DNA from: Duganella sp. Root336D2
GTDB lineage: Bacteria; Pseudomonadota; Gammaproteobacteria; Burkholderiales; Burkholderiaceae_D
Assembly: GCF_001425005.1 (NCBI RefSeq)
Contig: NZ_LMDB01000012.1
Coordinates: forward strand, 124,001 to 188,000
DNA: 64,000 bases
Direction: 5' to 3'
Each line of letters begins with the position of its first letter. Within the stretch, counting starts at the first letter, position 1. Made by a program: the position numbers and the translations under genes. Positions 1-64,000 of this stretch are shown here, piece after piece. The notes under the pieces are model-generated. The model did not search any database, was not told the DNA's origin, and saw only the letters and a program-made list of their open reading frames with translations.

Positions 1-1
1 C

Positions 2-1120
2 CAGGAAGAGCTGGTGGCGCAGCGCGGTATTGAAATCGGCGTGCAGCAGGCCGTCAACCGCCTGGTGATCGCCCATTCGGCCGACGGCATCGTGGTGGTG
101 GGGCCGGACGGCACTATCCATATGAGCAACCCGGCGGCGCAGCAGATGCTGGGCGGCGCCACGCAGATGCTGGACGGCACGGCGCTGCAGCCGCTGGCAA
201 TCGCCTACGAGGCCTGGCGCAGCGACCCGCAGCAGGCCAGCGCCTTTATCACCATCAAACCGTTCGACGACCCGGAACAGGAGGATTTGACAGCCGCCTG
301 GAATTCACGGCGCGACGTGGCGCTGCATTTGAAGTTGCGTTTTGCCGCCGCCGACACCAACGGCCTGGATGTGGAGCGCAACGTGATTTTCCTGGAAGAC
401 GTCACGGGCATCGAGGAAAAGGCGCAGCAGCTCAAGCTGGCCTCGATGGGCCGCCTGACAGCCAGCATCGCGCATGAAGTGCGCAATCCGCTGTCGGCGA
501 TCGGCCACGCCAATTCGCTGCTGGAAGAGGATTTGCAGGCGCCGGTGCACAAGCGCCTGCTGAAGATCATCAGCGACAATGTGGCGCGCGTGAACCGCAT
601 GGTGGAAGACATCCTGCAGCTCTCGCGCAAGGCGCAAAGCCACCACGAACCGATGGAGCTGGAAGCCTTCCTCAACGAGCTGAAGGCGGAGTTCGACGAG
701 ACCCATAAGCTGGAGCGCAAGATCGTGTGCCTGGGCGGCATGCGCCAGGTGATGGTGCGCTTCGACCCCTTGCACCTGCGCGAAGTGCTGATCAACCTGC
801 TCAACAACGCGGTACGCTATGCCAGCGGCACGCCGGCCAGTATCCGCGTCTTCATCGTGCAGGTGGCCGGCCGGCCGCTGGAATTGCACGTGCAGGACGA
901 TGGCCCCGGTATTTCGCCGCAGGTGCGGGCCCACCTGTTCGAGCCGTTTTATACAACATCGAGCAAAGGCACGGGGCTGGGCCTGTATCTGGCGCGCGAA
1001 TTGTGCTTGAATAACGAAGCCATGCTGGATTACGAGCACCGTTTCGAAGCCAGCGTGACAGAGGGCGGCGCGCGCAAGTCGAGCGGCCGCTTTGTAATTA
1101 CATTTGCGAAAAACACATGA
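2..1120 (+). CDS. pilS: PilS sensor histidine kinase, 3' part (5' end outside window)
   Basis: The reading frame is open to the left edge, so the N-terminal membrane segments expected of PilS lie outside. What remains is a PAS-like domain (roughly the first 100 residues), a HisKA dimerisation domain with the phospho-accepting histidine in the motif AHEVRNPLSAIG, and a HATPase domain with an N-box (LINLLNNAVRYA), G1 box DDGPGI and G2 box GTGLGL. PilS is known to phosphorylate PilR and so control sigma-54-dependent pilin transcription. The identity is supported by the adjoining pilR, whose ATG overlaps this stop codon as ATGA, which suggests translational coupling. The gene name is inferred from context plus architecture; a generic NtrB-type kinase is the alternative. 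Confidence 0.88.
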   Translation, partial: QEELVAQRGIEIGVQQAVNRLVIAHSADGIVVVGPDGTIHMSNPAAQQMLGGATQMLDGTALQPLAIAYEAWRSDPQQASAFITIKPFDDPEQEDLTAAWNSRRDVALHLKLRFAAADTNGLDVERNVIFLEDVTGIEEKAQQLKLASMGRLTASIAHEVRNPLSAIGHANSLLEEDLQAPVHKRLLKIISDNVARVNRMVEDILQLSRKAQSHHEPMELEAFLNELKAEFDETHKLERKIVCLGGMRQVMVRFDPLHLREVLINLLNNAVRYASGTPASIRVFIVQVAGRPLELHVQDDGPGISPQVRAHLFEPFYTTSSKGTGLGLYLARELCLNNEAMLDYEHRFEASVTEGGARKSSGRFVITFAKNT

Positions 1121-2634
1121 CTTCTCCACGTGTCCTGGTCGTTGACGATGAAGCCGACCTGCGCGAATTGCTGGAAATTACCCTGCTGAGGATGGGGCTG
1201 GACGTGGACAGCACCGAAACCCTTCAGCAAGCGCGCCAGCTCTTTGCCGAAAAAGATTTCCAACTGGTGCTGACCGACATGCGCCTGCCGGACGGCCTTG
1301 GGCTGGACCTGGTGCGCGAGGTGTCGGCCAGCGGCAAGAACATCCCGATTGCGGTGGTCACGGCCTTCGGCAGCGCTGAAAATGCCGTGGTGGCGCTGAA
1401 GGCGGGTGCTTTCGACTATGTCAGCAAGCCGGTGCAGCTGGAGCAGTTGCGCATCCTGGTGCAGTCGGCCTTGAAGGTCAGCGACAGCGCCCCTGCGGCG
1501 GCCCCGGCGCGCGGCCAGCCGCAAAGCCGGCTGCGCGGCGGTTCCGCTGCGATCCAGGCCCTGCGCGCCCAGATTGCCCGGCTGGCGCGTTCCATGGCGC
1601 CGATTGCCATCAATGGCGAATCGGGCAGCGGCAAGGAACTGGCGGCGCGCGAAATCCACGCCCAGAGCTCGCGCGCGGACAAGCCCTTTATAGCCGTCAA
1701 CTGCGGCGCCATACCGGAAGCGCTGATGGAGGCGGAGTTCTTCGGCTACCGCAAGGGCGCTTTTACCGGCGCGGCCGACGAGCGCGATGGCTTCTTCCAG
1801 GCTGCCAATGGCGGCACCCTGATGCTGGACGAGGTGGCCGACCTGCCGCTGGCCATGCAGGTCAAGCTGCTGCGCGCGATCCAGGAGCGGCGGGTGCGCA
1901 AGATCGGCGCCACGGCCGAAGAGCCGGTCGACGTGCGGATCATCTCCGCCACCCACAAGAACCTGGAAAAGCTGGTGGAGCAGGGCCTGTTCCGGCAGGA
2001 TTTGTTCTACCGCCTGAACGTGATCGAGCTGCGCCTGGCGCCGCTGCGCGAACGGCTCGATGACCTGGATGAGCTGGTGGAAGCGATCCTGGCGCGGCTT
2101 GGCAGCTTTGAGCACAAGGTGGTGCTGGCGCCTGGCGTGCTGGATGTATTGAAGGGCTATTCTTTCCCGGGCAATGTGCGGGAGCTGGAAAATATCCTGG
2201 AGCGCGCGCTGGCGTTCTCCAACGATGGCGTGATCTCGGCGGAAGACCTGGCGCTGAAGGGCGGCAGCCTGGCCCCGGCCGCGCCAACCGCCTCACTGGC
2301 CGCCGCGCCAGCGGCTGCGCCGGCCGCTCCCGCCGGCCCGGCAGCGGGCCAGCCGGCCAGCCCGCTGCCCAGCACGCCAGCGGCGGCAAGCGTGGCGGCC
2401 GAAGCCCCGCTAACGGAGGCGCCTGCCGGTGAGCCGGCCATGCCGCCGTTGCCGGTGTTCGACGTCCTGCCCAGCAACCTGCCGGCCTACCTGGAGGCAG
2501 TCGAGCGCGACATCCTTACCCGCGCCCTGGCCCAGACCAATTACAACCGCACCCAGGCCGCCCAGCTGCTGGGCATCAGCTTCCGCCAGCTGCGCTACCA
2601 GATGCAGAAGCTGAACATCCAGGATCCGAGCTAG
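1117..2634 (+). CDS. pilR: PilR sigma-54-dependent response regulator
   Basis: A 505-residue NtrC-family activator. The receiver domain covers residues 1-120 with acidic D10/D11, phospho-acceptor D54 in LTDMRLPDG, and the conserved lysine in SKPVQ. A central AAA+ domain (about 150-385) has Walker A GESGSGKE, the GAFTGA loop that contacts sigma-54, and a Walker B in LMLDEVADL. A Fis-type helix-turn-helix closes the protein (NYNRTQAAQLLGISFRQLRY). Between AAA+ and HTH lies an Ala/Pro-rich linker of about 80 residues, which makes the protein longer than typical PilR of about 450 residues. It is the partner of the upstream PilS kinase; its main known target, pilA, is not in this window. Confidence 0.92.
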   Translation: MTSPRVLVVDDEADLRELLEITLLRMGLDVDSTETLQQARQLFAEKDFQLVLTDMRLPDGLGLDLVREVSASGKNIPIAVVTAFGSAENAVVALKAGAFDYVSKPVQLEQLRILVQSALKVSDSAPAAAPARGQPQSRLRGGSAAIQALRAQIARLARSMAPIAINGESGSGKELAAREIHAQSSRADKPFIAVNCGAIPEALMEAEFFGYRKGAFTGAADERDGFFQAANGGTLMLDEVADLPLAMQVKLLRAIQERRVRKIGATAEEPVDVRIISATHKNLEKLVEQGLFRQDLFYRLNVIELRLAPLRERLDDLDELVEAILARLGSFEHKVVLAPGVLDVLKGYSFPGNVRELENILERALAFSNDGVISAEDLALKGGSLAPAAPTASLAAAPAAAPAAPAGPAAGQPASPLPSTPAAASVAAEAPLTEAPAGEPAMPPLPVFDVLPSNLPAYLEAVERDILTRALAQTNYNRTQAAQLLGISFRQLRYQMQKLNIQDPS

Positions 2635-2669
2635 CCAATCGGGCGGCGGGGCAGCCGCCGCCCGATTGG
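2635..2669 (+). terminator. Perfect hairpin after pilR
   Basis: A 15-bp perfect inverted repeat (2635-2649 with 2655-2669) and a 5-nt loop begins immediately after the pilR stop. It is GC-rich but lacks a T-tract, so it may act as a weak or Rho-assisted terminator or as a 3'-end stabiliser. A TATAAT hexamer follows at 2672-2677, without a convincing -35. Confidence 0.6.
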
Positions 2670-2872
2670 TCTATAATCCCGGTCCGCCGCTAAAAACCCC
2701 ATCTTTGCTGTAGCGTTTTCGCCAACGCACAACTCTGTGCTGCGTTGCAACATTGCTTATTAAATCAGCAGGGAAAAAGCAGTGTTAGTGCTTGCTCACC
2801 GTCGATCGCCTGTAGCGATGGGGGATATCAAAAGTCAATAAGAAATCGTGGTCTAAACGAAAAAATTTCACC
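2670..2872. other. pilR-nrdA intergenic region, distal part
   Basis: The gap between pilR and nrdA spans 2635-2970. The distal part is AT-richer than the flanks and holds no credible gene. A short open frame at 2745-2981 has no ribosome binding site and no recognisable content. The functional elements I can identify are the nrdA promoter and NrdR boxes downstream of position 2872. Confidence 0.5.
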
Positions 2873-2901
2873 TTGTACGATCCGGATCCCGTCACTACAA
2901 T
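2873..2901 (+). promoter_or_regulatory. Predicted nrdA promoter
   Basis: A -35-like TTGTAC (2873-2878) and a -10 TACAAT (2896-2901) are separated by exactly 17 bp. The -10 lies inside the first NrdR box, so repressor binding would block RNA polymerase. The -35 is weak; the call depends mostly on the -10, the spacing and the NrdR boxes. Confidence 0.6.
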
Positions 2902-2906
2902 TAGTG
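2893..2906 (+). promoter_or_regulatory. NrdR box 1
   Basis: CACTACAATTAGTG fits the known palindromic NrdR consensus (CACTA..TAGTG type). NrdR is an ATP/dATP-sensing repressor of ribonucleotide reductase genes. This box overlaps the predicted -10 of nrdA. Confidence 0.8.
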
Positions 2907-2923
2907 GACAGAATTCGATGGTT

Positions 2924-2937
2924 CACTAGATATAGTG
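2924..2937 (+). promoter_or_regulatory. NrdR box 2
   Basis: CACTAGATATAGTG is a near-perfect palindrome matching the NrdR consensus. Its centre is 31 bp from the centre of box 1, about three helical turns, the spacing known for paired NrdR sites that bind cooperatively on one DNA face. Confidence 0.87.
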
Positions 2938-2970
2938 GTCATAAACAAATACTGAATACGCGGAGCATAA

Positions 2971-5862
2971 ATGCAATCTAATCAAGATATTTCCACCACG
3001 CAGGCGCCTCACGTGCCTGTTTCCGCTGGCGAAACTGCCGGCGGCGTCGCTGTTTCCGCTAGCCAACTGGCCGACTACCGCATCATCCGCCGCAACGGCG
3101 CCGTGGTAGCTTTCGAGCCATCCAAGATCGCCGTGGCAATGACCAAGGCTTTCCTGGCAGTGAACGGCGGCCAGGGTGCGGCGTCCGCCCGCATCCGCGA
3201 ACTGGTGGAAGAATTGACCCAGAAAGTGGTGACCGCGCTGATGCGCCACCAGCCAACCGGCGGCACCTTCCATATCGAAGACGTGCAAGACCAGGTTGAA
3301 CTGGCCCTGATGCGCTCCGGCGAACACGATGTGGCGCGTTCCTACGTGCTGTACCGCGCCAAGCACATGGAAGAACGCCGCCTGAAGAAAGAAGCTGCCG
3401 GCGCCGCCGCCGCCGCTGAACCGCAGATCAACGTCACCGAGAACGGCGTTGCCCGTCCGCTGGTGATGCAGGAAGTGCGCGACCTGATCGGCGCCGCCTG
3501 CAAGGGCCTGGAAAAGCACGTCGATGCCGACGCCATCCTGGCCGAAACCGTGAAAAACCTGTACGACGGCGTGCCGGTCGAAGAACTGCACAAGTCCGCC
3601 ATCCTGGCTGCCCGCGCGCTGATGGAAAAGGACCCTGCGTACTCCCAGGTGACCGCCCGCATCCTGCTGCACACCATCCGTAAGGAAGTGTTCGGCAAGG
3701 AAGTGCCGCAAGCCGGCGCCGCCGCTGCCTACATCGAGTACTTCCCGCAGTACATCGCCAAAGGCATTGCCGCTGAACTGCTGAACGAAGAACTGGGCAA
3801 GTTCGACCTGGCCAAGCTGGCCAAGGCCCTGGTGGCCGACCGCGACCTGCAGTTCGGCTATATCGGCCTGCAAACCCTGTACGACCGCTACTTCCTGCAC
3901 GTGCGCGATGTGCGCATCGAAATGCCGCAGGCCTTCTACATGCGCGTCGCCATGGGCCTGGCCCTGAACGAAAGCGACCGCGAAGCGCGCGCCATCGAGT
4001 TCTACAACCTGCTGTCGACCTTCGACTTCATGTCGTCGACCCCGACCCTTTTCAACTCCGGCACCCAGCGTTCGCAGCTGTCCTCCTGCTACCTGACCAC
4101 CGTGTCCGACGACCTGGAAGGCATCTACGACGCCATCAAGGAAAACGCACTGCTGGCCAAATTTGCCGGCGGCCTGGGCAACGACTGGACCCCGGTGCGC
4201 GCACTGGGCGCCCACATCAAGGGCACCAATGGCAAGTCGCAAGGCGTGGTGCCGTTCCTGAAAGTGGTGAACGACACCGCGGTGGCAGTGAACCAGGGCG
4301 GCAAGCGCAAAGGTGCAGTCTGCGCCTACCTGGAAACCTGGCACATGGACATCGAGGAATTCCTCGACCTGCGCAAGAACACCGGCGACGACCGCCGCCG
4401 CACCCACGACATGAATACCGCGAACTGGATTCCGGACCTGTTCATGAAGCGCGTGATGGAAAAATCGCACTGGACCCTGTTCTCGCCGTCCGAAACGCCT
4501 GACCTGCACGACAAAGTCGGCAAGGCCTTCGAAGAAGCCTACGTCGGCTACGAAGCCAAAGCCGCTGCCGGCGAAATCCGCGTGTTCAAGAAGATCGAAG
4601 CGCTGGACCTGTGGCGCAAGATGCTGTCGATGCTGTTCGAAACCGGCCACCCATGGATCACCTTCAAGGATCCGTGCAACATCCGTTCGCCGCAGCAGCA
4701 CGTGGGCGTGGTCCACAGCTCGAACCTGTGCACCGAGATCACCCTGAACACCAACGAAGACGAAATCGCCGTCTGCAACCTGGGTTCCGTGAACATGCCT
4801 GCCCACATGAAAGAGGGCAAGATCGATCACGTCAAGCTGCAGAAGACCATCCGCACCGCAATGCGCATGCTGGACAACGTCATCGACATCAACTACTACG
4901 CAGTGGAGAAAGCACGTAACGCCAACATGCGCCACCGTCCGGTCGGCATGGGCGTGATGGGCTTCCAGGACTGCCTGCACATGATGCGCGTACCGTACGC
5001 CTCGATGGAAGCGGTGCAGTTCGCCGACACCTCGATGGAAGCCGTCTGCTACTACGCCTACCTGGCGTCGACCGAACTGGCCGAAGAGCGCGGCAAGTAC
5101 GAGTCGTACGAGGGTTCCCTGTGGTCGCGCGGCATCCTGCCGCAAGACTCCGTGCGCCTGCTGGCGGAACAGCGCGGCGGCTACCTGGAGCAGGACCTGT
5201 CGTCCGCGATGGACTGGACCCCGGTACGTGAACGCATCGCCAAGTTCGGCATGCGTAACTCGAACTGCGTAGCGATCGCCCCGACCGCCACCATTTCGAA
5301 CATCATCGGCGTGTCGGCTTGCATCGAACCGACCTTCCAGAACCTGTACGTGAAGTCCAACCTGTCCGGCGAATTCACCGAGATCAACGCCTACCTGGTG
5401 CGCGACCTGAAAGCGCGCGACCTGTGGGACGAGGTGATGATCGCCGACCTGAAGTACTTCGACGGCTCGCTGAGCAAGATCGACCGCGCACCGCAAGACC
5501 TGCGCGATATCTACGCCACCGCGTTCGAAGTGTCGCCAAGCTGGCTGGTGGAAGCCGCATCGCGCCGCCAGAAGTGGATCGACCAGGCCCAGTCGCTGAA
5601 CATCTACATGGCAGGCGCATCCGGCAAGACCCTGGACGAAACCTACAAGCTGGCATGGCTGCGCGGCCTGAAGACCACCTACTACCTGCGCACCATCGCT
5701 GCATCGCACATGGAGAAGTCGACTTCCCGTACCGGCGCCCTGAACGCCGTGTCCGCGAACGTGCCGGACGCCCCGGCGGCAGTAGCTGCCGAGCCAGATG
5801 GCGCCGCCTGCTACCTGCGTCCTGGTGACGACGGTTTCGAGGAATGCGAAGCCTGCCAGTAA
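2971..5862 (+). CDS. nrdA: Class Ia ribonucleoside-diphosphate reductase, alpha subunit
   Basis: A 963-residue large subunit that reduces ribonucleoside diphosphates to deoxyribonucleotides in the cytoplasm, with NrdB supplying the tyrosyl radical. Two ATP-cone domains are visible in tandem (about 30-130 and 150-240); the first should be the allosteric activity site for ATP/dATP. The catalytic barrel carries the N-x-C-x-E active-site triad at 585-589 (NLCTE) and the first redox cysteine in QLSSCYL. The C-terminus ends in a CxxC pair (ECEACQ) that shuttles electrons from thioredoxin or glutaredoxin. It is longer than the E. coli enzyme of about 760 residues because of the second cone and N-terminal tail. 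The ATG has a GGAG-type ribosome binding site at 2962-2965. Regulation by NrdR is predicted from the two upstream boxes. A 178-bp gap with palindromic repeats separates it from nrdB. Confidence 0.97.
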   Translation: MQSNQDISTTQAPHVPVSAGETAGGVAVSASQLADYRIIRRNGAVVAFEPSKIAVAMTKAFLAVNGGQGAASARIRELVEELTQKVVTALMRHQPTGGTFHIEDVQDQVELALMRSGEHDVARSYVLYRAKHMEERRLKKEAAGAAAAAEPQINVTENGVARPLVMQEVRDLIGAACKGLEKHVDADAILAETVKNLYDGVPVEELHKSAILAARALMEKDPAYSQVTARILLHTIRKEVFGKEVPQAGAAAAYIEYFPQYIAKGIAAELLNEELGKFDLAKLAKALVADRDLQFGYIGLQTLYDRYFLHVRDVRIEMPQAFYMRVAMGLALNESDREARAIEFYNLLSTFDFMSSTPTLFNSGTQRSQLSSCYLTTVSDDLEGIYDAIKENALLAKFAGGLGNDWTPVRALGAHIKGTNGKSQGVVPFLKVVNDTAVAVNQGGKRKGAVCAYLETWHMDIEEFLDLRKNTGDDRRRTHDMNTANWIPDLFMKRVMEKSHWTLFSPSETPDLHDKVGKAFEEAYVGYEAKAAAGEIRVFKKIEALDLWRKMLSMLFETGHPWITFKDPCNIRSPQQHVGVVHSSNLCTEITLNTNEDEIAVCNLGSVNMPAHMKEGKIDHVKLQKTIRTAMRMLDNVIDINYYAVEKARNANMRHRPVGMGVMGFQDCLHMMRVPYASMEAVQFADTSMEAVCYYAYLASTELAEERGKYESYEGSLWSRGILPQDSVRLLAEQRGGYLEQDLSSAMDWTPVRERIAKFGMRNSNCVAIAPTATISNIIGVSACIEPTFQNLYVKSNLSGEFTEINAYLVRDLKARDLWDEVMIADLKYFDGSLSKIDRAPQDLRDIYATAFEVSPSWLVEAASRRQKWIDQAQSLNIYMAGASGKTLDETYKLAWLRGLKTTYYLRTIAASHMEKSTSRTGALNAVSANVPDAPAAVAAEPDGAACYLRPGDDGFEECEACQ

Positions 5863-5881
5863 TACAATAGATACATCGTTA

Positions 5882-5920
5882 AAACCGGCAAAGCAGTGTC
5901 AGACCCGCAGGGTCTGACAC
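5882..5920. repeat. Palindromic repeat, copy A-left
   Basis: This copy contains a perfect 11-bp hairpin stem (5896-5906 with 5910-5920) around a 3-nt loop, preceded by an AAACCGG flank. It is an inverted near-copy of the element at 5973-6011, about 50 bp away, and belongs to the same family as the repeats at 33366 and 41942. Confidence 0.85.
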
Positions 5921-5972
5921 TTGCTGAGCAAAGTTCGCGGCTTGAAAAGTATCGCCGGCCGTTGAGCAGACG

Positions 5973-6011
5973 GTGTCTGACCCTGCGGGTCAGACACCGG
6001 TTTACCGGTTT
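5973..6011. repeat. Palindromic repeat, copy A-right
   Basis: A 12-bp perfect stem (5972-5983 with 5987-5998) with a 3-nt loop is followed by the flank GGTTTACCGGTTT. Read on the other strand it matches copy A-left over its 39 bp with few differences. The pair forms a REP/REPIN-like doublet inside the nrdA-nrdB transcription unit, ending about 30 bp before the nrdB start. Confidence 0.87.
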
Positions 6012-6040
6012 AAAAAAGTAAATCAAAGAGGAAAAAACAA

Positions 6041-7147
6041 ATGCTATCCTGGGACGATGAAGCCGCGGCCGCCCCGCGCCAAACCCCACCACAGGGCGCC
6101 ACAGCCGAAGCCAGCGCCGACCAAGTCGCACTGCGCGTGAACGCCGACGACAAGCGCGTCATCAACGGCCAGACTGACGTCAACCAGCTGGTCCCATTCA
6201 AATACAAATGGGCCTGGGACAAGTACCTGGCCGGCTGCGCCAACCACTGGATGCCGCAGGAAGTGAACATGCAGCGCGACATCGAGCTGTGGAAGAACCC
6301 GAACGGCCTGTCCGAAGACGAGCGCCGCCTGGTCAAGCGTAACCTGGGCTTCTTCGTTACCGCCGACTCGCTGGCCGCCAACAACATCGTGCTGGGCACC
6401 TACCGCCATATCACCGCTCCCGAGTGCCGCCAGTACCTGCTGCGCCAGGCGTTTGAAGAAGCGATCCACACCCACGCCTACCAGTACATCGTCGAGTCCC
6501 TCGGCCTGGACGAGCAGGAGATCTTCAACGCCTATAACGAAGTAGCGTCGATCCGCGACAAGGACCAGTTCCTGATCCCGTTCATCAACGTGCTGACCGA
6601 ACCGACCTTCAAGACCGGCACCCTGGAGACCGACCAGCAGCTGCTGAAGTCCCTGATCGTGTTTGCCTGCCTGATGGAAGGCCTGTTCTTCTACGTCGGC
6701 TTCACCCAGATCCTGGCGCTGGGCCGCCAGAACAAGATGATGGGCGCCGCCGAACAGTACCAGTACATCCTGCGCGACGAATCGATGCACTGCAACTTCG
6801 GTATCGACCTGATCAACACCATCAAGCTGGAAAACCCGCAACTGTGGACCCCGGCCTTCAAGGAAGAGATCAAAGCCCTGTTCCTGGAAGCTGTCGAACT
6901 GGAATACCGCTACGCCGAAGACACCATGCCACGTGGCGTGCTGGGCCTGAACGCAGCCATGTTCAAAGGCTACCTGCGCTTTATCGCTAACCGCCGTGCG
7001 ACCCAGATCGGCCTGGAAACCCTGTTCGACCAGGACGAGAATCCATTCCCATGGATGTCGGAAATGATCGACCTGAAGAAGGAACGTAACTTCTTCGAAA
7101 CCCGCGTGACCGAGTACCAGACCGGTGGCGCGCTGAGCTGGGATTAA
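6041..7147 (+). CDS. nrdB: Class Ia ribonucleoside-diphosphate reductase, beta subunit
   Basis: A 368-residue radical-generating subunit. The carboxylate/histidine di-iron ligands are recognisable in the helices carrying [11 protein letters not shown] and [11 protein letters not shown]. The N-terminal residues include a short Ala/Pro-rich stretch. It partners NrdA to make dNTP precursors. The ATG at 6041 follows an AGAGGAA ribosome binding site, which agrees with the start. It should be co-transcribed with nrdA from the NrdR-controlled promoter, although the hairpin doublet between them could tune the subunit ratio. A terminator with a T-tract follows at 7190. Confidence 0.96.
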
Positions 7148-7189
7148 TCTCGCATCGTCGTCCGATGCCATTCGTCATGTGATGAATCC

Positions 7190-7225
7190 AAAAGGCCTCT
7201 TGGTGAGAATCAAGGGGCTTTTTTT
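7190..7225 (+). terminator. Rho-independent terminator of nrdAB
   Basis: An 11-bp stem (7191-7202 with 7211-7221, with one bulged G and one G-U pair) runs into a seven-T tract (7219-7225). The downstream insertion sequence is placed in this tract and its 8-bp target duplication restores the tract on the far side. Confidence 0.8.
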
Positions 7226-7226
7226 A
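7219..7226. repeat. Target-site duplication, left copy
   Basis: TTTTTTTA directly abuts the left inverted repeat of the insertion sequence and is identical to 8545-8552. Eight base pairs is the usual duplication length for ISL3-family elements. Confidence 0.85.
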
Positions 7227-7248
7227 GGTTCTTCACGGATTACCGGGA
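7227..7248. repeat. Terminal inverted repeat, left
   Basis: This 22-bp end matches the right end with 20 of 22 identical bases when one is reverse-complemented. It overlaps the last codons of the transposase. Confidence 0.9.
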
Positions 7249-8438
7249 AACGCGGCTTTGATCTTCAAGAAGAAGAATTCGGAGTCGCGATACCCATAAG
7301 CCATCCGCTTCATTACCTTGATCCGATTGTTAATCCCTTCAAGCTGTCCGGTATGCATTGGCCAGTGCATCCGGGCCAGAATGCCTTTCCAGTACAAAGC
7401 AAGACGTCTGGCAAAGCGCTTTAGAGGTTCGATTGCACTGGCTTTTGCCATGTGCTGCCATGATCTCCAGGCGGCGCGCCAGCACCAGGGATTGGTAGGC
7501 TGCCAGAGTTCTTTCAAGCTTGCCTTCATTACGTAGACGGTCATTAGAGCTTGGTTTGCCTCGAGAAGTTCGGCCAACTTGGGAGCTTGATCTGGCGGTA
7601 CGTTGCCTGGATTGCGCAGCAGCAGCCACCGCGCTCGCTTCACGTACTGACGGCCCGCTTTGTCGTCGCGCAGCCGATTTGCCTCATCGACCCGTACTCG
7701 ATCAATGACCTCGCGACCATATTTGGCGATGACATGGAACAGGTCGTAGACGACTTTGGCCTGGCGGCAATGGCATTTCACTTCCAGATCGAAGGCGGTG
7801 TTCATATCCATGGCCACGGCACGGATACGCCGGCAGCGCTCGGGACCTAACCACGCAAAAAACGGTCGAATGGCCTCTCGACTACGCCCTTCACAGACCC
7901 AGATGACGCGTCGAGTGTCAGCATCTAGTACGACCGTGGCGTAGCGATGGCCTTTAAACAGGGCAAATTCATCCATGACCAGCCTGGTTGGCTGGGGTGG
8001 CGGCAATGCCGCCACCCTACGTTCCAGGTCTTGGCGATGAATTTGATGAACCGTGCCCCAGTGAAGGCCGGTAAGTTGGCAAACATGGGCGATTGGCAGC
8101 TTCTCACTCCATTGAGCGACGAACTCCGCCAAACGGCGTGACACCCGAGCATGGCGATCCAGCCAGCTGATTCGCTGGGTGCAACAGCGGCAGCAGGTCG
8201 CGCAGCGCAATCTATTGACTGCAATAGTGAGAAACACAGGCAATCCCGCCATCGGCAAATCACGCACCGTACGCCATGTGGTTTCATGGATGCACGATGC
8301 ACTGGCTCCGCAGTGGGAACAAATCAGCGCGTACGCAGGATCAGCTGCCAGCCTTACTTGCAACTGATTGCCGACGACATCCAGAGAGGAAACGAGAAAG
8401 CCTTCCCAGAATGGGAGGCTGAGTCTATGATTTGACAT
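7233..8438 (-). CDS. ISL3-family transposase
   Basis: A 401-residue DDE transposase. The N-terminal part has a cysteine-rich zinc-finger region (CSHCG followed by CATCCRCC), then a helix-turn-helix-like stretch around residues 100-135. The catalytic DDE core includes the aspartates in RLVMDEFA and AVAMDMNTAF and the glutamate in GQLEGINNRIK. The length and motif order match intact ISL3 transposases, and there is no frameshift. It fills almost the whole element. Its stop lies inside the left terminal repeat, which is common in this family. It catalyses cut-and-paste movement of the flanking inverted repeats. Confidence 0.93.
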   Translation of the reverse strand: MSNHRLSLPFWEGFLVSSLDVVGNQLQVRLAADPAYALICSHCGASASCIHETTWRTVRDLPMAGLPVFLTIAVNRLRCATCCRCCTQRISWLDRHARVSRRLAEFVAQWSEKLPIAHVCQLTGLHWGTVHQIHRQDLERRVAALPPPQPTRLVMDEFALFKGHRYATVVLDADTRRVIWVCEGRSREAIRPFFAWLGPERCRRIRAVAMDMNTAFDLEVKCHCRQAKVVYDLFHVIAKYGREVIDRVRVDEANRLRDDKAGRQYVKRARWLLLRNPGNVPPDQAPKLAELLEANQALMTVYVMKASLKELWQPTNPWCWRAAWRSWQHMAKASAIEPLKRFARRLALYWKGILARMHWPMHTGQLEGINNRIKVMKRMAYGYRDSEFFFLKIKAAFPGNP

Positions 8439-8522
8439 GAGAGCAGTGGGTTGGTTAGTGGGTTTGGTCGCACAAACACAATAACTCTTCCTTACTGCTC
8501 TCTTGCGTTTACAGCTCGGTCA

Positions 8523-8544
8523 TCCCGGTAATCCGCGATGAACC
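8523..8544. repeat. Terminal inverted repeat, right
   Basis: This is the right 22-bp end of the element, on the transposase 5' side. About 85 bp separate it from the transposase start, enough room for the element's own promoter. Confidence 0.9.
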
Positions 8545-8552
8545 TTTTTTTA
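8545..8552. repeat. Target-site duplication, right copy
   Basis: TTTTTTTA is identical to 7219-7226. It marks the original insertion point and lies 4 bp from the stop codon of the next minus-strand gene. Confidence 0.85.
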
Positions 8553-8555
8553 CGA

Positions 8556-8957
8556 TCACGTACGCATTGTTTCTGCCAACTGCCAGCGCGTTTCGCCTGG
8601 CAGGAGCAGCCAGACGTGCTTCCAGGCGTTGCGCGTACAACCCGCTAACTGGTTCACTAATTGTGCAGGCGATACTTCTGCGCCGTTGTGATGAATGTGA
8701 TCGCCATCAACAGTGGCGTGAAAAATCTTGCGCCGTATCGCGATGCGGATCCTCGTGCCGGACGGCAGGAAAAGTGATTTCCATTGATAGCCTCCTTTCA
8801 GCACATCACCATCGTTGGTCAGTGCAGTATTTTGCTTTGCAATCCAGTCGGAGATAGCGCGGCCAGCGACGTCGGCAAGTTCCTCGGTCACGCGCCGGCC
8901 GTCGAGGAATTCGCTAAGATCGTTGAAGGTTTGAAACGGTACCGGTATGTCGATCAA
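8556..8957 (-). CDS. Small protein with RAMA-like C-terminal domain
   Basis: A 133-residue protein of unknown function. Residues about 60-133 (from FLPSGTRIRI through a central DGDHI-HHNGAEVSP stretch to W-K-H-VW and the W-L terminus) resemble the RAMA domain, a small fold found fused to or near restriction and modification enzymes. I place it there by pattern, not by search. The N-terminal half is unassigned. The start is uncertain: TTG at 8957 is the only usable start codon, because the frame stays open upstream to about 9027 without ATG or GTG. GAGAGAG lies just upstream. The gene ends 12 bp before the insertion sequence and begins at the edge of the phased repeat array. No methylase or nuclease is adjacent. 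Confidence 0.5.
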   Translation of the reverse strand: MIDIPVPFQTFNDLSEFLDGRRVTEELADVAGRAISDWIAKQNTALTNDGDVLKGGYQWKSLFLPSGTRIRIAIRRKIFHATVDGDHIHHNGAEVSPAQLVNQLAGCTRNAWKHVWLLLPGETRWQLAETMRT

Positions 8958-8988
8958 CTCTCTCGTTTTCGGCTCCTTGGCAACACTA

Positions 8989-9254
8989 CGCTTAAACCTG
9001 CTCGATTCGTCACGAAGTGGCTAAAAGTTGCTTATTGCCGCCTCGATTGCGCTCATTTGATGCTCGTTTTTTCACGAAACTGCTCATTTTTGCTTAACGT
9101 TGCTCAGGCCATGGCGTGAATCTTGCTGGGCCAAAACGAGCGGAATTAAGCAAAATCGAGGCAAAAAGTGCAGTGAACGAGCAGAAATGTGCAGCAAATA
9201 AGGCACAATTAGCAGCCATATGAAACTTCGAGCAGGATTGAGCAGCTTTAAGCA
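8989..9254. repeat. Symmetric helically phased pentamer array (two 117-bp arms)
   Basis: Two mirror-image arms each carry twelve pentamer positions spaced 9-12 bp (average about 10.3). The left arm reads TGCTY-type pentamers at 8989, 8999, 9009 (GTCAC), 9018, 9029, 9039, 9050, 9061, 9071 (TTCAC), 9081, 9091 and 9101. The right arm reads RRGCA-type pentamers at 9138, 9148, 9159, 9168, 9179, 9189, 9201, 9210, 9221 (TGAAA, degenerate), 9230, 9240 and 9250. Each left unit has a right partner about the same centre near 9122. The spacers are mostly A/T runs, so A-tracts recur once per helical turn. It lies in the 372-bp gap between the RAMA-like gene and the beta-propeller gene. I know no named element with this form. 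Confidence 0.8.
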
Positions 9255-9329
9255 CGGCGCCCAGAAAAGGACTGGGTGTACACAGGGGAGATTGGACAGC
9301 GCCATCGGGAGCAAAGTTCCTGATCAACG

Positions 9330-10277
9330 TCAATGAATTCGAATACGTAGGGCTGAGCGTGCGGCAAGCAGGATATCCCCGTTCCGATCCACTGCGATGG
9401 AGCGAATCCATGTTGAGCACTGCTCCGTTGGAAGCCGTACCAGGCCGGGCAGGGGACCCTCCGGTGTTCCGATGAGCGTTGTGACTTCGCCGGAAGCTGT
9501 CACTTTGCGGACGGCGCAGTCCTGGTCGACCACCAGGAAATCGCCGTTATGATCGGCAGTGGCTGCCGTCGGTCCACAGAAGCGCGCGTTTTCGCCGCTT
9601 CCATCAACCATGCCGCACTCGCGGGGTTTTCCCGCAAGATGCTTGAGTTGCCCATCTTCGAGCAGGAAGACCGCGCCGTCGTTGTCGACGACCAGTACCT
9701 GGCCTCTTTTGTTTACAGCTATTCCATCGATAGTGGGGATCTGGTTGCCGTCATAGGAGTGCTCCGAGTTACGCAATAAAGTCCGTTGTCCGCTGGCGTC
9801 TACTTTCCATATTTCGCCAACTAGCCCTGCGGTGAGGTAGATGCTTCCATCGCCGTCCACTGCGAGACCCGTGATAGAAGAGTGGATGCGAATTTTTTCG
9901 ATTGCTTCCGCCTGTGTGAGCAAACCCACCACATGGTCCAGAATGCAGCCGTCGCCATCCGCGCCATTGCTTGCGTAGACATTACCCAGCCTGTCTATAC
10001 CTACGAAGTCTGGAACGAGAAGCGATGCTACGACTTCGAGTTCGGGACTCGTTCCGTTGAGGCGAAATACCTTGCCTTCGCCATTGAAAATCAAGTAGAC
10101 CGAACCGTCGTCGGCGGCGGAAATCGCTGTGGCGTAGCCATCTCGTTCGGCAATCGTTTCGATGGTCGGCTTGGGCGGAAGCGGGGCGGGCCGCGTGGCG
10201 GGGCCGAAAATGCTTGCGACCGCCAGCACGGTGGCAAGGCCGATGTAGCAGGCAGCAAGTTCAACTCGGGTGCGCAC
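9330..10277 (-). CDS. Membrane-anchored NHL-type beta-propeller protein
   Basis: A 315-residue protein with one N-terminal hydrophobic segment (about 7-27, acting as signal or anchor) followed by repeated strands of the NHL/beta-propeller kind: DGSVYLIFNGEGKVFRL, DRLGNVYASNG, DGDGSIYLTAG, NKRGQVLVVDNDGAVF, DHNGDFLVVDQ and DRNGDILLAA. Such proteins are usually extracytoplasmic binding scaffolds; the ligand here is unknown. The start is GTG at 10277, with an AAGGAAGG stretch about 15 nt upstream; no ATG in frame fits better. It is divergent from the gene at 10344, with about 65 bp between them. No catalytic residues are recognisable. Confidence 0.72.
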   Translation of the reverse strand: MRTRVELAACYIGLATVLAVASIFGPATRPAPLPPKPTIETIAERDGYATAISAADDGSVYLIFNGEGKVFRLNGTSPELEVVASLLVPDFVGIDRLGNVYASNGADGDGCILDHVVGLLTQAEAIEKIRIHSSITGLAVDGDGSIYLTAGLVGEIWKVDASGQRTLLRNSEHSYDGNQIPTIDGIAVNKRGQVLVVDNDGAVFLLEDGQLKHLAGKPRECGMVDGSGENARFCGPTAATADHNGDFLVVDQDCAVRKVTASGEVTTLIGTPEGPLPGLVRLPTEQCSTWIRSIAVDRNGDILLAARSALRIRIH

Positions 10278-10306
10278 GGCTGAAATAAAGCCTTCCTTAA
10301 CTTTTG

Positions 10307-10312
10307 TATAAT
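10307..10312 (+). promoter_or_regulatory. -10-like TATAAT in divergent intergenic region
   Basis: A perfect TATAAT stands 32 bp upstream of the ATG at 10344. No strong -35 is visible at 17 bp. It is a plausible promoter for the downstream membrane protein. Confidence 0.4.
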
Positions 10313-10343
10313 TACGCGCCTATTAATATTGCCACTATACAAC

Positions 10344-11309
10344 ATGGAAGAAGCAACCACCACAGAACAGCCAAAGCGCGCCCGGAAACTGGGCCGCATT
10401 GCCGTCTACATCTTTGCCGCAGTCGGCCTCCTGTTTTCGGTGTTCATCGCCGTCATGGCGCTGCGCGAACCGCCGCCGGAAACCCACACCATCGACGCCG
10501 CCGAAGCCATCGAAGGCGTCATGACGCGCAACTATGGCAAGTACTCGGAGACCCAGCGTGGCTGGCTCTATGTCGATGAGGAAAGCCACAGGACCTATCT
10601 CGTCACAGTGGTACAGCAGAAGAAAGTCGAGGGCAAGGAAGGCGACGAGCTCTATCTGGTCGCCAGCGGTAATGCCGTCGAATCGAACAGCGGGTCGGAC
10701 TCGTTCTACGGCGTTTTCCAGCTGCGCTACCGTGACGGACAGCTCTACGAATACAGCGACCCGCGCCGTCCCAGCGGCGTCGATCCGGTTACTCCGGAAC
10801 GGGTGCATTTTGAAGCCTTGAGCGCCCATGTGTGGGGCTGGGTGGTCAAGACCATCTCCACCGAAACCGGCGAGGGCGAAGAGTTCACCACCACGCAGAA
10901 CGTCGTCCTGGCACCGCGCAACGAACAGATCGCCGTGCTGACCGAGTTCAATGCGGCTTTCCAGGTCATCGGGGCAGGCGATTGCAAGGAAACCGAGCGC
11001 CGCTACGCCGAGTGGGAAAAGGCACAGGGTGAGAAGAAGGCTGCGCCAGCCGAGGGAGATGGCGCGGCGGAAACCGCCGCCGAGGAAGAGGGCGATGCCG
11101 AAGAATTCGTGCCGCCGCGTTGCACCCAGCTGGCATGGTCTTATCGTACCGACCCGGTGACCGATTCGACCTTCACCCCGCTGTACATCACGCGCAAGCC
11201 TGGCATGCAGGGCGGCGCCCAGACCGAGGCGAAAACCTGGAAAGTGATGTTCGATCCGAAAAGCTACACCTACCTGATGCCGGAAGAGCTGAAGAACGTC
11301 GGCTCGTGA
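10344..11309 (+). CDS. Membrane-anchored protein of unknown function
   Basis: A 321-residue protein that I do not recognise. It has a short basic cytoplasmic N-terminus, one transmembrane segment (about 20-40, VYIFAAVGLLFSVFIAVMAL) and a large, probably periplasmic, domain. A low-complexity Glu/Ala region around 235-260 separates two halves. Several cysteines (GDCKE, PPRCTQ) could form a disulfide. An in-frame TTG at 10329 is possible, but ATG at 10344 is better. Divergently oriented to the beta-propeller gene, so the two could share control. Confidence 0.65.
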   Translation: MEEATTTEQPKRARKLGRIAVYIFAAVGLLFSVFIAVMALREPPPETHTIDAAEAIEGVMTRNYGKYSETQRGWLYVDEESHRTYLVTVVQQKKVEGKEGDELYLVASGNAVESNSGSDSFYGVFQLRYRDGQLYEYSDPRRPSGVDPVTPERVHFEALSAHVWGWVVKTISTETGEGEEFTTTQNVVLAPRNEQIAVLTEFNAAFQVIGAGDCKETERRYAEWEKAQGEKKAAPAEGDGAAETAAEEEGDAEEFVPPRCTQLAWSYRTDPVTDSTFTPLYITRKPGMQGGAQTEAKTWKVMFDPKSYTYLMPEELKNVGS

Positions 11310-11322
11310 GCCGCAGCGGCGC

Positions 11323-12045
11323 CTAACGGAACTGGGCCAGGATCCGCGCGAGCGTGCCATCCCTGATGGCGGCCGCAATGGCGCGGTTCGCGTCTTCCAG
11401 GCTGAGGTGGCCCTTGCGTGAGACCGCGCAGCGGGTGGTGAAACTTGCCGCGGGCAGGGGCGGATGCAACTGCAGCGGTATGGTGCGCAGGCGCTGCCGG
11501 TACTCGAGCACGCCGCGCGCAATCAAGATGTGGTGCACCCTGCCGCGCGCGAGTTTCTCGAGGTTGGTTTCCATATTGGGCGAATCGTCCCGCACAAAGC
11601 CTGCACCCAGGATCTTTTCGATTTCCGGGTGCTGGTAGCCGAGGATGGTGCCGATGGCCTGTCCGCTCAGCTCAGCAATGGAGTGCGGTTGCGGCTGGCT
11701 GGCAGCGGTGACCAGCACTTCCTCCGCCGTGAACACCGGCTCCGTCCATAGATAATCCCCTTCGATCCATTGCGGCGTATAGCCGCACAGGATGTCGGCC
11801 TCGCCTTGCTGCAGCGCCCTGGCAATGCGCTTGCGCGGCAGCAGCAGGAACCGCAGCTCGCGCCCGCTGCCGCGCGCCAGCGCCTCTCCCAGCATTTTGT
11901 GCACGCCGTCCACCAGGCGGCCATTTTCAATGCGCGACATGGGCATATCGGCGGCACGGTCGACCAGCACGACCAGCTCGCCGCACCATCCGTATGGTGC
12001 AGACAGCAGCAAGCTGGCGAGTGTGAGCAGGCGCAACGATTTCAT
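11323..12045 (-). CDS. Periplasmic substrate-binding-like protein
   Basis: A 240-residue protein with a cleavable signal peptide (LRLLTLASLLLSAPYGWCG) and the fold pattern of family 3 solute-binding proteins (amino-acid type). This shows in the early LVVLVDRAADMPM strand, the GEADILCGYTPQW segment and the hinge region ELSGQAIGTILGYQHP. No ABC permease or ATPase is adjacent, so the role may be sensory or may involve a distant partner. Such solitary members are abundant in Oxalobacteraceae. It ends convergently with the unknown membrane protein (gap about 13 bp) and is divergent from the MscS-type channel gene. Confidence 0.75.
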   Translation of the reverse strand: MKSLRLLTLASLLLSAPYGWCGELVVLVDRAADMPMSRIENGRLVDGVHKMLGEALARGSGRELRFLLLPRKRIARALQQGEADILCGYTPQWIEGDYLWTEPVFTAEEVLVTAASQPQPHSIAELSGQAIGTILGYQHPEIEKILGAGFVRDDSPNMETNLEKLARGRVHHILIARGVLEYRQRLRTIPLQLHPPLPAASFTTRCAVSRKGHLSLEDANRAIAAAIRDGTLARILAQFR

Positions 12046-12125
12046 ACGGAGCAGTCGCGAGGGTACAGATTGAGTTGTACAGCATTGTGTGCAATGATGA
12101 CACGCAAATTGACATGAAGGAATCC

Positions 12126-13751
12126 ATGCTGCTACGCACGTTTTTCTGTCTTTTCCTGCTCGCGCTTAGCCCGCTGGGCCACGCCCAGCAAATGGCGGCG
12201 CCACCGGCCAAAACGCAGGCAGCGGCTGCGCGGCTCGCTGTCGGTAACCGGACCGTATTCGTGTTCCGCGCAATGCTGAGCGGCTATTCCCCACAAGACC
12301 GTGCCGAGGCTGCGGATAAGCGCCTGGAACGCGCGCTCGCGCAAGGCGGGCCGCAGCAGGCCAGCATTCGCTCGATTGCCGAAGGCACGCAAGTCCTGCT
12401 CGATGGTTCACTGCTGTTCCTGGTGTCGCCCGGCGACGTCAATGCCCTGGCAGGCGATACCACCGATCTTCTGGCCCATGAAAGCGCGGCGCAACTGGGC
12501 AAAGCACTGTTGGAACGCCGCGAGCAACGCAGCCCTGCCTACATTGCTCAAGCACTTGCCCTGTGCGCCCTGGCCAGCGCTGCGCTGGCCTTTTTCCTTT
12601 GGCTGCTCGCTGCACTGCGCCGCCAGGCCCGGCGCCGGCTGGAGGCGATCCTGGGCCGGCGCCTGGCGCAGGTCCGGGTGCGCAACGTGCGCATACTGGA
12701 CGCCGAGCACCTGGTCCATTTCATGCGGCTGGCCATGGACGTTGCGGTCTGGTTCCTTGGATTGCTGGCGGCATATGTCTGGCTGGCCTTCGTCCTGGCG
12801 CGGATTCCTTTTGCACGCAACTGGGGCGAGCGCCTGCAGCAGTTCCTGCTCGATACCGCGGCAGATATCGGCAGCAATGTTGCCGGCGCCATTCCCGGCC
12901 TGCTGCTGGTGGCCGTGATTGCAATCCTGGCCCGCCTTGCCAGCGCTACGCTGGCTTCCGTGTTCAAGCGCATCGAAAGCGGCGAGCTGCATTTCGGCTG
13001 GCTTGATCGCGATACGGCCGTGCCCACGCGCCGGCTGGGAACCGTGGTGATCTGGCTGTTTGCGCTGGCCATGGCCTACCCCTACCTGCCCGGCTCGCAC
13101 ACGGCGGCATTCCAGGGCGTGACGGTGCTGGCGGGGCTGATGCTGTCGATCGGCGCGTCCAGCATCGTCGGCCAGGGCGCTGCCGGCCTGATCCTGATGT
13201 ACACGCGAGCGCTGCGCAAGGGCGACTATGTCAGCATCGGCGAGGTGCAGGGCACCGTGCTGGAGTCGGGGATCTTCGATACCAGTGTGCGCACCGGCTT
13301 GGGGGTGGACGTGGCAATGCCCAACGCCTGGGTGCTGTCGAATACGATCAAGAATTACTCGCGCGCCGTGCCGGGCGCCTACGTACTCGATACCACCGTG
13401 ACGATCGGCTACGACACGCCCTGGCGCCAGGTCTACGCAATGCTGGAGGAGGCGGCTGCGACAACCGAAGGCATTGCTGCCGAACCGCGGCCGTATGTGA
13501 TCCAGAGCGCACTGTCCGATTTTTACATCGAATATAAGCTGGTCGCATGTTCGGTGTTGAGTTCGCCCAGCAGCCGTGCCGGGCTGATCAGCCTGCTGCA
13601 CCAGAAGGTGGTCGACGTCTTCCATCGCGAAGGGGTCCAGATCATGTCGCCGCACTTCACACAGGAGCCTCGGCAACCGCATATCGTAGCGCCCATAAGG
13701 CAATGGCCATGCGCTTTCGTGCCCTCATCTTCGCCGTCCTGTGGATCTTGA
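12126..13751 (+). CDS. MscS-family mechanosensitive channel-like protein
   Basis: A 541-residue protein with an N-terminal signal peptide (MLLRTFFCLFLLALSPLGHAQ), a short periplasmic domain, several transmembrane segments (around 140-165, 200-225, 245-275, 310-330 and 340-360) and an MscS core. The pore-lining helix shows the glycine/alanine pattern LSIGASSIVGQGAAGLILM, followed by the beta domain (KGDYVSIGEVQGTVLESGIF). The start at 12126 was chosen over an upstream TTG at 12075 because GAAGGA lies 4-5 bp before it and the signal peptide begins there. It would release solutes under membrane tension. The downstream gene begins inside this one with a 43-bp overlap. Confidence 0.85.
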   Translation: MLLRTFFCLFLLALSPLGHAQQMAAPPAKTQAAAARLAVGNRTVFVFRAMLSGYSPQDRAEAADKRLERALAQGGPQQASIRSIAEGTQVLLDGSLLFLVSPGDVNALAGDTTDLLAHESAAQLGKALLERREQRSPAYIAQALALCALASAALAFFLWLLAALRRQARRRLEAILGRRLAQVRVRNVRILDAEHLVHFMRLAMDVAVWFLGLLAAYVWLAFVLARIPFARNWGERLQQFLLDTAADIGSNVAGAIPGLLLVAVIAILARLASATLASVFKRIESGELHFGWLDRDTAVPTRRLGTVVIWLFALAMAYPYLPGSHTAAFQGVTVLAGLMLSIGASSIVGQGAAGLILMYTRALRKGDYVSIGEVQGTVLESGIFDTSVRTGLGVDVAMPNAWVLSNTIKNYSRAVPGAYVLDTTVTIGYDTPWRQVYAMLEEAAATTEGIAAEPRPYVIQSALSDFYIEYKLVACSVLSSPSSRAGLISLLHQKVVDVFHREGVQIMSPHFTQEPRQPHIVAPIRQWPCAFVPSSSPSCGS

Positions 13752-14329
13752 GCGCCGCTATGGTTCGGGCCGGGTCGCCGGTGGTGATTCGCGTTGCGGC
13801 GCCAGTCGATTCCGAACCCAAGTTCGTGTTGCAGGGGACTGCGGTCGCCGGCAGCTGCATCGATATATTCCGGGCAATCGAAAGGCTGGATCCTGGGCTC
13901 AAGTTTGTCGGCGACCGGCAATGGATGCCGCTCAAGCGCATCGAAGCACTGATTGCCGGACGCAAGCTTGAGGCGGATGGCGTGGTCCTCGTTAACGCAG
14001 GAAGCGGGGCGATTGCGGCGCTTAAAACAGCCGGCAACCTGAAGCTAGACAGTACGGCCAATACCAGCGCACAGAACATCGACAAGCTGCTGGCGGACAG
14101 GGGGCGCTTCTTCTATTACCGCATTCCCGGCCTGGATGCGGAAATCAGGAAGGGCGGGCATGGACGCCAGGTGCGGCTGCTGCCCGCGGTCTTCGACACG
14201 CAGGTCTTTTACATGGTGCTGGGACGGCATCTCGACCAAGAGACCGAGGGCAGGATCGCGCTGGCGCTAAGCCGGCTTGACGAGCATGGCGACCTGAAAC
14301 AAATCGCGGAAAAGTGGTCCGCTTACTGA
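13709..14329 (+). CDS. Periplasmic substrate-binding-like protein
   Basis: A 206-residue exported protein with signal peptide MRFRALIFAVLWILSAAMVRA. The body resembles a family 3 solute-binding protein (VIRVAAPVDSEPKFVL, IDIFRAIERLDPGLKF, QVFYMVLGRHLD, LKQIAEKWSAY). It is shorter than typical members of about 240 residues. Another ATG is in frame at 13703, but 13709 has better spacing to AAGG. The start lies 43 bp inside the MscS-like gene in another frame, so the two are probably translationally coupled and may act together. No transporter partner is nearby. Confidence 0.68.
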   Translation: MRFRALIFAVLWILSAAMVRAGSPVVIRVAAPVDSEPKFVLQGTAVAGSCIDIFRAIERLDPGLKFVGDRQWMPLKRIEALIAGRKLEADGVVLVNAGSGAIAALKTAGNLKLDSTANTSAQNIDKLLADRGRFFYYRIPGLDAEIRKGGHGRQVRLLPAVFDTQVFYMVLGRHLDQETEGRIALALSRLDEHGDLKQIAEKWSAY

Positions 14330-14355
14330 TGGTGGTATCATGAACGGCCAATTAC

Positions 14356-14368
14356 ATCATGTTGTGAT
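14356..14368. promoter_or_regulatory. Candidate MarR operator
   Basis: ATCATGTTGTGAT is an imperfect palindrome with ATCA/TGAT ends, just 6 bp before the MarR-family start codon. MarR proteins often bind such sites to repress their own operon. The match is short and unproven. Confidence 0.35.
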
Positions 14369-14374
14369 ATAACA

Positions 14375-14791
14375 ATGCCGTCTCCACCAGATTCGCTGGC
14401 CAAGGCCGACTTCATGGCCCTGTCCGAATTCCGCTACCAGATGCGGCGCTTCGAGCGCTTCTCCGAAAACGCCGCCCAGGCCGAGGGCATCACGCCGCTG
14501 CAGTACCTGCTGCTGCTGCATATCAAGGGCTTTCCCGGGCGCGACTGGGCCACGGTCGGCGAGCTGGCCGAACGGCTGCAAGCGCAGCAGCACGGCGTGG
14601 TCGCCTTGCTGGGCCGCTGCGAGGCGGCGGGGCTGGTGCAGCGCCGCCCCCATGTGCAAGACCGGCGCCGGGTCGAAGTCCACCTGCTGGCTGCCGGCGA
14701 AGAGGTGCTGCTGCGCCTGGCGGCCATCCACCGCGCCGAACTGCAATCGCTGCACGGCGTATTCACTGTTCCCAACCTGCCGCAAAAATGA
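14375..14791 (+). CDS. MarR-family transcriptional regulator
   Basis: A 138-residue winged-helix regulator. The HTH and wing are visible at about 58-105 (VGELAERLQAQQHGVVALLGRCEAAGLVQR then RPHVQDRRRVEVHLLAAGEEVL), with dimerisation helices at each end. MarR proteins normally respond to small ligands. The stop overlaps the start of the ClC channel gene by 4 bp, so regulator and channel form one operon; the regulator probably controls the channel. The ligand cannot be told from sequence. Confidence 0.9.
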   Translation: MPSPPDSLAKADFMALSEFRYQMRRFERFSENAAQAEGITPLQYLLLLHIKGFPGRDWATVGELAERLQAQQHGVVALLGRCEAAGLVQRRPHVQDRRRVEVHLLAAGEEVLLRLAAIHRAELQSLHGVFTVPNLPQK

Positions 14792-16533
14792 TGAAACCGT
14801 ACGACCCGCGCCGCGACTTCAGCGGCGACGCACGCCTGTTGCAGATCGGCGCCATGGCTGCCTTTATCGGCATGCTCAGCACAGGCACTGCCTGGCTGCT
14901 GCTGAAAGCGATTTCGCTGTTCACCAACCTGTTCTTCTTCCAGACCCTGTCGACCGCGCCGCAATCGCCGGCGGCCCATGCGCTGGGTCCCTGGGTCATT
15001 GCGGTGCCGGTCATCGGCGCGCTGGCGATCGGGCTGATCGCGCGCTATGGCTCGGAGCAGATCCGCGGCCACGGGATCCCGGAGGCGATCGAGGCCATCC
15101 TGTTCAAGCGCAGTGCGATGTCGCCCAAGGTGGCGCTGCTCAAGCCGCTGGCATCGGCGATCGCGATCGGCAGCGGCGGGCCGTTTGGCGCAGAGGGCCC
15201 GATCATCATGACGGGTGGCGCGGTCGGTTCCTTGTTCGCCCAGCATTTCCATTTGAGCGATGCCGAGCGCAAGACCCTGCTGGTGGCGGGCGCGGTGGCC
15301 GGCATGACGGCCGTCTTCGGCACCCCGATTGCAGCGCTGCTGCTGGCGGTTGAACTGCTGCTGTTCGAACTGCGCCCGCGCAGCCTGCTGCCGGTCGCCA
15401 TTGCCTGCGCCGTGGCCGGCTTCCTGCGGCCGCTGCTGATGGAAGCCGGCCCGCTGTTCCCGCAGCAAAGCCCGGTGCTGCCGCCGGTGGCTTTGCTGTC
15501 CTGCGCTGTGGCCGGCGTGCTGTGCGGCGCCATGGCGTGGCTGCTGTCGACCGCCCTGTATCGCGTGGAAGACGGCTTCCATAAGCTGCCCATTCACTGG
15601 ATGTGGTGGCCGGCGCTGGGCGCCCTCGCCATCGGCATCGGCGGCTATTTCCAGCCGCGCGCACTGGGTGTCGGCTACGACGTGATCGGCGACCTGCTGC
15701 AAAACCATCTGGCCGCCGGCGTGGTGGCGACTCTGCTGGTGGCCAAGGCAGTCATGTGGCTGATCGCGCTTGGTTCGGGCACCTCGGGCGGCGTGCTGGC
15801 GCCTTTGCTGATGCTGGGCGCGGGCCTGGGCAGCGTGCTGGCGCCGTACCTGCCGGGCGGCTCGCCTGCGGTCTGGCCGCTGGTTTTCATGGCAGCCACG
15901 CTGGGCGGCATGATGCGCGCACCGATCATGGCCACCGTGTTTGCCTATGAACTGACGCATGACGCCAACGCGCTGCTGCCGGTATTGGCTGCTTCGGTAG
16001 TGGCGTATGGCTTTACCGTCATCACCATGCACCGCTCGATCCTGACCGAAAAGATCGCCCGCCGCGGCCACCATATTTATCGCGAATACGGCATCGATCC
16101 GCTGGAGCGGCATAGCGTGGAGGAGGTGATGACGGCCACTGCGGTGTCGATCGAGGCCGATGCGCGGGTGGTCGACGTGCTGGCCTCCCATTTCGGGACG
16201 TCGCAGCGCCACCGAGCCTACCCGGTCACCAGCAAGGGCAAGGTGCTGGGCATGCTGGATCGTGCGACGCTGGAGCAGGCCAGCCACGCGGTGCACGTGC
16301 GCGAACTGTATGGCGTGAACGCCCCGATCGTGGCATTGCGCGGCGAGACTTGCCGCACGGTGGCAGTGCGGCTGGCGGTGCACGGCCTGGAACGCTTGCC
16401 GGTGGTGGCCGATGCCGCCAGCCGCCAGCTGGTGGGCGTGATCAGCCGCAGCGACATGATCAAATCCTCGCTTTCACTGGACAACGAGGAGCACCGGCGC
16501 CACCGCTTCCGGCGCTTTACGCTGCGCCCCTGA
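14788..16533 (+). CDS. ClC-family chloride channel/antiporter with CBS domains
   Basis: A 581-residue membrane protein. The three ClC selectivity-filter signatures are present in variant form: GHGIPEA (94-100), GAEGPI (134-139, with the gating glutamate E136) and GSGTSGGVLAP (around 330). Many hydrophobic segments span residues 18-425. Two CBS motifs follow at about 450-570 (VEEVMTATAVSIEADA and the C-terminal LERLPVVADAASRQLVGVISRSD), probably nucleotide-binding regulators. It moves chloride, with or without proton exchange, across the inner membrane. The gene is coupled to the upstream MarR gene by an ATGA overlap. Confidence 0.92.
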   Translation: MMKPYDPRRDFSGDARLLQIGAMAAFIGMLSTGTAWLLLKAISLFTNLFFFQTLSTAPQSPAAHALGPWVIAVPVIGALAIGLIARYGSEQIRGHGIPEAIEAILFKRSAMSPKVALLKPLASAIAIGSGGPFGAEGPIIMTGGAVGSLFAQHFHLSDAERKTLLVAGAVAGMTAVFGTPIAALLLAVELLLFELRPRSLLPVAIACAVAGFLRPLLMEAGPLFPQQSPVLPPVALLSCAVAGVLCGAMAWLLSTALYRVEDGFHKLPIHWMWWPALGALAIGIGGYFQPRALGVGYDVIGDLLQNHLAAGVVATLLVAKAVMWLIALGSGTSGGVLAPLLMLGAGLGSVLAPYLPGGSPAVWPLVFMAATLGGMMRAPIMATVFAYELTHDANALLPVLAASVVAYGFTVITMHRSILTEKIARRGHHIYREYGIDPLERHSVEEVMTATAVSIEADARVVDVLASHFGTSQRHRAYPVTSKGKVLGMLDRATLEQASHAVHVRELYGVNAPIVALRGETCRTVAVRLAVHGLERLPVVADAASRQLVGVISRSDMIKSSLSLDNEEHRRHRFRRFTLRP

Positions 16534-16627
16534 TGGCCCCGGGGCTCCGCTAGCTCAACAGTGCGAGCAAATTTCTGCAATGCTGTTATCGTTTTCGTTT
16601 TGATAATTATTGCTGCACAAAAACCCG

Positions 16628-19474
16628 ATGCGGACCGAACTCCTTACCCAGCTTTATGCTGGCGTGGCACAGTTTTCCAGTGCCAGCCGTTTGTACGAAC
16701 TCAAGCTGGAATCGGAGGGCGAGTATGGCTCCGGCGGCCTGCTGGTGGAAGCCTTCCTGGCCGATGACGCCTTGCAGGAGGTTGCTGCGCGCGAGCTGAT
16801 CGTGCTCTCCACCAGTGCCGGCATCGCGCTGCAAACGCTGCTTGGCCAGCGCGCTTCGCTGCAGGCCAGCCTGCCTGACGGCAGCCGGACCAACTTCCAT
16901 GGCTACATCAGCGGCGCCGCCATGCTGGGCAGCGAGGGTGGCCTGGCGCGCTATCGGCTGCGCCTTACCCCGTGGCTCTGGCTGGCGACCCAGCGCCGCA
17001 GCAGCCGGGTTTGGCAGGATAAAAGCGTGGCCGACATCATCGATGCCGTCTTCGCGGAATATTCCCCGCACGCCAAATGGCAGTGGAGCGACGACGCGCG
17101 CAGCGCCATGCAGTCGGTTCCGCCGCGCAGCTACTGCTGCCAATACCGCGAGTCCGATTACGACTTCGTGCGCCGCCTGCTGACCGAGGAGGGCATCGGC
17201 TGGCGCTTCGAAGACGGCGAAGAAGAGCAGACCATGGTGCTGTTCGCCGACAGCACGATCAAAGAAGCCGCGCCGGAAGATGCCAGCAGCGCCGCCGCTG
17301 GCGGCTTGCGCTACCACGCCGCACGGGCCGGGGAGCAGCAGGACAGCATCCAGTCGCTGCGCACCGGGCGCAGCTTGATCAGCGGCGCAGTCGCCGTGAC
17401 CAGCTACGATTACAAAGCCAAGAAGGCGGTCGGCAAGACAGTGCCGACCCGCCTGGACAACTTCGGCAAGCATGCGCATTTGCCCGAGAGTTTCGACTAT
17501 CCCGGCCAGTATTTTTACGCCGATGGCGGCGAGGCCGAGCGCTATGCCACGCTGCATATGCAGGCGCTGGAAGCGCACAGCCAGCTATGGCAGGCGCGCT
17601 CCACCGTGCGTACACTGCGCGCCGGCACCCGTTTCACCCTGACGCAAGGTCCGTTCGATGCCGCAGCCGGCAGCGAGAACTTTGTCGTGCTGCGCGTGGT
17701 CAGCGTCGGCGTCAACAACCTGCCGGTGGCGCTCAGGCAGGGGCTGGCCGAATTGTTCGGCCCTGTGCCGGAATTGCTGGAAGACCTGGGCGCGCCGCTG
17801 GCCGGCCTGCCGGAGGACTTCAGCGCCACGCTGGAGCAGGCCGCAAGCAGTGGATATGCCAACGGCTTCACGGCGCTGGACGCGGCCTTGCCATGGCGGC
17901 CCCTGCACGCCGGCGGCGAAGGGCGCCAGCATGCCAAGCCGACGGCGCTGGGCTCGCAAAGCGCCATCGTGGTAGGCGCCGATGGCAATGACCGCCCAAA
18001 CGGCGCGGACGAAATCTACTGCGACAGCCTGGGCCGGGTGCGCATCCGCTTCCATTGGCAGGACCAGGCCGATGCTACGTGCTGGGTGCGCGTGGCGCAG
18101 CGCCTGGCCGGTGGCGGCATGGGCAGCCAGTTCCTGCCGCGCATTGGCCAGGAGGTGCTGGTGCAGTTCCTGGAAAACGATATCGATCGTCCGCTGGTGA
18201 TCAGCGCCCTGTACAACGGCCAGGGTGAAGGCGGCGTGCCGCACACGCCGGGCGGCGAAGCGCGCGAACAGGGGGCGGATGCCTTCGGGCAGGCGCATGA
18301 CCACGCCGTTTCGGGGCAGGGCAACCTGGCGGGCGGCCATAGCCCGGCATGGCACGGTGCGGCAGGCGGCAGTCCCGGCCACCGCAATGCTGCGGCCCAG
18401 TGGGGCGTGCGCAGCAAGGAATTCGGCGGCGAAGGCTATAACCAGCTCCTGTTCGACGATACCGACAACCAGGGCCGGGTCCAGATGCGCACCACCATGG
18501 CGGCGACTGAACTGAACCTGGGGCACCTGGTGCACAGTGCCGACAATTTCCGCGGCAGCTTGCGCGGCCAGGGCGCGGAATTGCGCAGCGATGCCTACGG
18601 CGCGGTACGCGCCGGCGCCGGTTTGCTGGTCACCAGCTACCGCATCCAGCATGGCGCCGGGCAGCGCGATCCGGCCGGCGACAATGCGGCCGGCATCGCG
18701 CTGGTCAAACAGGCGGTCAAGCTGGCGCAGACCTTCAGCGATGCGGCCGTCAAGCACCAGACGGTCGGCATGGCCGCCCACCTGGGCGCCCGCAAGGCCA
18801 AAGCCAGCGCGCTGGATGCGAAGGAGGCGCCGTTGCAGGCGCTGCTGACGTCCGTTTCCGGCATGGTCGGCGAGCGCCATCTCGATGCCGCGCACAACGA
18901 CGCCGGCAAGCGCAAGACAGCGCCGGGCGCCGGCCAGTTGCCGCATGTCAGTGATCCGCTGGTCGCGATTTCGGCCAAGGACGGCCTGGCGATGACGGCG
19001 GCCAGGGACTTGCAAATCGCGGCAGGCGAGGTGGTGGTTGTCGCCAGCGGCCAGGATAGCCAGTTCGCCACCGGCGGCCAGCTGCGCGTGCACACTGTGC
19101 AGGCGCTCGGCGTGCTGGGCGGCGTGGTCGGCCCTGGCGAGCAGGATATCGGCGTGCAGCTTATTGCCGCCCGCGATCCGGTCGACGTCCAGGCCCAGGC
19201 CGGCGCCTTGGCTGTGCAGGCACTCGGCATGGTCGACGTGAAGAGTTCCAACGCCCACATCGACTTTGCCTCGGCCAAGAAAATCAGCCTGTCCACTGTG
19301 GGCGGCGCGAATATCACCATTGACGGCGGCAACATCACCATCCAGTGTCCCGGCAAGATCACGGTCAACGCCGGGAAAAAATCCTTTATCGGGCCCGCCC
19401 GCAGCAATTACCCGATGGCCTCCTTGCCGCGCTCGGAAATGAAGATCAAGAAAAAGTACGCTTTCTCGTCTTAA
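16628..19474 (+). CDS. vgrG: VgrG-type type VI secretion spike protein
   Basis: A 948-residue spike protein. The N-terminal part (about 1-440) is the gp27-like region, with RYRLRLTPWLWLATQRRSSRVWQ typical of VgrG. The gp5-like OB fold follows (about 455-535: RVRIRFHWQDQ, WVRVAQRLAGGGMGSQFLPRIGQEVLV, DRPLVISALYNG), then a Gly/His-rich linker and a DUF2345 beta-helix extension (about 775-940). The needle-like C-terminus holds repeated strands. VgrG tips the Hcp tube and carries effectors into target cells. ATG 16628 is preferred to TTG 16610; a GATAAT at 16602-16607 may be a -10. No tss genes are in the window, so this is an orphan vgrG island. The effector gene starts about 14 bp downstream. 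Confidence 0.93.
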   Translation: MRTELLTQLYAGVAQFSSASRLYELKLESEGEYGSGGLLVEAFLADDALQEVAARELIVLSTSAGIALQTLLGQRASLQASLPDGSRTNFHGYISGAAMLGSEGGLARYRLRLTPWLWLATQRRSSRVWQDKSVADIIDAVFAEYSPHAKWQWSDDARSAMQSVPPRSYCCQYRESDYDFVRRLLTEEGIGWRFEDGEEEQTMVLFADSTIKEAAPEDASSAAAGGLRYHAARAGEQQDSIQSLRTGRSLISGAVAVTSYDYKAKKAVGKTVPTRLDNFGKHAHLPESFDYPGQYFYADGGEAERYATLHMQALEAHSQLWQARSTVRTLRAGTRFTLTQGPFDAAAGSENFVVLRVVSVGVNNLPVALRQGLAELFGPVPELLEDLGAPLAGLPEDFSATLEQAASSGYANGFTALDAALPWRPLHAGGEGRQHAKPTALGSQSAIVVGADGNDRPNGADEIYCDSLGRVRIRFHWQDQADATCWVRVAQRLAGGGMGSQFLPRIGQEVLVQFLENDIDRPLVISALYNGQGEGGVPHTPGGEAREQGADAFGQAHDHAVSGQGNLAGGHSPAWHGAAGGSPGHRNAAAQWGVRSKEFGGEGYNQLLFDDTDNQGRVQMRTTMAATELNLGHLVHSADNFRGSLRGQGAELRSDAYGAVRAGAGLLVTSYRIQHGAGQRDPAGDNAAGIALVKQAVKLAQTFSDAAVKHQTVGMAAHLGARKAKASALDAKEAPLQALLTSVSGMVGERHLDAAHNDAGKRKTAPGAGQLPHVSDPLVAISAKDGLAMTAARDLQIAAGEVVVVASGQDSQFATGGQLRVHTVQALGVLGGVVGPGEQDIGVQLIAARDPVDVQAQAGALAVQALGMVDVKSSNAHIDFASAKKISLSTVGGANITIDGGNITIQCPGKITVNAGKKSFIGPARSNYPMASLPRSEMKIKKKYAFSS

Positions 19475-19488
19475 ATTGTTTAGTTCAA

Positions 19489-21855
19489 GTGATTATTAGT
19501 CCCCCGTTTTTGCCGACGCGCCCCGACAATGCCGATGATGCCAGTTACGTGGCTGCCGCGATGCCACCGGCGACAGTCAACTGCCCTGCCAGTAGTGTTC
19601 CAGAAGGTAGCTTCCCGGTCAGCCTGAACCTGGGCTGGCACGGCGGGGTGCACCTGCACGCGCCAGCCCAGGCGAGTGCCGCCTTGCCGGTGTGCGCCAT
19701 TGCCGATGGTGAGATTGTTTATGCCCGCCGCCCGACCAGGCCGGTTGCCGAGCCGACCCACGCGTTGAATTACAACCCCTATGGCGATACACCGTCATGG
19801 ACCGATGACGGCATGCTGATCGTGCGCCACCGCACCGAGATCGGTGCCGGCGCGAATGCCGAGGATATCGAGTTCTATTCCGTGTTTGCTCACCTGTCCG
19901 AATTGCGCGGCAACGCACTTACGGTTGCTGGCGGTGGCGCCACTACCGCGCAGCGACGCATTTTCCGCAAGGATGAAATCGGTCTGGCAGGGCGCATCTA
20001 TAACGCCGCAGACCATATTCATATGGAGATCGTTTGCGATGACGCCAATCTCAATAAACTGGTCGGACGCCGAACCGGCACGCTGCCGCTGACTGCCGAT
20101 GGGCGCGGGGATGCCGTGTATGGCGAGGTATATTTCCATGTTCCGGCCGGCGCGGCCCTATACGGTGGTGAGGAGCCTGAAAGCAATATCATTGCTCCGG
20201 CAACGGCCGCAATCGAAACGACGGCGACGGATCTGATCATTGGCATCCGCTATGCCAGTGGCGATGGCGCAGCCGACCAGCGCGGCAGTGCTTGGCTGAC
20301 TACATATCAACCCGATGGAACTATCGTGGGCGTTCCGATGCTGGACCGTAACGCTGATTATGATTTGTATGATCGCGCGCTTGCCGTCAACGAAGTGTAT
20401 GCGAAGGCGCATGAGACTGTGCGCCCTGCACCAAGTGCCGTTTATGAAATTTTCCGTTTCGGACGTTTGTTGAATGGTTCCCCTGAAACCCTGGCGCCTT
20501 CGAATTGCCCGCATTGGCGCCGGGTACAGGGTATTCAGCAAGCGGGCTGGATTAATCTTGCTGCAGCAGGAATTAGAAAATTCAGCGACGCAGACTTCCC
20601 TGACTGGAAGGGATGGCGTCTGATTGATGACGACACCGACGATGATAGCCGTGCTGAATCTGCCTTGCTCCGGTCGCTCATTGAAGACGCCAGCAGCGCT
20701 GATGGCCAGTTGACGCGAGAAGAGCTTATCGCACGCATGAATATCCAGGTAGTGCGCGACGCTCTGGCCAAATGTGTGTGCAAGTTTCCCAGTGAATGGA
20801 ATCGAGATAGCATTGATGCTCGTTGGGGCTGGCTACAGTCGGACCCCGAATACGGTCTGGATGACGAATCCTGGAACAACCTGCGCAGCCATATTTCTGC
20901 CCTGACGGTGCCTGTCGCCGAATTGCCAGGACCACTGGTTGCGGCGCACTGGCATTTTCACCCACAACAATTCATCTTTCATTTCCGTAAATGCCAATGG
21001 CTTAGTGCACGCGAGTTCAAACAGATGGTGCCCTGCCACGCAATGCGGCGAGTTGGTCCAAGCTCGATGTTGTGGGAGCAGGTGCAGCCTAACCTGACTG
21101 GCGCCACTTCGATTGCCGTTACCCAGCGCGTAGGATTGAACCGGACGGCACGCAAATATGGCATCAATTCTCCAATGCGACTGGCATCGTTCTACGGTAA
21201 TGTGATCCAGGAAAGCCAATGGTTGAGCCGATTGTCAGAGGGTGGTGGTTCAGAGTATTGGTATGCCCCTTGGTATGGGCGCGGCTTTTTGCAGTTGACC
21301 CACTCAAGTAACTACCTCGATTATTGGAGCTTCCGCGGCAGGCGCGTGCCGGCGGCGTTGGACGTGGCACTGAGGGCTGCGCTAAAAGTCCAGGCGGATC
21401 TTCAGGTAGCACTGCGAAGCAATGTGACTCTAGCCGACGCAAATTTCCCGCAGTTGACCTCGCAAATTCCTGGCTGGCGTGAGGAAGTGCGCGGAGTTTC
21501 AATGGCCGGGTCGACGGATTCGGCCTACGCGCCATCGGATACTGCTGGCTTTTACTGGGCGAAGCTGCAAATGGCCATGTACGCAGATGTTGACCACGAG
21601 CTGGAGAGAAGGGTAATTATCGCTGGAGGAGCGACCAGGGTCTATTATCGTAGCCCCAGCTTCTGGAAGGCTTCGGCAGCAGTCAACCTACCGAGGCGCA
21701 TCGACGATCTGTATGCGTCCAGTTTGAACGGCTTCGATGCGCGCTGCGTTGCCTACGCTTGCTCCCTTGCCGTATTGTCGGAAATGAAGTTCCCAAACGG
21801 TGCAGGCGGGGGAAGTTTCGCCTTCCCAGAAGGCTATGAATTCAGGAGGGCTTAA
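19489..21855 (+). CDS. Two-domain T6SS peptidoglycan-hydrolase effector (M23-like plus GH19/lysozyme-like)
   Basis: About 788 residues. The N-terminal domain (about 45-260) resembles an M23/LytM endopeptidase. GWHGGVHLHAP has the first metal-binding histidine (H51), followed by the strand PVCAIADGEIVYA and a later HxH pair (H176-I-H178 in DHIHMEIV). The C-terminal domain (about 555-700) resembles GH19 chitinase/lysozyme enzymes, with E575 in NVIQESQW as candidate acid and the GRGFLQLTHSSNY motif starting at 597. Together they would cut peptide cross-links and glycan strands of a rival's wall. The start is unclear: GTG 19489 lies 14 bp after vgrG but lacks a good ribosome binding site; ATG 19561 is the alternative. 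An immunity candidate follows after 3 bp. GC is lower than the flanks, suggesting transfer. Confidence 0.83.
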   Translation: MIISPPFLPTRPDNADDASYVAAAMPPATVNCPASSVPEGSFPVSLNLGWHGGVHLHAPAQASAALPVCAIADGEIVYARRPTRPVAEPTHALNYNPYGDTPSWTDDGMLIVRHRTEIGAGANAEDIEFYSVFAHLSELRGNALTVAGGGATTAQRRIFRKDEIGLAGRIYNAADHIHMEIVCDDANLNKLVGRRTGTLPLTADGRGDAVYGEVYFHVPAGAALYGGEEPESNIIAPATAAIETTATDLIIGIRYASGDGAADQRGSAWLTTYQPDGTIVGVPMLDRNADYDLYDRALAVNEVYAKAHETVRPAPSAVYEIFRFGRLLNGSPETLAPSNCPHWRRVQGIQQAGWINLAAAGIRKFSDADFPDWKGWRLIDDDTDDDSRAESALLRSLIEDASSADGQLTREELIARMNIQVVRDALAKCVCKFPSEWNRDSIDARWGWLQSDPEYGLDDESWNNLRSHISALTVPVAELPGPLVAAHWHFHPQQFIFHFRKCQWLSAREFKQMVPCHAMRRVGPSSMLWEQVQPNLTGATSIAVTQRVGLNRTARKYGINSPMRLASFYGNVIQESQWLSRLSEGGGSEYWYAPWYGRGFLQLTHSSNYLDYWSFRGRRVPAALDVALRAALKVQADLQVALRSNVTLADANFPQLTSQIPGWREEVRGVSMAGSTDSAYAPSDTAGFYWAKLQMAMYADVDHELERRVIIAGGATRVYYRSPSFWKASAAVNLPRRIDDLYASSLNGFDARCVAYACSLAVLSEMKFPNGAGGGSFAFPEGYEFRRA

Positions 21856-21858
21856 AGA

Positions 21859-22371
21859 ATGAACAGCGTGTATGTATTGTTAATGTTATTGCTGTGTGGA
21901 TGCGCTAGTGCAGAGCCGAGCTTGGAATCATCTGCTATTCAAGAAGTGTCGGTGCCAAACCGTTTTCGTAAGGAACCGGCATGCGTCGTTAAGCTGCCTC
22001 GGACGAAGGCTGTTTGTTCCGTTAAAGGCTGTTCCATGCCACTGACAAAGGGCAGCACACTGAAATCGCTCGAATTGACTTTCACCTGTGTGCCAAAACT
22101 TTCGCCGACCGGATTTGACAATGCCGCGGATTATGCCAAGTTGGTGCCCCTGCGCGCGCGCAACGCCTATGGGGACATGTCACTAATTGACGATATTGAA
22201 GGCGAACCGGAAGAACGAATGCGACAACTGGACTTTTGCCTTTACGGGAAAGAAGCCAATTTTTGCGGCGGTGCGAATGTGTTGCGTTTGATCGACGGCG
22301 AGAAGGCAGACGCAACTGCCGATATCAAGGCGTTCATCGAAAGCATCGAGTTGCGGGATGGGACATTGTGA
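21859..22371 (+). CDS. Lipoprotein, candidate immunity protein to the upstream effector
   Basis: A 170-residue protein with a lipoprotein signal (LLMLLLCGCAS; lipobox cysteine around residue 13-15), predicted to sit in the periplasm or outer membrane, where the effector would act. It has several paired cysteines (ACVVK, VCSVKGCSMP, TFTCVPK, DFCLYG, FCGG), suggesting disulfides. It starts 3 bp after the effector stop with AGGAGG-like bases before the ATG. Position, export and the presence of two decayed paralogues right downstream argue for an immunity role; the family itself I do not recognise. GC is low: the first 60 bases around its start are about 38% GC by my count. Confidence 0.65.
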   Translation: MNSVYVLLMLLLCGCASAEPSLESSAIQEVSVPNRFRKEPACVVKLPRTKAVCSVKGCSMPLTKGSTLKSLELTFTCVPKLSPTGFDNAADYAKLVPLRARNAYGDMSLIDDIEGEPEERMRQLDFCLYGKEANFCGGANVLRLIDGEKADATADIKAFIESIELRDGTL

Positions 22372-22410
22372 CGTTTCCAGGCTAACGCTGCGCTCTCCAA
22401 TGCATTAACT

Positions 22411-22674
22411 GTGACGTTGATGCACTGTCGCAAGCATGACGGGCGCGGAGGCGTAGCCCAGGTCAGCGGAAGCCCAAGTTTCTGGCGCGCATCGGCCGAG
22501 GTTAACTTGCGGTCTTGCGTGAATGATCTATATGCGATGGCGCTTAACGGATTTGATGCGCGCTGTGTGGCCTATGCCTGCGCACTTGCCGTACTGTCGG
22601 AAATGCGATTCCCCAACAGCGGCGGAAATCAGTCGTTATCCTTCCCTGAAAATTATGACTATAAGAGGACCTGA
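22411..22674 (+). pseudogene. Orphan C-terminal fragment of an effector
   Basis: From about 22465 the translation (GSPSFWRASAEVNL through YACALAVLSEMRFPN to the end) is a close paralogue of the last 60-65 residues of the effector that ends at 21855. It lacks any catalytic part. The first 18 or so residues are unrelated, and the ATG at 22411 has no ribosome binding site, so it is probably a remnant rather than a gene. It is followed directly by an immunity-like remnant, repeating the effector-immunity order. This looks like the debris of an older effector tail displaced by recombination. Confidence 0.72.
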
Positions 22675-22677
22675 AGA

Positions 22678-23017
22678 TTGAAAGGATTGTCTTTTTGGTT
22701 ATCGTTTTTGCTGTGCGGTTGCACTGTGGCGGCGCCTTTAGTACCTCCGGTCATGCAGGTAGTCACGGTTCCAAACCACTTTGACGATGAGCTGTTCTAT
22801 GCCCGCTGCGGAAGGTAGCAGTCTTCATTCGATTGAACTGAATTTTGACTGTTTTCCCAAGCGGTCTCCGACCGGATTTGATAATCCGCCAGAGTACGTC
22901 AAGGTGCAATCACTTCGTGCGCGCAATTCCGTGGGACTTCTGTCGCTGGTCGATGACACCGAAGGCGAACCGGAAGAACGCCTGAGAGATCTGGGCTTTT
23001 GCCTTTACGGGGGCAAT
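22678..23017 (+). pseudogene. Decayed immunity-like lipoprotein, copy 2
   Basis: A TTG start leads into a lipoprotein signal (LSFLLCGCTV) and the motif VTVPNHF, parallel to VSVPNRF in the intact copy. About 53 nt are then missing compared with copy 1, so the frame shifts and a stop appears at 22816. The homologous sequence continues in the next frame (CSMPAAEGSSLHSIELNF, then EGEPEERLRDLGFCLYG), closely matching copy 1. Its C-terminus is cut off at about 23015, where copy 3 begins. Confidence 0.75.
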
Positions 23018-23457
23018 GGTGACCTTACCCAACCTGGTCGACCAAAGCCCTCCATGTATCGTCAAGCTTCCAGCGGCCCTCGATCAATGCACGGAAAACA
23101 TGTGCAAACTGTCGCTGCCGAAGGGGGCAATTCTGGATATTCATTTGTCTTGCTTACCCCCCAGGTTCGCTAACCGGAATCGAAAGGCCGCCTCCAGAAG
23201 CTTGGGAGGAGTCGGTTCGCGTTGGTGATTCCAACGTCAATATGTTGCTGGCGGATGGCTATCGAGGCACGCCCGAAGAAGGGATGCGGTCGCTCGGTTT
23301 TTGCTTCATCGGCATGGAAAACTATTTTTGTGGCTCCACCATGACGCCAAAATTGAAACGCAAGGCAAGGCGCGATGCCACGGAAGCCGTCAAGGCCTTC
23401 ATCAAAGGCATTGAATTTCGAGAGGCGTTTCCATCTCCGCGTGTCCCAAAGCCTTGA
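23016..23457 (+). pseudogene. Decayed immunity-like protein, copy 3 (5' truncated, frameshifted at a C run)
   Basis: It has no signal sequence and begins at TLPNLVDQSPPCIVKLP, corresponding to VPNRFRKEPACVVKLP in copy 1. The frame breaks at a run of six C (around 23156-23161). With five C the protein would read on as LPPGSLTGIERP and continue through EEGMRSLGFCFIGMENYFCG to the end at 23457, paralleling copy 1. The join to copy 2 is probably a deletion between homologous copies. A sequencing error at the C run is possible but would not repair the missing 5' end. Confidence 0.7.
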
Positions 23458-23482
23458 AAATCCTTGCCCAACGCTGCCCTGG

Positions 23483-24226
23483 TCAGCGACCAGTTGATTG
23501 GGATGGCCGCCAGTTCGCATACTTGCGGTCAATCGCGGTCGAGGTACCGTCTTTCACAATCTCCGCCATAGCCGCCGACATCGCGGCGATCTGCGCGTCC
23601 GGCACCGCCTTGTTGCAGGCCAGGTAAGCGCGCGAGGTGTGGAAGGTGAGCAGGGGCACGATTTTGCCAAGCAGCCCTTCCTGTGCCAACACGCCGTTCG
23701 CCAGCTGGTGGCTGGTCACCCACAGGTCGATGCGCCCCCCGAGCAGCTTGCGCGGGTTGGAGAAATTATCCGGCGCCGTATCCACCGTGAAGCCGCGCGC
23801 CACCAGGTACTGGGCACGCACGTCGCCGTTGTAGCCGCCGATGCGCAGGTGCCTCGCGTCATCCAGCGTGGCCAGCTGGAACGGCGGCTTGGCCAGGCCG
23901 TACAGCGTCCAGTCCACCTCGCGCAGCGGACCGACCCATTTGAACAAGGTTTCCCGCTCCGGCGTACGGGAGGTGGAAAACACACAGGAATCGGGCGTGC
24001 GCAGCGCCAGTTCGTAGGCGCGGCGCCAGGCCATGATCTCGATGGTGTAGCCGATGCCGGCGCGCGCCATGATTTCTTTCACCTTGTCGGGCGAGATGCC
24101 GACAATCCTTTCACCTTCGCGCATGATGTCGGGCGGCGTGTACTCGGTAAACAGCTGGAGCGAGGCCGCTGGCGCTGCCAGGGGGAGCGCCAGGACTGTT
24201 GCGGCAAGGTGCAGCTTGGGAGTCAT
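23483..24226 (-). CDS. Periplasmic substrate-binding protein, family 3
   Basis: A 247-residue protein with signal peptide MTPKLHLAATVLALPLAAPA and the family 3 solute-binding pattern (LQLFTEYTPPD, ISPDKVKEIMARAGIGYTIEIMAWRRAYELA, CVFSTSRTPERETLFKWVGPL, LRIGGYNGDVRAQYLVARGF). An in-frame ATG 14 codons upstream is rejected because the signal peptide begins at 24226. No ABC transporter genes adjoin. It is divergent from the tctCBA operon and convergent with the effector debris. Confidence 0.8.
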   Translation of the reverse strand: MTPKLHLAATVLALPLAAPAASLQLFTEYTPPDIMREGERIVGISPDKVKEIMARAGIGYTIEIMAWRRAYELALRTPDSCVFSTSRTPERETLFKWVGPLREVDWTLYGLAKPPFQLATLDDARHLRIGGYNGDVRAQYLVARGFTVDTAPDNFSNPRKLLGGRIDLWVTSHQLANGVLAQEGLLGKIVPLLTFHTSRAYLACNKAVPDAQIAAMSAAMAEIVKDGTSTAIDRKYANWRPSQSTGR

Positions 24227-24360
24227 AGTCAGCCAATCATGTGCGCCTTGGCGGGTGAAGTCAATCAAAGTAAAGGGCCTTACTTGTGTCCTCGAATAAT
24301 TGCTGGTACAACATTACTAGTAGCGCAAATCCAACAATTAATCAGCAACTGGAGAACCAC

Positions 24361-25338
24361 ATGAAACGACGCGCCCTCATCACCGCACTGGCATGCCTGC
24401 CCCTGTTCGGCGCCGGCCTCGCGCAGGCACAAAGCTACCCGACCAAGCCGATCACCATGATCGTGCCGTTTGCCGCTGGCGGGCCGACCGACACCGTGGC
24501 GCGCCTGCTGGCGCAATCCATGGGCACCAAGCTGAAACAGCAGATCATCGTGGAAAACGTCGGCGGCGCCGGCGGCACGATCGGCGCTGCGCGCGCCGCC
24601 AAGTCGGCGCCGGACGGCTACACCATCTTCCTGCACCACATCGGCCATTCCACCGCGCCGTCGCTGTACCGCAAGCTGAGCTACAACGCCATCGACAGCT
24701 TCGAGCCGATCGGCCTGGTGACCGACGTGCCGATGACCGTGGTGGCGCGCAAGGACTTCCCGGCCAAGGACTTCAAGGAGTTCCTGGCCTACGTGAAAAC
24801 CAACAAGGCCAAGGTCACTTACGCCAATGCCGGCCTGGGTTCGGCATCCCACCTGTGCGGCATGCTGTTCATGTCCGCCATCCAGACCGACCTGACCACC
24901 GTGCCATATAAAGGCACCGGCCCGGCCATGAACGACCTGCTGGGCGGCCAGGTGGACTTCATGTGCGACCAGACCACCAACACCACCAGCCAGATCAAGG
25001 GCGGCAAGATCAAGGTCTACGGCGTCACCACCAAGACCCGCGTGCCGTCGATGCCGGACGTGCCGACCCTGAATGAAGCCGGCCTGCCAGGCTTTGAAGT
25101 GGCGGTGTGGCATGGCATGTATGCACCGAAAGGCACGCCGAAGCCAGTGATCGATTCCCTGGTCGGCGCGCTGCAGGTGGCGCTGAAAGACCCGGCGGTC
25201 AAGCAGCGCTTCGCCGACCTGGGTACCGAGCCGGTCGACACCAAGCGCGCCACGCCGGAAGCCCTGCGGGCGCACCTGAAGGCCGATATCGACCGTTGGG
25301 GCCCGATCATCAGCAAAGCCGGTGTTTACGCTGATTAA
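24361..25338 (+). CDS. tctC: TctC/Bug-family tripartite tricarboxylate transporter receptor
   Basis: A 325-residue periplasmic receptor with signal peptide (MKRRALITALACLPLFGAGLAQA). Typical Bug-family motifs are present: YPTKPITMIVPFAAGGPTDT, VENVGGAGGTIG, ANAGLGSASHL and VPTLNEAGLPGFE. It captures a carboxylate or related anion and hands it to TctAB. ATG 24361 has GGAG about 9 bp upstream. It is first in the operon tctC-tctB-tctA with 21- and 9-bp gaps. Substrate cannot be told from sequence; no sensor pair TctDE is present. Confidence 0.92.
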   Translation: MKRRALITALACLPLFGAGLAQAQSYPTKPITMIVPFAAGGPTDTVARLLAQSMGTKLKQQIIVENVGGAGGTIGAARAAKSAPDGYTIFLHHIGHSTAPSLYRKLSYNAIDSFEPIGLVTDVPMTVVARKDFPAKDFKEFLAYVKTNKAKVTYANAGLGSASHLCGMLFMSAIQTDLTTVPYKGTGPAMNDLLGGQVDFMCDQTTNTTSQIKGGKIKVYGVTTKTRVPSMPDVPTLNEAGLPGFEVAVWHGMYAPKGTPKPVIDSLVGALQVALKDPAVKQRFADLGTEPVDTKRATPEALRAHLKADIDRWGPIISKAGVYAD

Positions 25339-25359
25339 GCGCCGAGCAAGGAGAATCTG

Positions 25360-25821
25360 ATGTCTTCCGCAATCCGCCACCCGAAGGATTTCTGGATCGG
25401 GGTGATCTTTATCGCCATCGGGCTGGGCGCCGTGTTCACGCGCGGCGACCTGGCCATGGGCACCTCCGTCCGCATGGGACCGGCGTTCTTTCCGGTCGTG
25501 CTGGGCATCCTGCTGGCCGTGATCGGCGCAGCAGGCGTGCTGCGCTCCTTCTTCCGCCACGGTGAGCCGATGGAGAAGCTGCACCTCAAGCCGCTGGCCC
25601 TGGTCAGCGTGGCCGTGGTGCTGTTCGGCATCCTGATGCGCGGCGCCGGCCTGGTGCCGGCCGCCGCCGTGCTGGTGCTGGTCAGCGCGTATGCCAGCCC
25701 GAAGTTCCGCTGGAAAGAAGTGGCACTGCTGGCCATCGGCCTGGCCGGCTTCGCCTATGTGCTGTTCATTAAATTGTTGGGATTGCCGATACCTGCGCTC
25801 GGCCCCTGGCTCGGTTTCTAG
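25360..25821 (+). CDS. tctB: TctB small membrane subunit
   Basis: A 153-residue protein with four hydrophobic segments (about 10-30, 40-58, 80-100 and 120-145), the TctB pattern. It forms the membrane part of the tripartite carboxylate transporter with TctA. AAGGAG precedes the ATG. It lies between tctC and tctA in one operon. Confidence 0.88.
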   Translation: MSSAIRHPKDFWIGVIFIAIGLGAVFTRGDLAMGTSVRMGPAFFPVVLGILLAVIGAAGVLRSFFRHGEPMEKLHLKPLALVSVAVVLFGILMRGAGLVPAAAVLVLVSAYASPKFRWKEVALLAIGLAGFAYVLFIKLLGLPIPALGPWLGF

Positions 25822-25830
25822 GGAGCAGGC

Positions 25831-27333
25831 ATGGAAATTTTAAGCAACCTGGGTCTGGGTTTTGAAACAGCCTTCACCCTGACCAACCTGCTGTACTGCC
25901 TGATGGGCGTCTTCATCGGCACTGCGGTCGGTGTGCTGCCGGGCCTGGGCCCGATCGCCACCATCGCCATGCTGCTGCCGGCGACCTTCGGCCTGCCGCC
26001 GGTGGCGGCGCTGATCATGTTGGCCGGCATTTATTACGGCGCCCAGTATGGCGGCTCCACCACCGCCATCCTGGTCAACCTGCCGGGCGAATCATCCTCG
26101 GTGGTGACAGCCATCGACGGCTACCAGATGGCGCGCAATGGGCATGCCGGCAAGGCGCTGGCGACGGCGGCTTTGGGCTCCTTCTTTGCCGGTACGGTGG
26201 CCACCGTGGTGGTGGCATGTTTCGCACCGCCATTGGCCGACCTGGCGCTGAAGTTCGGCCCGGCCGACTACTTCTCGCTGATGGTGCTGGGCCTGGTGGC
26301 GGCGGTGGTGCTGGCCAGCGGTTCGCTGCTGAACGCGATCGGCATGGTGATCCTGGGCCTGCTGCTGGGCATGATCGGCACCGACGTCAATTCGGGCCAG
26401 CAGCGCTATACCTACGATGTGCCGGAACTGGCGGAAGGCATTTCCTTCGTGATCGTGGCCATGGGCATGTTCGGCATCGGCGAGATCGTGCGCAACCTCG
26501 AGCATGATGAGGACCGCCATATCCTGATGAAGAAAGTGTCGGGCTTGATGCTGACAAAGGAAGACTTCAAGCGCATCCTGGCGCCGGTCTTGCGCGGCAC
26601 CTTGCTCGGCTCGGCGCTCGGCATCCTGCCGGGCGGCGGCGCCATGCTGGCGTCCTTCGCCTCCTACTCGATCGAGAAGAAGGTGTCGCCCAATGCCAAG
26701 GAGTTCGGCAAGGGCGCCATCGAAGGGGTGGCGGCGCCGGAATCGGCCAACAACGCCGGCGCCCAGACTTCCTTCATCCCGATGCTGACGCTGGGCATCC
26801 CGTCCAATCCGGTGATGGCCCTGATGATCGGCGCCATGATCATCCAGGGCATTACGCCGGGGCCGGCGGTGATGACCGAGAAACCGGAGCTGTTCTGGGG
26901 CCTGATCGTGTCGATGTGGTTCGGCAACCTGTTCCTGGTGGTGCTGAACCTGCCGATGATCGGCCTGTGGGTGAAGATGATCACGGTGCCTTACCATCGC
27001 CTGTTCCCGGCCATCCTGCTGTTCTGCGCGATCGGCGTGTTCAGCCTGAATAACTCCCAGTTCGATGTCTGGCTGATGGCGCTGTTCGGGGTGTTCGGCT
27101 ATATCTGCGCCAAGCTCGATGCCGAGCCGGCGCCGATGCTGCTCGGCTTCATCATCGGTCCGATGCTGGAGGAGTACCTGCGGCGCGCCATGACGCTGTC
27201 GCACGGCGATCCGATGGTGTTCCTCAACCGGCCTATCAGCGCCACCCTGCTGGCGCTGGCAGGCCTGGCGCTGGCGGTGGTGCTGTCGCCCGCCTTGCGC
27301 AAGAAGCGGGAAGAAGCTTTCCACGAAGAGTGA
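25831..27333 (+). CDS. tctA: TctA large membrane subunit
   Basis: A 500-residue protein with about 12 hydrophobic segments and the TctA signatures GVLPGLGPIATIAMLLP, YYGAQYGGSTTAILVNLPGE and APESANNAGAQTSFIPMLTLGIP. It is the channel-forming subunit, driven by the ion gradient. GGGAGCAGGC precedes the ATG. It is last in the operon; a strong hairpin follows 10 bp after the stop. Confidence 0.95.
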   Translation: MEILSNLGLGFETAFTLTNLLYCLMGVFIGTAVGVLPGLGPIATIAMLLPATFGLPPVAALIMLAGIYYGAQYGGSTTAILVNLPGESSSVVTAIDGYQMARNGHAGKALATAALGSFFAGTVATVVVACFAPPLADLALKFGPADYFSLMVLGLVAAVVLASGSLLNAIGMVILGLLLGMIGTDVNSGQQRYTYDVPELAEGISFVIVAMGMFGIGEIVRNLEHDEDRHILMKKVSGLMLTKEDFKRILAPVLRGTLLGSALGILPGGGAMLASFASYSIEKKVSPNAKEFGKGAIEGVAAPESANNAGAQTSFIPMLTLGIPSNPVMALMIGAMIIQGITPGPAVMTEKPELFWGLIVSMWFGNLFLVVLNLPMIGLWVKMITVPYHRLFPAILLFCAIGVFSLNNSQFDVWLMALFGVFGYICAKLDAEPAPMLLGFIIGPMLEEYLRRAMTLSHGDPMVFLNRPISATLLALAGLALAVVLSPALRKKREEAFHEE

Positions 27334-27342
27334 GAGAAAGAT

Positions 27343-27371
27343 AACAACGCCCGGTTCGCCGGGCGTTGTTT
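27343..27371 (+). terminator. Terminator of tctCBA
   Basis: A perfect 12-bp stem (27343-27354 with 27359-27370) closes a TTCG tetraloop, an especially stable loop, and runs into TTT. It sits 10 bp after the tctA stop. Confidence 0.9.
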
Positions 27372-27521
27372 CGTTGTGGCCCGACAACGCAGCAGCGGCC
27401 TTTATTCAACTGCTTAAAGCGCAGGCAGGGGTGGGTGACAAAGGGTGAGATTCCTGGCGAGGGTGCTGTCTATACTGAAGATTCTCAGTGGCAACACCTT
27501 CCCTTCAGGAGCTCACCCAAA

Positions 27522-29222
27522 ATGAACAGCCCAGCCCTCCAGCAAAGCCAGCTGCAAGAAGTCGAACTGCAGGCCATCAACGCCGCGCTCAATCGCGTCC
27601 AGGCCGTCATCGAATTCCAGCTCGATGGCACCATCCTGCACGCCAACGACAACTTCCTGAGTGCGGTCGGCTATACGCTGGATGAGGTGCAAGGCCGCCA
27701 CCATTCGATGTTCTGCGACAGTGCCTTTGCCGCCAGCGAACCCTATAAACAGTTCTGGCAACGCCTGCGCGGCGGCCATTACGAACAAGGCGAGTACAAG
27801 CGTGTCGGCAAAGGCGGGCGCGAGATCTGGATCAATGCATCCTATAACCCGGTGTTCGATGCCGATGGCAAGCCTTATAAAGTAATCAAGTTCGCCACCG
27901 ACATCACGGCCAGCAAGCTGCGCAACGCGGAATACGAGGGCAAGGTCAGCGCGATGGACAAGGCGCAGGCGGTGATCGAGTTCGACATGGGTGGCCACGT
28001 GCTGACCGCGAACAGCAACTTCCTCGATGCGATGGGCTACTCGCTGGACGACATCAAGGGCGAGCACCACCGCATGTTCTGCGAGACCGAATACGCGTCC
28101 AGCGTCGATTACAAACGCTTCTGGCAAAAACTGAACCGCGGCGAATTCGACGGCGGCCGCTACAAGCGCGTCGGCAATGGCGGCAAGGCGATCTGGATCC
28201 AGGCCACCTACAACCCGATCCTCGACATGAACGGCACGCCTTTCAAAATCGTCAAGTTCGCCAGCGACATTACCGAGCAGGTGATGATGGAGCAGGGCAT
28301 CAAGGACAAGGCAGCCAGCGATGCGGCCAAGATTGAACGCTTGCTCGATGCGGTGGCGCGCGCGGCAAAAGGCGACCTGACGGCCGAAGTGCCGCTGGCC
28401 GGCGATGAGCCGCTCGACCAGCTGGGCGCCGGCATCGGCAAGATGATGGGCGACTTGTGCGGCGTGATCGGGCAGGTGGTGATGTCGGCCACCGCCTTCG
28501 CCGACGACGCCGAGGAGATCGCCAACCGCGCCGGCGTGGTGGCGGGCGGCTCGCAGGAGCTGGGCGCGACGGTGGAGGAAATGAATGCCACGGTGGACGG
28601 CCTGACCCGTTCCATCGATGCGATTGCCACCAGTACCGGCCATGCCAATGAGCTGGCCAAGTCCACCCAGGACGAGGCCGAGGCGGGCGCCAAGGCAGTG
28701 GCGCGTTCGATCGAGGCGATGGACCTGATCAACCGCTCGTCGGAAGACATCGGCGAGATCGTGAAAGTGATCAGCGATATTGCCAATCAGACCAATATGC
28801 TGGCCTTCAATGCGGCCATCGAAGCGGCGCGCGCAGGCGAACATGGGCTGGGCTTCTCGGTGGTGGCAGACGAGGTGCGCAAGCTGGCTGAACGCTCTTC
28901 GCAGGCGACCAAGGAGATTTCCAAGCTGATCAGCGAGTCGGTGAAGCGGGTCAACACCGGCACCGCCATCTCGCACCAGGCCAGCGAAGCCTTCGACCGC
29001 ATCGTGAAGGGCGTCGGCAAGACCAGCGAAGCGATTGCCGAGATCTCGCATGAAGCCAGGGAGCAATTACTGTCGGCGCGCGAGGTGAGCGTCGCCATCA
29101 ACCATATCGCCGAAGCGGCCGAGCAATCGGCCGGCAGCTGCGACAGCATTGCTTCGTCCACTTCCAGCCTGAATTCGCGCGCCGGGGAATTGAACAAGCT
29201 GGTCGCCGGTTTCGTGGTGTAA
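27522..29222 (+). CDS. Soluble methyl-accepting chemotaxis protein with two PAS domains
   Basis: A 566-residue chemoreceptor without signal peptide or transmembrane segments, so cytoplasmic. Two tandem PAS domains (about 20-130 and 142-252) share the pattern VIEF..G.....N.NFL...GY.L....G.HH.MFC and Y.P..D..G.P.K..KFA.DIT. The pairs of near-identical units suggest internal duplication. The signalling hairpin follows, with the tip motif [19 protein letters not shown]. This type usually senses oxygen or redox through bound cofactors. ATG 27522 has AGGAG 10 bp upstream; the frame is open earlier but has no good start. It stops 3 bp before the triple-CheW gene. Confidence 0.92.
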
Positions 29223-29225
29223 GCC

Positions 29226-30728
29226 ATGGAAGCCTTGCGTGTGGTATCGGCGCCGCCGCAGGCGGACGCCGGGGCAGCGATCGAACTTTTCGGCTCCTTC
29301 CTGCTGGGCGGGGACGAGTTCGCGCTGCCCGCACTGTGCATCCGGGAAGTGGTTAATTTCCCCGAGCGCATGACCAGCCTGCCGCTTGCCCCGCCTTACC
29401 TGGAAGGCATGTTCACCTTGCGCGGCAGCGTGATCCCGGTGGTGAACCTGGGGCGCTTGTTCGATCCGGCGGCGCCGGCGGCCGAAGCGTTGAACAAGAT
29501 CGCCATCATCGACTACCAGGATGCGCAGGTCGGTTTGCTGGTTCACGCAACCGGTGAAATCCTGCGCGTGCGGCCCGAACAACGCAGCCGGTTGCGTTAT
29601 GCGGAGGGTTCGGCACAAGGGGTAGTAGCCGGCACCATTTTGCTGGAGGAGGGCAGGCGCCTGGTCCAGGTGCTCGACATCGAGCGCCTGGTGCGGATCG
29701 AGAACGTGCCGCAGGTGCAATCGATGCGCGCCAGCGGTGCGGAAACGCGGCGCCAGTTGCGGGTGGTCGGCGAGCGCCGCCATGCGATCAGCTTCCGCGC
29801 TGCCGGCGCCCGCTTTGCGATGGAGATGAAGGCGATCCAGGAGATCGTGCGCGTGCCGGAACTGTCCGAATCGATCCTGGCCAGCACCCTGTGCCGCGGC
29901 CGCATGCAGTTCCGTGGCATGCAGGTGCCGGTGGTGGATTTTGCCGCACTGGCCGGCGGCCAGCCGGCGCTGGCCGATGCCGGGCAGCGCATCCTGGTGG
30001 CCCACATCGGCGAGGCAACGCTCGGATTCCTGGTCGACGAGGTGGAAAGCATCCTGCATTTCAGCAGCGATGAAGTGCTTGCCATTCCTTTGCTGAGCAA
30101 AGAGCGCAGCGCCATGTTTGCCGGTTGCGTGGCGCGCGCCGGCGAGGAGGATGTGATCCTGCTGGACCACGATGGCATCTTCTCGCGCAGCGAGATCGGC
30201 GAGATGGACCTGGGCCATCGCCAGCTTTACCCAGCGCAAGCCAGGCCGGCGGCAGCGGGCCAGCGTGCCGGGCGCAAGGTCTACCTGAGCTTCCGGGTCG
30301 GCGAGCTGTTCGCACTGGAATTGAAGCAGGTACGCGAGATCATCGACCATGCCGGCGACATCAGCCATCCGCCAGGCATGCCCGACTACCTGTGCGGCGT
30401 GCTGAACCTGCGCCAGCAGCTCATCAGCCTGGTCGACTTGCGCCGCCTGTATGGCATGGCAGCGGGCGAAGGCGCAGGCAAGGTGCTGGTCATCGAGCGG
30501 GAAGAAGGGCGATACGGCCTGCTGGTCGACGCGGTGGCCGACATCGTCACGGTCGATGACGGCAAGCGCTTCGCCGCGCCCTCGCTGATGAAGACCTCGG
30601 CGATTGCACAAGGCTTGTCGGCCGAATCGAACGAGGTGGTGGAGCTGCCGCAAGCAGATGGAAGCACGCACAGCACCTGTTTGCTCGATCTGGAACGCGT
30701 GATGAAGCGAATTTTGCATGTCGCGTAA
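29226..30728 (+). CDS. Triple CheW-domain protein
   Basis: A 500-residue protein consisting of three CheW-like domains (about 15-160, 175-325 and 345-495). Each begins with a strand of the form FLLGGDEFALP, FRAAGARFAMEM or FRVGELFALEL and carries the PYLEGMFTLRGSVIPVV / CGVLNLRQQLISLVDL adaptor motif. The middle copy is the most diverged. There is no receiver or kinase domain, so it is neither CheV nor CheA. CheW normally links receptors to the CheA kinase; three in a row could bridge several partners. It starts 3 bp after the double-PAS receptor and is surely co-transcribed with it. No cheA is in this operon. Confidence 0.9.
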   Translation: MEALRVVSAPPQADAGAAIELFGSFLLGGDEFALPALCIREVVNFPERMTSLPLAPPYLEGMFTLRGSVIPVVNLGRLFDPAAPAAEALNKIAIIDYQDAQVGLLVHATGEILRVRPEQRSRLRYAEGSAQGVVAGTILLEEGRRLVQVLDIERLVRIENVPQVQSMRASGAETRRQLRVVGERRHAISFRAAGARFAMEMKAIQEIVRVPELSESILASTLCRGRMQFRGMQVPVVDFAALAGGQPALADAGQRILVAHIGEATLGFLVDEVESILHFSSDEVLAIPLLSKERSAMFAGCVARAGEEDVILLDHDGIFSRSEIGEMDLGHRQLYPAQARPAAAGQRAGRKVYLSFRVGELFALELKQVREIIDHAGDISHPPGMPDYLCGVLNLRQQLISLVDLRRLYGMAAGEGAGKVLVIEREEGRYGLLVDAVADIVTVDDGKRFAAPSLMKTSAIAQGLSAESNEVVELPQADGSTHSTCLLDLERVMKRILHVA

Positions 30729-30765
30729 TCGCGACGAAAAAAAATTTTCAAACGCATCATTCAGT

Positions 30766-30811
30766 CGCCCCGTTCTCGCGCCCAAGCGCGGACCGGGGCG
30801 CTTCAGTTTTT
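30766..30811 (+). terminator. Terminator after the chemoreceptor operon
   Basis: A 7-bp GC stem (30766-30772 with 30794-30800), with an inner CGCG pairing, is followed within 7 nt by a T-run at 30807-30811. It lies about 40 bp after the stop of the triple-CheW gene. Confidence 0.7.
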
Positions 30812-31112
30812 ATACAGCCTTTATCTAAAGGCGTTATGCGAAGGTGGCCGGCAGCGCGATGGTCGATCGCAGCGCGCGAGGTGCTCGCGAAGCGCGATTC
30901 AATGTGCGTGAACTCGCAGATCGACGCAAAAAAAGAAGAAGAAAATCATTCGTGCTGGTTGCGCATCGACAAGCTTTCGTGTACTTTGCGAACTTGAAAT
31001 CGCGTGAATTTGCAAGCACAGTTTTTTGAGTGTGTTGTTACCGCAAAAATCGAAAAATAATGGGAACCAAAAACGCATACATATGCTGAAAGACCACACG
31101 ACGACAGCGAAG
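30812..31112. other. Intergenic stretch without convincing gene
   Basis: About 300 bp, AT-richer toward its right end. A 61-codon frame at 30844-31029 lacks a ribosome binding site and is not supported. A possible promoter lies near the right end (TTGTTA at 31035-31040 and AATAAT at 31056-31061, spacer 15), which would feed a short transcript ending at the terminator at 31113-31152. Confidence 0.4.
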
Positions 31113-31152
31113 CCGCTCACCTGATCCCCCCGATCAGGCCGGGCGGTTTTTT
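31062..31152 (+). ncRNA. Candidate small RNA ending in an orphan terminator
   Basis: A strong Rho-independent terminator (31113-31152) has no gene directly upstream, and a weak promoter-like pair precedes it at 31035-31061. A transcript of roughly 85-90 nt would result. I see no similarity to a named RNA family; this is inference from layout alone. Confidence 0.3.
31113..31152 (+). terminator. Orphan Rho-independent terminator
   Basis: Inner stem CCTGATC/GATCAGG (31120-31126 with 31132-31138) around five C, outer stem CCGC/GCGG (31113-31116 with 31143-31146), then six T (31147-31152). No coding region ends just before it. Confidence 0.8.
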
Positions 31153-31454
31153 CTTTGAACGCTGGTCGTATCACGTGGCCCGACGAGGGGTCGAGGAGCT
31201 GAATTCACGCCCCACCCGCGCAATCGTCGCGACAAAGAATTTGAGTCCTGCGCTGCCAAGCACCGGCGCAGGAATCGATGGCTGAAGCGCTGCACTTGTG
31301 AGGAGGTGCAGCAGTTCAGCTGGGTGCAGAATTCATTAGCGCAAACCGCAACCCTGTTTGTGCCGATGAATAATTCGCCTGGTCCAGCGCAGGGCCGGAC
31401 GGGTTTTAAATTTATGCGTGGATCTTTCCCATCCCAGATGAAGGAGAACTAAAA
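31153..31454 (+). promoter_or_regulatory. Leader region of the H1-like gene
   Basis: About 300 bp between the orphan terminator and the H1-like start. It holds several local inverted repeats, for example CCTGCGC/GCGCAGG around 31243-31273 and GCTGCAC/GTGCAGC around 31288-31315. This suggests a structured leader or short RNA. I recognise no known riboswitch. AAGGAG at 31441-31446 is the ribosome binding site of the next gene. Confidence 0.4.
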
Positions 31455-32474
31455 ATGGCAACCGCCGCTAAGAAGAAACCAGCAGCCGCTAAAGCAGCTG
31501 CTCCAGCAAAGAAAGCTGCCGCTAAGCCGGCCGCTAAAGCCGCAGCTAAACCGGCTGCTAAACCAGCCGCTAAGAAAGCCGCTGCCAAGCCAGCCGCTAA
31601 ACCAGCCGCTAAGAAAGCTGCCGCTAAGCCAGCAGCAAAACCAGCAGCTAAGAAAGCCGCCGCTAAACCAGCTGTGAAGAAAGCCGCTGCTAAGCCAGCA
31701 GCAAAACCAGCAGCCAAGAAAGCAGCAGCTAAACCAGCAGCGAAGAAAACCGTCGCCAAGGCAGCAGCTAAGCCAGCAGCTAAAAAAGCAGCCGCTAAAC
31801 CAGCAGCTAAAAAAGCCGTCGCTAAAAAAGCAGCAGCTAAGCCAGTAGCGAAGAAAGCTGCAGCTAAGCCAGCAGCCAAGAAAGCCGCCGCCAAACCAGC
31901 AGCTAAAAAGACCGTAGCTAAAGCTGCTGCCAAGCCAGCCGCCAAGAAAGCCGCTGCCAAGCCAGCAGCCAAGAAAGCTGCTGCCAAACCAGCTGCCAAG
32001 AAAGCTGCTGCCAAGCCAGCTGCCAAGAAAGCCGCTGCCAAGCCAGCTGCCAAGAAGGCTGCTCCTAAAGCTGCTGCCAAGCCAGCCGCTAAGAAAGCTG
32101 CTGCCAAGCCAGCTGCCAAGAAAGCCGCTGCCAAGCCAGCTGCTAAAAAAGCCGCTCCTAAAGCCGCCGCAAAACCAGCTGCCAAGCCTGCAGCTAAAAA
32201 GGCCGCCCCAAAAAAAGCCTCGGCTAAGCCAGCAGCTAAGCCAGCTGTTGCGCCAGTAGCCGTAGCACCGGCTGCAGCTCCTGCTGCAAAACCAGCTGCC
32301 CCTAAAAAGGCCGCTGCCAAGAAACCTGCTGCTCCTAAGAAGGAAGCTGTGAAGCCAGCTGCCGCACCAGCACCTGCTGCTGCAGCTCCAGCTCCAGCCG
32401 CCGCTCCGGCAGCAAAAACCGTGATCGCCCCGGCAGCCGCCTGGCCGTTCCCGACCAGCACCCGTCCTGCCTAA
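31455..32474 (+). CDS. Histone H1-like lysine/alanine/proline-rich repeat protein
   Basis: A 339-residue protein made almost wholly of repeated AAKPAAKKA-type units, extremely basic and lacking a folded domain. It resembles bacterial H1-like and AlgP-like DNA-binding proteins, which condense DNA through lysine-rich tails. The N-terminus (MATAAKKKPAAAK) and C-terminus (VIAPAAAWPFPTSTRPA) are the only non-repetitive parts; the tail with WPFPTSTRP may be a conserved tag. A clear AAGGAG site and a strong terminator bracket it, so it is a monocistronic gene. Repeat number may vary between strains. The DNA uses mixed Lys and Ala codons, so the protein repeat is not a recent DNA duplication throughout. 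Confidence 0.88.
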   Translation: MATAAKKKPAAAKAAAPAKKAAAKPAAKAAAKPAAKPAAKKAAAKPAAKPAAKKAAAKPAAKPAAKKAAAKPAVKKAAAKPAAKPAAKKAAAKPAAKKTVAKAAAKPAAKKAAAKPAAKKAVAKKAAAKPVAKKAAAKPAAKKAAAKPAAKKTVAKAAAKPAAKKAAAKPAAKKAAAKPAAKKAAAKPAAKKAAAKPAAKKAAPKAAAKPAAKKAAAKPAAKKAAAKPAAKKAAPKAAAKPAAKPAAKKAAPKKASAKPAAKPAVAPVAVAPAAAPAAKPAAPKKAAAKKPAAPKKEAVKPAAAPAPAAAAPAPAAAPAAKTVIAPAAAWPFPTSTRPA

Positions 32475-32508
32475 GCCCTTAAACGCTTAGTGCCGAATGG
32501 CGAAGACA

Positions 32509-32542
32509 CCGCTGTGTGAGACAATCGCACAGCGGTTTTTTT
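32509..32542 (+). terminator. Terminator of the H1-like gene
   Basis: A perfect 8-bp stem (32509-32516 with 32528-32535) and an 11-nt loop are followed by seven T (32536-32542). Read on the other strand it also begins with an A-run, so it could work in both directions. Confidence 0.9.
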
Positions 32543-32557
32543 ATTTGGAGTGAACTC

Positions 32558-33085
32558 GTGTTTAGTATTCTTAAGCTGATCGTCGATGTCGCCGCCGGCC
32601 TGCTTGGCGGTGTGCTCTTGCTGCGATTCTGGATGCAGGCTATTCGCGTCCGCCCGCCTTCGTCGGTGGCACAGTTTACTTTTCAATTATCGGACTGGCT
32701 GGTGCGCCCGCTGCGCCGCATCGTCCCCGGGATGGGGGGGTATGACTGGGCCAGCCTGATTGGCGCTTTCCTGATTGTGATCCTGGCGACTTCGGTGCTG
32801 TTCCTGGTCGGCGCCACACCGGAGGTTGTACTGCTGGCAGCCTTGCAGCGCTTCCTGGAATGGATACTGTTCGGCTTTATGGCGCTGCTGATCGTCGAAG
32901 CGATTTTCAGCTGGGTCAATCCGCATGCCCCGCTGGCGCCGTTCGTGCGCGCGTTGAACGACCCCCTGCTCAGGCCTATCCGCAAAGTGGTGCCGCTGGT
33001 TGGCAACCTTGACCTGTCGCTGCTGGTGGCCCTGATCCTGCTGCAAATCTGCCAGATCCTGCTTGGCATGCTGTTCGGCCGATGA
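32558..33085 (+). CDS. YggT-family membrane protein
   Basis: A 175-residue protein with two YggT units, each with two transmembrane segments and the PLRRIVPG / PLLRPIRKVVPLVGNLDLS motif after a loop. GTG 32558 is the start: GGAG lies 7 bp upstream, while the frame open further upstream runs through the terminator. YggT proteins are implicated in osmotic stress or in assembly at the division site; the exact role is not settled. It overlaps the DUF167 gene by 4 bp (ATGA), a common pairing. Confidence 0.9.
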   Translation: MFSILKLIVDVAAGLLGGVLLLRFWMQAIRVRPPSSVAQFTFQLSDWLVRPLRRIVPGMGGYDWASLIGAFLIVILATSVLFLVGATPEVVLLAALQRFLEWILFGFMALLIVEAIFSWVNPHAPLAPFVRALNDPLLRPIRKVVPLVGNLDLSLLVALILLQICQILLGMLFGR

Positions 33086-33375
33086 GCCGTTCGTGGTACT
33101 CCCCGCTGCCGGGCGGCGTGCGCCTGGCGGTGCAGATCCAGCCGAATGCGAAAAAGACCGAAGTGGTCGGGGTGCTGGAAGATGTGCTGAAGATCAAACT
33201 GGCCGCGCCACCCATCGAGGGGAAGGCGAATGAGGCGCTGGTGAAATGGCTGGCCGGGGCCCTGGGGGTGTCGCGCAGCGCGGTGACGCTGACGCATGGG
33301 CAGACCAATAAGAAGAAACTACTTGAGGTGACTGGGGTGACGCTGGAGGATGTTGGCCGGCTTTTAAACCGGTAA
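33082..33375 (+). CDS. DUF167/YggU-family protein
   Basis: A 97-residue protein with the family motifs VQIQPNAKKTEVVGV, IKLAAPPIEGKANEALVKWLA and GQTNKKKLLEVTG. The function is unknown. It is coupled to YggT by an ATGA overlap. The last codons run into the palindromic repeat at 33366. Convergent with the PfkB-type kinase. Confidence 0.92.
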   Translation: MSRSWYSPLPGGVRLAVQIQPNAKKTEVVGVLEDVLKIKLAAPPIEGKANEALVKWLAGALGVSRSAVTLTHGQTNKKKLLEVTGVTLEDVGRLLNR

Positions 33376-33404
33376 ACCAGTGTCTGACCCAAGGGTCAGA
33401 CACT
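33366..33404. repeat. Palindromic repeat, copy B, between convergent genes
   Basis: The flank AAACCGGTAAACC (33366-33378) and a 12-bp stem (33379-33390 with 33393-33404) with a 2-nt loop make a member of the same family as the copies at 5882 and 41942. A second small hairpin (33406-33410 with 33416-33420) with TTT follows. It may serve as a bidirectional terminator for the two convergent genes. Confidence 0.85.
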
Positions 33405-33421
33405 CCCCGGAATTGCCGGGT

Positions 33422-34366
33422 TTAGAAACGGTACCCGAACGCCGCCTCAAATTTGTCGGCAATCTCCGCAGGGGTGAACACGTGGTTCTGCGCCCCTTTG
33501 GTGACGATCTTGATCGCGCCCAGCAAGCTGGCAAGCCGGCCAGTCGATTCCCATCCCAGGTCGTTGACCAGACCAAACAGCAAGCCAGCGCGATAAGCAT
33601 CGCCGCAGCCGGTCGGGTCCAGGTCGAGCGACGAATCCACCAGTACGGCAGGAATATCAATCCGCTTGCCCTGGGTATAAATCTCCGAACCCTTCTCGCC
33701 ACGGGTCACGATCAGCGCCTCCAGCTTCGCCGCGATATCCGGAATCGTCAGGCCGGTACGCGACATCAGCAGCTCGATCTCATAGTCATTGCAGGTTACA
33801 TAAGTGGCCTGCTCGATGAAGCCGATCAGCTGTTCAGGCGTGAACATCGGCATCTGCTGGCCCGGATCGAAGATGAACGGGACACCCAGGCGTGCCAGGT
33901 CTTCTGCGTGCTTCAGCATGCCCAGGTGGCCATCCGGCGAAATGATCGCGATGCGGGCCGGGCCGGCTTTCTCGATCGGGTTCTCGTGTGCGAAAGACAT
34001 GGCGCCAGGGTGGAAGGCGTTGATCTGGTTGTGGTCTGCATCGGCGGTGACGAAGCACTGCGCGTTGTAGGCATCCTTCTTGATCAGGATATTGTCGGTC
34101 GAGATGCCGAGCTTCTGGAAGCGTTCCAGGTAGGCCGCGCAATCCTGGCCCAGCACGCCGACAATGCGCGGGTCGCCGCCCAGCATCTTGAGCGAGTAGG
34201 CAATATTGCCGGAGCAGCCGCCAAACTCGGTGCGCATGGTCGGCACCAGGAAGGATACATTGACCTTGTGCAGCTGGTCGGCCAGCAGCGTGTCGCCGAA
34301 ACGGCCTTCATATTGCATGATGATGTCGATGGCCAGGGAGCCACAGACAAGCGCGGTTTTAGTCAT
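33422..34366 (-). CDS. PfkB-family sugar/nucleoside kinase (adenosine-kinase-like)
   Basis: A 314-residue ribokinase-fold kinase. The first PfkB signature is in FGGCSGNIAYSLKMLGGDPRIVGVLGQD and the second in DLDPTGCGDAYRAGLLFGL, with the catalytic base in the GCGD motif (GAGD in most members). The N-terminal strand LVCGSLAIDIIMQYEGRF resembles bacterial adenosine or guanosine kinases rather than fructokinase. The substrate is therefore uncertain. It is the last gene of the minus-strand block, 8 bp from the zinc-ribbon gene, and likely part of that operon. Confidence 0.88.
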   Translation of the reverse strand: MTKTALVCGSLAIDIIMQYEGRFGDTLLADQLHKVNVSFLVPTMRTEFGGCSGNIAYSLKMLGGDPRIVGVLGQDCAAYLERFQKLGISTDNILIKKDAYNAQCFVTADADHNQINAFHPGAMSFAHENPIEKAGPARIAIISPDGHLGMLKHAEDLARLGVPFIFDPGQQMPMFTPEQLIGFIEQATYVTCNDYEIELLMSRTGLTIPDIAAKLEALIVTRGEKGSEIYTQGKRIDIPAVLVDSSLDLDPTGCGDAYRAGLLFGLVNDLGWESTGRLASLLGAIKIVTKGAQNHVFTPAEIADKFEAAFGYRF

Positions 34367-34373
34367 AGTATTC

Positions 34374-37277
34374 TTAAGGGTAGAAAATGGCGATGTGATA
34401 GCCGGAAGCTTTGAGCTCTTTTAGTTCGAAGTACAGTTTAATGCTTTGCTCGCTGCGCGGGCCGAAGCCTTTTTCGGCGTCGGCAGGCGACGGCAGGTAT
34501 TCGCCCGGAGCGAAGACGCGGCGCAGCACCGGCTTGTCGGCGTTGTCGTTCAGGGTCAGCTCGACATGCGGCCAGGCTTGCGGGGTCTTGGACTGGTTGC
34601 GCAGGACGGTGCTGAAGCTGAAAGTGTTTTCAGTCATGCTGGCCAGTTCGCCCGGTTCGACGCTAAGTGCGTCGAGCTGGGTTGGCAGGGCGATCTTGCA
34701 GCCCAGCGGCTGGCACACTGCGGCCAATGCCGGCTTCAGTTGCGGGTAGTTGGCGGCCAGCGTGTCGCGGAAGGTGGTCGCGGCTTGCAGCACCAGCCCG
34801 GCCAGCAGTATCGGGACGCCGAGCGCCATCGTGATCGTGACGGCCTTGCCATATTTCTGGCTGCGGTCGACGCGCTTCACGAAATTTAGGTCGGAGTGGT
34901 CTAGGTCCCCGGCGTTGGCGTCGGCTTTGGCTTCAGCTTCGTCAACGCCGGCGATGGCGCGCATGCGGGCGGCGATTTCTTCGGCGCTCGCTTCAGCTTC
35001 CGGGCCGTTTTCTTCGATGGCGAAGACGTCATGTTCTGCGCCCGGGGGGCTGGCGTCGCGGCGCGATTTGGCGCGTTTCAGGGCGCGTTCGCGGCGCGAC
35101 TTGGCCGGCGGTTCGACCGGTTCGAGCACTTCGTCGTCGGTGACGGACGCACCGTCATCCGGGGCGTCCGTGTTGACGGCTGCTACGGCGTGCAGGGCGG
35201 TTTCGTCGGGCTCGGCCAGGCTCCACGGCTCGCCAGCCGCTGCTGCGTCGGCCGCTGCTGCGTCGGCCGCGGCCCATGGTTCGGCGTCAAGCGGCGGCCC
35301 GTCCAGGCTATCTGCCTCGGCCGCTGCGGCTGGCGCGTCGGGCGCGGACCTTTCGTCGGACGGCAGGTCTTCAAAATGGTGCGCGTCGTCGAGGGCGGCG
35401 ATGACCAGGTGTTCCTGGGGCGTGTGGAGCGCGGGCCCGACGCGGCCGTCAGGGTGCGTATTGTCGGCTGACCATTGGTCGATAGCATCCAGAAGGGAGG
35501 TGCCGGTGCGCTCGCCCGTTTCCCCAACCGCGATGTTGTCGATTGCCTGCTCTGGCTCGGCGGACGCTGTGGTTTCCAATGCAAGCGCATCATCCAACGG
35601 GGCCAAGTTCTCTTCTGCCGCATGCCCCGGCTCGGCGGGAGTTTCGTCTTGATGCTCAACGTGTGATGGCGTTTCGAATGCGAGTGCTGCATCCGCAGGG
35701 AGCGCGGTCTCGCCGGCGGTTTGCGCCGGCTCGGCGAGGAATGCTTCGCCTGGCAGCTGTGCATCGACTGCGGCAGGTGAATCCGCGTGATCGGGCGGCG
35801 ATGGCGCTTCAAAAGCAAGTGCACCTTCCGCCGTGGGCTGGGCCTCTTCGGCAACGTACACTGGCTCGAGGGGGATTTCTTCTTCCAGCGGAGACGCGTC
35901 GGCGTCGGCTGGCGACTCCACATGGTCTTCCGGCAACAAGGACTCGACGGGTGTTTCGTCGCGATACGAAGGCGCTTCAGCTTCGGCCGGCAAATCCGCA
36001 TGGTCGACAGGCGACGTCGCTGCGATTGCGAGGGCCGGTTCCGACGGAAGCGTGTTTTCTTCGGCAGCCGGCAACGATTCGGCGAGTGTTTCGTCGCGAT
36101 GGGGCTGCGCTTCCACGACCGGCGAATCTGCCAGGGCGGCCGGCGTTGCCACGGCAGCTTCATTGACTGCCTGCGGCGCGTGCCCGACGGAATCGGACAG
36201 GGGAGCGGCTGCCGGTGTGCCTGTAACGGCCGGCGGGACAGGAACGACTGGAGATACCGCCTCCTCGATGGAGGCTGCAACTGGTAGCGGTGGCGGCGCA
36301 GGCGCGAATACCGGGCGCGCTGTGGGTGCGGCCGGTGCCGCGGCAGCCGGTGTCGTTTTTGTAGTGGCCGAGAAGGTGATATCCGGCGACAGTACGTCCG
36401 GATGCCAGGCCGGGGCAGCCGGGGACGGGGCTCTATCCGGCGGCGGAGGTGCCAATGGTGTCGACGCTTCTGCCGTTGCCGAGAAGATATCGTCTGGCGC
36501 CACCAAGTCGGCCAGCGACGACAGGCCGGCAGGCGACCGGGCCCGTGACGGAAGCGACACGGCGGCGGTATCGGGTACCAGCGGAGGCGATGGTTCGGCC
36601 GCGGCAGTGAACGTGGCGTCGGGCGACACGACATCGATCAGCGAGCGCGAAGCTGGCGATGACGGCGTTCGAGTTGCCGGCGGCAACGCAGCCGGCACCG
36701 AAGCGGGTGCCCTTGGTGCCTCAGCCGCGCGCAACGGTGCGGCCTGCTGCGATTGCGGCGCAGCATGCGTGGTCGCAGCCGCGAAGGCGCGGGTCACGGC
36801 GGCTATGGCGATGTCGTCAGGCGAAGGCGCTTTGGCTGGCGGTTGGGCTGCAGCGGGTGCCGGCTCGGCGACAGGCAAGGAGCCGGCCACGCTTGACGTC
36901 GCGCCGCTCGCGGGTGCGGTAGCGGAGCGCCAGACGGCAGGCGACGCAGCTTCGGCAGCCGGCACGGCAGCGCGCGGGGCTTCCTTGGGCGGCTCGCCGG
37001 CCAGAGGCGCAGCGACAGGCGTTTCGGCGAAATCGATCTCGAAATCGACCGGCGAACCATGCACATAGTCGGAAATCGCCGGCTTCGCAGGCGGCGCATC
37101 GGCAACTACATCGGGAATGACAGGAGTCGGCTTGGCCGCCGGTTCAACCAGGGCAGCATTGCCATCGAAAACCAGCGCGCAGGAGCCGCAACGGACAATG
37201 CCCCCGCGTAGTTTCAGTTGGTCAGCCGCGACCCTGAAGATCGTACTGCAATGGGGGCATTTAGTGGCGAGCGCCAT
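34374..37277 (-). CDS. Zinc-ribbon/DUF3426 membrane protein with very long linker
   Basis: A 967-residue protein. The N-terminus is an MJ0042-type zinc ribbon (C7, C10, C30, C33). Residues about 50-790 are low-complexity Ala/Pro/Glu-rich and probably disordered, one transmembrane helix follows (about 820-842, TITMALGVPILLAGLVLQA), and the DUF3426 domain ends the protein (about 845-965). Family members are usually 250-450 residues, so the linker is exceptional. The gene sits directly downstream of prmA, the usual betaproteobacterial location. Its function is unknown; the layout suggests a cytoplasmic metal-binding head tethered to a periplasmic domain. Confidence 0.85.
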   Translation of the reverse strand: MALATKCPHCSTIFRVAADQLKLRGGIVRCGSCALVFDGNAALVEPAAKPTPVIPDVVADAPPAKPAISDYVHGSPVDFEIDFAETPVAAPLAGEPPKEAPRAAVPAAEAASPAVWRSATAPASGATSSVAGSLPVAEPAPAAAQPPAKAPSPDDIAIAAVTRAFAAATTHAAPQSQQAAPLRAAEAPRAPASVPAALPPATRTPSSPASRSLIDVVSPDATFTAAAEPSPPLVPDTAAVSLPSRARSPAGLSSLADLVAPDDIFSATAEASTPLAPPPPDRAPSPAAPAWHPDVLSPDITFSATTKTTPAAAAPAAPTARPVFAPAPPPLPVAASIEEAVSPVVPVPPAVTGTPAAAPLSDSVGHAPQAVNEAAVATPAALADSPVVEAQPHRDETLAESLPAAEENTLPSEPALAIAATSPVDHADLPAEAEAPSYRDETPVESLLPEDHVESPADADASPLEEEIPLEPVYVAEEAQPTAEGALAFEAPSPPDHADSPAAVDAQLPGEAFLAEPAQTAGETALPADAALAFETPSHVEHQDETPAEPGHAAEENLAPLDDALALETTASAEPEQAIDNIAVGETGERTGTSLLDAIDQWSADNTHPDGRVGPALHTPQEHLVIAALDDAHHFEDLPSDERSAPDAPAAAAEADSLDGPPLDAEPWAAADAAAADAAAAGEPWSLAEPDETALHAVAAVNTDAPDDGASVTDDEVLEPVEPPAKSRRERALKRAKSRRDASPPGAEHDVFAIEENGPEAEASAEEIAARMRAIAGVDEAEAKADANAGDLDHSDLNFVKRVDRSQKYGKAVTITMALGVPILLAGLVLQAATTFRDTLAANYPQLKPALAAVCQPLGCKIALPTQLDALSVEPGELASMTENTFSFSTVLRNQSKTPQAWPHVELTLNDNADKPVLRRVFAPGEYLPSPADAEKGFGPRSEQSIKLYFELKELKASGYHIAIFYP

Positions 37278-37293
37278 CAGTCAGGGAAAAACC

Positions 37294-38205
37294 TTATGCC
37301 AGCGTGCCGGACAGGCACACCCAGCCTTCGTGCTCAGCCCAGACGCTCAGTTTGATGAACGGCGCGTAAGCCGCCGCGACTTCTTCCGCCTGGCGCGCCA
37401 GCACGCCGGACAGCACCAGCGAACCACCCGGCGCCACGCGGCCGGACAGCATCGGTGCCATCAGCTTCAGCGGCGAGGACAGGATGTTGGCCACCACGAT
37501 ATCGAAACGCTGCGCAGCAAACGCCGACTCCGCGAAATCATCCGGCACGAAGTACTGGATATCTTCCACGCGGTTGCGTACCGCATTGTCGTTGGCAGAC
37601 ACCACAGCCTGTGGATCGATATCCACGCCGGCAACGGTGGTAGCGCCCAGCTTGCGCGCCACCATGGCCAGGATGCCGGAACCGCAACCGTAGTCCAGCA
37701 CCGATTTGCCTGGCGCCGGATGGGCCTCCAGCCATTCCATGCACAGCTTGGTGGTCGGGTGCGAACCGGTACCGAAGGCCAGGCCCGGGTCCAGTTCCAG
37801 GATCAGCGCGGACGGATCCGGCGCTGCATGCCAGCTCGGCACGACCCAGATGTTCTTGCCGATATGGATCGGCTCAAATTGCGACTGGGTCAAACGCACC
37901 CAGTCAGCGTCCTCCACCTTGCGGGTGGTGAACTTGGGCAGGTGAGCCAGCCCGATCGCGCCGGCGGCAGCCGCCACGATCAGGGCCTGGTCTTCCTCGT
38001 CATCGGTCAGCGCGACCACGCGGCTATGATCCCATGCCGCTTCGGTCGGCTCCATGCCCGGCTCGCCGAACAGGGGTTTTTCGGCGTCGGTGCCTTCATC
38101 GGCATCCTCCACCGACACCGACAGCGCGCCCGCATCCATCAACGCTTCGGACAGGGCCTCAGCGTGTTCACGGGCTACTTCGATGACGATTTCAGTCCAG
38201 CTCAT
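37294..38205 (-). CDS. prmA: Ribosomal protein L11 methyltransferase
   Basis: A 303-residue SAM-dependent enzyme that methylates ribosomal protein L11. The SAM-binding motif I is [20 protein letters not shown], preceded by [18 protein letters not shown], typical of PrmA, and followed by [10 protein letters not shown] as motif IV. The start at 38205 gives the conserved [11 protein letters not shown]-terminus; 32 upstream codons in the open frame are discarded. It follows accC by 16 bp in the minus-strand operon. Confidence 0.96.
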
Positions 38206-38221
38206 ATTATTACTACCTGCC

Positions 38222-39580
38222 TTATTTACCTGCTTTTGGCATTTCTGCCAGTCGTTGTTCAAGATAGTGGATGTTGGTGCCGCCTTCGATGAAGCGCGCA
38301 TCGACCATCAGCTCGCGGTGCAGCGGGATGTTGGTCGAAATGCCTTCGACCACCATTTCCGACAGAGCGATCTGCATGCGGCGGATAGCCTGCTCGCGGG
38401 TTGCGCCGTAAGTAATGACCTTGCCGATCATCGAATCGTAGTTCGGTGGTACAAAGTAACCCGCATAGGAGTGCGAGTCAACACGCACGCCTGGGCCACC
38501 CGGAGTATGCCATGCAGTGATGCGGCCTGGCGACGGGGTGAACTTGAACGGATCCTCGGCATTGATACGGCATTCGATGGCGTGGCCGGACAGCAGCACG
38601 TCGCGCTGGCGGAAGCGCAGCTTCTCGCCCGCGGCAATGCGGATCTGTTCCTGCACGATGTCGATACCGGTGATCATTTCGGTGACCGGGTGCTCAACCT
38701 GGACGCGGGTGTTCATTTCGATGAAATAGAACTCGCCGTTTTCATACAGGAATTCGAAGGTGCCGGCGCCACGGTAGCCGATCTTGCGGCAAGCTTCGGC
38801 GCAGCGGTCGCCGATCTTCTCGATCACCTTGCGTGGGATGCCGGGGGCCGGTGCTTCTTCGATCACCTTCTGGTGGCGGCGCTGCATCGAGCAGTCGCGT
38901 TCGCCCAGCCAGACTGCGTTCTTATGTTCGTCGGCCAGGATCTGGATTTCCACGTGGCGCGGATTCTCCAGGTACTTCTCCATATAGACTTCCGGATTGC
39001 CGAAGGCGGCGCCGGCTTCCGATTTGGTCATGGTGACCGCGTTCAGCAGGGCAGCTTCGGTATGCACCACGCGCATGCCGCGGCCACCGCCGCCGCCTGC
39101 GGCCTTGATGATGACCGGATAGCCGACTTTGCGGGCGATCTGCACGATGACTTTCGGATCATCCGGCAGGGCGCCTTCGGAACCTGGCACGCAAGGCACG
39201 CCGGCTTTGATCATGGCGTGCTTGGCCGACACTTTGTCGCCCATCATGCGGATCGATTCGGCGCGCGGGCCGATAAAGACGAAACCGGATTTTTCCACGC
39301 GCTCGGCAAAGTCCGCGTTCTCGGACAGGAAGCCGTAGCCTGGGTGGATCGCTTCCGCGTCGGTCACTTCGGCCGCGGAAATAATGGCCGGCATATTCAG
39401 GTAGGACTGGGCCGAAGGAGCAGGGCCGATGCAGACGGATTCGTCGGCCAGCTTCACATACTTGGCGTCACGGTCGGCCTCGGAGTGCACGACCACAGTC
39501 TTGATGCCCAGTTCGCGACACGCGCGCTGGATGCGCAGGGCGATTTCACCGCGATTGGCAATAAGGATTTTTTCAAACAT
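38222..39580 (-). CDS. accC: Acetyl-CoA carboxylase, biotin carboxylase subunit
   Basis: A 452-residue ATP-grasp enzyme that carboxylates biotin on AccB in the first step of fatty acid synthesis. The start at 39580 gives the standard [17 protein letters not shown]-terminus. The Gly-rich ATP loop ([12 protein letters not shown]), the catalytic [14 protein letters not shown] motif and the C-terminal domain ([12 protein letters not shown]) are all present. It lies 75 bp downstream of accB. Confidence 0.98.
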
Positions 39581-39655
39581 GGCAGCTTCTATGTTTGTGT
39601 GGAAAGGGGAGGTTGTGTTGGCTGCCTGGGTATCCATTGCAGCCATGGCCCGGCT

Positions 39656-40123
39656 TTAGCCGATCACAAACAATGGCTGGCCGAATTCGACCGGTTGGCC
39701 GTTCTCGACCAGGATCTGGGTGATGGTGCCGGACTTGTCGGCATCGATCTCGTTCAGCAGCTTCATCGCTTCGATGATGCACAGGGTGTCGCCCTCTTTC
39801 ACGGTGGCGCCCACTTCAACGAAGGCTGGGTTGCCAGGTGCGGAAGCGCGGTAGAAGGTACCCACCATCGGGGACTTGACAACGTGGCCGGTTGGCTCGG
39901 CGGCAGCTGGAGCGGCGGCAGGCGCGGCAACCGGTGCGGCGACGGGAGCGCCGGCAGGTGCGTAATGGGTTGGCGCTTGCGACGGCATCATCATTACCTG
40001 GTTTTGGGCCAGACCGCCGGACTTGACGATGCGAACCTTGCTTTCGCCTTCGGTCACTTCCAGTTCAGCGATGTCCGACTCTGCTACCAGGTCGATCAGC
40101 GTCTTCAGCTTGCGTAGATCCAT
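39656..40123 (-). CDS. accB: Acetyl-CoA carboxylase, biotin carboxyl carrier protein
   Basis: A 155-residue carrier protein. The N-terminal helix region ([16 protein letters not shown]) leads to an Ala/Pro-rich flexible linker (about 55-76) and the biotinyl domain with the biotin-accepting lysine K121 in EAMKLLNE. It carries carboxybiotin between AccC and the carboxyltransferase AccAD. GGGAGCC precedes the start. It stands between aroQ and accC. Confidence 0.97.
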
Positions 40124-40218
40124 GTTGTTGGCTCCCTTGTTCTATCTATTATGTTGACGGTTACTTTGATGCCGCCTTATGGGCGGCATCGCGTTAGATG
40201 TGCGCAGATCGCGGTAGA

Positions 40219-40656
40219 TTACTTGCTTTTTAAGGCAAAGTCGATGGCGAGACGATATCCCTCGATACCAAGCCCGCAGATCGTCCCCTGTGCGATTGCG
40301 CTGAGATAGGAATGGTGGCGGAACTCCTCCCGCCGATAAATATTCGAAATGTGTACTTCAATAAAAGGAATCGCTACGCCTGTCAATGCATCGCGCAGTG
40401 CGACGCTGGTGTGGGTATAGCCTCCCGGGTTGATGACGATGAAATCCACGCCCTCGGTTCGGGCTGCGTGGATGCGGTCAATCAACGCTCCTTCGTGGTT
40501 GCTCTGGAAACAGGCGAGCTGGGCCCCGGCGGTCCTGGCCTGTGCCTGCGCAGCCTGTTCAACGTCTGCCAAGGTGCTGGCGCCGTAAGTTTCAGGCTCG
40601 CGCGTCCCCAACAAATTCAGGTTGGGGCCATTAAGTAGCAACAGCTTCGATGCCAT
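40219..40656 (-). CDS. aroQ: Type II 3-dehydroquinate dehydratase
   Basis: A 145-residue enzyme of the shikimate pathway, converting 3-dehydroquinate to 3-dehydroshikimate. The active-site motifs are visible: [48 protein letters not shown] and [17 protein letters not shown]. The start at 40656 matches the family; 15 upstream codons in frame are discarded. It heads the aroQ-accB-accC-prmA cluster; aroE lies elsewhere in this window at 47597. Confidence 0.97.
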
Positions 40657-40771
40657 GATTCCCTGACCATTTTCCGCGAAAGTTCCGCATTTTGCCGCCA
40701 TCTACGAGCATTGGCAAGAGAAAATAACTTGGCGGAAGTTAATAGAACGGTCGTTCGGCGACCGGCTTCCA

Positions 40772-41317
40772 CTAGTTTAAGGCCGCCAGGTCGGCCTTCA
40801 GGTCGTCGAATTTCAGGCGTGCCAGGTAAGTCTTTTTGACCGTGCCGTCAGCGCCAATCAGGACCGTGAAGGGCAGGCCGCCTTGCGTATTGCCGAACTG
40901 GCGCGACAGTTCTGTGCCGCTCATGCCGGCCACATAAACGGGGTAGGCGACCTTCACCTTCTGTGTGAATTCTGCAATATTGGATGGCGAATCGATGCCG
41001 ATGCCGAGCACCTGGACCTTCTTTCCAAGCTCGGAATTTTGCAGTTCCGACAATTCCGGCATCTCTTCCACGCACGGCGCGCACCACGGCGCCCAGAAAT
41101 TCACCAGCAGGTTCTTGCCTTTCCATTGCGCCAGCGCTTCCCTGGAGCCTTTATCATTTGGCAAGGTTTCTGCCATCAGGGCGGCTACGGGGCTGGTCAC
41201 GCCGGCCGGGGCAGTGGTGGTGAGCGGGTCCGGGGTTTGTTTGGTGTGGATGCCGTACCAGGCGCCGGCGCCCAGGAAAAGGACCGCGACAACGGCGTAA
41301 ATTGCAATTTTTTTCAT
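40772..41317 (-). CDS. TlpA-family thiol-disulfide oxidoreductase
   Basis: A 181-residue thioredoxin-fold protein anchored by an N-terminal transmembrane segment (about 3-22). The redox site is WAPWCAPC (C79 and C82), and the cis-proline loop is GGLPFTVLI. It should work in the periplasm, for example in cytochrome c maturation or protein disulfide reduction. Its ATG overlaps the preceding gene's stop as TAATG, indicating coupling. Confidence 0.92.
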   Translation of the reverse strand: MKKIAIYAVVAVLFLGAGAWYGIHTKQTPDPLTTTAPAGVTSPVAALMAETLPNDKGSREALAQWKGKNLLVNFWAPWCAPCVEEMPELSELQNSELGKKVQVLGIGIDSPSNIAEFTQKVKVAYPVYVAGMSGTELSRQFGNTQGGLPFTVLIGADGTVKKTYLARLKFDDLKADLAALN

Positions 41318-41925
41318 TATTGGGCTGGGTGCGAGCTATTGGTGAGGATGGTGCGTACTTCCGCGATATCGGCGCGCAGCAGCTTGTCGCCGCTTTTCTT
41401 TTTTGCGCCGCGCAGGTCGTCCTGTTCATAGATTTCGACGTGCACGCCGGTATTTTTCCACATGAAGCTGGCCGTTTCCGCGTCTTCGAAACGGGGGCCG
41501 CGGAAGTGGGGCGATTCAGAAATTTCGATTTGCAGGTTCTTGTTCAATAGATAAATCTCCACTTCCTTGGCGCTGTCCACGAAGACTTGCAGGTGGATGT
41601 CGTCGTGCATTCCGGCCGTGCCGTGCAGGACGGAGCCGGTCAGGAAGGGTTGGTATTGTTCCAGCATTTCCATGACCTGCAAAGCCAGGCCGCGCAATCT
41701 GAATAAATGCGCCGGGTGGGTGTCCGCATTATATAAAGCGTGGTATAGGCGGACTTCTTCCTCGATCTGTTCGTTGTCGGGGAGGGCGTCGGGCAGGTCG
41801 CGCGCCTGGGCGTCGCCTAATATCTGGCGCGCGGCTTTGCGTTTGGCGCTGCCGTAGTCGGCGCCATCCTGCGCAATCATGCGGGCGGCGGCGGCGGCGA
41901 TTTCGGTTTTGATCTCGGGGTTCAT
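41317..41925 (-). CDS. Nucleotidyltransferase-like protein of unknown function
   Basis: A 202-residue cytoplasmic protein. A helical N-terminal half (about 1-100) precedes a short region resembling minimal nucleotidyltransferase domains: GSVLHGTAGMHDDIHLQVFVDSAKEVEIYLL, with a GS...G...DD pattern. Assignment rests on this pattern only. The start at 41925 gives a reasonable N-terminus; the frame upstream runs through a palindromic repeat. It is divergent from mpl and coupled to tlpA. Genes of this kind adjoin mpl in related genomes, but no role is established. Confidence 0.6.
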   Translation of the reverse strand: MNPEIKTEIAAAAARMIAQDGADYGSAKRKAARQILGDAQARDLPDALPDNEQIEEEVRLYHALYNADTHPAHLFRLRGLALQVMEMLEQYQPFLTGSVLHGTAGMHDDIHLQVFVDSAKEVEIYLLNKNLQIEISESPHFRGPRFEDAETASFMWKNTGVHVEIYEQDDLRGAKKKSGDKLLRADIAEVRTILTNSSHPAQ

Positions 41926-41941
41926 GGATGCATCATACCTA

Positions 41942-41982
41942 AAACCGGTAAACCAGGGTCTGACCCATAGGGTCAGACCCTG
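41942..41982. repeat. Palindromic repeat, copy C-left
   Basis: The flank AAACCGGTAAACC is followed by a 13-bp perfect stem (41954-41966 with 41970-41982) with a 3-nt loop. It is the third locus of the family. It lies in the divergent gap between the nucleotidyltransferase-like gene and mpl. Confidence 0.85.
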
Positions 41983-42025
41983 TACGGTCTCGCGGTCTGC
42001 GGTTTGGGTTATGCGAACCAACCCC

Positions 42026-42053
42026 GCGGGCCGGACCCCGGTTTACCGGTTTT
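42026..42053. repeat. Palindromic repeat, copy C-right (degenerate)
   Basis: On the minus strand this reads AAAACCGGTAAACC followed by a diverged core, an inverted partner to copy C-left about 45 bp away. The doublet therefore has the same architecture as that between nrdA and nrdB. Confidence 0.7.
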
Positions 42054-42095
42054 AATCAGGTAAAATCCGGCTCTTGATTCTTTTCCATCACCACC

Positions 42096-43478
42096 ATGCA
42101 CATCCACATCCTAGGCATCTGCGGCACTTTCATGGGCGGCCTTGCCGTTCTGGCAAAGGAAGCCGGCCACCGTGTAACGGGTTGCGACGCCAATGTCTAC
42201 CCCCCGATGAGCACGCAGCTGGAAGCCCAGGGTATTGAACTGATCCAGGGCTTCGGCCCCGAGCAGGTGGAATTGCATCCCGACCTTTATGTGATCGGCA
42301 ACGTGGTTTCGCGCGGCAATGCGCTGGTGGAAGAGATCATGAACCGCAACCTGCCAATGATCTCCGGCCCGCAATGGATCGGCGAGCACATCCTGAAAGA
42401 CAAATGGGTGCTGTCGGTTGCCGGCACGCACGGCAAGACCACCACCTCGGCCATGGTGGTCTGGATCCTGGAGCACGCCGGTTACGCGCCCGGCTTCCTG
42501 ATCGGCGGCATCCCGCAGAATTTCGGCATCTCGGCGCGCCTCACCGGCCCCGGCGCCAACTCCGAATTCTTCGTCATTGAAGCGGACGAATACGACACCG
42601 CCTTCTTCGACAAGCGCAGCAAGTTCGTGCACTACCACTCGAAGACGGCCATCCTGAACAACCTGGAATACGACCACGCCGACATCTTCCCGGACATCGG
42701 CGCCATTGAAACCCAGTTCCACCACCTGGTGCGCACCGTCCCCGGCATCGGCCGCGTGATCGCCAATGCCGATGAAGGCAGCCTGCAGCGCGTGCTGAAA
42801 CGCGGCTGCTGGAGTGAGAAGGAAACTTTCGGCGCTGCGCAAGGCGCCGACTGGGCCATGGCCGAGCATGCCGACGGCAGCTTCGACGTCATCTTCAAAG
42901 GCGCCAGGGCCGCCACCGTGACCTGGCAGCTGACCGGTAAACATAACCGTTCCAACGCGCTGGCCGCGATTGCGGCCGCGCGCCACGTGGGCGTGCCGAT
43001 CGAGATCGCCGCCCAGGCGCTGGCAGACTTCCAGAGCGTCAAGCGCCGCATGGAAGTGCGCGGCACTGTCGGCGGCGTCACCGTGTACGACGATTTCGCC
43101 CACCACCCGACCGCCATCGAGACCACCGTCGGCGGCCTGCGCCAGAAACTCAATAATGAATCGGGCGCCAAGGCGGGACGCATCCTGGCCGTGCTGGAGC
43201 CGCGCTCCAACACCATGAAGCTGGGCACCATGAAAGACGCACTGCCCGGCAGTTTGAAAGACGCCGACCTGATATTCGGCTTCGGCAGTGAAAAGGCCCT
43301 GGGCTGGAAGCTCGCCGAGGCGTTGTCGCCGATGGGCCAGATCGCTGCGGCCTACGAAGACCTCGACCTGATGGTGAAGGCCATCGTGGCGCAGGCCAAG
43401 CCGGGCGACCATATTATTGTGATGAGCAACGGCGGCTTCGGCGGCGTGCACCAGAAATTGCTGGAGGCGCTGAAGTAA
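42096..43478 (+). CDS. mpl: Murein peptide ligase
   Basis: A 460-residue Mur-ligase-family enzyme that joins recycled L-Ala-gamma-D-Glu-meso-DAP tripeptide to UDP-MurNAc in cell-wall recycling. The N-terminus MHIHILGICGTFMGGLA is diagnostic of Mpl, with the P-loop GTHGKTTT at 110-117 and the family motifs VIEADEYDTAFFDKRSKF and NNLEYDHADIF. The stop overlaps the next start as TAATG, and the gene heads a long plus-strand run. Confidence 0.95.
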   Translation: MHIHILGICGTFMGGLAVLAKEAGHRVTGCDANVYPPMSTQLEAQGIELIQGFGPEQVELHPDLYVIGNVVSRGNALVEEIMNRNLPMISGPQWIGEHILKDKWVLSVAGTHGKTTTSAMVVWILEHAGYAPGFLIGGIPQNFGISARLTGPGANSEFFVIEADEYDTAFFDKRSKFVHYHSKTAILNNLEYDHADIFPDIGAIETQFHHLVRTVPGIGRVIANADEGSLQRVLKRGCWSEKETFGAAQGADWAMAEHADGSFDVIFKGARAATVTWQLTGKHNRSNALAAIAAARHVGVPIEIAAQALADFQSVKRRMEVRGTVGGVTVYDDFAHHPTAIETTVGGLRQKLNNESGAKAGRILAVLEPRSNTMKLGTMKDALPGSLKDADLIFGFGSEKALGWKLAEALSPMGQIAAAYEDLDLMVKAIVAQAKPGDHIIVMSNGGFGGVHQKLLEALK

Positions 43479-44059
43479 TGATTTTGTACTTGCATGGCTT
43501 CCGCTCTTCACCGCTGTCGATGAAGGCGCGGCTGACCGGGCAGCGGATGGCGCAGCTTGGCCGCAGTGCGGAGTTCATTTGCCCCCAGCTGCCGGCCAGC
43601 CCAAAGCTGGCGATGGAACTGGCAATGGGACTGGTGGCGCACGTCCCGCCGTCCGGGCTCACCATCATCGGATCGTCCTTGGGCGGCTACTATGCCACCT
43701 GGATGGCGGAAAAACTCAAATGCCGCGCGGTCGTCTTGAACCCGGCCGTGGTTGCGGCGCTGGATCTGGAGAAGCATGTCGGTGTGACGACCGCCTACCA
43801 TTCCGATGAGCTGTTCGAATTCAAGCGTGAATATATAGACGAGCTTCTGGCGCTGTCTCCGGGCCACATGCTGGAGATGGAGCGCTATTTCCTGATTGCC
43901 TGCACCGGCGACGAAGTACTGGACTACCGCCAGATGCTGGTCCACTATCGCGGCGCGAAACGCAAGGTGGTGGAAGGCAGCGACCACGCTATCAGCGAAT
44001 ACGCCGATTACCTCGACGAAGTGCTCGAGTTCTGTGGCATCACGGGCGGGACGCGATGA
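43478..44059 (+). CDS. YqiA/YcfP-type alpha/beta-hydrolase
   Basis: A 193-residue hydrolase with oxyanion strand MILYLHGFRSSP, nucleophile motif GSSLGGYYATW (S67), a likely acid aspartate in TGDEVLDYR and histidine in GSDHAISEY. Such proteins are carboxylesterases of unclear physiological role. Coupled to mpl by TAATG and to ubiC by a 4-bp ATGA overlap. Confidence 0.88.
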   Translation: MILYLHGFRSSPLSMKARLTGQRMAQLGRSAEFICPQLPASPKLAMELAMGLVAHVPPSGLTIIGSSLGGYYATWMAEKLKCRAVVLNPAVVAALDLEKHVGVTTAYHSDELFEFKREYIDELLALSPGHMLEMERYFLIACTGDEVLDYRQMLVHYRGAKRKVVEGSDHAISEYADYLDEVLEFCGITGGTR

Positions 44060-44640
44060 AAGGTCAATCGCTGCGCCAGGCCAACTGGCACGGTCACGTG
44101 CTTGCAACGAACGCCCCGCACCCTTACCGCCACTGGCTGGCCAGCGGCGGGTCGCTGACCGATAAACTGAAAGCGCATAGCAGCGCTTTCCGCGTGCAGC
44201 TGCTGCACCAGGACACGGCAATCTGCCTGGCAGACGAAGCCAATATCATCGGCTATCATCGCCCCGGCCGTGTCTGGGAGAGGGAAGTGTTGCTGCGGTG
44301 TGATAATACGCCTGTCGTCTTCGCCCACACCGTGGTGCCGATGGCGGCGGACGCCTCGGACTGGCCGCTGTTCAGTGCCTTGGGCGAACGCTCGCTCGGC
44401 AGTACACTGTTCGGCGACCCGCAAGTGCGGCGCGGCGAACTGGAATTTGCGCGGCTGCGCGCGACGCATCCGCTGGCCTTGCGTGCACGCGCGGCCCTGG
44501 CGGCCAACGGCGCCGAGGTGCCGGAGGATGCTTTACTGTATGCACGGCGCTGCCTGTACCGGCGCCATGAAGGAACTTTGCTGGTGACCGAGGTCTTCCT
44601 GCCCCCGGTGCTGAAGCTTGAACGGAATAACGTGAAATGA
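44056..44640 (+). CDS. ubiC: Chorismate pyruvate-lyase
   Basis: A 194-residue enzyme that converts chorismate to 4-hydroxybenzoate plus pyruvate, the first committed step of ubiquinone synthesis. Motifs match UbiC: WLASGGSLTDKLKAHS, WEREVLLRCDNTPVVFAHTVVP, LGERSLGSTLFGDP and a C-terminal VTEVFLPPV. It overlaps both neighbours by 4 bp. In this window AroQ and AroE make the upstream shikimate intermediates. Confidence 0.93.
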   Translation: MKGQSLRQANWHGHVLATNAPHPYRHWLASGGSLTDKLKAHSSAFRVQLLHQDTAICLADEANIIGYHRPGRVWEREVLLRCDNTPVVFAHTVVPMAADASDWPLFSALGERSLGSTLFGDPQVRRGELEFARLRATHPLALRARAALAANGAEVPEDALLYARRCLYRRHEGTLLVTEVFLPPVLKLERNNVK

Positions 44641-46670
44641 ATGTATTTTTTGAAGAATCGGGCGATTTCAAAGTAGGCAGCGTGCTGTCGCAAGCAGGCG
44701 AGGCCTACCAGGTTGAAATGGCAAGCGGCAAGCGCAACAAGGTCAAAACCAAGGACGTGATGCTGCAGTTCGACAAGCCGGCGCCGGCTGAATTGCTGGA
44801 GCAGGCCAAGGCCATCGCCGCCGACGTCGACCTGGACTTCCTGTGGGAAGTGGCGGGCGAAGAAGAGTTCGGTTTCGCCGAACTGGGCGCCGAGTATTTC
44901 GGCCACGCCCCGCAGCCGGCGGAAGCGGCCGGCCTGATCCTGAGCCTGCATGCGGCGCCGATCTATTTCCACAAGAAGGGCCGCGGCCGCTACAAGAAAG
45001 CCCCGGAGCAGACGCTGAAGGCGGCACTGGCCGGTATCGAGAAGAAGAAGCAGCAAGCCGTCATCCAGGGCCAGTACGCCGAGGAACTGAAGGCGGGCAC
45101 CCTGCCGGTTTCGATGCAGAACATCGTGAGCCAGCTGCTGTTCAAGCCGGACAAGAACACCATTGAATACAAGGCGCTGGAGCAGGCCGCCAATGAAGCG
45201 CACACCACGCCGGCGCGCCTGATGCTGTCGGCCGGCGGCATCAAGTCGCCGAAAGAGCTGCACATGGCGAAGTTCCTGTTCGAGAATTTCCCGAAAGGCC
45301 ATGGCTTCCCGGAGCTGCCGGTGCCTGCCGCGCCTGCCGGCCTGCCGCTGGCGGCAGTGGCAGCGTTCTCCATCGACGACGTGACCACCACCGAAATCGA
45401 CGACGCCTTCTCCGTGGTGCACCAGGCGGACGGCAAGGTGCGTGTCGGCATCCACATCGCCGCACCAGGCCTGGGCATCAAGCCGGACGACGCCATCGAC
45501 AAGATCGCGCGCGGCCGCATGTCCACCGTGTATATGCCGGGCGACAAGATCACCATGCTGCCGGACAGCATCGTTGAGGCTTTTACCCTGGCCGAAGGCA
45601 AGACCTGCCCGGCGCTGTCGCTGTATGCCGTGCTGGATCCGGCCGACTGGTCGGTCATCTCGACCGCAACCAAGGCCGAGCTGGTGCCGATCGCCAACAA
45701 CCTGCGCCACAACACGCTGGACGAACTGGTCAACGAGGAAACCCTGGCCAGCGGCGCCGGCGACTACCCGCGCAAGGCCGAGCTGACCTTGCTGTGGGGC
45801 TGGGCCCAGCACCTGGAAGCGGGCCGCATGGTCAAGCGTGAGGCCTTCGGCCTGAAGCCGGAACAGAATAACCGCGTCGACTTCAACTTCTATGTGGAAG
45901 ACGATGTGGTCACGATCTCGCGCCGCAAGCGCGGTGCGCCGCTGGACAAGATCGTGGCCGAGCTGATGATCTTCGCCAACAGCACCTGGGGCAAGCTGAT
46001 GCACGACCACGGGGTGCCTGGCATCTACCGTACCCAGGGACAGGGCGCAGGCGGCTGGGCTGCCAAGATGCAGGTGCGCATGATGACCCAGGCCGCGCCG
46101 CACCAGGGCCTGGGCGTGGACCAGTACGCCTGGTCGACCTCGCCGCTGCGCCGGTATACCGACCTGGTCAACCAGTGGCAGATCCTGGCCTGCGCCTCGC
46201 ACGGTGTGACCGCGCCCATGGTGGCGCCGTTCAAGCACAAGGATGCCAACCTGTTTGCCATCGTCTCGGCCTTCGACGCGGCTTATGCGTCGTACGCGGA
46301 CTTCCAGTCGAATATGGAACGTTACTGGTGCTTGCGCTGGCTGGGCCAGGAAAACGCGAAGGAAGTCGAGGCGGTGGTACTGAAGGATGAAGTGCTGCGC
46401 CTGGCCGAGATACCGCTGATCGTGCGCATGCCTGGCATGCCCTCTGTTGCACGCGGGTCACACGTGAAGCTGGACGTTTTGCGCTGGGACGAAGTCGACC
46501 TGGCCATCGAGACGCGCTTGCAGGAAGGCTCGATTACCCAGCCTGCCGAGCCCGCGGCGGAACTGGACGAGGAAGAGGCGCCAGCCGATCCGGCGCAGCC
46601 GAGCGAGGCCGATGCGGAGGAGGCTGCGCTCGCCAGCGAGACGGTTGTTACCGAACCAGGCCCACAGTGA
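44637..46670 (+). CDS. RNB-domain (RNase II family) exoribonuclease
   Basis: A 677-residue enzyme. The RNB catalytic domain spans about 235-560 and includes SIDDVTTTEIDDAFSV with the metal-binding aspartates, and the later STSPLRRYTDLVNQWQ. The N-terminal part (1-90) has a small beta-barrel-like fold, and the C-terminus ends in an acidic Glu/Ala tail. It should degrade RNA 3' to 5'. It is too short for RNase R (about 800 residues) and differs from E. coli RNase II, so a specific name is withheld. ATGA overlap with ubiC. Confidence 0.92.
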   Translation: MNVFFEESGDFKVGSVLSQAGEAYQVEMASGKRNKVKTKDVMLQFDKPAPAELLEQAKAIAADVDLDFLWEVAGEEEFGFAELGAEYFGHAPQPAEAAGLILSLHAAPIYFHKKGRGRYKKAPEQTLKAALAGIEKKKQQAVIQGQYAEELKAGTLPVSMQNIVSQLLFKPDKNTIEYKALEQAANEAHTTPARLMLSAGGIKSPKELHMAKFLFENFPKGHGFPELPVPAAPAGLPLAAVAAFSIDDVTTTEIDDAFSVVHQADGKVRVGIHIAAPGLGIKPDDAIDKIARGRMSTVYMPGDKITMLPDSIVEAFTLAEGKTCPALSLYAVLDPADWSVISTATKAELVPIANNLRHNTLDELVNEETLASGAGDYPRKAELTLLWGWAQHLEAGRMVKREAFGLKPEQNNRVDFNFYVEDDVVTISRRKRGAPLDKIVAELMIFANSTWGKLMHDHGVPGIYRTQGQGAGGWAAKMQVRMMTQAAPHQGLGVDQYAWSTSPLRRYTDLVNQWQILACASHGVTAPMVAPFKHKDANLFAIVSAFDAAYASYADFQSNMERYWCLRWLGQENAKEVEAVVLKDEVLRLAEIPLIVRMPGMPSVARGSHVKLDVLRWDEVDLAIETRLQEGSITQPAEPAAELDEEEAPADPAQPSEADAEEAALASETVVTEPGPQ

Positions 46671-46715
46671 AGTAGAATTCAAGATTCTCAAAAGCATCAT
46701 TTCTGATTCCAGCGC

Positions 46716-47597
46716 GTGAAGTCTTTCAAAGAAAACCAGTTCCTTGTCATCGCCACCGCAGTGTCGGTGCTGTTCCACGCCGTGGCGCTGACGGTGCATT
46801 TCGTCGCCCCCAAAGATTTCAAGGTCGAGCCAACGGACCCCGGCCTTGAAGTTATCCTGGTCAATGCCAAGCATGCCTCCAAGCCGCTGAAGGCCGATGC
46901 ACTGGCGCAGGCCGACCTGGATGGCGGCGGCAACGCCGATGCCGGCCGTGCCAAATCCCCGCTGCCCGACATGCGCCGCATGGAAACCGGCGACAGCATC
47001 AAGGCTTCCCAGCGTTATATGCAGGAGCTCGAAGAGCGCCAGAAGAACCTGCTGACCCAGGTCAGGAAGAGTCCTTTGTCTGCCGCGCCGGTGGCGGAAA
47101 AGAACCAGACCGATCCCAGCCGCACCGGCGCCGAGCTGATTGAAAGCAGCAAGGCCATCGCCCGCATGGAAGCGGAAATCACGCAAACCATCGAAGACCA
47201 GAACAAGCGGCCGAAGAAGACTTTCCTGTCGCCGAGCACGCAGGGCGTCGGCTATGCCATGTATTACAACGCCTTCCGCCGCCGCGTGGAGGATATCGGC
47301 ACGCTGAACTTCCCGCAGAAGGATGGGCGCAAGCTGTATGGCGTGGTGGTGCTGAGCATTCCCATCTTCCAGGACGGCAGCGTCTATGAGAGGGAAGGCG
47401 GCACCGTGGTCGAGCGCAGCTCCGGCAACCCGGACCTCGACAAGGCCGCGATCAGCATCGTGCGGCGCTCGGCGCCGTTCGGCAAATTCCCGCCGAATAT
47501 GCGTTCCAAGGATCGCGACGACCTGTGGGTGATCGTGCAGAAGTTCGTCTTTACGCGTGAAGAGAAGGTCCAGGTCTCCTACGGAAGCCCGGAGTAA
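46716..47597 (+). CDS. TonB-family energy-transducing protein
   Basis: A 293-residue protein with one N-terminal membrane anchor (about 9-29), a charged coiled-coil-like middle (about 100-160) and a TonB-type C-terminal domain (about 190-285: [44 protein letters not shown]). The proline-rich spacer typical of TonB is weak. GTG 46716 is the start. No ExbB or ExbD lies nearby. Its stop overlaps the aroE start as TAATG, a pairing seen in betaproteobacteria. Confidence 0.82.
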
Positions 47598-48418
47598 TGG
47601 ATAGGTACTGCGTCTTCGGCAACCCGATTGCCCACAGCAAGTCGCCTGAGATCCACGCGGCCTATGCGGCGCAGACCGGCCAGCAACTGAGCTACGAAAA
47701 ATCGCTGGCGCCGCTGGACGGCTTCGGCGCCGCGGTGCAAGCCTTTATTGCCGCCGGCGGCAAGGGCGCCAATGTCACCGTGCCGTTCAAGCTGGAGGCG
47801 CACAAGCTGGCCAGCGCCCTGACCGTACGTGCCCAGGCGGCAGGCGCCGTGAACACCCTGCTGTTCGATGCCGACGGCGGCATCACGGGCGACAACACCG
47901 ATGGCGCCGGCCTGGTGGCCGACATCGTGCAGAACGCCGGCGTGGCGATTACCGGCAAGCGCGTGCTGCTGCTTGGCGCCGGCGGCGCCGCGCGCGGCGT
48001 GGTGCTGCCCATCCTTGAACATCGTCCTGCGGCACTGGTCATCGCCAACCGCACCGTCGCCACCGCGGAAGCGCTGGTCGAGCAGTTCGGCGCGCTGGCC
48101 GGGGCGGGGGTGCTGTCGGCCTGCGGCTTTGCCGACGTGCTGGACGCTTTCGACATCATCATCAACGCCACCTCCGCCAGCCTGAACGCCGACCTGCCGC
48201 CGGTGCCGGCCACCATCTTCGCGCCCCGCGCGCTGGCGCTGGACATGATGTACGGCGCCAAACCGACCGTTTTCATGGCGTTCGCCGCCGCCCATGGCGC
48301 CGCCACGCGCGACGGCCTGGGCATGCTGGTCGAGCAGGCCGCCGAAGCCTTCCAGCTCTGGCGCGGCGTACGGCCGCAGACAGCCGCAGTGCTGGCGCAG
48401 CTGCGCGCCAAGCTATGA
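47597..48418 (+). CDS. aroE: Shikimate dehydrogenase
   Basis: A 273-residue NADPH-dependent enzyme converting 3-dehydroshikimate to shikimate. The substrate-binding motif is [12 protein letters not shown] and the catalytic lysine lies in [12 protein letters not shown]. The nucleotide loop [12 protein letters not shown] and NATSASL also fit. It sits between the TonB-like gene and mtgA with 1- and 4-bp overlaps. Confidence 0.97.
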
Positions 48419-49107
48419 TCAGGAAGCTGAAGTGGTTCATCATCGTGCCGGTCGCGATTTTTCTCGCGGTACAGCTGTATTTCTTCGTGCAGATCTGGTG
48501 GTGGGTCGAGCATAATCCGGGCATGACAGCCTTCATGCGCGAGCAGCAGGCAGCGATGCAGGAGAAGGACCCGAAAGCGCGCGTGCAGCAGGCCTGGGTC
48601 AGCTACCAGGCCATCTCGCCCAACCTGAAACGCGCGGTGATCGCCTCGGAAGATGCCAACTTCGCCGAGCACGAAGGCGTGGACTGGGAGGCGATGCAGA
48701 AAGCCTACGAGCATAACCAGGAAAAGAAAAAGGGCACCAAGGTCCACGGCGGCTCGACGATCACCCAGCAACTGGCCAAGAACCTGTTCCTGTCCGGCTC
48801 GCGCAGCTACCTGCGCAAGGGGCAGGAGCTGATCATCACTTATATGCTGGAGATGCTGATGGATAAACGCCGCATCTTCGAGATCTACCTGAACGTGGCG
48901 GAGTTCGGCCGCGGCATTTACGGCGCGGAAGCGGCAGCGCGCCACTATTACCGGATTCCGGCGTCAAAGCTGGGACCTGAACAGGCGGCGCGGCTGGCAG
49001 TGATGCTGCCGCGCCCTAAATATTATGATGTGCACCGCGAATCGGCCTACCTGGCGCGGCGTACCGGCATCATCATGCAACGAATGAATTCTGCAGACTT
49101 ACCATGA
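48415..49107 (+). CDS. mtgA: Monofunctional peptidoglycan glycosyltransferase
   Basis: A 230-residue GT51 enzyme with an N-terminal membrane anchor (about 7-27). The catalytic glutamates lie in [17 protein letters not shown] and in the region [48 protein letters not shown] is the third family motif. It polymerises lipid II glycan strands without transpeptidation. It overlaps aroE and the next small gene by 4 bp each. Confidence 0.96.
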
Positions 49108-49481
49108 ATAAAAATCAATCCGGTATCAGCCTGGTCGCGGTGGCGATCGTGATGGGCGTATTGGGCGGCGCTGCGGCGTTTGCCCTGATCTCGATGCGGC
49201 AAGACCGCAACCTGTTTGCCGAAGCGCTCAACAAGGCCGGCGCCAAGGCTGCCGCAGTGGCTGCGCCAGCGGTGGCCACGGTGACGCCGCCGGCGGCCCC
49301 GATGCGCAAGTGCGTTATCAATGGCAGGACGGTGATCTCCAATACCGATTGCGGCGAGAAGGGCAAAGTCATCGCGATCCACGACTCGCGCGGGATCGAA
49401 GCGCCGAAGGAGCCGCCGAAGCCGGCGCCGGAAGCGATGCCGAATGCGACGGACCGCGCCATCGAGCGGGCGACGCGTTAA
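49104..49481 (+). CDS. Small membrane-anchored protein, DUF4124-like
   Basis: A 125-residue protein with one N-terminal transmembrane helix (about 9-30), an Ala/Pro linker and a short segment MRKCVINGRTVISNTDCG, resembling the DUF4124 motif (a cysteine-bracketed strand pair). A Pro-rich tail follows. The function is unknown. It is the last gene of the overlapping run from mpl (ATGA with mtgA). Confidence 0.7.
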   Translation: MNKNQSGISLVAVAIVMGVLGGAAAFALISMRQDRNLFAEALNKAGAKAAAVAAPAVATVTPPAAPMRKCVINGRTVISNTDCGEKGKVIAIHDSRGIEAPKEPPKPAPEAMPNATDRAIERATR

Positions 49482-49583
49482 AAATTTGCAGCGGCGGGGT
49501 GGCAACGCCTCCCCCTTTGCGGGTACACTTGCGAAGTTTTTTAGAACCCGCGCTCTACACTCCCTGTCCGGCTGAGATTGCCT

Positions 49584-50549
49584 ATGATCAATGTTTTCGT
49601 TTTACAAAATGGCCGGCTCAACCAGGTGCCTATTGAGACGCGCGGAGACCTTGAGCAAGCGGCACCGGTCTGGGTCGACCTGACCGATCCGACAGAAGAC
49701 GAGCGCGCCTGGGTCAAGTCCATCTACGGCGTGATCCTGCCAGGCGAAGACGAAGTCAAGGACATCGAAGCCTCGGCCCGCTACTACGAAGCGGAAAACG
49801 GCGACCTCCACCTGCGTACCGACTTCCTGCTGGAAGAGGATGAAGGCCCGTCGCGCGTGGTGACGGTAGCGTTCATCCTGGCCAAGAAAATGCTGTTCTC
49901 GGTGCATACCGACGACCTGCCGGTGTTCCGTCTGGTGCGCATGCGCGCCCGTTCGCGTCCCGGCTCGATCGCGGACTACATGGACGTGCTGCTCGACCTG
50001 TACGCCACCGACGCCGAGTATTCGGCGGACGCGCTGGAAGGCATCTACCAGAACCTGGAAGAAGTGTCGGGCCGCGTGCTGCAGGAAGAATTCACCGACA
50101 AGGACGCGGCCGATGCGCTGAGCGCCATCGCGCACGAGGAAGACTTGAACGGCCGCATCCGCCGCAACATGATGGACACGCGCCGCGCGGTGTCGTTCCT
50201 GATGCGCGGCCGCCTGCTCAATTCCGACCAGTTCGAGGAAGCGCGCCAGATCCTGCGCGACATTGAATCGCTGGACGGCCACACTTCCTTCCTGTTCGAT
50301 AAGATCAACTTCCTGATGGATGCCACCGTCGGCTTCATCAACATTAACCAGAATAAGATCATCAAGATCTTCTCGGTGGCTTCGGTCGCCTTCCTGCCGC
50401 CGACCCTGATCGCCTCAGTGTACGGCATGAACTTCGACTTCATGCCGGAACTGAAGTGGCAGATGGGCTATGGCTGGGCCTGGGGCCTGATGATCGTCAG
50501 TGCCGCCGCGCCGCTGCTATACTTCCGCCGCCGCGGCTGGCTGCGTTGA
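49584..50549 (+). CDS. corA: CorA magnesium/cobalt transporter
   Basis: A 321-residue ion channel. A large cytoplasmic N-terminal domain (about 1-255) with long helices leads to two C-terminal transmembrane helices; the selectivity motif YGMNF follows the first. Positively charged Arg/Lys residues close the C-terminus. ATG 49584 is preferred over the TTG two codons upstream. It forms a homopentamer importing Mg2+. It is 100 bp from the previous gene, so it probably has its own promoter. Confidence 0.95.
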   Translation: MINVFVLQNGRLNQVPIETRGDLEQAAPVWVDLTDPTEDERAWVKSIYGVILPGEDEVKDIEASARYYEAENGDLHLRTDFLLEEDEGPSRVVTVAFILAKKMLFSVHTDDLPVFRLVRMRARSRPGSIADYMDVLLDLYATDAEYSADALEGIYQNLEEVSGRVLQEEFTDKDAADALSAIAHEEDLNGRIRRNMMDTRRAVSFLMRGRLLNSDQFEEARQILRDIESLDGHTSFLFDKINFLMDATVGFININQNKIIKIFSVASVAFLPPTLIASVYGMNFDFMPELKWQMGYGWAWGLMIVSAAAPLLYFRRRGWLR

Positions 50550-50647
50550 CTTAAAGCAACATAATCATTTGCTAAGTCCCAATTGATAGGTAAAATTTCG
50601 CCGCGACTCCCGCTTGCGGAAAATTCCAACTATACGAAAGGGCTGAG

Positions 50648-51340
50648 ATGATGTTCCGATTTGGCTTGCTGCTCGCCATTGCGGCATTGCTGGCCGGCTG
50701 CGCCGCCGCGCCGCCCCAGGCCGCAGTATCGATGGGCTACGGAATCTTTGCGGAACCGGGCCTGCGGGTCGGTGTCGCGATGAGCAAGCTGCCACAGGTC
50801 GATACCAGTTTCCCAGGTGCCGACTGGCCGCTGTCCCGTGCTGCAGCCACGGTTGCCAACGCCGCGCTGACGGCGCACACCCGGACCCTCGCGGCAGAGG
50901 AGCTGTTGCGCATGAAGGCTGAAATCGCCGAAGCACTGAAATTGCGCGGCCAGCTGCCAGTCGTGATCGATGAGCCGATCGTGCTCGACCAGCTGCCCAA
51001 AGCCAGCGGCAAAGGGCGCAATGCGGCCGCCAGGAATTACGCTTCGCTGCAATCGCGTTACCAGCTCGACAAGCTGCTGGTGGTGGAGTTGACCGAAATC
51101 GGCATCACGCGCCCCTATTCTTCGTACATTCCAACTGGCGAGCCCAAAGGCATCGTGAGCGGCGCGGTGTATATCGTCAACTTCAAGGACAACACCTACG
51201 AATGGTACCAGCCGGTGATGCAGCAGAAGAGCGCCCTCGGCAACTGGGACGAGGCGCCGGCCTTCCCTGGCCTGAGCAATGCCTTTTACCAGGCGCTCGA
51301 CGGGGCGCGGGAAGCCATTCTCCGGGCACTGGCGAGATAA
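50648..51340 (+). CDS. Putative lipoprotein of unknown function
   Basis: A 230-residue protein with signal and lipobox (LLAIAALLAGCAAAP). I do not recognise the family. It has a mixed alpha/beta pattern with KLLVVELTEIGITRPYSSYIPTG and GIVSGAVYIVNFKDNTYEWYQPV in the C-terminal half. The following gene's ATG overlaps this stop (TAATG), so the two exported proteins are probably made together and may interact. Confidence 0.65.
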   Translation: MMFRFGLLLAIAALLAGCAAAPPQAAVSMGYGIFAEPGLRVGVAMSKLPQVDTSFPGADWPLSRAAATVANAALTAHTRTLAAEELLRMKAEIAEALKLRGQLPVVIDEPIVLDQLPKASGKGRNAAARNYASLQSRYQLDKLLVVELTEIGITRPYSSYIPTGEPKGIVSGAVYIVNFKDNTYEWYQPVMQQKSALGNWDEAPAFPGLSNAFYQALDGAREAILRALAR

Positions 51341-52200
51341 TGATGCGGCAACACTTCATTGCACTGGCCGTGCTGCTGGCTTGCCTGCCGGCGCCGAAAG
51401 CGGCCGAATCGGCGCCGCCGAACGCCGTCTGGTCGCTGAGTTTGCCGGACAGGGAAAAAATCGACTTCCGCGGCCAGGTTAATTTTGACAAGGCGGGCCA
51501 GGGCCCAAGCAACATGCTGTATCCGGCCCCTGGCCTGGCCGGTTTTGTCGTGGCCCTGGCGACGCACGCAGTGGTGGTCAAGGGCCAAATGAAAGAGCAG
51601 CGCAGCGAGATCGAAGCTGACGCGGACAGGATCCTGGTGCCTTTCAGGAAGACGCTGGATACCTTCAGCTATGGCGAACTCGCTGAGCGAGCCTTCCCGG
51701 CGGCGTCGGGCGTGCCCTGGATCGGTAGCGGTGGCCGGCCGCAGTCAGGATGGCTCATTGCCAGTTCACCGGTGTTCTACATGACGCAGGATCAAAGCGC
51801 GCTGATCATTGACAATACGGTGTCGGTGTTCCAGGCCGGAAGCGAGCTGCCGCTCTACACCAATACGGTGCGGGTGGTATCGCGCGCCGTGGATGTCGAG
51901 AACGAAGCCGTGTTCTGGCAGCGCAACGGCGGTTTGCGGCTGCGGGAAATGAGCGCCGCGCTGTTCCGCGCGTCAGTCGAGATCGTGCGCGAGCATGCAC
52001 TGGCGCCGGTCGCAACGGCCGCTGGCGCGCAGCGTACTTTTCGCTACCTGGAAGGGAAGAAGGATGCGGTCGAACGTGCCGAACCGGTCAATGAGCGCTG
52101 CGGCCGCGCGCTGGTCAGGAACTTGCGCGGCTGGCTGATGTCGCTTCCACTCAAGCGCGCGCAGCCGCCCGCGCCCGGGTGCGATGCGGCAACGGGATAA
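51340..52200 (+). CDS. Exported protein of unknown function
   Basis: A 286-residue protein with a cleavable signal peptide (MRQHFIALAVLLACLPAPKAAES). I see no known domain. A hydrophobic stretch at about 65-80 (GLAGFVVALATHAVVV) could be a second membrane segment. Either of two adjacent ATG codons could start it. Coupled to the upstream lipoprotein. Confidence 0.6.
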   Translation: MMRQHFIALAVLLACLPAPKAAESAPPNAVWSLSLPDREKIDFRGQVNFDKAGQGPSNMLYPAPGLAGFVVALATHAVVVKGQMKEQRSEIEADADRILVPFRKTLDTFSYGELAERAFPAASGVPWIGSGGRPQSGWLIASSPVFYMTQDQSALIIDNTVSVFQAGSELPLYTNTVRVVSRAVDVENEAVFWQRNGGLRLREMSAALFRASVEIVREHALAPVATAAGAQRTFRYLEGKKDAVERAEPVNERCGRALVRNLRGWLMSLPLKRAQPPAPGCDAATG

Positions 52201-52397
52201 GCGCGGCAATAACGCTGCAAGATTGCAACACTGCTTGTAACCGCCGGTTAAGCGATGTTTGCCGGCGCAGGCCAGGCGCGCCCGTGCTGCGGCGCTTTTG
52301 TACTTGTCAGTTATTTATCGCCTTGCGCTGTGTATTGACACGAAAGTATCTGCATAAGATTCTTTCGATTCACAATGCACATTTTCCTGGAGGCTCA

Positions 52398-53516
52398 ATG
52401 ACTGAGGTCGGTTTGTCTCCATCATCGCAAGCGATGCTGGCTTTGCGCGACCAGGTGATTGAAGCCTGGTGCCAGGCCGCGCGGCAGACGCTGTGCAAAG
52501 CCGGCGAGCTGCCCGATCCAATCTTGCTGAACACCTTGCCGACGTTTTACGAGCACCTGGCGCGCCTTTTGACGGATGAGTATTACCAGGCCAGCGGCGT
52601 CGACGTGGCGGTCATTGCGCAAGAGCATGGCGGCGAACGGGCGCGCCTGAGCGGCTACGACACCACTACCCTGATCCGCGAATACCAGTTGTTCCGGCAG
52701 GTGCTGTTTACGATGCTGCACCAGTGCAGCGTGACGCTGACGCATGAACAGCGGGAAGCGATTGCCAGCTCGATCGACAGCGCCATCCGCGAAAGCGTGA
52801 CGGCGTTCGCGCTGATCCAGTCGGCCCTGCGCGAGCAGTTCATCGCCGCGCTGACGCATGATCTACGCACCCCGCTGTCAACCGTCAGCGTGGCGGCGCA
52901 GGTGATTGAAAGCAAGGCGCCAAGCGACGATATCCGCAGGCTGGCCGAGCGCATCGTGGTCAACGCGCAGCGCATCGAAGCCATGACGCGCGACTTGCTC
53001 GACTGCATGGTGTTCGAAGGCGGCCAGCGCCTGCCGCTGCACCTGGAGGAATTCGACCTGGCTTTGCTGGCCTACGAGGTCGCGCAGCAAACGATGGAAC
53101 GCAGCGCAGTGCAGGTGCAGGTGGAATTCGAATCGGCAGTGGGGCACTGGTGCCGCGCTTCGTTGCAACGTGCGCTTGAAAACCTGCTGGGCAATGCCAT
53201 CAAATACCGCGCGGCGGGTACGCCGGTGCTGGTACGGGTGGCCAGTCGCGGCCATCGCGTGCAGCTGGCGGTGCACAACGAAGGCGAGGCGATTCCGGCG
53301 GAAGAAATGGAATCGATCTTCCAGGTCTATCGCCGGGCGCGGCGCGGCAAGTGCAGCAAGGACGGTTGGGGAGTAGGGCTGCCGTATGCGCGCCGCGTGG
53401 CCGAGAGCCACGGCGGCAGCATCATCGTCACCAGTTCGGCAGCGCTCGGCACCACCTTCCTGATCGACATCCCGATGGACGCACGGCCTTTCAGCGGCGC
53501 CCCGGTAGTGAATTAA
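52398..53516 (+). CDS. Sensor histidine kinase, soluble
   Basis: A 372-residue kinase without transmembrane segments. The N-terminal helical region (about 10-140) resembles the RsbRD-type sensory domain. HisKA follows with H in [14 protein letters not shown], then a HATPase domain with N-box [14 protein letters not shown] and G2 box [11 protein letters not shown]. No response regulator is adjacent. GGAGG lies 6-7 bp before ATG 52398. A TTGACA at 52335-52340 may be a -35. The 4-bp overlap with hemL is convergent. Confidence 0.87.
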
Positions 53517-54796
53517 AGCGTAGCAAAGACTTTTTTCGCGGCGGCGATGGTGGCGTCGATCACGGCGTCGTCGTGCCGGGCGCTGACGAAGCCGGCTTCG
53601 AAAGCGGCCGGGGCGAAGTAGACGCCTTCATCCAGCATCTTGTGGAAGAACAGGTTGAACTTGTCGCGGTCGCCGGCCATCATTTCGGCGTAGTTGTTGG
53701 GCGGGCTGGCGCTGAAATACAGGCCGAACATGCCGCCTACCGCATCGGCGCAGAAGGTGACGCCGGCTTCTTGCGCGGCGGCGGTCAGGCCGTCGGCCAG
53801 GCGGCGCGCGCTGCGGGCCAGGCCCTGGTAGAAGCCTGGCTGCTGGATCAGTTTCAGGGTGGCCATGCCCGCTGCCACGGCAACCGGGTTGCCGGACAGG
53901 GTGCCCGCCTGGTAAACCGCGCCCACCGGCGACATCTTCGACATCAGTTCTTGCGAGCCGCCGAAGGCTGCCACCGGCAGGCCGCCGCCGATTACCTTGC
54001 CGAGCGCGGTCAGGTCAGGCTTGATGCCGTACAGTTCCTGCGCGCCGCCCAGGCCGACGCGGAAACCGCACATCACTTCGTCGAAGATCAGGATGGCGCC
54101 GTGTCGGGTGCACAGCTCGCGCAGCGCGCCCAGGAACTGCGGGGTGCCCTTGATCAGGTTCATATTGCCGGCCACCGGCTCCACGATGACGCAGGCGATG
54201 TCGTCGCCGTATTCGGCAAACGCGGCGCGGATCGCTTCCACGTTGTTGTAGTCCAGCACCAGGGTGTGCTTGACAAAGTCTTCCGGCACGCCGGCCGAAG
54301 TCGGGTTGCCGAAGGTCAGCAGGCCGCTGCCGGCTTTCACCAGCAGGGAGTCGGCATGGCCGTGATAGCAGCCTTCAAACTTGATGATCTTGTCGCGCCC
54401 GGTGGCGCCGCGCGCCAGGCGCAAGGCGCTCATGGTCGCTTCCGTGCCCGAAGACACCAGGCGCACCTGTTCGATCGAGGGCACCAGGCGGCAGATTTCC
54501 TCGGCCATTTCCACTTCAGCTTCGGTCGGCGCGCCGAAGGACAGGCCGCGGGTGGCGGCATCCTGCACCGCTTTCACCACGTCGGGGTGGGCGTGGCCGA
54601 CGATGGCCGGGCCCCAGGAGCCGATGTAGTCGATATAGCGCTTGCCGTCCGCATCCCAGAAGTAGGGGCCTTCGGCGCGGGTGATGAAGCGCGGCGTGCC
54701 GCCGACGGAGCGGAAGGCGCGCACCGGCGAATTCACGCCGCCGGGAGTGGATTTCTGGGCGCGCTCAAACAGGATATCGTTTTTCGAAGTGGTCAT
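53513..54796 (-). CDS. hemL: Glutamate-1-semialdehyde 2,1-aminomutase
   Basis: A 427-residue PLP enzyme making 5-aminolevulinate for haem synthesis by the C5 pathway. The PLP lysine lies in [15 protein letters not shown], and motifs [37 protein letters not shown] and [16 protein letters not shown] are typical. The start at 54796 ([14 protein letters not shown]) fits the family; the 63 upstream codons belong to the overlapping gene. ATGA overlap with the ThiD-type gene upstream. Confidence 0.97.
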
Positions 54797-55602
54797 GGTT
54801 TGAAGAATCGATTGGGGACAAAGCGCCCCATGCCATAGCGTTGGGCATGGAGCAGGGCCTGGTAAGTGTATTGTTCGGCGCGTTCCACCGCTTCCGGCAC
54901 GGCCAGGCCGTGCGCCAGCCAGGCGGCGATGGCAGCGGACAGGGTGCCGCCGGCGCCGACGAATGGGCCCGGCAGGTGCTGCCATTTGTCGTGGCGCAGC
55001 ACGCCTTCGGCGCTGTACAGGGTGTTGGCGCGCTGGCCGCTGCCGGCATTGGTGCCGGTCACCAGCACGTATTCGCAGCCGAGGTCGATCAGGTGCTCGG
55101 CGTCGTCGGCCATGGTTTCGCCGTTGCCCAGGTCGCGCCAGGTCTCGGCCATGCGCGCCAGTTCGACTTCGGACAGCATCAGCAGCGTGCCCTGCGGCAC
55201 CAGCAGCTGGCGCAGCACGGTCAGCAGTTCTTCGGGGTCGTCCTCGTCGCCCGGCGGCGGCAACTGGCTGCCGAAGGGGTCGAGCACCAGCGGCGCATCG
55301 GGATAGTCGGAGACGATTTCGGCCAGGGTGGAGACGTGTTCCAGGTGGTCCAGTGCGCCGACCTTGAAGGCTTGCACCGGCACGTCTTCCAGCACCATGC
55401 GGGCCTGGTCGGCCACCCAGTCGGGATCGACGTGCTGCTGGTCTTCGACGCGCGCGCTGTCACCGACCAGCAGGGCGGTGGTGGCGGACAGGCCGCGGCA
55501 TCCGAGGGCATGGAAAACAGCCAGGTCGGCATGTACGCCGACCGCTCCGACCGGATCGGCCACGCCAAATGTCAGGATCAAGGGAGATGTTTGGTTTTGC
55601 AC
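54793..55602 (-). CDS. thiD: ThiD-type hydroxymethylpyrimidine/phosphomethylpyrimidine kinase
   Basis: A 269-residue ribokinase-fold enzyme of thiamine synthesis. Motifs include [45 protein letters not shown] and the C-terminal [19 protein letters not shown], which replaces the usual GTGCTLSSA. This variation leaves some doubt whether it is a strict ThiD. It is coupled to hemL (ATGA), an arrangement typical of betaproteobacteria. Confidence 0.85.
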
Positions 55603-55659
55603 GGCGGGTAGATTAAGATACCTAATTCAGCATTTTACTTTATTAGAAGGTGACTCAAC

Positions 55660-55851
55660 GTGAGCAGCATTGATACAAGCCAGGAATTCCAGAGCTGGAT
55701 GTGCCTGATCTGTGGCTGGATTTATGACGAAGCCGCAGGCTTGCCGGAAGAAGGCATTGCGCCAGGCACCCGCTGGGCCGACGTGCCGATGAACTGGACT
55801 TGCCCGGAATGCGGCGCACGCAAGGACGATTTCGAAATGGTAGCGATCTAA
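55660..55851 (+). CDS. Rubredoxin
   Basis: A 63-residue one-iron electron carrier with two CxxC pairs (C15, C18, C48, C51) in MCLICGW and WTCPECG, plus the conserved Y-DE-AG-P-EG-I-PGT-W-D-P core. It probably passes electrons to a hydroxylase or detoxifying oxidase. The start is GTG 55660 with AGAAGGTGA about 10 bp upstream. Divergent from the ThiD-type gene with a 57-bp gap. Confidence 0.95.
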   Translation: MSSIDTSQEFQSWMCLICGWIYDEAAGLPEEGIAPGTRWADVPMNWTCPECGARKDDFEMVAI

Positions 55852-55945
55852 GTGTTATATTTTTGAAAACGAAGTTTCTTGACAATTAATGAATGTTTCC
55901 AAGTTTTCAAATAAATAAGTGTTTCTTTTCAGCAGCATGATCTGC

Positions 55946-55964
55946 CACAGGGCTTTGCCCTGTG
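55946..55964. promoter_or_regulatory. Perfect hairpin upstream of pilG
   Basis: An 8-bp stem (55946-55953 with 55957-55964) with a TTT loop stands 37 bp before pilG. Without a T-tract it is unlikely to be a terminator for rubredoxin; it may be a regulator site or leader structure. A TTGACA occurs at 55879-55884 without a good -10. Confidence 0.45.
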
Positions 55965-56000
55965 CTATCGTAGCGAGACTATTGAGCGAATACTTTAGAA

Positions 56001-56399
56001 ATGACGAATAAACCGCAAGGAACCGGACTGAAAATCATGGTGATCGACGATAGCAGCACCATTCGTCGGTCTGCTGAAATTTTCCTGACCCAGGCGGGAT
56101 ACCAGGTGATCCTGGCCGAAGATGGTTTCGACGCGCTGGCCAAGATCAATGACCAGCAGCCGGCGCTGATCTTCTGCGACATCCTGATGCCGCGGCTGGA
56201 TGGCTACCAAACCTGCGCCCTGATCAAAAAGAGCGCCAAGTTTCATTCCACTCCAGTGCTGATGCTCTCATCGAAGGATGGCCTGTTCGACCGCGCGCGC
56301 GGCGCCATGGTCGGTTCGGCAGCCTACCTGACCAAACCATTCACCAAAGACAGCCTGTTGGCTGCGGTGCGAGAGCACACCGCCGCTGCCAGTGCGTAA
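56001..56399 (+). CDS. pilG: Twitching motility response regulator PilG
   Basis: A 132-residue single-domain receiver with acidic pocket D16/D17, phospho-acceptor D60 in FCDILMPRLDG, and the conserved lysine in LTKPFTKD. PilG in the Chp system promotes pilus extension. It is the first of five genes in the order pilG-pilH-pilI-pilJ-pilL. Confidence 0.93.
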   Translation: MTNKPQGTGLKIMVIDDSSTIRRSAEIFLTQAGYQVILAEDGFDALAKINDQQPALIFCDILMPRLDGYQTCALIKKSAKFHSTPVLMLSSKDGLFDRARGAMVGSAAYLTKPFTKDSLLAAVREHTAAASA

Positions 56400-56423
56400 A
56401 AACCGTAATACAGAGAGTAAAGC

Positions 56424-56789
56424 ATGGCCATTCAACGAATCCTGATCGTAGACGACTCGCCTACCGAGCGTTATTACCTGACCGACATCCTGGTGCGCAG
56501 CGGTTTCACCGTTTCCACCGCTGAAAACGGCGAAGAAGCCATGGCAAAGATCAAGGCCGACAAGCCGCAACTGATCCTGATGGACGTGGTGATGCCTGGC
56601 CAGAACGGCTTCCAGGTCACGCGCGCCATCGCCAAGGATCCTGAGCTGCAGGACGTGCCGATCATCATCTGCTCGTCCAAGAACCAGGAAACCGACCGTA
56701 TCTGGGGCATCCGCCAGGGCGCCAAGGATTATCTGGTCAAACCGGTCGATGCAGCCGAGCTGCTGGCCAAGATTGCCGCACTCGGTTAA
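56424..56789 (+). CDS. pilH: Twitching motility response regulator PilH
   Basis: A 121-residue single-domain receiver with D10/D11, phospho-acceptor D54 in LMDVVMPGQNG and the lysine in LVKPVDAAE. PilH counters PilG, probably as phosphate sink or retraction signal. AGAGAG precedes the ATG, and pilI starts 3 bp after the stop. Confidence 0.94.
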   Translation: MAIQRILIVDDSPTERYYLTDILVRSGFTVSTAENGEEAMAKIKADKPQLILMDVVMPGQNGFQVTRAIAKDPELQDVPIIICSSKNQETDRIWGIRQGAKDYLVKPVDAAELLAKIAALG

Positions 56790-56792
56790 GCG

Positions 56793-57341
56793 ATGACGAC
56801 CGAACAGCAGGCGCCGACCGGCGCTGAACGCCGCAGCCGCCTGCGGCAGTACCAAGTGACGCTGCTGGAGCGCATGCAGGCCGCCAAGGCCGGCACGAGC
56901 AATGCCGGGCGCGAACTGGGCGTGCTGCTGGGCGGCCGCCGCTGCCTGCTGGACCTGACCCAGGTCGGCGAAATCGTGCCGTTCCAGGCCGTGACGGCGG
57001 TACCGCTGGCGCAGGACTGGTACCGCGGTCTGTCCAATATTCGCGGCAACCTGGTCGGTGTGGTCGACCTGGCGCGCTATATGGGCGAAGCGGGCACCCA
57101 GCCAGGTCCGGACAGCCGCCTGGTGACCTTGGCCACCCACCTCAGCTTCAATGTCGCAATCCTGGCCGGGCGCGTGCTTGGCTTGCGCAACCTGGACGAA
57201 ATGGTGCAGGAAGCACCGGCGGACAGCGGGCAAGCTGCCTGGGGTGGCCAGCAATTCAAAGACCGTGAAGGGCAACAGTGGACCAGGCTTGACCTGGGCC
57301 AACTGGTGCACGATGCGCGGTTCCTGCAAATCGGCCTGTAA
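56793..57341 (+). CDS. pilI: CheW-type adaptor PilI
   Basis: A 182-residue CheW-domain protein (about 45-180, with GLSNIRGNLVGVVDLARYMG as the characteristic motif). It links PilJ to PilL. The N-terminal 40 residues form a helix extension. It is close to pilH and 57 bp from pilJ. Confidence 0.92.
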   Translation: MTTEQQAPTGAERRSRLRQYQVTLLERMQAAKAGTSNAGRELGVLLGGRRCLLDLTQVGEIVPFQAVTAVPLAQDWYRGLSNIRGNLVGVVDLARYMGEAGTQPGPDSRLVTLATHLSFNVAILAGRVLGLRNLDEMVQEAPADSGQAAWGGQQFKDREGQQWTRLDLGQLVHDARFLQIGL

Positions 57342-57398
57342 TCGCGTGCTGCCATCGGGCAGGCGCAACATTATCGAAAGCTATCGGGGGACGTAGTA

Positions 57399-59726
57399 AT
57401 GGCATTTAAATTCTTGTCGCGCTCCGCGCCGGAGACCAGCGCCGAGCTGGGTTCCAATTCGGAGTTTGCCAGCTTTAACAATTCTCAGTACGAGGGCACG
57501 CCGCCGGAAGCGGCTGTTGCTACGGCTGAACAACCGGCAGCGACCGAAGGCGTCACCCCGGAAGCGGCGGAAGGTACGCGCGGCCTGCTGCAGCGCCTGC
57601 GTACCAGCTCGGTGGGCGAAGCGGCGGCCAACGTCAAGCTGCCGCTGATCGGCCACCTGCCAAGCGCACGCCAGTTGAGCCTGCTGTCCACCACGCTCGG
57701 TGTATCCCTGCTGCTGTCGGTGGTCTTCGTGGCATGGAACGCGTACAACAGCGGCGTGACGTCGACCCGTACCCAGATCGCTTCCGACGTGCTGATGCAC
57801 TCGCAGCGTATCGGTAAGGCGGCGCCGAACGCGATTAAAGGTAACCAGCAGGCGATCAAGCAGCTGGAAGACAGCCGCAGCGAACTGAATCGCGCTCTGC
57901 TGGCACTGGCCGAAGGCGGCCGCTATGCCGGCCACTCGATCCTGTCGGCGCCAGGCACGGTGCTGCCGACCCTGAACGACGCCCGCAAGAAGTGGACGGC
58001 GTCCGACAAGGCTGCCTCCACCATCGCCAAATACAAATGGGACTTGGCCGGTCTGGACGAGACCTTGCAAAAACTGAACGCCATGTCGCCTGACCTGCTG
58101 TCGCTGACCGAGGAAGTCTCGGCCGCGCGCCTGAAGCAGGGCGGCAACGCCAAGGAACTGGCGGCACTGGGCAAGCTGGGCATGCTGACCCAGCGCATGA
58201 GCCGCAGCGCGTCGGCCTTCCTGACCGAAGGCGGCATTTCTTCCTCCGAAACCGCCTTCCAGCTGGGCCGCGACGCCACCGTGTTCCGCCAGACCGTGGA
58301 CGGTTTCCTGGCCGGCAGCGACCAGCTTGGCCTGCCAGCGGTGAAGGATGGCGAGACCCGCGAAAACCTGCAAGCGCTGAAAAAAGGCTTCGAGGACTAC
58401 GACAAACTGGTCAAGTTCATCCTGGACCGTCTGGAAAAATTCTCCGCTGCGAAGAGCGCGGAACGACTGCTGTTCAACGAGAACGAAGACGTGCGTGCCA
58501 ACTTCGCCAACCTGCAGACCAAGCTGCGCGAGCAGCAGGACTCGCTGGGCATCTCGTTCTGGCTGATGGTGGTGGGCTTGCTGGTGACCCTGGTCTCCGC
58601 TGCCGCGATCGGCCGCGTGCTGCTGCTCGATTCCCAGAGCCGTGGCCGCGCTTCCGAGCGCCGCCGCCTGGAAGCGGAAGCGATGCGCCAGAAAGCGCAG
58701 CAGCAGGAAGAAGAAACCAAGGCCATTAACGAGCAGAACCAGGCCGCAATTTTGCGCCTGATGAACGAACTGCAGGAAGTGGCGGACGGTGACTTGACCG
58801 TGCAGGCAACCGTTTCCGAAGACATTACCGGCGCGATTGCCGACTCGGTCAACTACACCGTGGAAGAGCTGCGCGGCCTGGTGGGCCGTGTGACGATTAC
58901 CGCCGAACAGGTTACTTCCGCATCGAGCCACGCACAAGGCATTTCGAACGACCTGCTGGCAGCATCGGCAGCGCAGTCGAAAGAGATCCAGGAGGCATCC
59001 AACACCGTTGTGAAGATGGCCAACGAGATTACCGACGTGTCGCGTAGCGCGTCGGAATCGGCGGACGTTGCGCGCCAGTCGGTTGACGCGGCACGCCAGG
59101 GTGCGGACGCGGTGCAGAACGCGATCAAGGGTATGGACGAGATCCGCGAGCAGATCCAGGAAACCTCGAAGCGCATCAAGCGACTGGGTGAATCCTCGCA
59201 GGAGATTGGCGAGATTACCGAGCTGATTTCCGACATTACCGAACAGACCAACGTGCTGGCGCTGAACGCGGCGATCCAGGCGGCATCGGCAGGTGAAGCA
59301 GGCCGAGGCTTCTCGGTGGTTGCGGAAGAGGTGCAGCGACTGGCGGAACGTTCCGCCGAAGCGGCCAAGCAGATCGGTGCGCTGGTGAAGACCATTCAGA
59401 CCGACACCCACGACGCGGTAGCCGCTATGGAAAAATCCACGCAGGGTGTGGTTGAAGGTGCCAAGCTGTCCGACGCGGCAGGTACTGCACTGCAGGACAT
59501 CTCGCAGGTTTCGAACCGCCTGGCGGAACTGATTCAGGGTATTTCCTACGCGACCGGCATGCAGGCGACGTCGGCTAACGGCGTGGCGCACAATATGCAG
59601 CACATCCTGCAGGTAACGCAGCAAACCCAGGACGGTACCCAGCAAACCGCCAGTTCGGTTCGCAAGCTGACTGCGCTGGCGCAGGAGTTGAAGAACTCCG
59701 TGTCGCGATTCCGTGTTGGTGCCTGA
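57399..59726 (+). CDS. pilJ: Twitching motility chemoreceptor PilJ
   Basis: A 775-residue methyl-accepting protein. A cytoplasmic N-terminal segment of about 100 residues, richer in Glu/Ala than usual, precedes TM1 (about 101-120). A periplasmic PilJ-type sensory region is about 125-385, TM2 about 390-410, then HAMP and the signalling domain. The tip reads [20 protein letters not shown], the IQA variant typical of PilJ. It senses surface or pilus tension and drives PilL. Confidence 0.95.
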
Positions 59727-59761
59727 TTAGTGCCCAAGTTGCCGCTTAATTTTTAGAATCT

Positions 59762-62700
59762 ATGAGCAAACCTGATCTTTCGTTCACCGCTTTGCCGCAA
59801 TACGACACCGGCCCGCTGTCCTGGGTCATGGGTGAAATCCGCGAAGCGCTGGCCCGTTCCCGCACGGCGCTGTTCGAAGCCGGCGGGCGTGATGCGGAAG
59901 ACCAGACCACGGCGCTGATGCACGCCAAGTCCCACCTGCACCAGGCGCACGGCGCCTTGCAGATGGTGGACGTGGACGGCGTGGCGCTGCTGACGCAATT
60001 GGCGGAAGTGGTGCTGGACCGCATGCGTGACGGCACGCTGAAATGCACTGCGGACCATGCCCAGCTGCTGGCCAATATGTACCAGGCACTGGTGGAATTC
60101 CTGGAGGAGCTGCTGTCCGGCGCCCCGTTCCAGCCGGTGCGTCTGTTCCCGTTCTTCCGCGATATCCAGGATTTGCTGGGCATCGACCGGGTCCACCCGG
60201 CCGACCTGTTCTTCCCTGACGTATCGTATGTGCCGGAACTGCCGGCAGCCTTGCCGTCGACCGGTGCGCCAACCGGCACGCCGGACTACAAGGCGCTGCG
60301 CCAGCGTTTTGAACGCGCGCTGCTGCCTTACCTGAAGGCGGCCGATGCCGGCACCCAGGCTATCCACGCCGCCGCGCTGCAGGCTGCCATCACCGATGTG
60401 GCGGACCAGCAGGGCGAGCACAAGGCGCGCGTATTCTGGCGCGCCATGCAAGCCTTCGCCGAGCTGGTGGTGAACGGCCAGCAGGAAAGCAACCGTTACG
60501 TCAAGCAGCTGTTCGGCCTGATCAACCTGCAACTGCGCCGCCTGTCGGCCGGTTCGCCTGAACTGCCGGACAACGTGCTGAAAGAGGCGCTGTTCTTTGT
60601 CGCCTCGGCCGATCCGGAACACCTGCCGCCGCTGGCTCGCCAGCTGCGCGCCGGTTATGCGCTGGATGGCATGGTGCCGCACGATTTCGAAACGCGCCGC
60701 TATGGCCGTATCGACGATGCATCGCTGGCTGCGGCGCGCGAGGGTATTGCCCACGCGCGTTCGGTGTGGCAGCGCATCGAGCAGAACGAAAACAGCGCGG
60801 AACTCGATAACGATTTCGGCCAGTCCCTGGCCAAGGTGGCCGTGGCCAGCGAAATGCTGGGCCTGGGCGCGCTGGCGGCGCTGCTGCGCCAGCTGGCTGA
60901 ATCCGCCCGCAATACCCTGGGCACCCGCCGCAGCGAGGCGCTGGGACTGGAAATGGCGACGGCGCTGCTGTTCGCCGAACATGGCATTGCCCAGATCCGC
61001 CACCTGCCGGACGATTTCAACGCCCACGCCGACACCATCGCGGCGCGCCTGCAAGCGCTGGCGGCCGGTGGCACCGCGCCGGAACCGGCGCAATGGCAGG
61101 GCGGCCTGGCCCGCCAGCTGCACGAAGAGGACACCGTTGTCGCCCTCGCGCTGGAAATGAAGACCGGCTTGCGCCAGGTCGAAAAGATGCTGGACGAGTA
61201 TTACACCGATCCGGCGCGCCGCGGCGAACTGTCGGACCTGGACAAGGTGCTGCACCAGCTGCACGGCGCCTGCGCCATCCTGGACCAGGATGATGCGATG
61301 AACGCCGCTGCGCACGTGCGCATCGAAATCGGCCGCCTGGCATCGGGCCAGTTCGACCAGGCGCATGAAGCCAAGGCGCTGGACGATATCGCCCAGAACG
61401 TGGGTGCCCTGGGCTTCTTCGTCGACATGCTGGCGCAGAATCCTTCCGGCGCTCGCGAGCGCTTTGCGTTCGACCCGGAACATGGCACTTTCCGCGCCGT
61501 GCCGTTCAAGAAAATTTCCGGCCCGGAGTCGATCCCGGTGCTGGAAGAAGCACTGCCGGAGCCGGAAGCGGCTCCTGAACCGGTGCTGACGGCGCCTGTC
61601 CCTGAAGCCGGCGCTGCCGGCGACGAGGCAGTCGAAGCGGAACTGCTGGAAATCTTCATTGGCGAAGCACAGGAAGTGCTGGCCTTCGTACGCGAGACGC
61701 TGGCGCGTCCGCACAGCGAGATCTCCAACCTCGACACCATGACCATGCTGCGCCGCTCCTTCCACACGCTGAAGGGCAGCAGCCGCATGGTGGGCCTGAA
61801 CCGCTTCGGCGACGGCGGGCATGCGATCGAAAAAGTCATGAACCTGTGGCTGGCGGAAGAGCGCCGCCCCTCGGAAGACCTGTTCGCGCTGCTCAATTAT
61901 GCGAGCGAAGAAATGTCGGCCTGGGTGGAAGAACTGGCCACCACCGGCAACTCGGCCCGCCAGGAAAAACCGATCGTCGACGCCGCCACGCGCCTGCAGG
62001 ACACCGGCGTGTTCGAGCGTCCGGCCGCCGGCACCGAGGCTGTCGCTGCGCCTGAAGCAGACGCAGGAGCTGCTATCGAAGCGATCGAGGTGGCCGAGGA
62101 AGCCGCTGCGCCGCTTGAAGCCGAGGCCGCGCCTGCCGAGCCGGTCGAAGCGCTGTCCGCCGACCCGGTCTTCGACCTGGAAGCGATCGAAGTGTCGCAA
62201 CCAGAGGCCGAACTGACCCTCGAAGAGCCGCTCGTATTCGAGGCGCAAGAAGAGGCTGCCCCGGCCCGCTCGACCAACGTCATCGAGTTCCCGACTGCTA
62301 CCGCGCCTACGCCGCCAGAGCCGCCGGCGGAAGATAATATGAAGTTCGTGGGACGCCTGGCGATCCCGCTGCCGCTGTACAACATCTACATGGCGGAGAC
62401 CGACGAACTGGTACGCCTGCTGTCGCAGGATTTCGGCGAGTGGCGCCACGAGCAGCGTGCGGTCAACCCGGAAGCGCTGCATGCCGTGCATACCCTGACC
62501 GGCACTTCCGGCACCGTAGGCTTCAAGCCTTTGCGCGAATTGTCCTATGCACTGGAAATCACGCTGCAGGAGCTGCAGCCGCCGGCACCGCACCTGGACG
62601 ATGCGCAGCACGACCTGTTCGACTTCACCATCGAACGCGTGCGCCAGATGCTGCAAAGCTTCGCCACCGGCGAACTGCCGCCAGAACAACCGGAATTGAT

Positions 62701-64000
62701 CGAGGCGCTGCATAAGCTGCGCGAGCATCTGGCGCATCCGCCGGAAGTTGACAAGGAGCTCGACGAGCAACTGGACAGCATCGTGGGCGAGCCTGAGGGC
62801 GTGCAGCTGGAACAGCGCCTGGACAACCTGTTCAGCGATACCTACCACAGCCTGGTTACCGAAGCGCCGGCAGCGGCCGAAAGCGTCGAGCAGCCGGCAC
62901 CTGAAGTGCTCGCGCAAGGCGGCAACATCGACAACCTGTTCGATTCCGCATTTGATGACGCGTTCGACGCGCCGGAGCTGAAGCAGGCCGCGCCGGTGGT
63001 CGAGGAGATCACGGCACCGGTGGTCGAGGAAATCGCTGAGCCGGTCGTCGAGGAAATTACGGCACCGATCGTCGAAGAAATCGCTGAGCCGGTGGTCGAG
63101 GAAATCACGGCACCGGTGGTCGAGGAAATCGCTGAGCCGGTGGTCGAAGAAAGCACGGCACCAATCGTCGAGGAAATCGCCGCGCCGGTCGTCGAGGAAA
63201 TCATTGAGCCCGTCGCCGAAGAAATCGTTGCTCCGGTCGCCGAGGAAATCGCCGCACCTGCAATCGAGGAAGCCGCGCCGGCGATCGAAGAAATTGACGA
63301 AGCAGCGCTGCTGGCCGAAGCCGATGCCGCGGTGGCCGAAGCTGCAATCGAAGTCGACGCCATCGACGCCACCGCACTGGCCGCGGGCGAAGCCATCGAA
63401 GAAGATGCGGTCGACCTCGACCACGCTGCGCCAAGCGAAGTGCAGGTCGTCGAACTGCCGGAAACCCCGCACCTGCTGGGCGCCAGCCCGTCCGACATCC
63501 ACGACGAACTGGACCCGGACCTGCTGCCAGTGTTCCTGGAAGAAGGCACCGACCTGCTGCCGCAGATCGGCGAGTCGCTGCGCGCCTGGCACGCCAAGCC
63601 GACCGATTTCAGTCACGCCCACAGCCTGCAGCGCGTGCTGCACACCGTGAAGGGCAGCGCCCGCATGGCAGGTGCAATGCGCCTTGGCCAGCACGCGCAC
63701 GAAATCGAAACGCACATTGAAAATATGGTGCACGCAGGCAGTGCGTCGCAGCACTCGTTCGACGAGCTGATGGCGCACTATGACCACGCGCTGCTGCTGT
63801 TCGAACAACTGCAAAATCCGGAAGCCTACGCCGCCGCCATGGCTGCCGCGCAAGCCGCCGCTGCAGCACCTGCCGGTGAAGCAGGCGCACCTGCATCCCA
63901 GGGTGCGGCACAGCCTTCGCTCAGCGCACTTGCCGCACGCCTGGCCGCAGCGCCTGCAACGGCACGCGCTGGCGACGAGGCGGAAGGCGGCGCCAAGGCC
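59762..64000 (+). CDS. pilL: PilL/ChpA hybrid histidine kinase, 5' part (3' end outside window)
   Basis: An open frame of 1413 codons running off the window. Several phosphotransfer (Hpt) domains are recognisable: around residues 650-690 (RSFHTLKGSSRMVGLNRFG), 895-930 (HTLTGTSGTVGFKPL) and 1285-1325 (LHTVKGSARMAGAMRLGQHAHEIE). Long acidic linkers separate them; the one at 62996-63307 is an 8-residue tandem repeat (VVEEITAP/VVEEIAEP). The kinase, CheW-like and receiver domains expected of PilL lie beyond position 64000. It is the kinase for PilG/PilH. ATG 59762 is 35 bp after the pilJ stop. The antisense frame across it is a shadow. Confidence 0.93.
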   Translation, partial: MSKPDLSFTALPQYDTGPLSWVMGEIREALARSRTALFEAGGRDAEDQTTALMHAKSHLHQAHGALQMVDVDGVALLTQLAEVVLDRMRDGTLKCTADHAQLLANMYQALVEFLEELLSGAPFQPVRLFPFFRDIQDLLGIDRVHPADLFFPDVSYVPELPAALPSTGAPTGTPDYKALRQRFERALLPYLKAADAGTQAIHAAALQAAITDVADQQGEHKARVFWRAMQAFAELVVNGQQESNRYVKQLFGLINLQLRRLSAGSPELPDNVLKEALFFVASADPEHLPPLARQLRAGYALDGMVPHDFETRRYGRIDDASLAAAREGIAHARSVWQRIEQNENSAELDNDFGQSLAKVAVASEMLGLGALAALLRQLAESARNTLGTRRSEALGLEMATALLFAEHGIAQIRHLPDDFNAHADTIAARLQALAAGGTAPEPAQWQGGLARQLHEEDTVVALALEMKTGLRQVEKMLDEYYTDPARRGELSDLDKVLHQLHGACAILDQDDAMNAAAHVRIEIGRLASGQFDQAHEAKALDDIAQNVGALGFFVDMLAQNPSGARERFAFDPEHGTFRAVPFKKISGPESIPVLEEALPEPEAAPEPVLTAPVPEAGAAGDEAVEAELLEIFIGEAQEVLAFVRETLARPHSEISNLDTMTMLRRSFHTLKGSSRMVGLNRFGDGGHAIEKVMNLWLAEERRPSEDLFALLNYASEEMSAWVEELATTGNSARQEKPIVDAATRLQDTGVFERPAAGTEAVAAPEADAGAAIEAIEVAEEAAAPLEAEAAPAEPVEALSADPVFDLEAIEVSQPEAELTLEEPLVFEAQEEAAPARSTNVIEFPTATAPTPPEPPAEDNMKFVGRLAIPLPLYNIYMAETDELVRLLSQDFGEWRHEQRAVNPEALHAVHTLTGTSGTVGFKPLRELSYALEITLQELQPPAPHLDDAQHDLFDFTIERVRQMLQSFATGELPPEQPELIEALHKLREHLAHPPEVDKELDEQLDSIVGEPEGVQLEQRLDNLFSDTYHSLVTEAPAAAESVEQPAPEVLAQGGNIDNLFDSAFDDAFDAPELKQAAPVVEEITAPVVEEIAEPVVEEITAPIVEEIAEPVVEEITAPVVEEIAEPVVEESTAPIVEEIAAPVVEEIIEPVAEEIVAPVAEEIAAPAIEEAAPAIEEIDEAALLAEADAAVAEAAIEVDAIDATALAAGEAIEEDAVDLDHAAPSEVQVVELPETPHLLGASPSDIHDELDPDLLPVFLEEGTDLLPQIGESLRAWHAKPTDFSHAHSLQRVLHTVKGSARMAGAMRLGQHAHEIETHIENMVHAGSASQHSFDELMAHYDHALLLFEQLQNPEAYAAAMAAAQAAAAAPAGEAGAPASQGAAQPSLSALAARLAAAPATARAGDEAEGGAKA
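62996..63307 (+). repeat. Coding 24-bp tandem repeat within pilL
   Basis: About 13 consecutive octapeptide units, the first ones alternating VVEEITAP and VVEEIAEP, later ones more diverged (VVEESTAP, IVEEIAAP, VAEEIVAP). The DNA units are similar enough to recombine, and the reading frame is preserved through any whole-unit change. Confidence 0.9.

Follow-up and report, generated by a model that had tools for sequence, protein, structure and literature searches.

Helically phased mirror arrays upstream of genes for predicted RHH–RAMA-like proteins: a candidate self-regulating, mobile module in Duganella and its relatives

The locus analysed here lies within a stretch of 64 000 nt of the genome of Duganella sp. 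Root336D2 (contig NZ_LMDB01000012.1, positions 124 001–188 000; below, the window). At positions 8989–9254 of the window we find an array of short repeated words in two mirror arms, to neither of which a strand is assigned: the left arm (8989–9122) consists of TGCTY words in steps of about 10.25 bp, running from its distal end to the centre near 9122, and the right arm (9123–9254) mirrors it with RRGCA words at the same step. The left arm is the one nearer to a minus-strand gene (8556–8957; its start codon, TTG, is 31 bp away from the array) for a protein of 133 aa, which we propose as the array binder. An ISL3-family insertion sequence (7227–8544; transposase 7233–8438 on the minus strand; terminal inverted repeats GGTTC..CGGG at 7227–7247 and 8524–8544) terminates 11 bp from the stop of this gene; it is a neighbour and possible carrier, outside the module proper of array and gene. 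On the other side, beside the array, 9330–10277 encodes an NHL/beta-propeller-type repeat protein (SBBP, E 1.4e-08). Between 8900 and 9400 we find no sigma70-like site. The stretch 7222–10272, between nrdB and the gene of a 326-aa protein (p326), varies in length among relatives, as at an insertion hot spot. The nrdB- and p326-side stretches lie 34 bp apart in one relative (G075) compared with ~3 kb in the window genome, the extra ~3 kb being the ISL3 element, the module and the NHL-repeat gene; for three further relatives the distance from nrdB to the 326-aa gene is ~0.4, 3.7 and 7.8 kb.

Both the placement of the two mirror arms (TGCTY left, RRGCA right) and a pentamer phasing of ~10.3 bp had been claimed in an earlier note made from the sequence alone, and both hold: the words are seen where they were placed, and the best-fit period is 10.25 bp for the 13 [AGT]GC[AG] sites of the right arm as well as for the 10 [CT]GC[ACT] sites of the left. 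The arrayed words are present as described, but the twelve units per arm given in the note are a generous estimate, as degenerate words (GTGAA, ATGAA) stand at several positions; similarly, the array itself seems non-coding, but a gene starts 31 bp past its low-coordinate end. The phase statistic was matched by dinucleotide shuffles in 0/1000 cases for the right arm and 1/1000 for the left; sequences of equal composition thus seldom yield such phased runs, and the shuffle check that the note had proposed does not refute it. We further used a symmetric-array score, the sum of a left chain of 4-mers at 10/11-bp steps and a right chain of their reverse complement. With 7.0, positions 8989–9254 rank at the top of 670 overlapping 380-bp windows across the 64 kb (next elsewhere: 4.5); as the detector uses exact 4-mers, a low score is no proof that an array is absent. 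For the strict word RGCA, the longest plus-strand chain of the 64 kb is the right arm (6.5; next 3.5), while the left arm alone (3.5) falls below two minus-strand chains of 4 (32036–32075 and 33039–33072). Folded as a single strand, 8985–9260 reaches z = -7.0, and 0/200 shuffles were equally stable, which is expected because the arms are imperfect inverted repeats.

The window protein matches no Pfam, NCBIfam or PHROGs entry up to E 10, and a PADLOC search with it gave nothing usable (E 0.038–0.052). Profile searches with the window protein and family members recognised no nuclease or transposase domain; no Pfam domain of the RAYT (Y1/HuH) type was found among 49 members and no Pfam RAMA match among 43. 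An AlphaFold model built on 49 homologs (pLDDT 81, pTM 0.53) predicts helices at residues 8–21 and 27–49, followed by a six-stranded domain with short helices. Foldseek alone returned nothing at E <= 0.001 in the PDB or the viral library; the structural matches that follow come from a second look at its candidates with VIA-align 2. In the full-protein model the C-domain (residues 58–133) is matched by MPND (RAMA domain; Z 7.7, 70 residues, 2.6 Å) and CcrM (C-terminal part; Z 7.0); when it is modelled alone the values are 7.3 and 6.9, with a SAND domain next at 5.8. MPND and CcrM head the match lists of both models, above SAND and unrelated rows, with Z < 8; all fold matches here lie below 8, a range that may reflect merely a common arrangement. 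Residues 1–46 match the ribbon-helix-helix (RHH) part of Helicobacter pylori NikR (Z 4.7, 45 residues, 1.9 Å). At the sequence level the N-domain gives a weak RHH_1 match in 1/31 members (E 0.0027) and weak matches to MazE7 and CopG-type antitoxins (E 0.06–0.39). When the C-domain profile was run against PDB sequences, just two chance-like matches came up, and these were discarded. Based on the models, the protein likely combines an RHH-like N-domain (residues 1–46) with a RAMA-like C-domain. According to PMC9963953, the MPND domain is named RAMA, has its closest structure in CcrM and binds duplex DNA irrespective of sequence; RAMA domains are proposed as readers of adenine methylation in PMC11037411.

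Relatives of the protein are common in the genus: at least one match occurs in 65/74 genomes, with a maximum of 16 per genome. A larger-alignment search of three genomes gave 9, 16 and 16 matches, broken genes being partly counted twice, and the window genome holds nine matches at eight places. Family-wide, at least 30/195 genomes match and, order-wide, at least 12/300 (mostly weakly), both lower bounds from the part of the first-look candidates that was scored. Named genomes contain 148 stretches that code for relatives of the protein; the 80 loci used below are the best 80 of these 148 and stem mainly from Duganella, Massilia, Rugamonas, Pseudoduganella and Janthinobacterium, with a few from Nitrosospira, Nitrosomonadales and unplaced Proteobacteria. 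The plasmid search returned a single weak match (Rhizobium, 38% over residues 49–132, E 3e-7), and the viral contigs and phages searched contain no member, which leaves the origin-like iteron role offered in the earlier note without support.

Plain-DNA searches with the array performed poorly: in 41 relatives they recovered, besides the array itself, only fragments of 18–36 bp, and among plasmids one chance match. We therefore searched the window genome and 74 genomes of the genus for a word-and-phase pattern, three RAGCA words at 10-bp spacing, which matches in 23/74 genus genomes; many of the matches are plain tandem repeats. Symmetric arrays of the TGCTC type, besides the one in the window, were found among the loci examined at L011 in the same genome (G000:C33), at L002 and L008 in G009 and at L032 in G089, and 5/5 such arrays among the loci examined lie directly upstream of a family gene. 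At the G000:C33 copy the gene is frameshifted and the array still regular. At four further loci (L022, L024, L026, L031) a longer homolog is preceded by GAGCA words. The array had been thought to have no obvious known counterpart; this claim has to be revised, as arrays of the same build occur in the same genome and in the genus, and the check for conserved copies in relatives has a positive outcome. Plain 10-bp AAGCAATAAC tandem repeats are also seen right after stop codons in several genus genomes (L013, L016, L017) and are unrelated to the gene family.

The pairing of array and gene extends beyond the TGCTC type. An upstream symmetric-array score of at least 5 was reached at 31/80 loci, compared with 2/203 upstream regions of other ORFs at the same loci, and a score of at least 6 at 15/80 compared with 1/203. 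The remaining 49/80 loci stay below 5, and no array was seen at L067, L084, L070 and L054. In a wider locus set, 43/101 upstream regions score at least 5, compared with 0/101 stretches starting 700 bp past the start codon; 10 G loci in which no gene was recognised were dropped from this set, and in it, as in the sets of 115 and 135 rows, some loci are doubled (one genome present in two collections, the window twice). At L065 a control region (~3480–3860) scored 6.5, and a second phased array may sit ~1 kb downstream of the gene; L210, upstream of the same gene as that of L065, carries a further CTGTCGAT-type repeat.

A word was obtained in 65/115 upstream regions, and the words found include TGCTC, CTCGTT, TGTCTCGT, ACTGAA, CTCTTTT, CGCTCTA, GATTTT and GCTGTTT, among others; L088, for instance, has CTCGTT and L110 CTGAAA. 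Within the window genome alone the paralogs carry TGCTY (two copies), GATTTTC, CTCTGAAA, GCTGAAA, ACTGAAA and CTCTTA, of which several fall below the detector threshold and were recognised by eye; the copy at L202 has no clear word. At the level of sequence, then, the array word differs from paralog to paralog. In many paralogs the arms enclose a promoter-like core, TTGAAC-N15..21-YCTAA, which is present on the gene strand in 35/115 regions and never on the opposite strand, with a spacer of 18 in 31/35 cores. The window's own subgroup does not have this core, so repression from arm to arm at the window is taken from the paralogs by analogy only. Many units, irrespective of their word, have a GAGTAT-N-GGGGT-like motif close to their left boundary (L174, L177, L183, L196, L168, L112 and others); its distance upstream from the YQWK-side reference point or start is roughly 150–370 bp. 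As pattern B, this GAGTAT-type motif occurs in 27/115 upstream regions, in 8/115 on the reverse strand and in 0/80 control stretches; a left-end motif common to the units is only a lead.

In RHH proteins, it is normally the RHH domain that reads the DNA. We compared word similarity with the similarity of either domain. Over the 32 non-redundant loci of the cleanest set, the word correlates with the C-domain (Spearman 0.320, 0/1000 permutations) and weakly with the N-domain (0.147, 30/1000); the partial correlations are 0.288 for C given N and -0.013 for N given C. For this set 11 array rows were taken out, namely those without a clean N- or C-domain, the window duplicate and, by hand, L062 and L105, because their words resembled coding bias. 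With L062 and L105 restored and 8 rows dropped, the full set (34 non-redundant) gives 0.267 for the C-domain (3/2000) and 0.083 for the N-domain (253/2000), with partials of 0.258 for C given N (1/1000) and -0.044 for N given C. The C-domain past its first 40 residues performs about as well as the whole domain, while the first 40 residues do not, so the signal is not due to length. Columns at 0/500 number 6/53 in the C-domain (including 95, 98, 113 and 116) and 3/42 in the N-domain (23, 25 and 26). A at residue 98 is accompanied by TGCTC in 6/6 rows (5 distinct loci), and R at 98 by a word containing CTCG or TCTC in 15/19; TCTC words also occur with N or H at this position, and L132–L135, with GCTC/TGCT words and N, break a simple residue-98 rule. 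The expected RHH strand as word reader was unsupported by the matrix tests, in which no association with the N-domain is left once the C-domain is allowed for. That word similarity follows the RAMA-like domain and not the RHH is a lead from correlated sequences, confounded by common descent.

Several loci share array and gene and nothing around them. Within single genomes this holds for L085/L097 (common unit 1001 bp, 97.3% identity), L092/L108 (765 bp, 92%, one MAG) and L115/L116 (790 bp, 90%), and between genomes for L088/L093 (759 bp, 90%) and L099/L100 (747 bp, 89%); in all five pairs the likeness is limited to array plus gene, and the flanks are unrelated. Sets of four, three and seven related copies, again in other surroundings, occur in G066 and G041, and the upstream parts are altered in two copies of the set of seven. 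Among the unit pairs compared, only L085/L097 are enclosed by ISL3-type terminal repeats; most units have no terminal repeats, and unit ends do not coincide with array ends. In G056 one array family occupies ten places and the gene is found at one, the other nine showing no RHH or RAMA profile match within ~1.5 kb; one of these nine, L250, has by eye kept both ends of the reading frame and lost the middle. In other genomes the same array family was found at 11 loci, some at contig ends, with both domains adjacent at 5, the N-domain only at 1 and neither at 5. Neither an RHH nor a RAMA profile match was obtained in the DNA searched around the arrays at L258, L268 and L272 (G083), L264 (G065) and L265 (G070), some of which lie at contig ends. 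Clear amplification of arrays was observed in one genome. Array plus gene looks like a mobile module, its movement being suggested by similarity restricted to the unit.

We consider it probable that the array serves as operator to the adjacent gene and that the two together form one self-regulating, movable module. Protein dimers, joined by the RHH-like domain, would line one face of each arm with one contact per helical turn, and the RAMA-like domain would most likely read the word; against such a reader we count the reported sequence-independent binding of the MPND RAMA domain (PMC9963953). The two coated arms could then form a symmetric nucleoprotein block that silences the module's own transcription and, in many paralogs, encloses the promoter-like core TTGAAC-N18-YCTAA. 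Distinct words would allow several modules per genome without cross-repression, comparable to plasmid incompatibility groups. The module would spread as a unit, once with ISL3-type ends, and may leave array-only offspring. Among the roles offered in the earlier note, a matrix for a multimeric regulator or nucleoprotein assembly site fits best, since the array abuts the gene of a predicted DNA-binding protein and the pairing recurs with other words. Its suggestion of a mobile-element fossil is half right: array-plus-gene units with unrelated flanks exist, but the reading frame of the window gene is open. More tentatively, one may think of a new type of selfish chromosomal one-gene element in which protein and array form a lock and key, the RAMA-like domain being an evolvable reader of a 5–7 bp word; new words would escape cross-repression, and array-only miniature offspring may subject other genes to the same protein. 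We regard this wider picture as possible, though rather doubtful.

Other explanations have to be weighed against the self-regulating module. The ~24 positions of the array are more than simple repression requires, and ParR-type RHH proteins form helical assemblies on 10–11-bp repeats (PMC5016525 and PMC9426499), so that the protein might coat the array and thereby tether or organise DNA, as at a centromere-like or nucleoid-anchoring site, with autorepression being secondary; the gene-less arrays of one family scattered in G056 would suit such a role. Yet the common unit is a single gene with no ParM- or ParA-like motor, and its copies are numerous, mobile and differing in word, which makes an anchoring site an unlikely primary function. 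Scattered units and gene-less arrays are what one would expect if the array were mainly a recognition site for transposition machinery, REPIN- or MITE-like, and the protein an accessory or recombination partner. The ISL3-type terminal repeats of L085/L097 and the internal-deletion derivative seen by eye at L250 point the same way; however, no nuclease or transposase domain is recognised in the protein, the unit ends differ from the array ends and terminal repeats are missing in most units, and we hold this role to be improbable.

Two further readings are very unlikely. The stability of the folded strand (z = -7.0) would suit mirrored arms that act as a long hairpin within a transcript, but a transcript starting at the promoter-like core between the arms of many paralogs would contain one arm only, and the recurrence of the word matches the phase of the DNA helix. 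A functionless, decaying tandem repeat has its precedent in plain intergenic 10-mers of the genus such as AAGCAATAAC (L013, L016, L017), but here word, phase and mirror symmetry are kept while the units diverge, and such arrays are linked to one gene family; we see hardly any room for this explanation.

The module recalls several known systems. With the type II partition systems ParR–parC (R1, pB171, C. perfringens ParMRC) it shares repeats of 10–11 bp and, if the model holds, an RHH-type protein. In R1, two blocks of parC repeats flank a promoter that ParR, bound to both, represses (PMC5016525), and ParMRC families have different repeats, each ParR binding its own only (PMC9426499). The parC repeats are direct, however, whereas the arms here are inverted, and a ParM motor gene was found neither in the units with unrelated flanks (array and one gene only) nor among the window neighbours tested; as the motor gene is missing and the arms are inverted, we do not file the module as a partition module. 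It also differs from ParR–parC in its RAMA-like second domain, its several copies per genome and a word that appears to track the second domain. RHH autorepressors such as omega of pSM19035, ParG and the CopG/VapB-type antitoxins are small RHH proteins with repeats over their own promoter, as described for omega and ParG in PMC5016525, and the predicted RHH-like protein with its array resembles them; the module, in contrast, adds a RAMA-like domain and contains no toxin or partner gene, and the mirrored arrays of the window subgroup are much longer. RAMA proteins (MPND, the C-domain of CcrM, RAMA–nuclease fusions) share the modelled fold of the C-domain, whereas the module protein has no methylase, nuclease or MPN part. 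In REPIN–RAYT systems, the parent copy encodes a RAYT (Y1/HuH) transposase. The likeness to them lies in a gene with its own palindrome and scattered gene-less palindromes in one genome; here, by contrast, no transposase domain is recognised, the palindromes are phased arrays of ~140 bp and amplification is clear in one genome. Finally, the arrangement of an ISL3 mobile insertion cassette, a gene inside ISL3 terminal inverted repeats, is seen at L085/L097 and at none of the other unit pairs compared; at the window the ISL3 element adjoins the module. A literature search, with most subscription journals outside its reach and thus weak as evidence of absence, found no pairing of RAMA and ribbon-helix-helix domains and no account of such a module.

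Taken together, array and gene probably form a mobile, self-regulating module that looks to be undescribed. It offers dozens of natural pairs, each of one protein fold and one repeated DNA word, which make a putative sequence recognition by RAMA-like domains and the co-change of repressor and operator directly testable. A genus with matches in 65/74 genomes would gain in it a small mobile module that may behave like an immunity group and is unnamed in the profile libraries searched; if the gene-less arrays are bound as well, such modules could wire new regulons.
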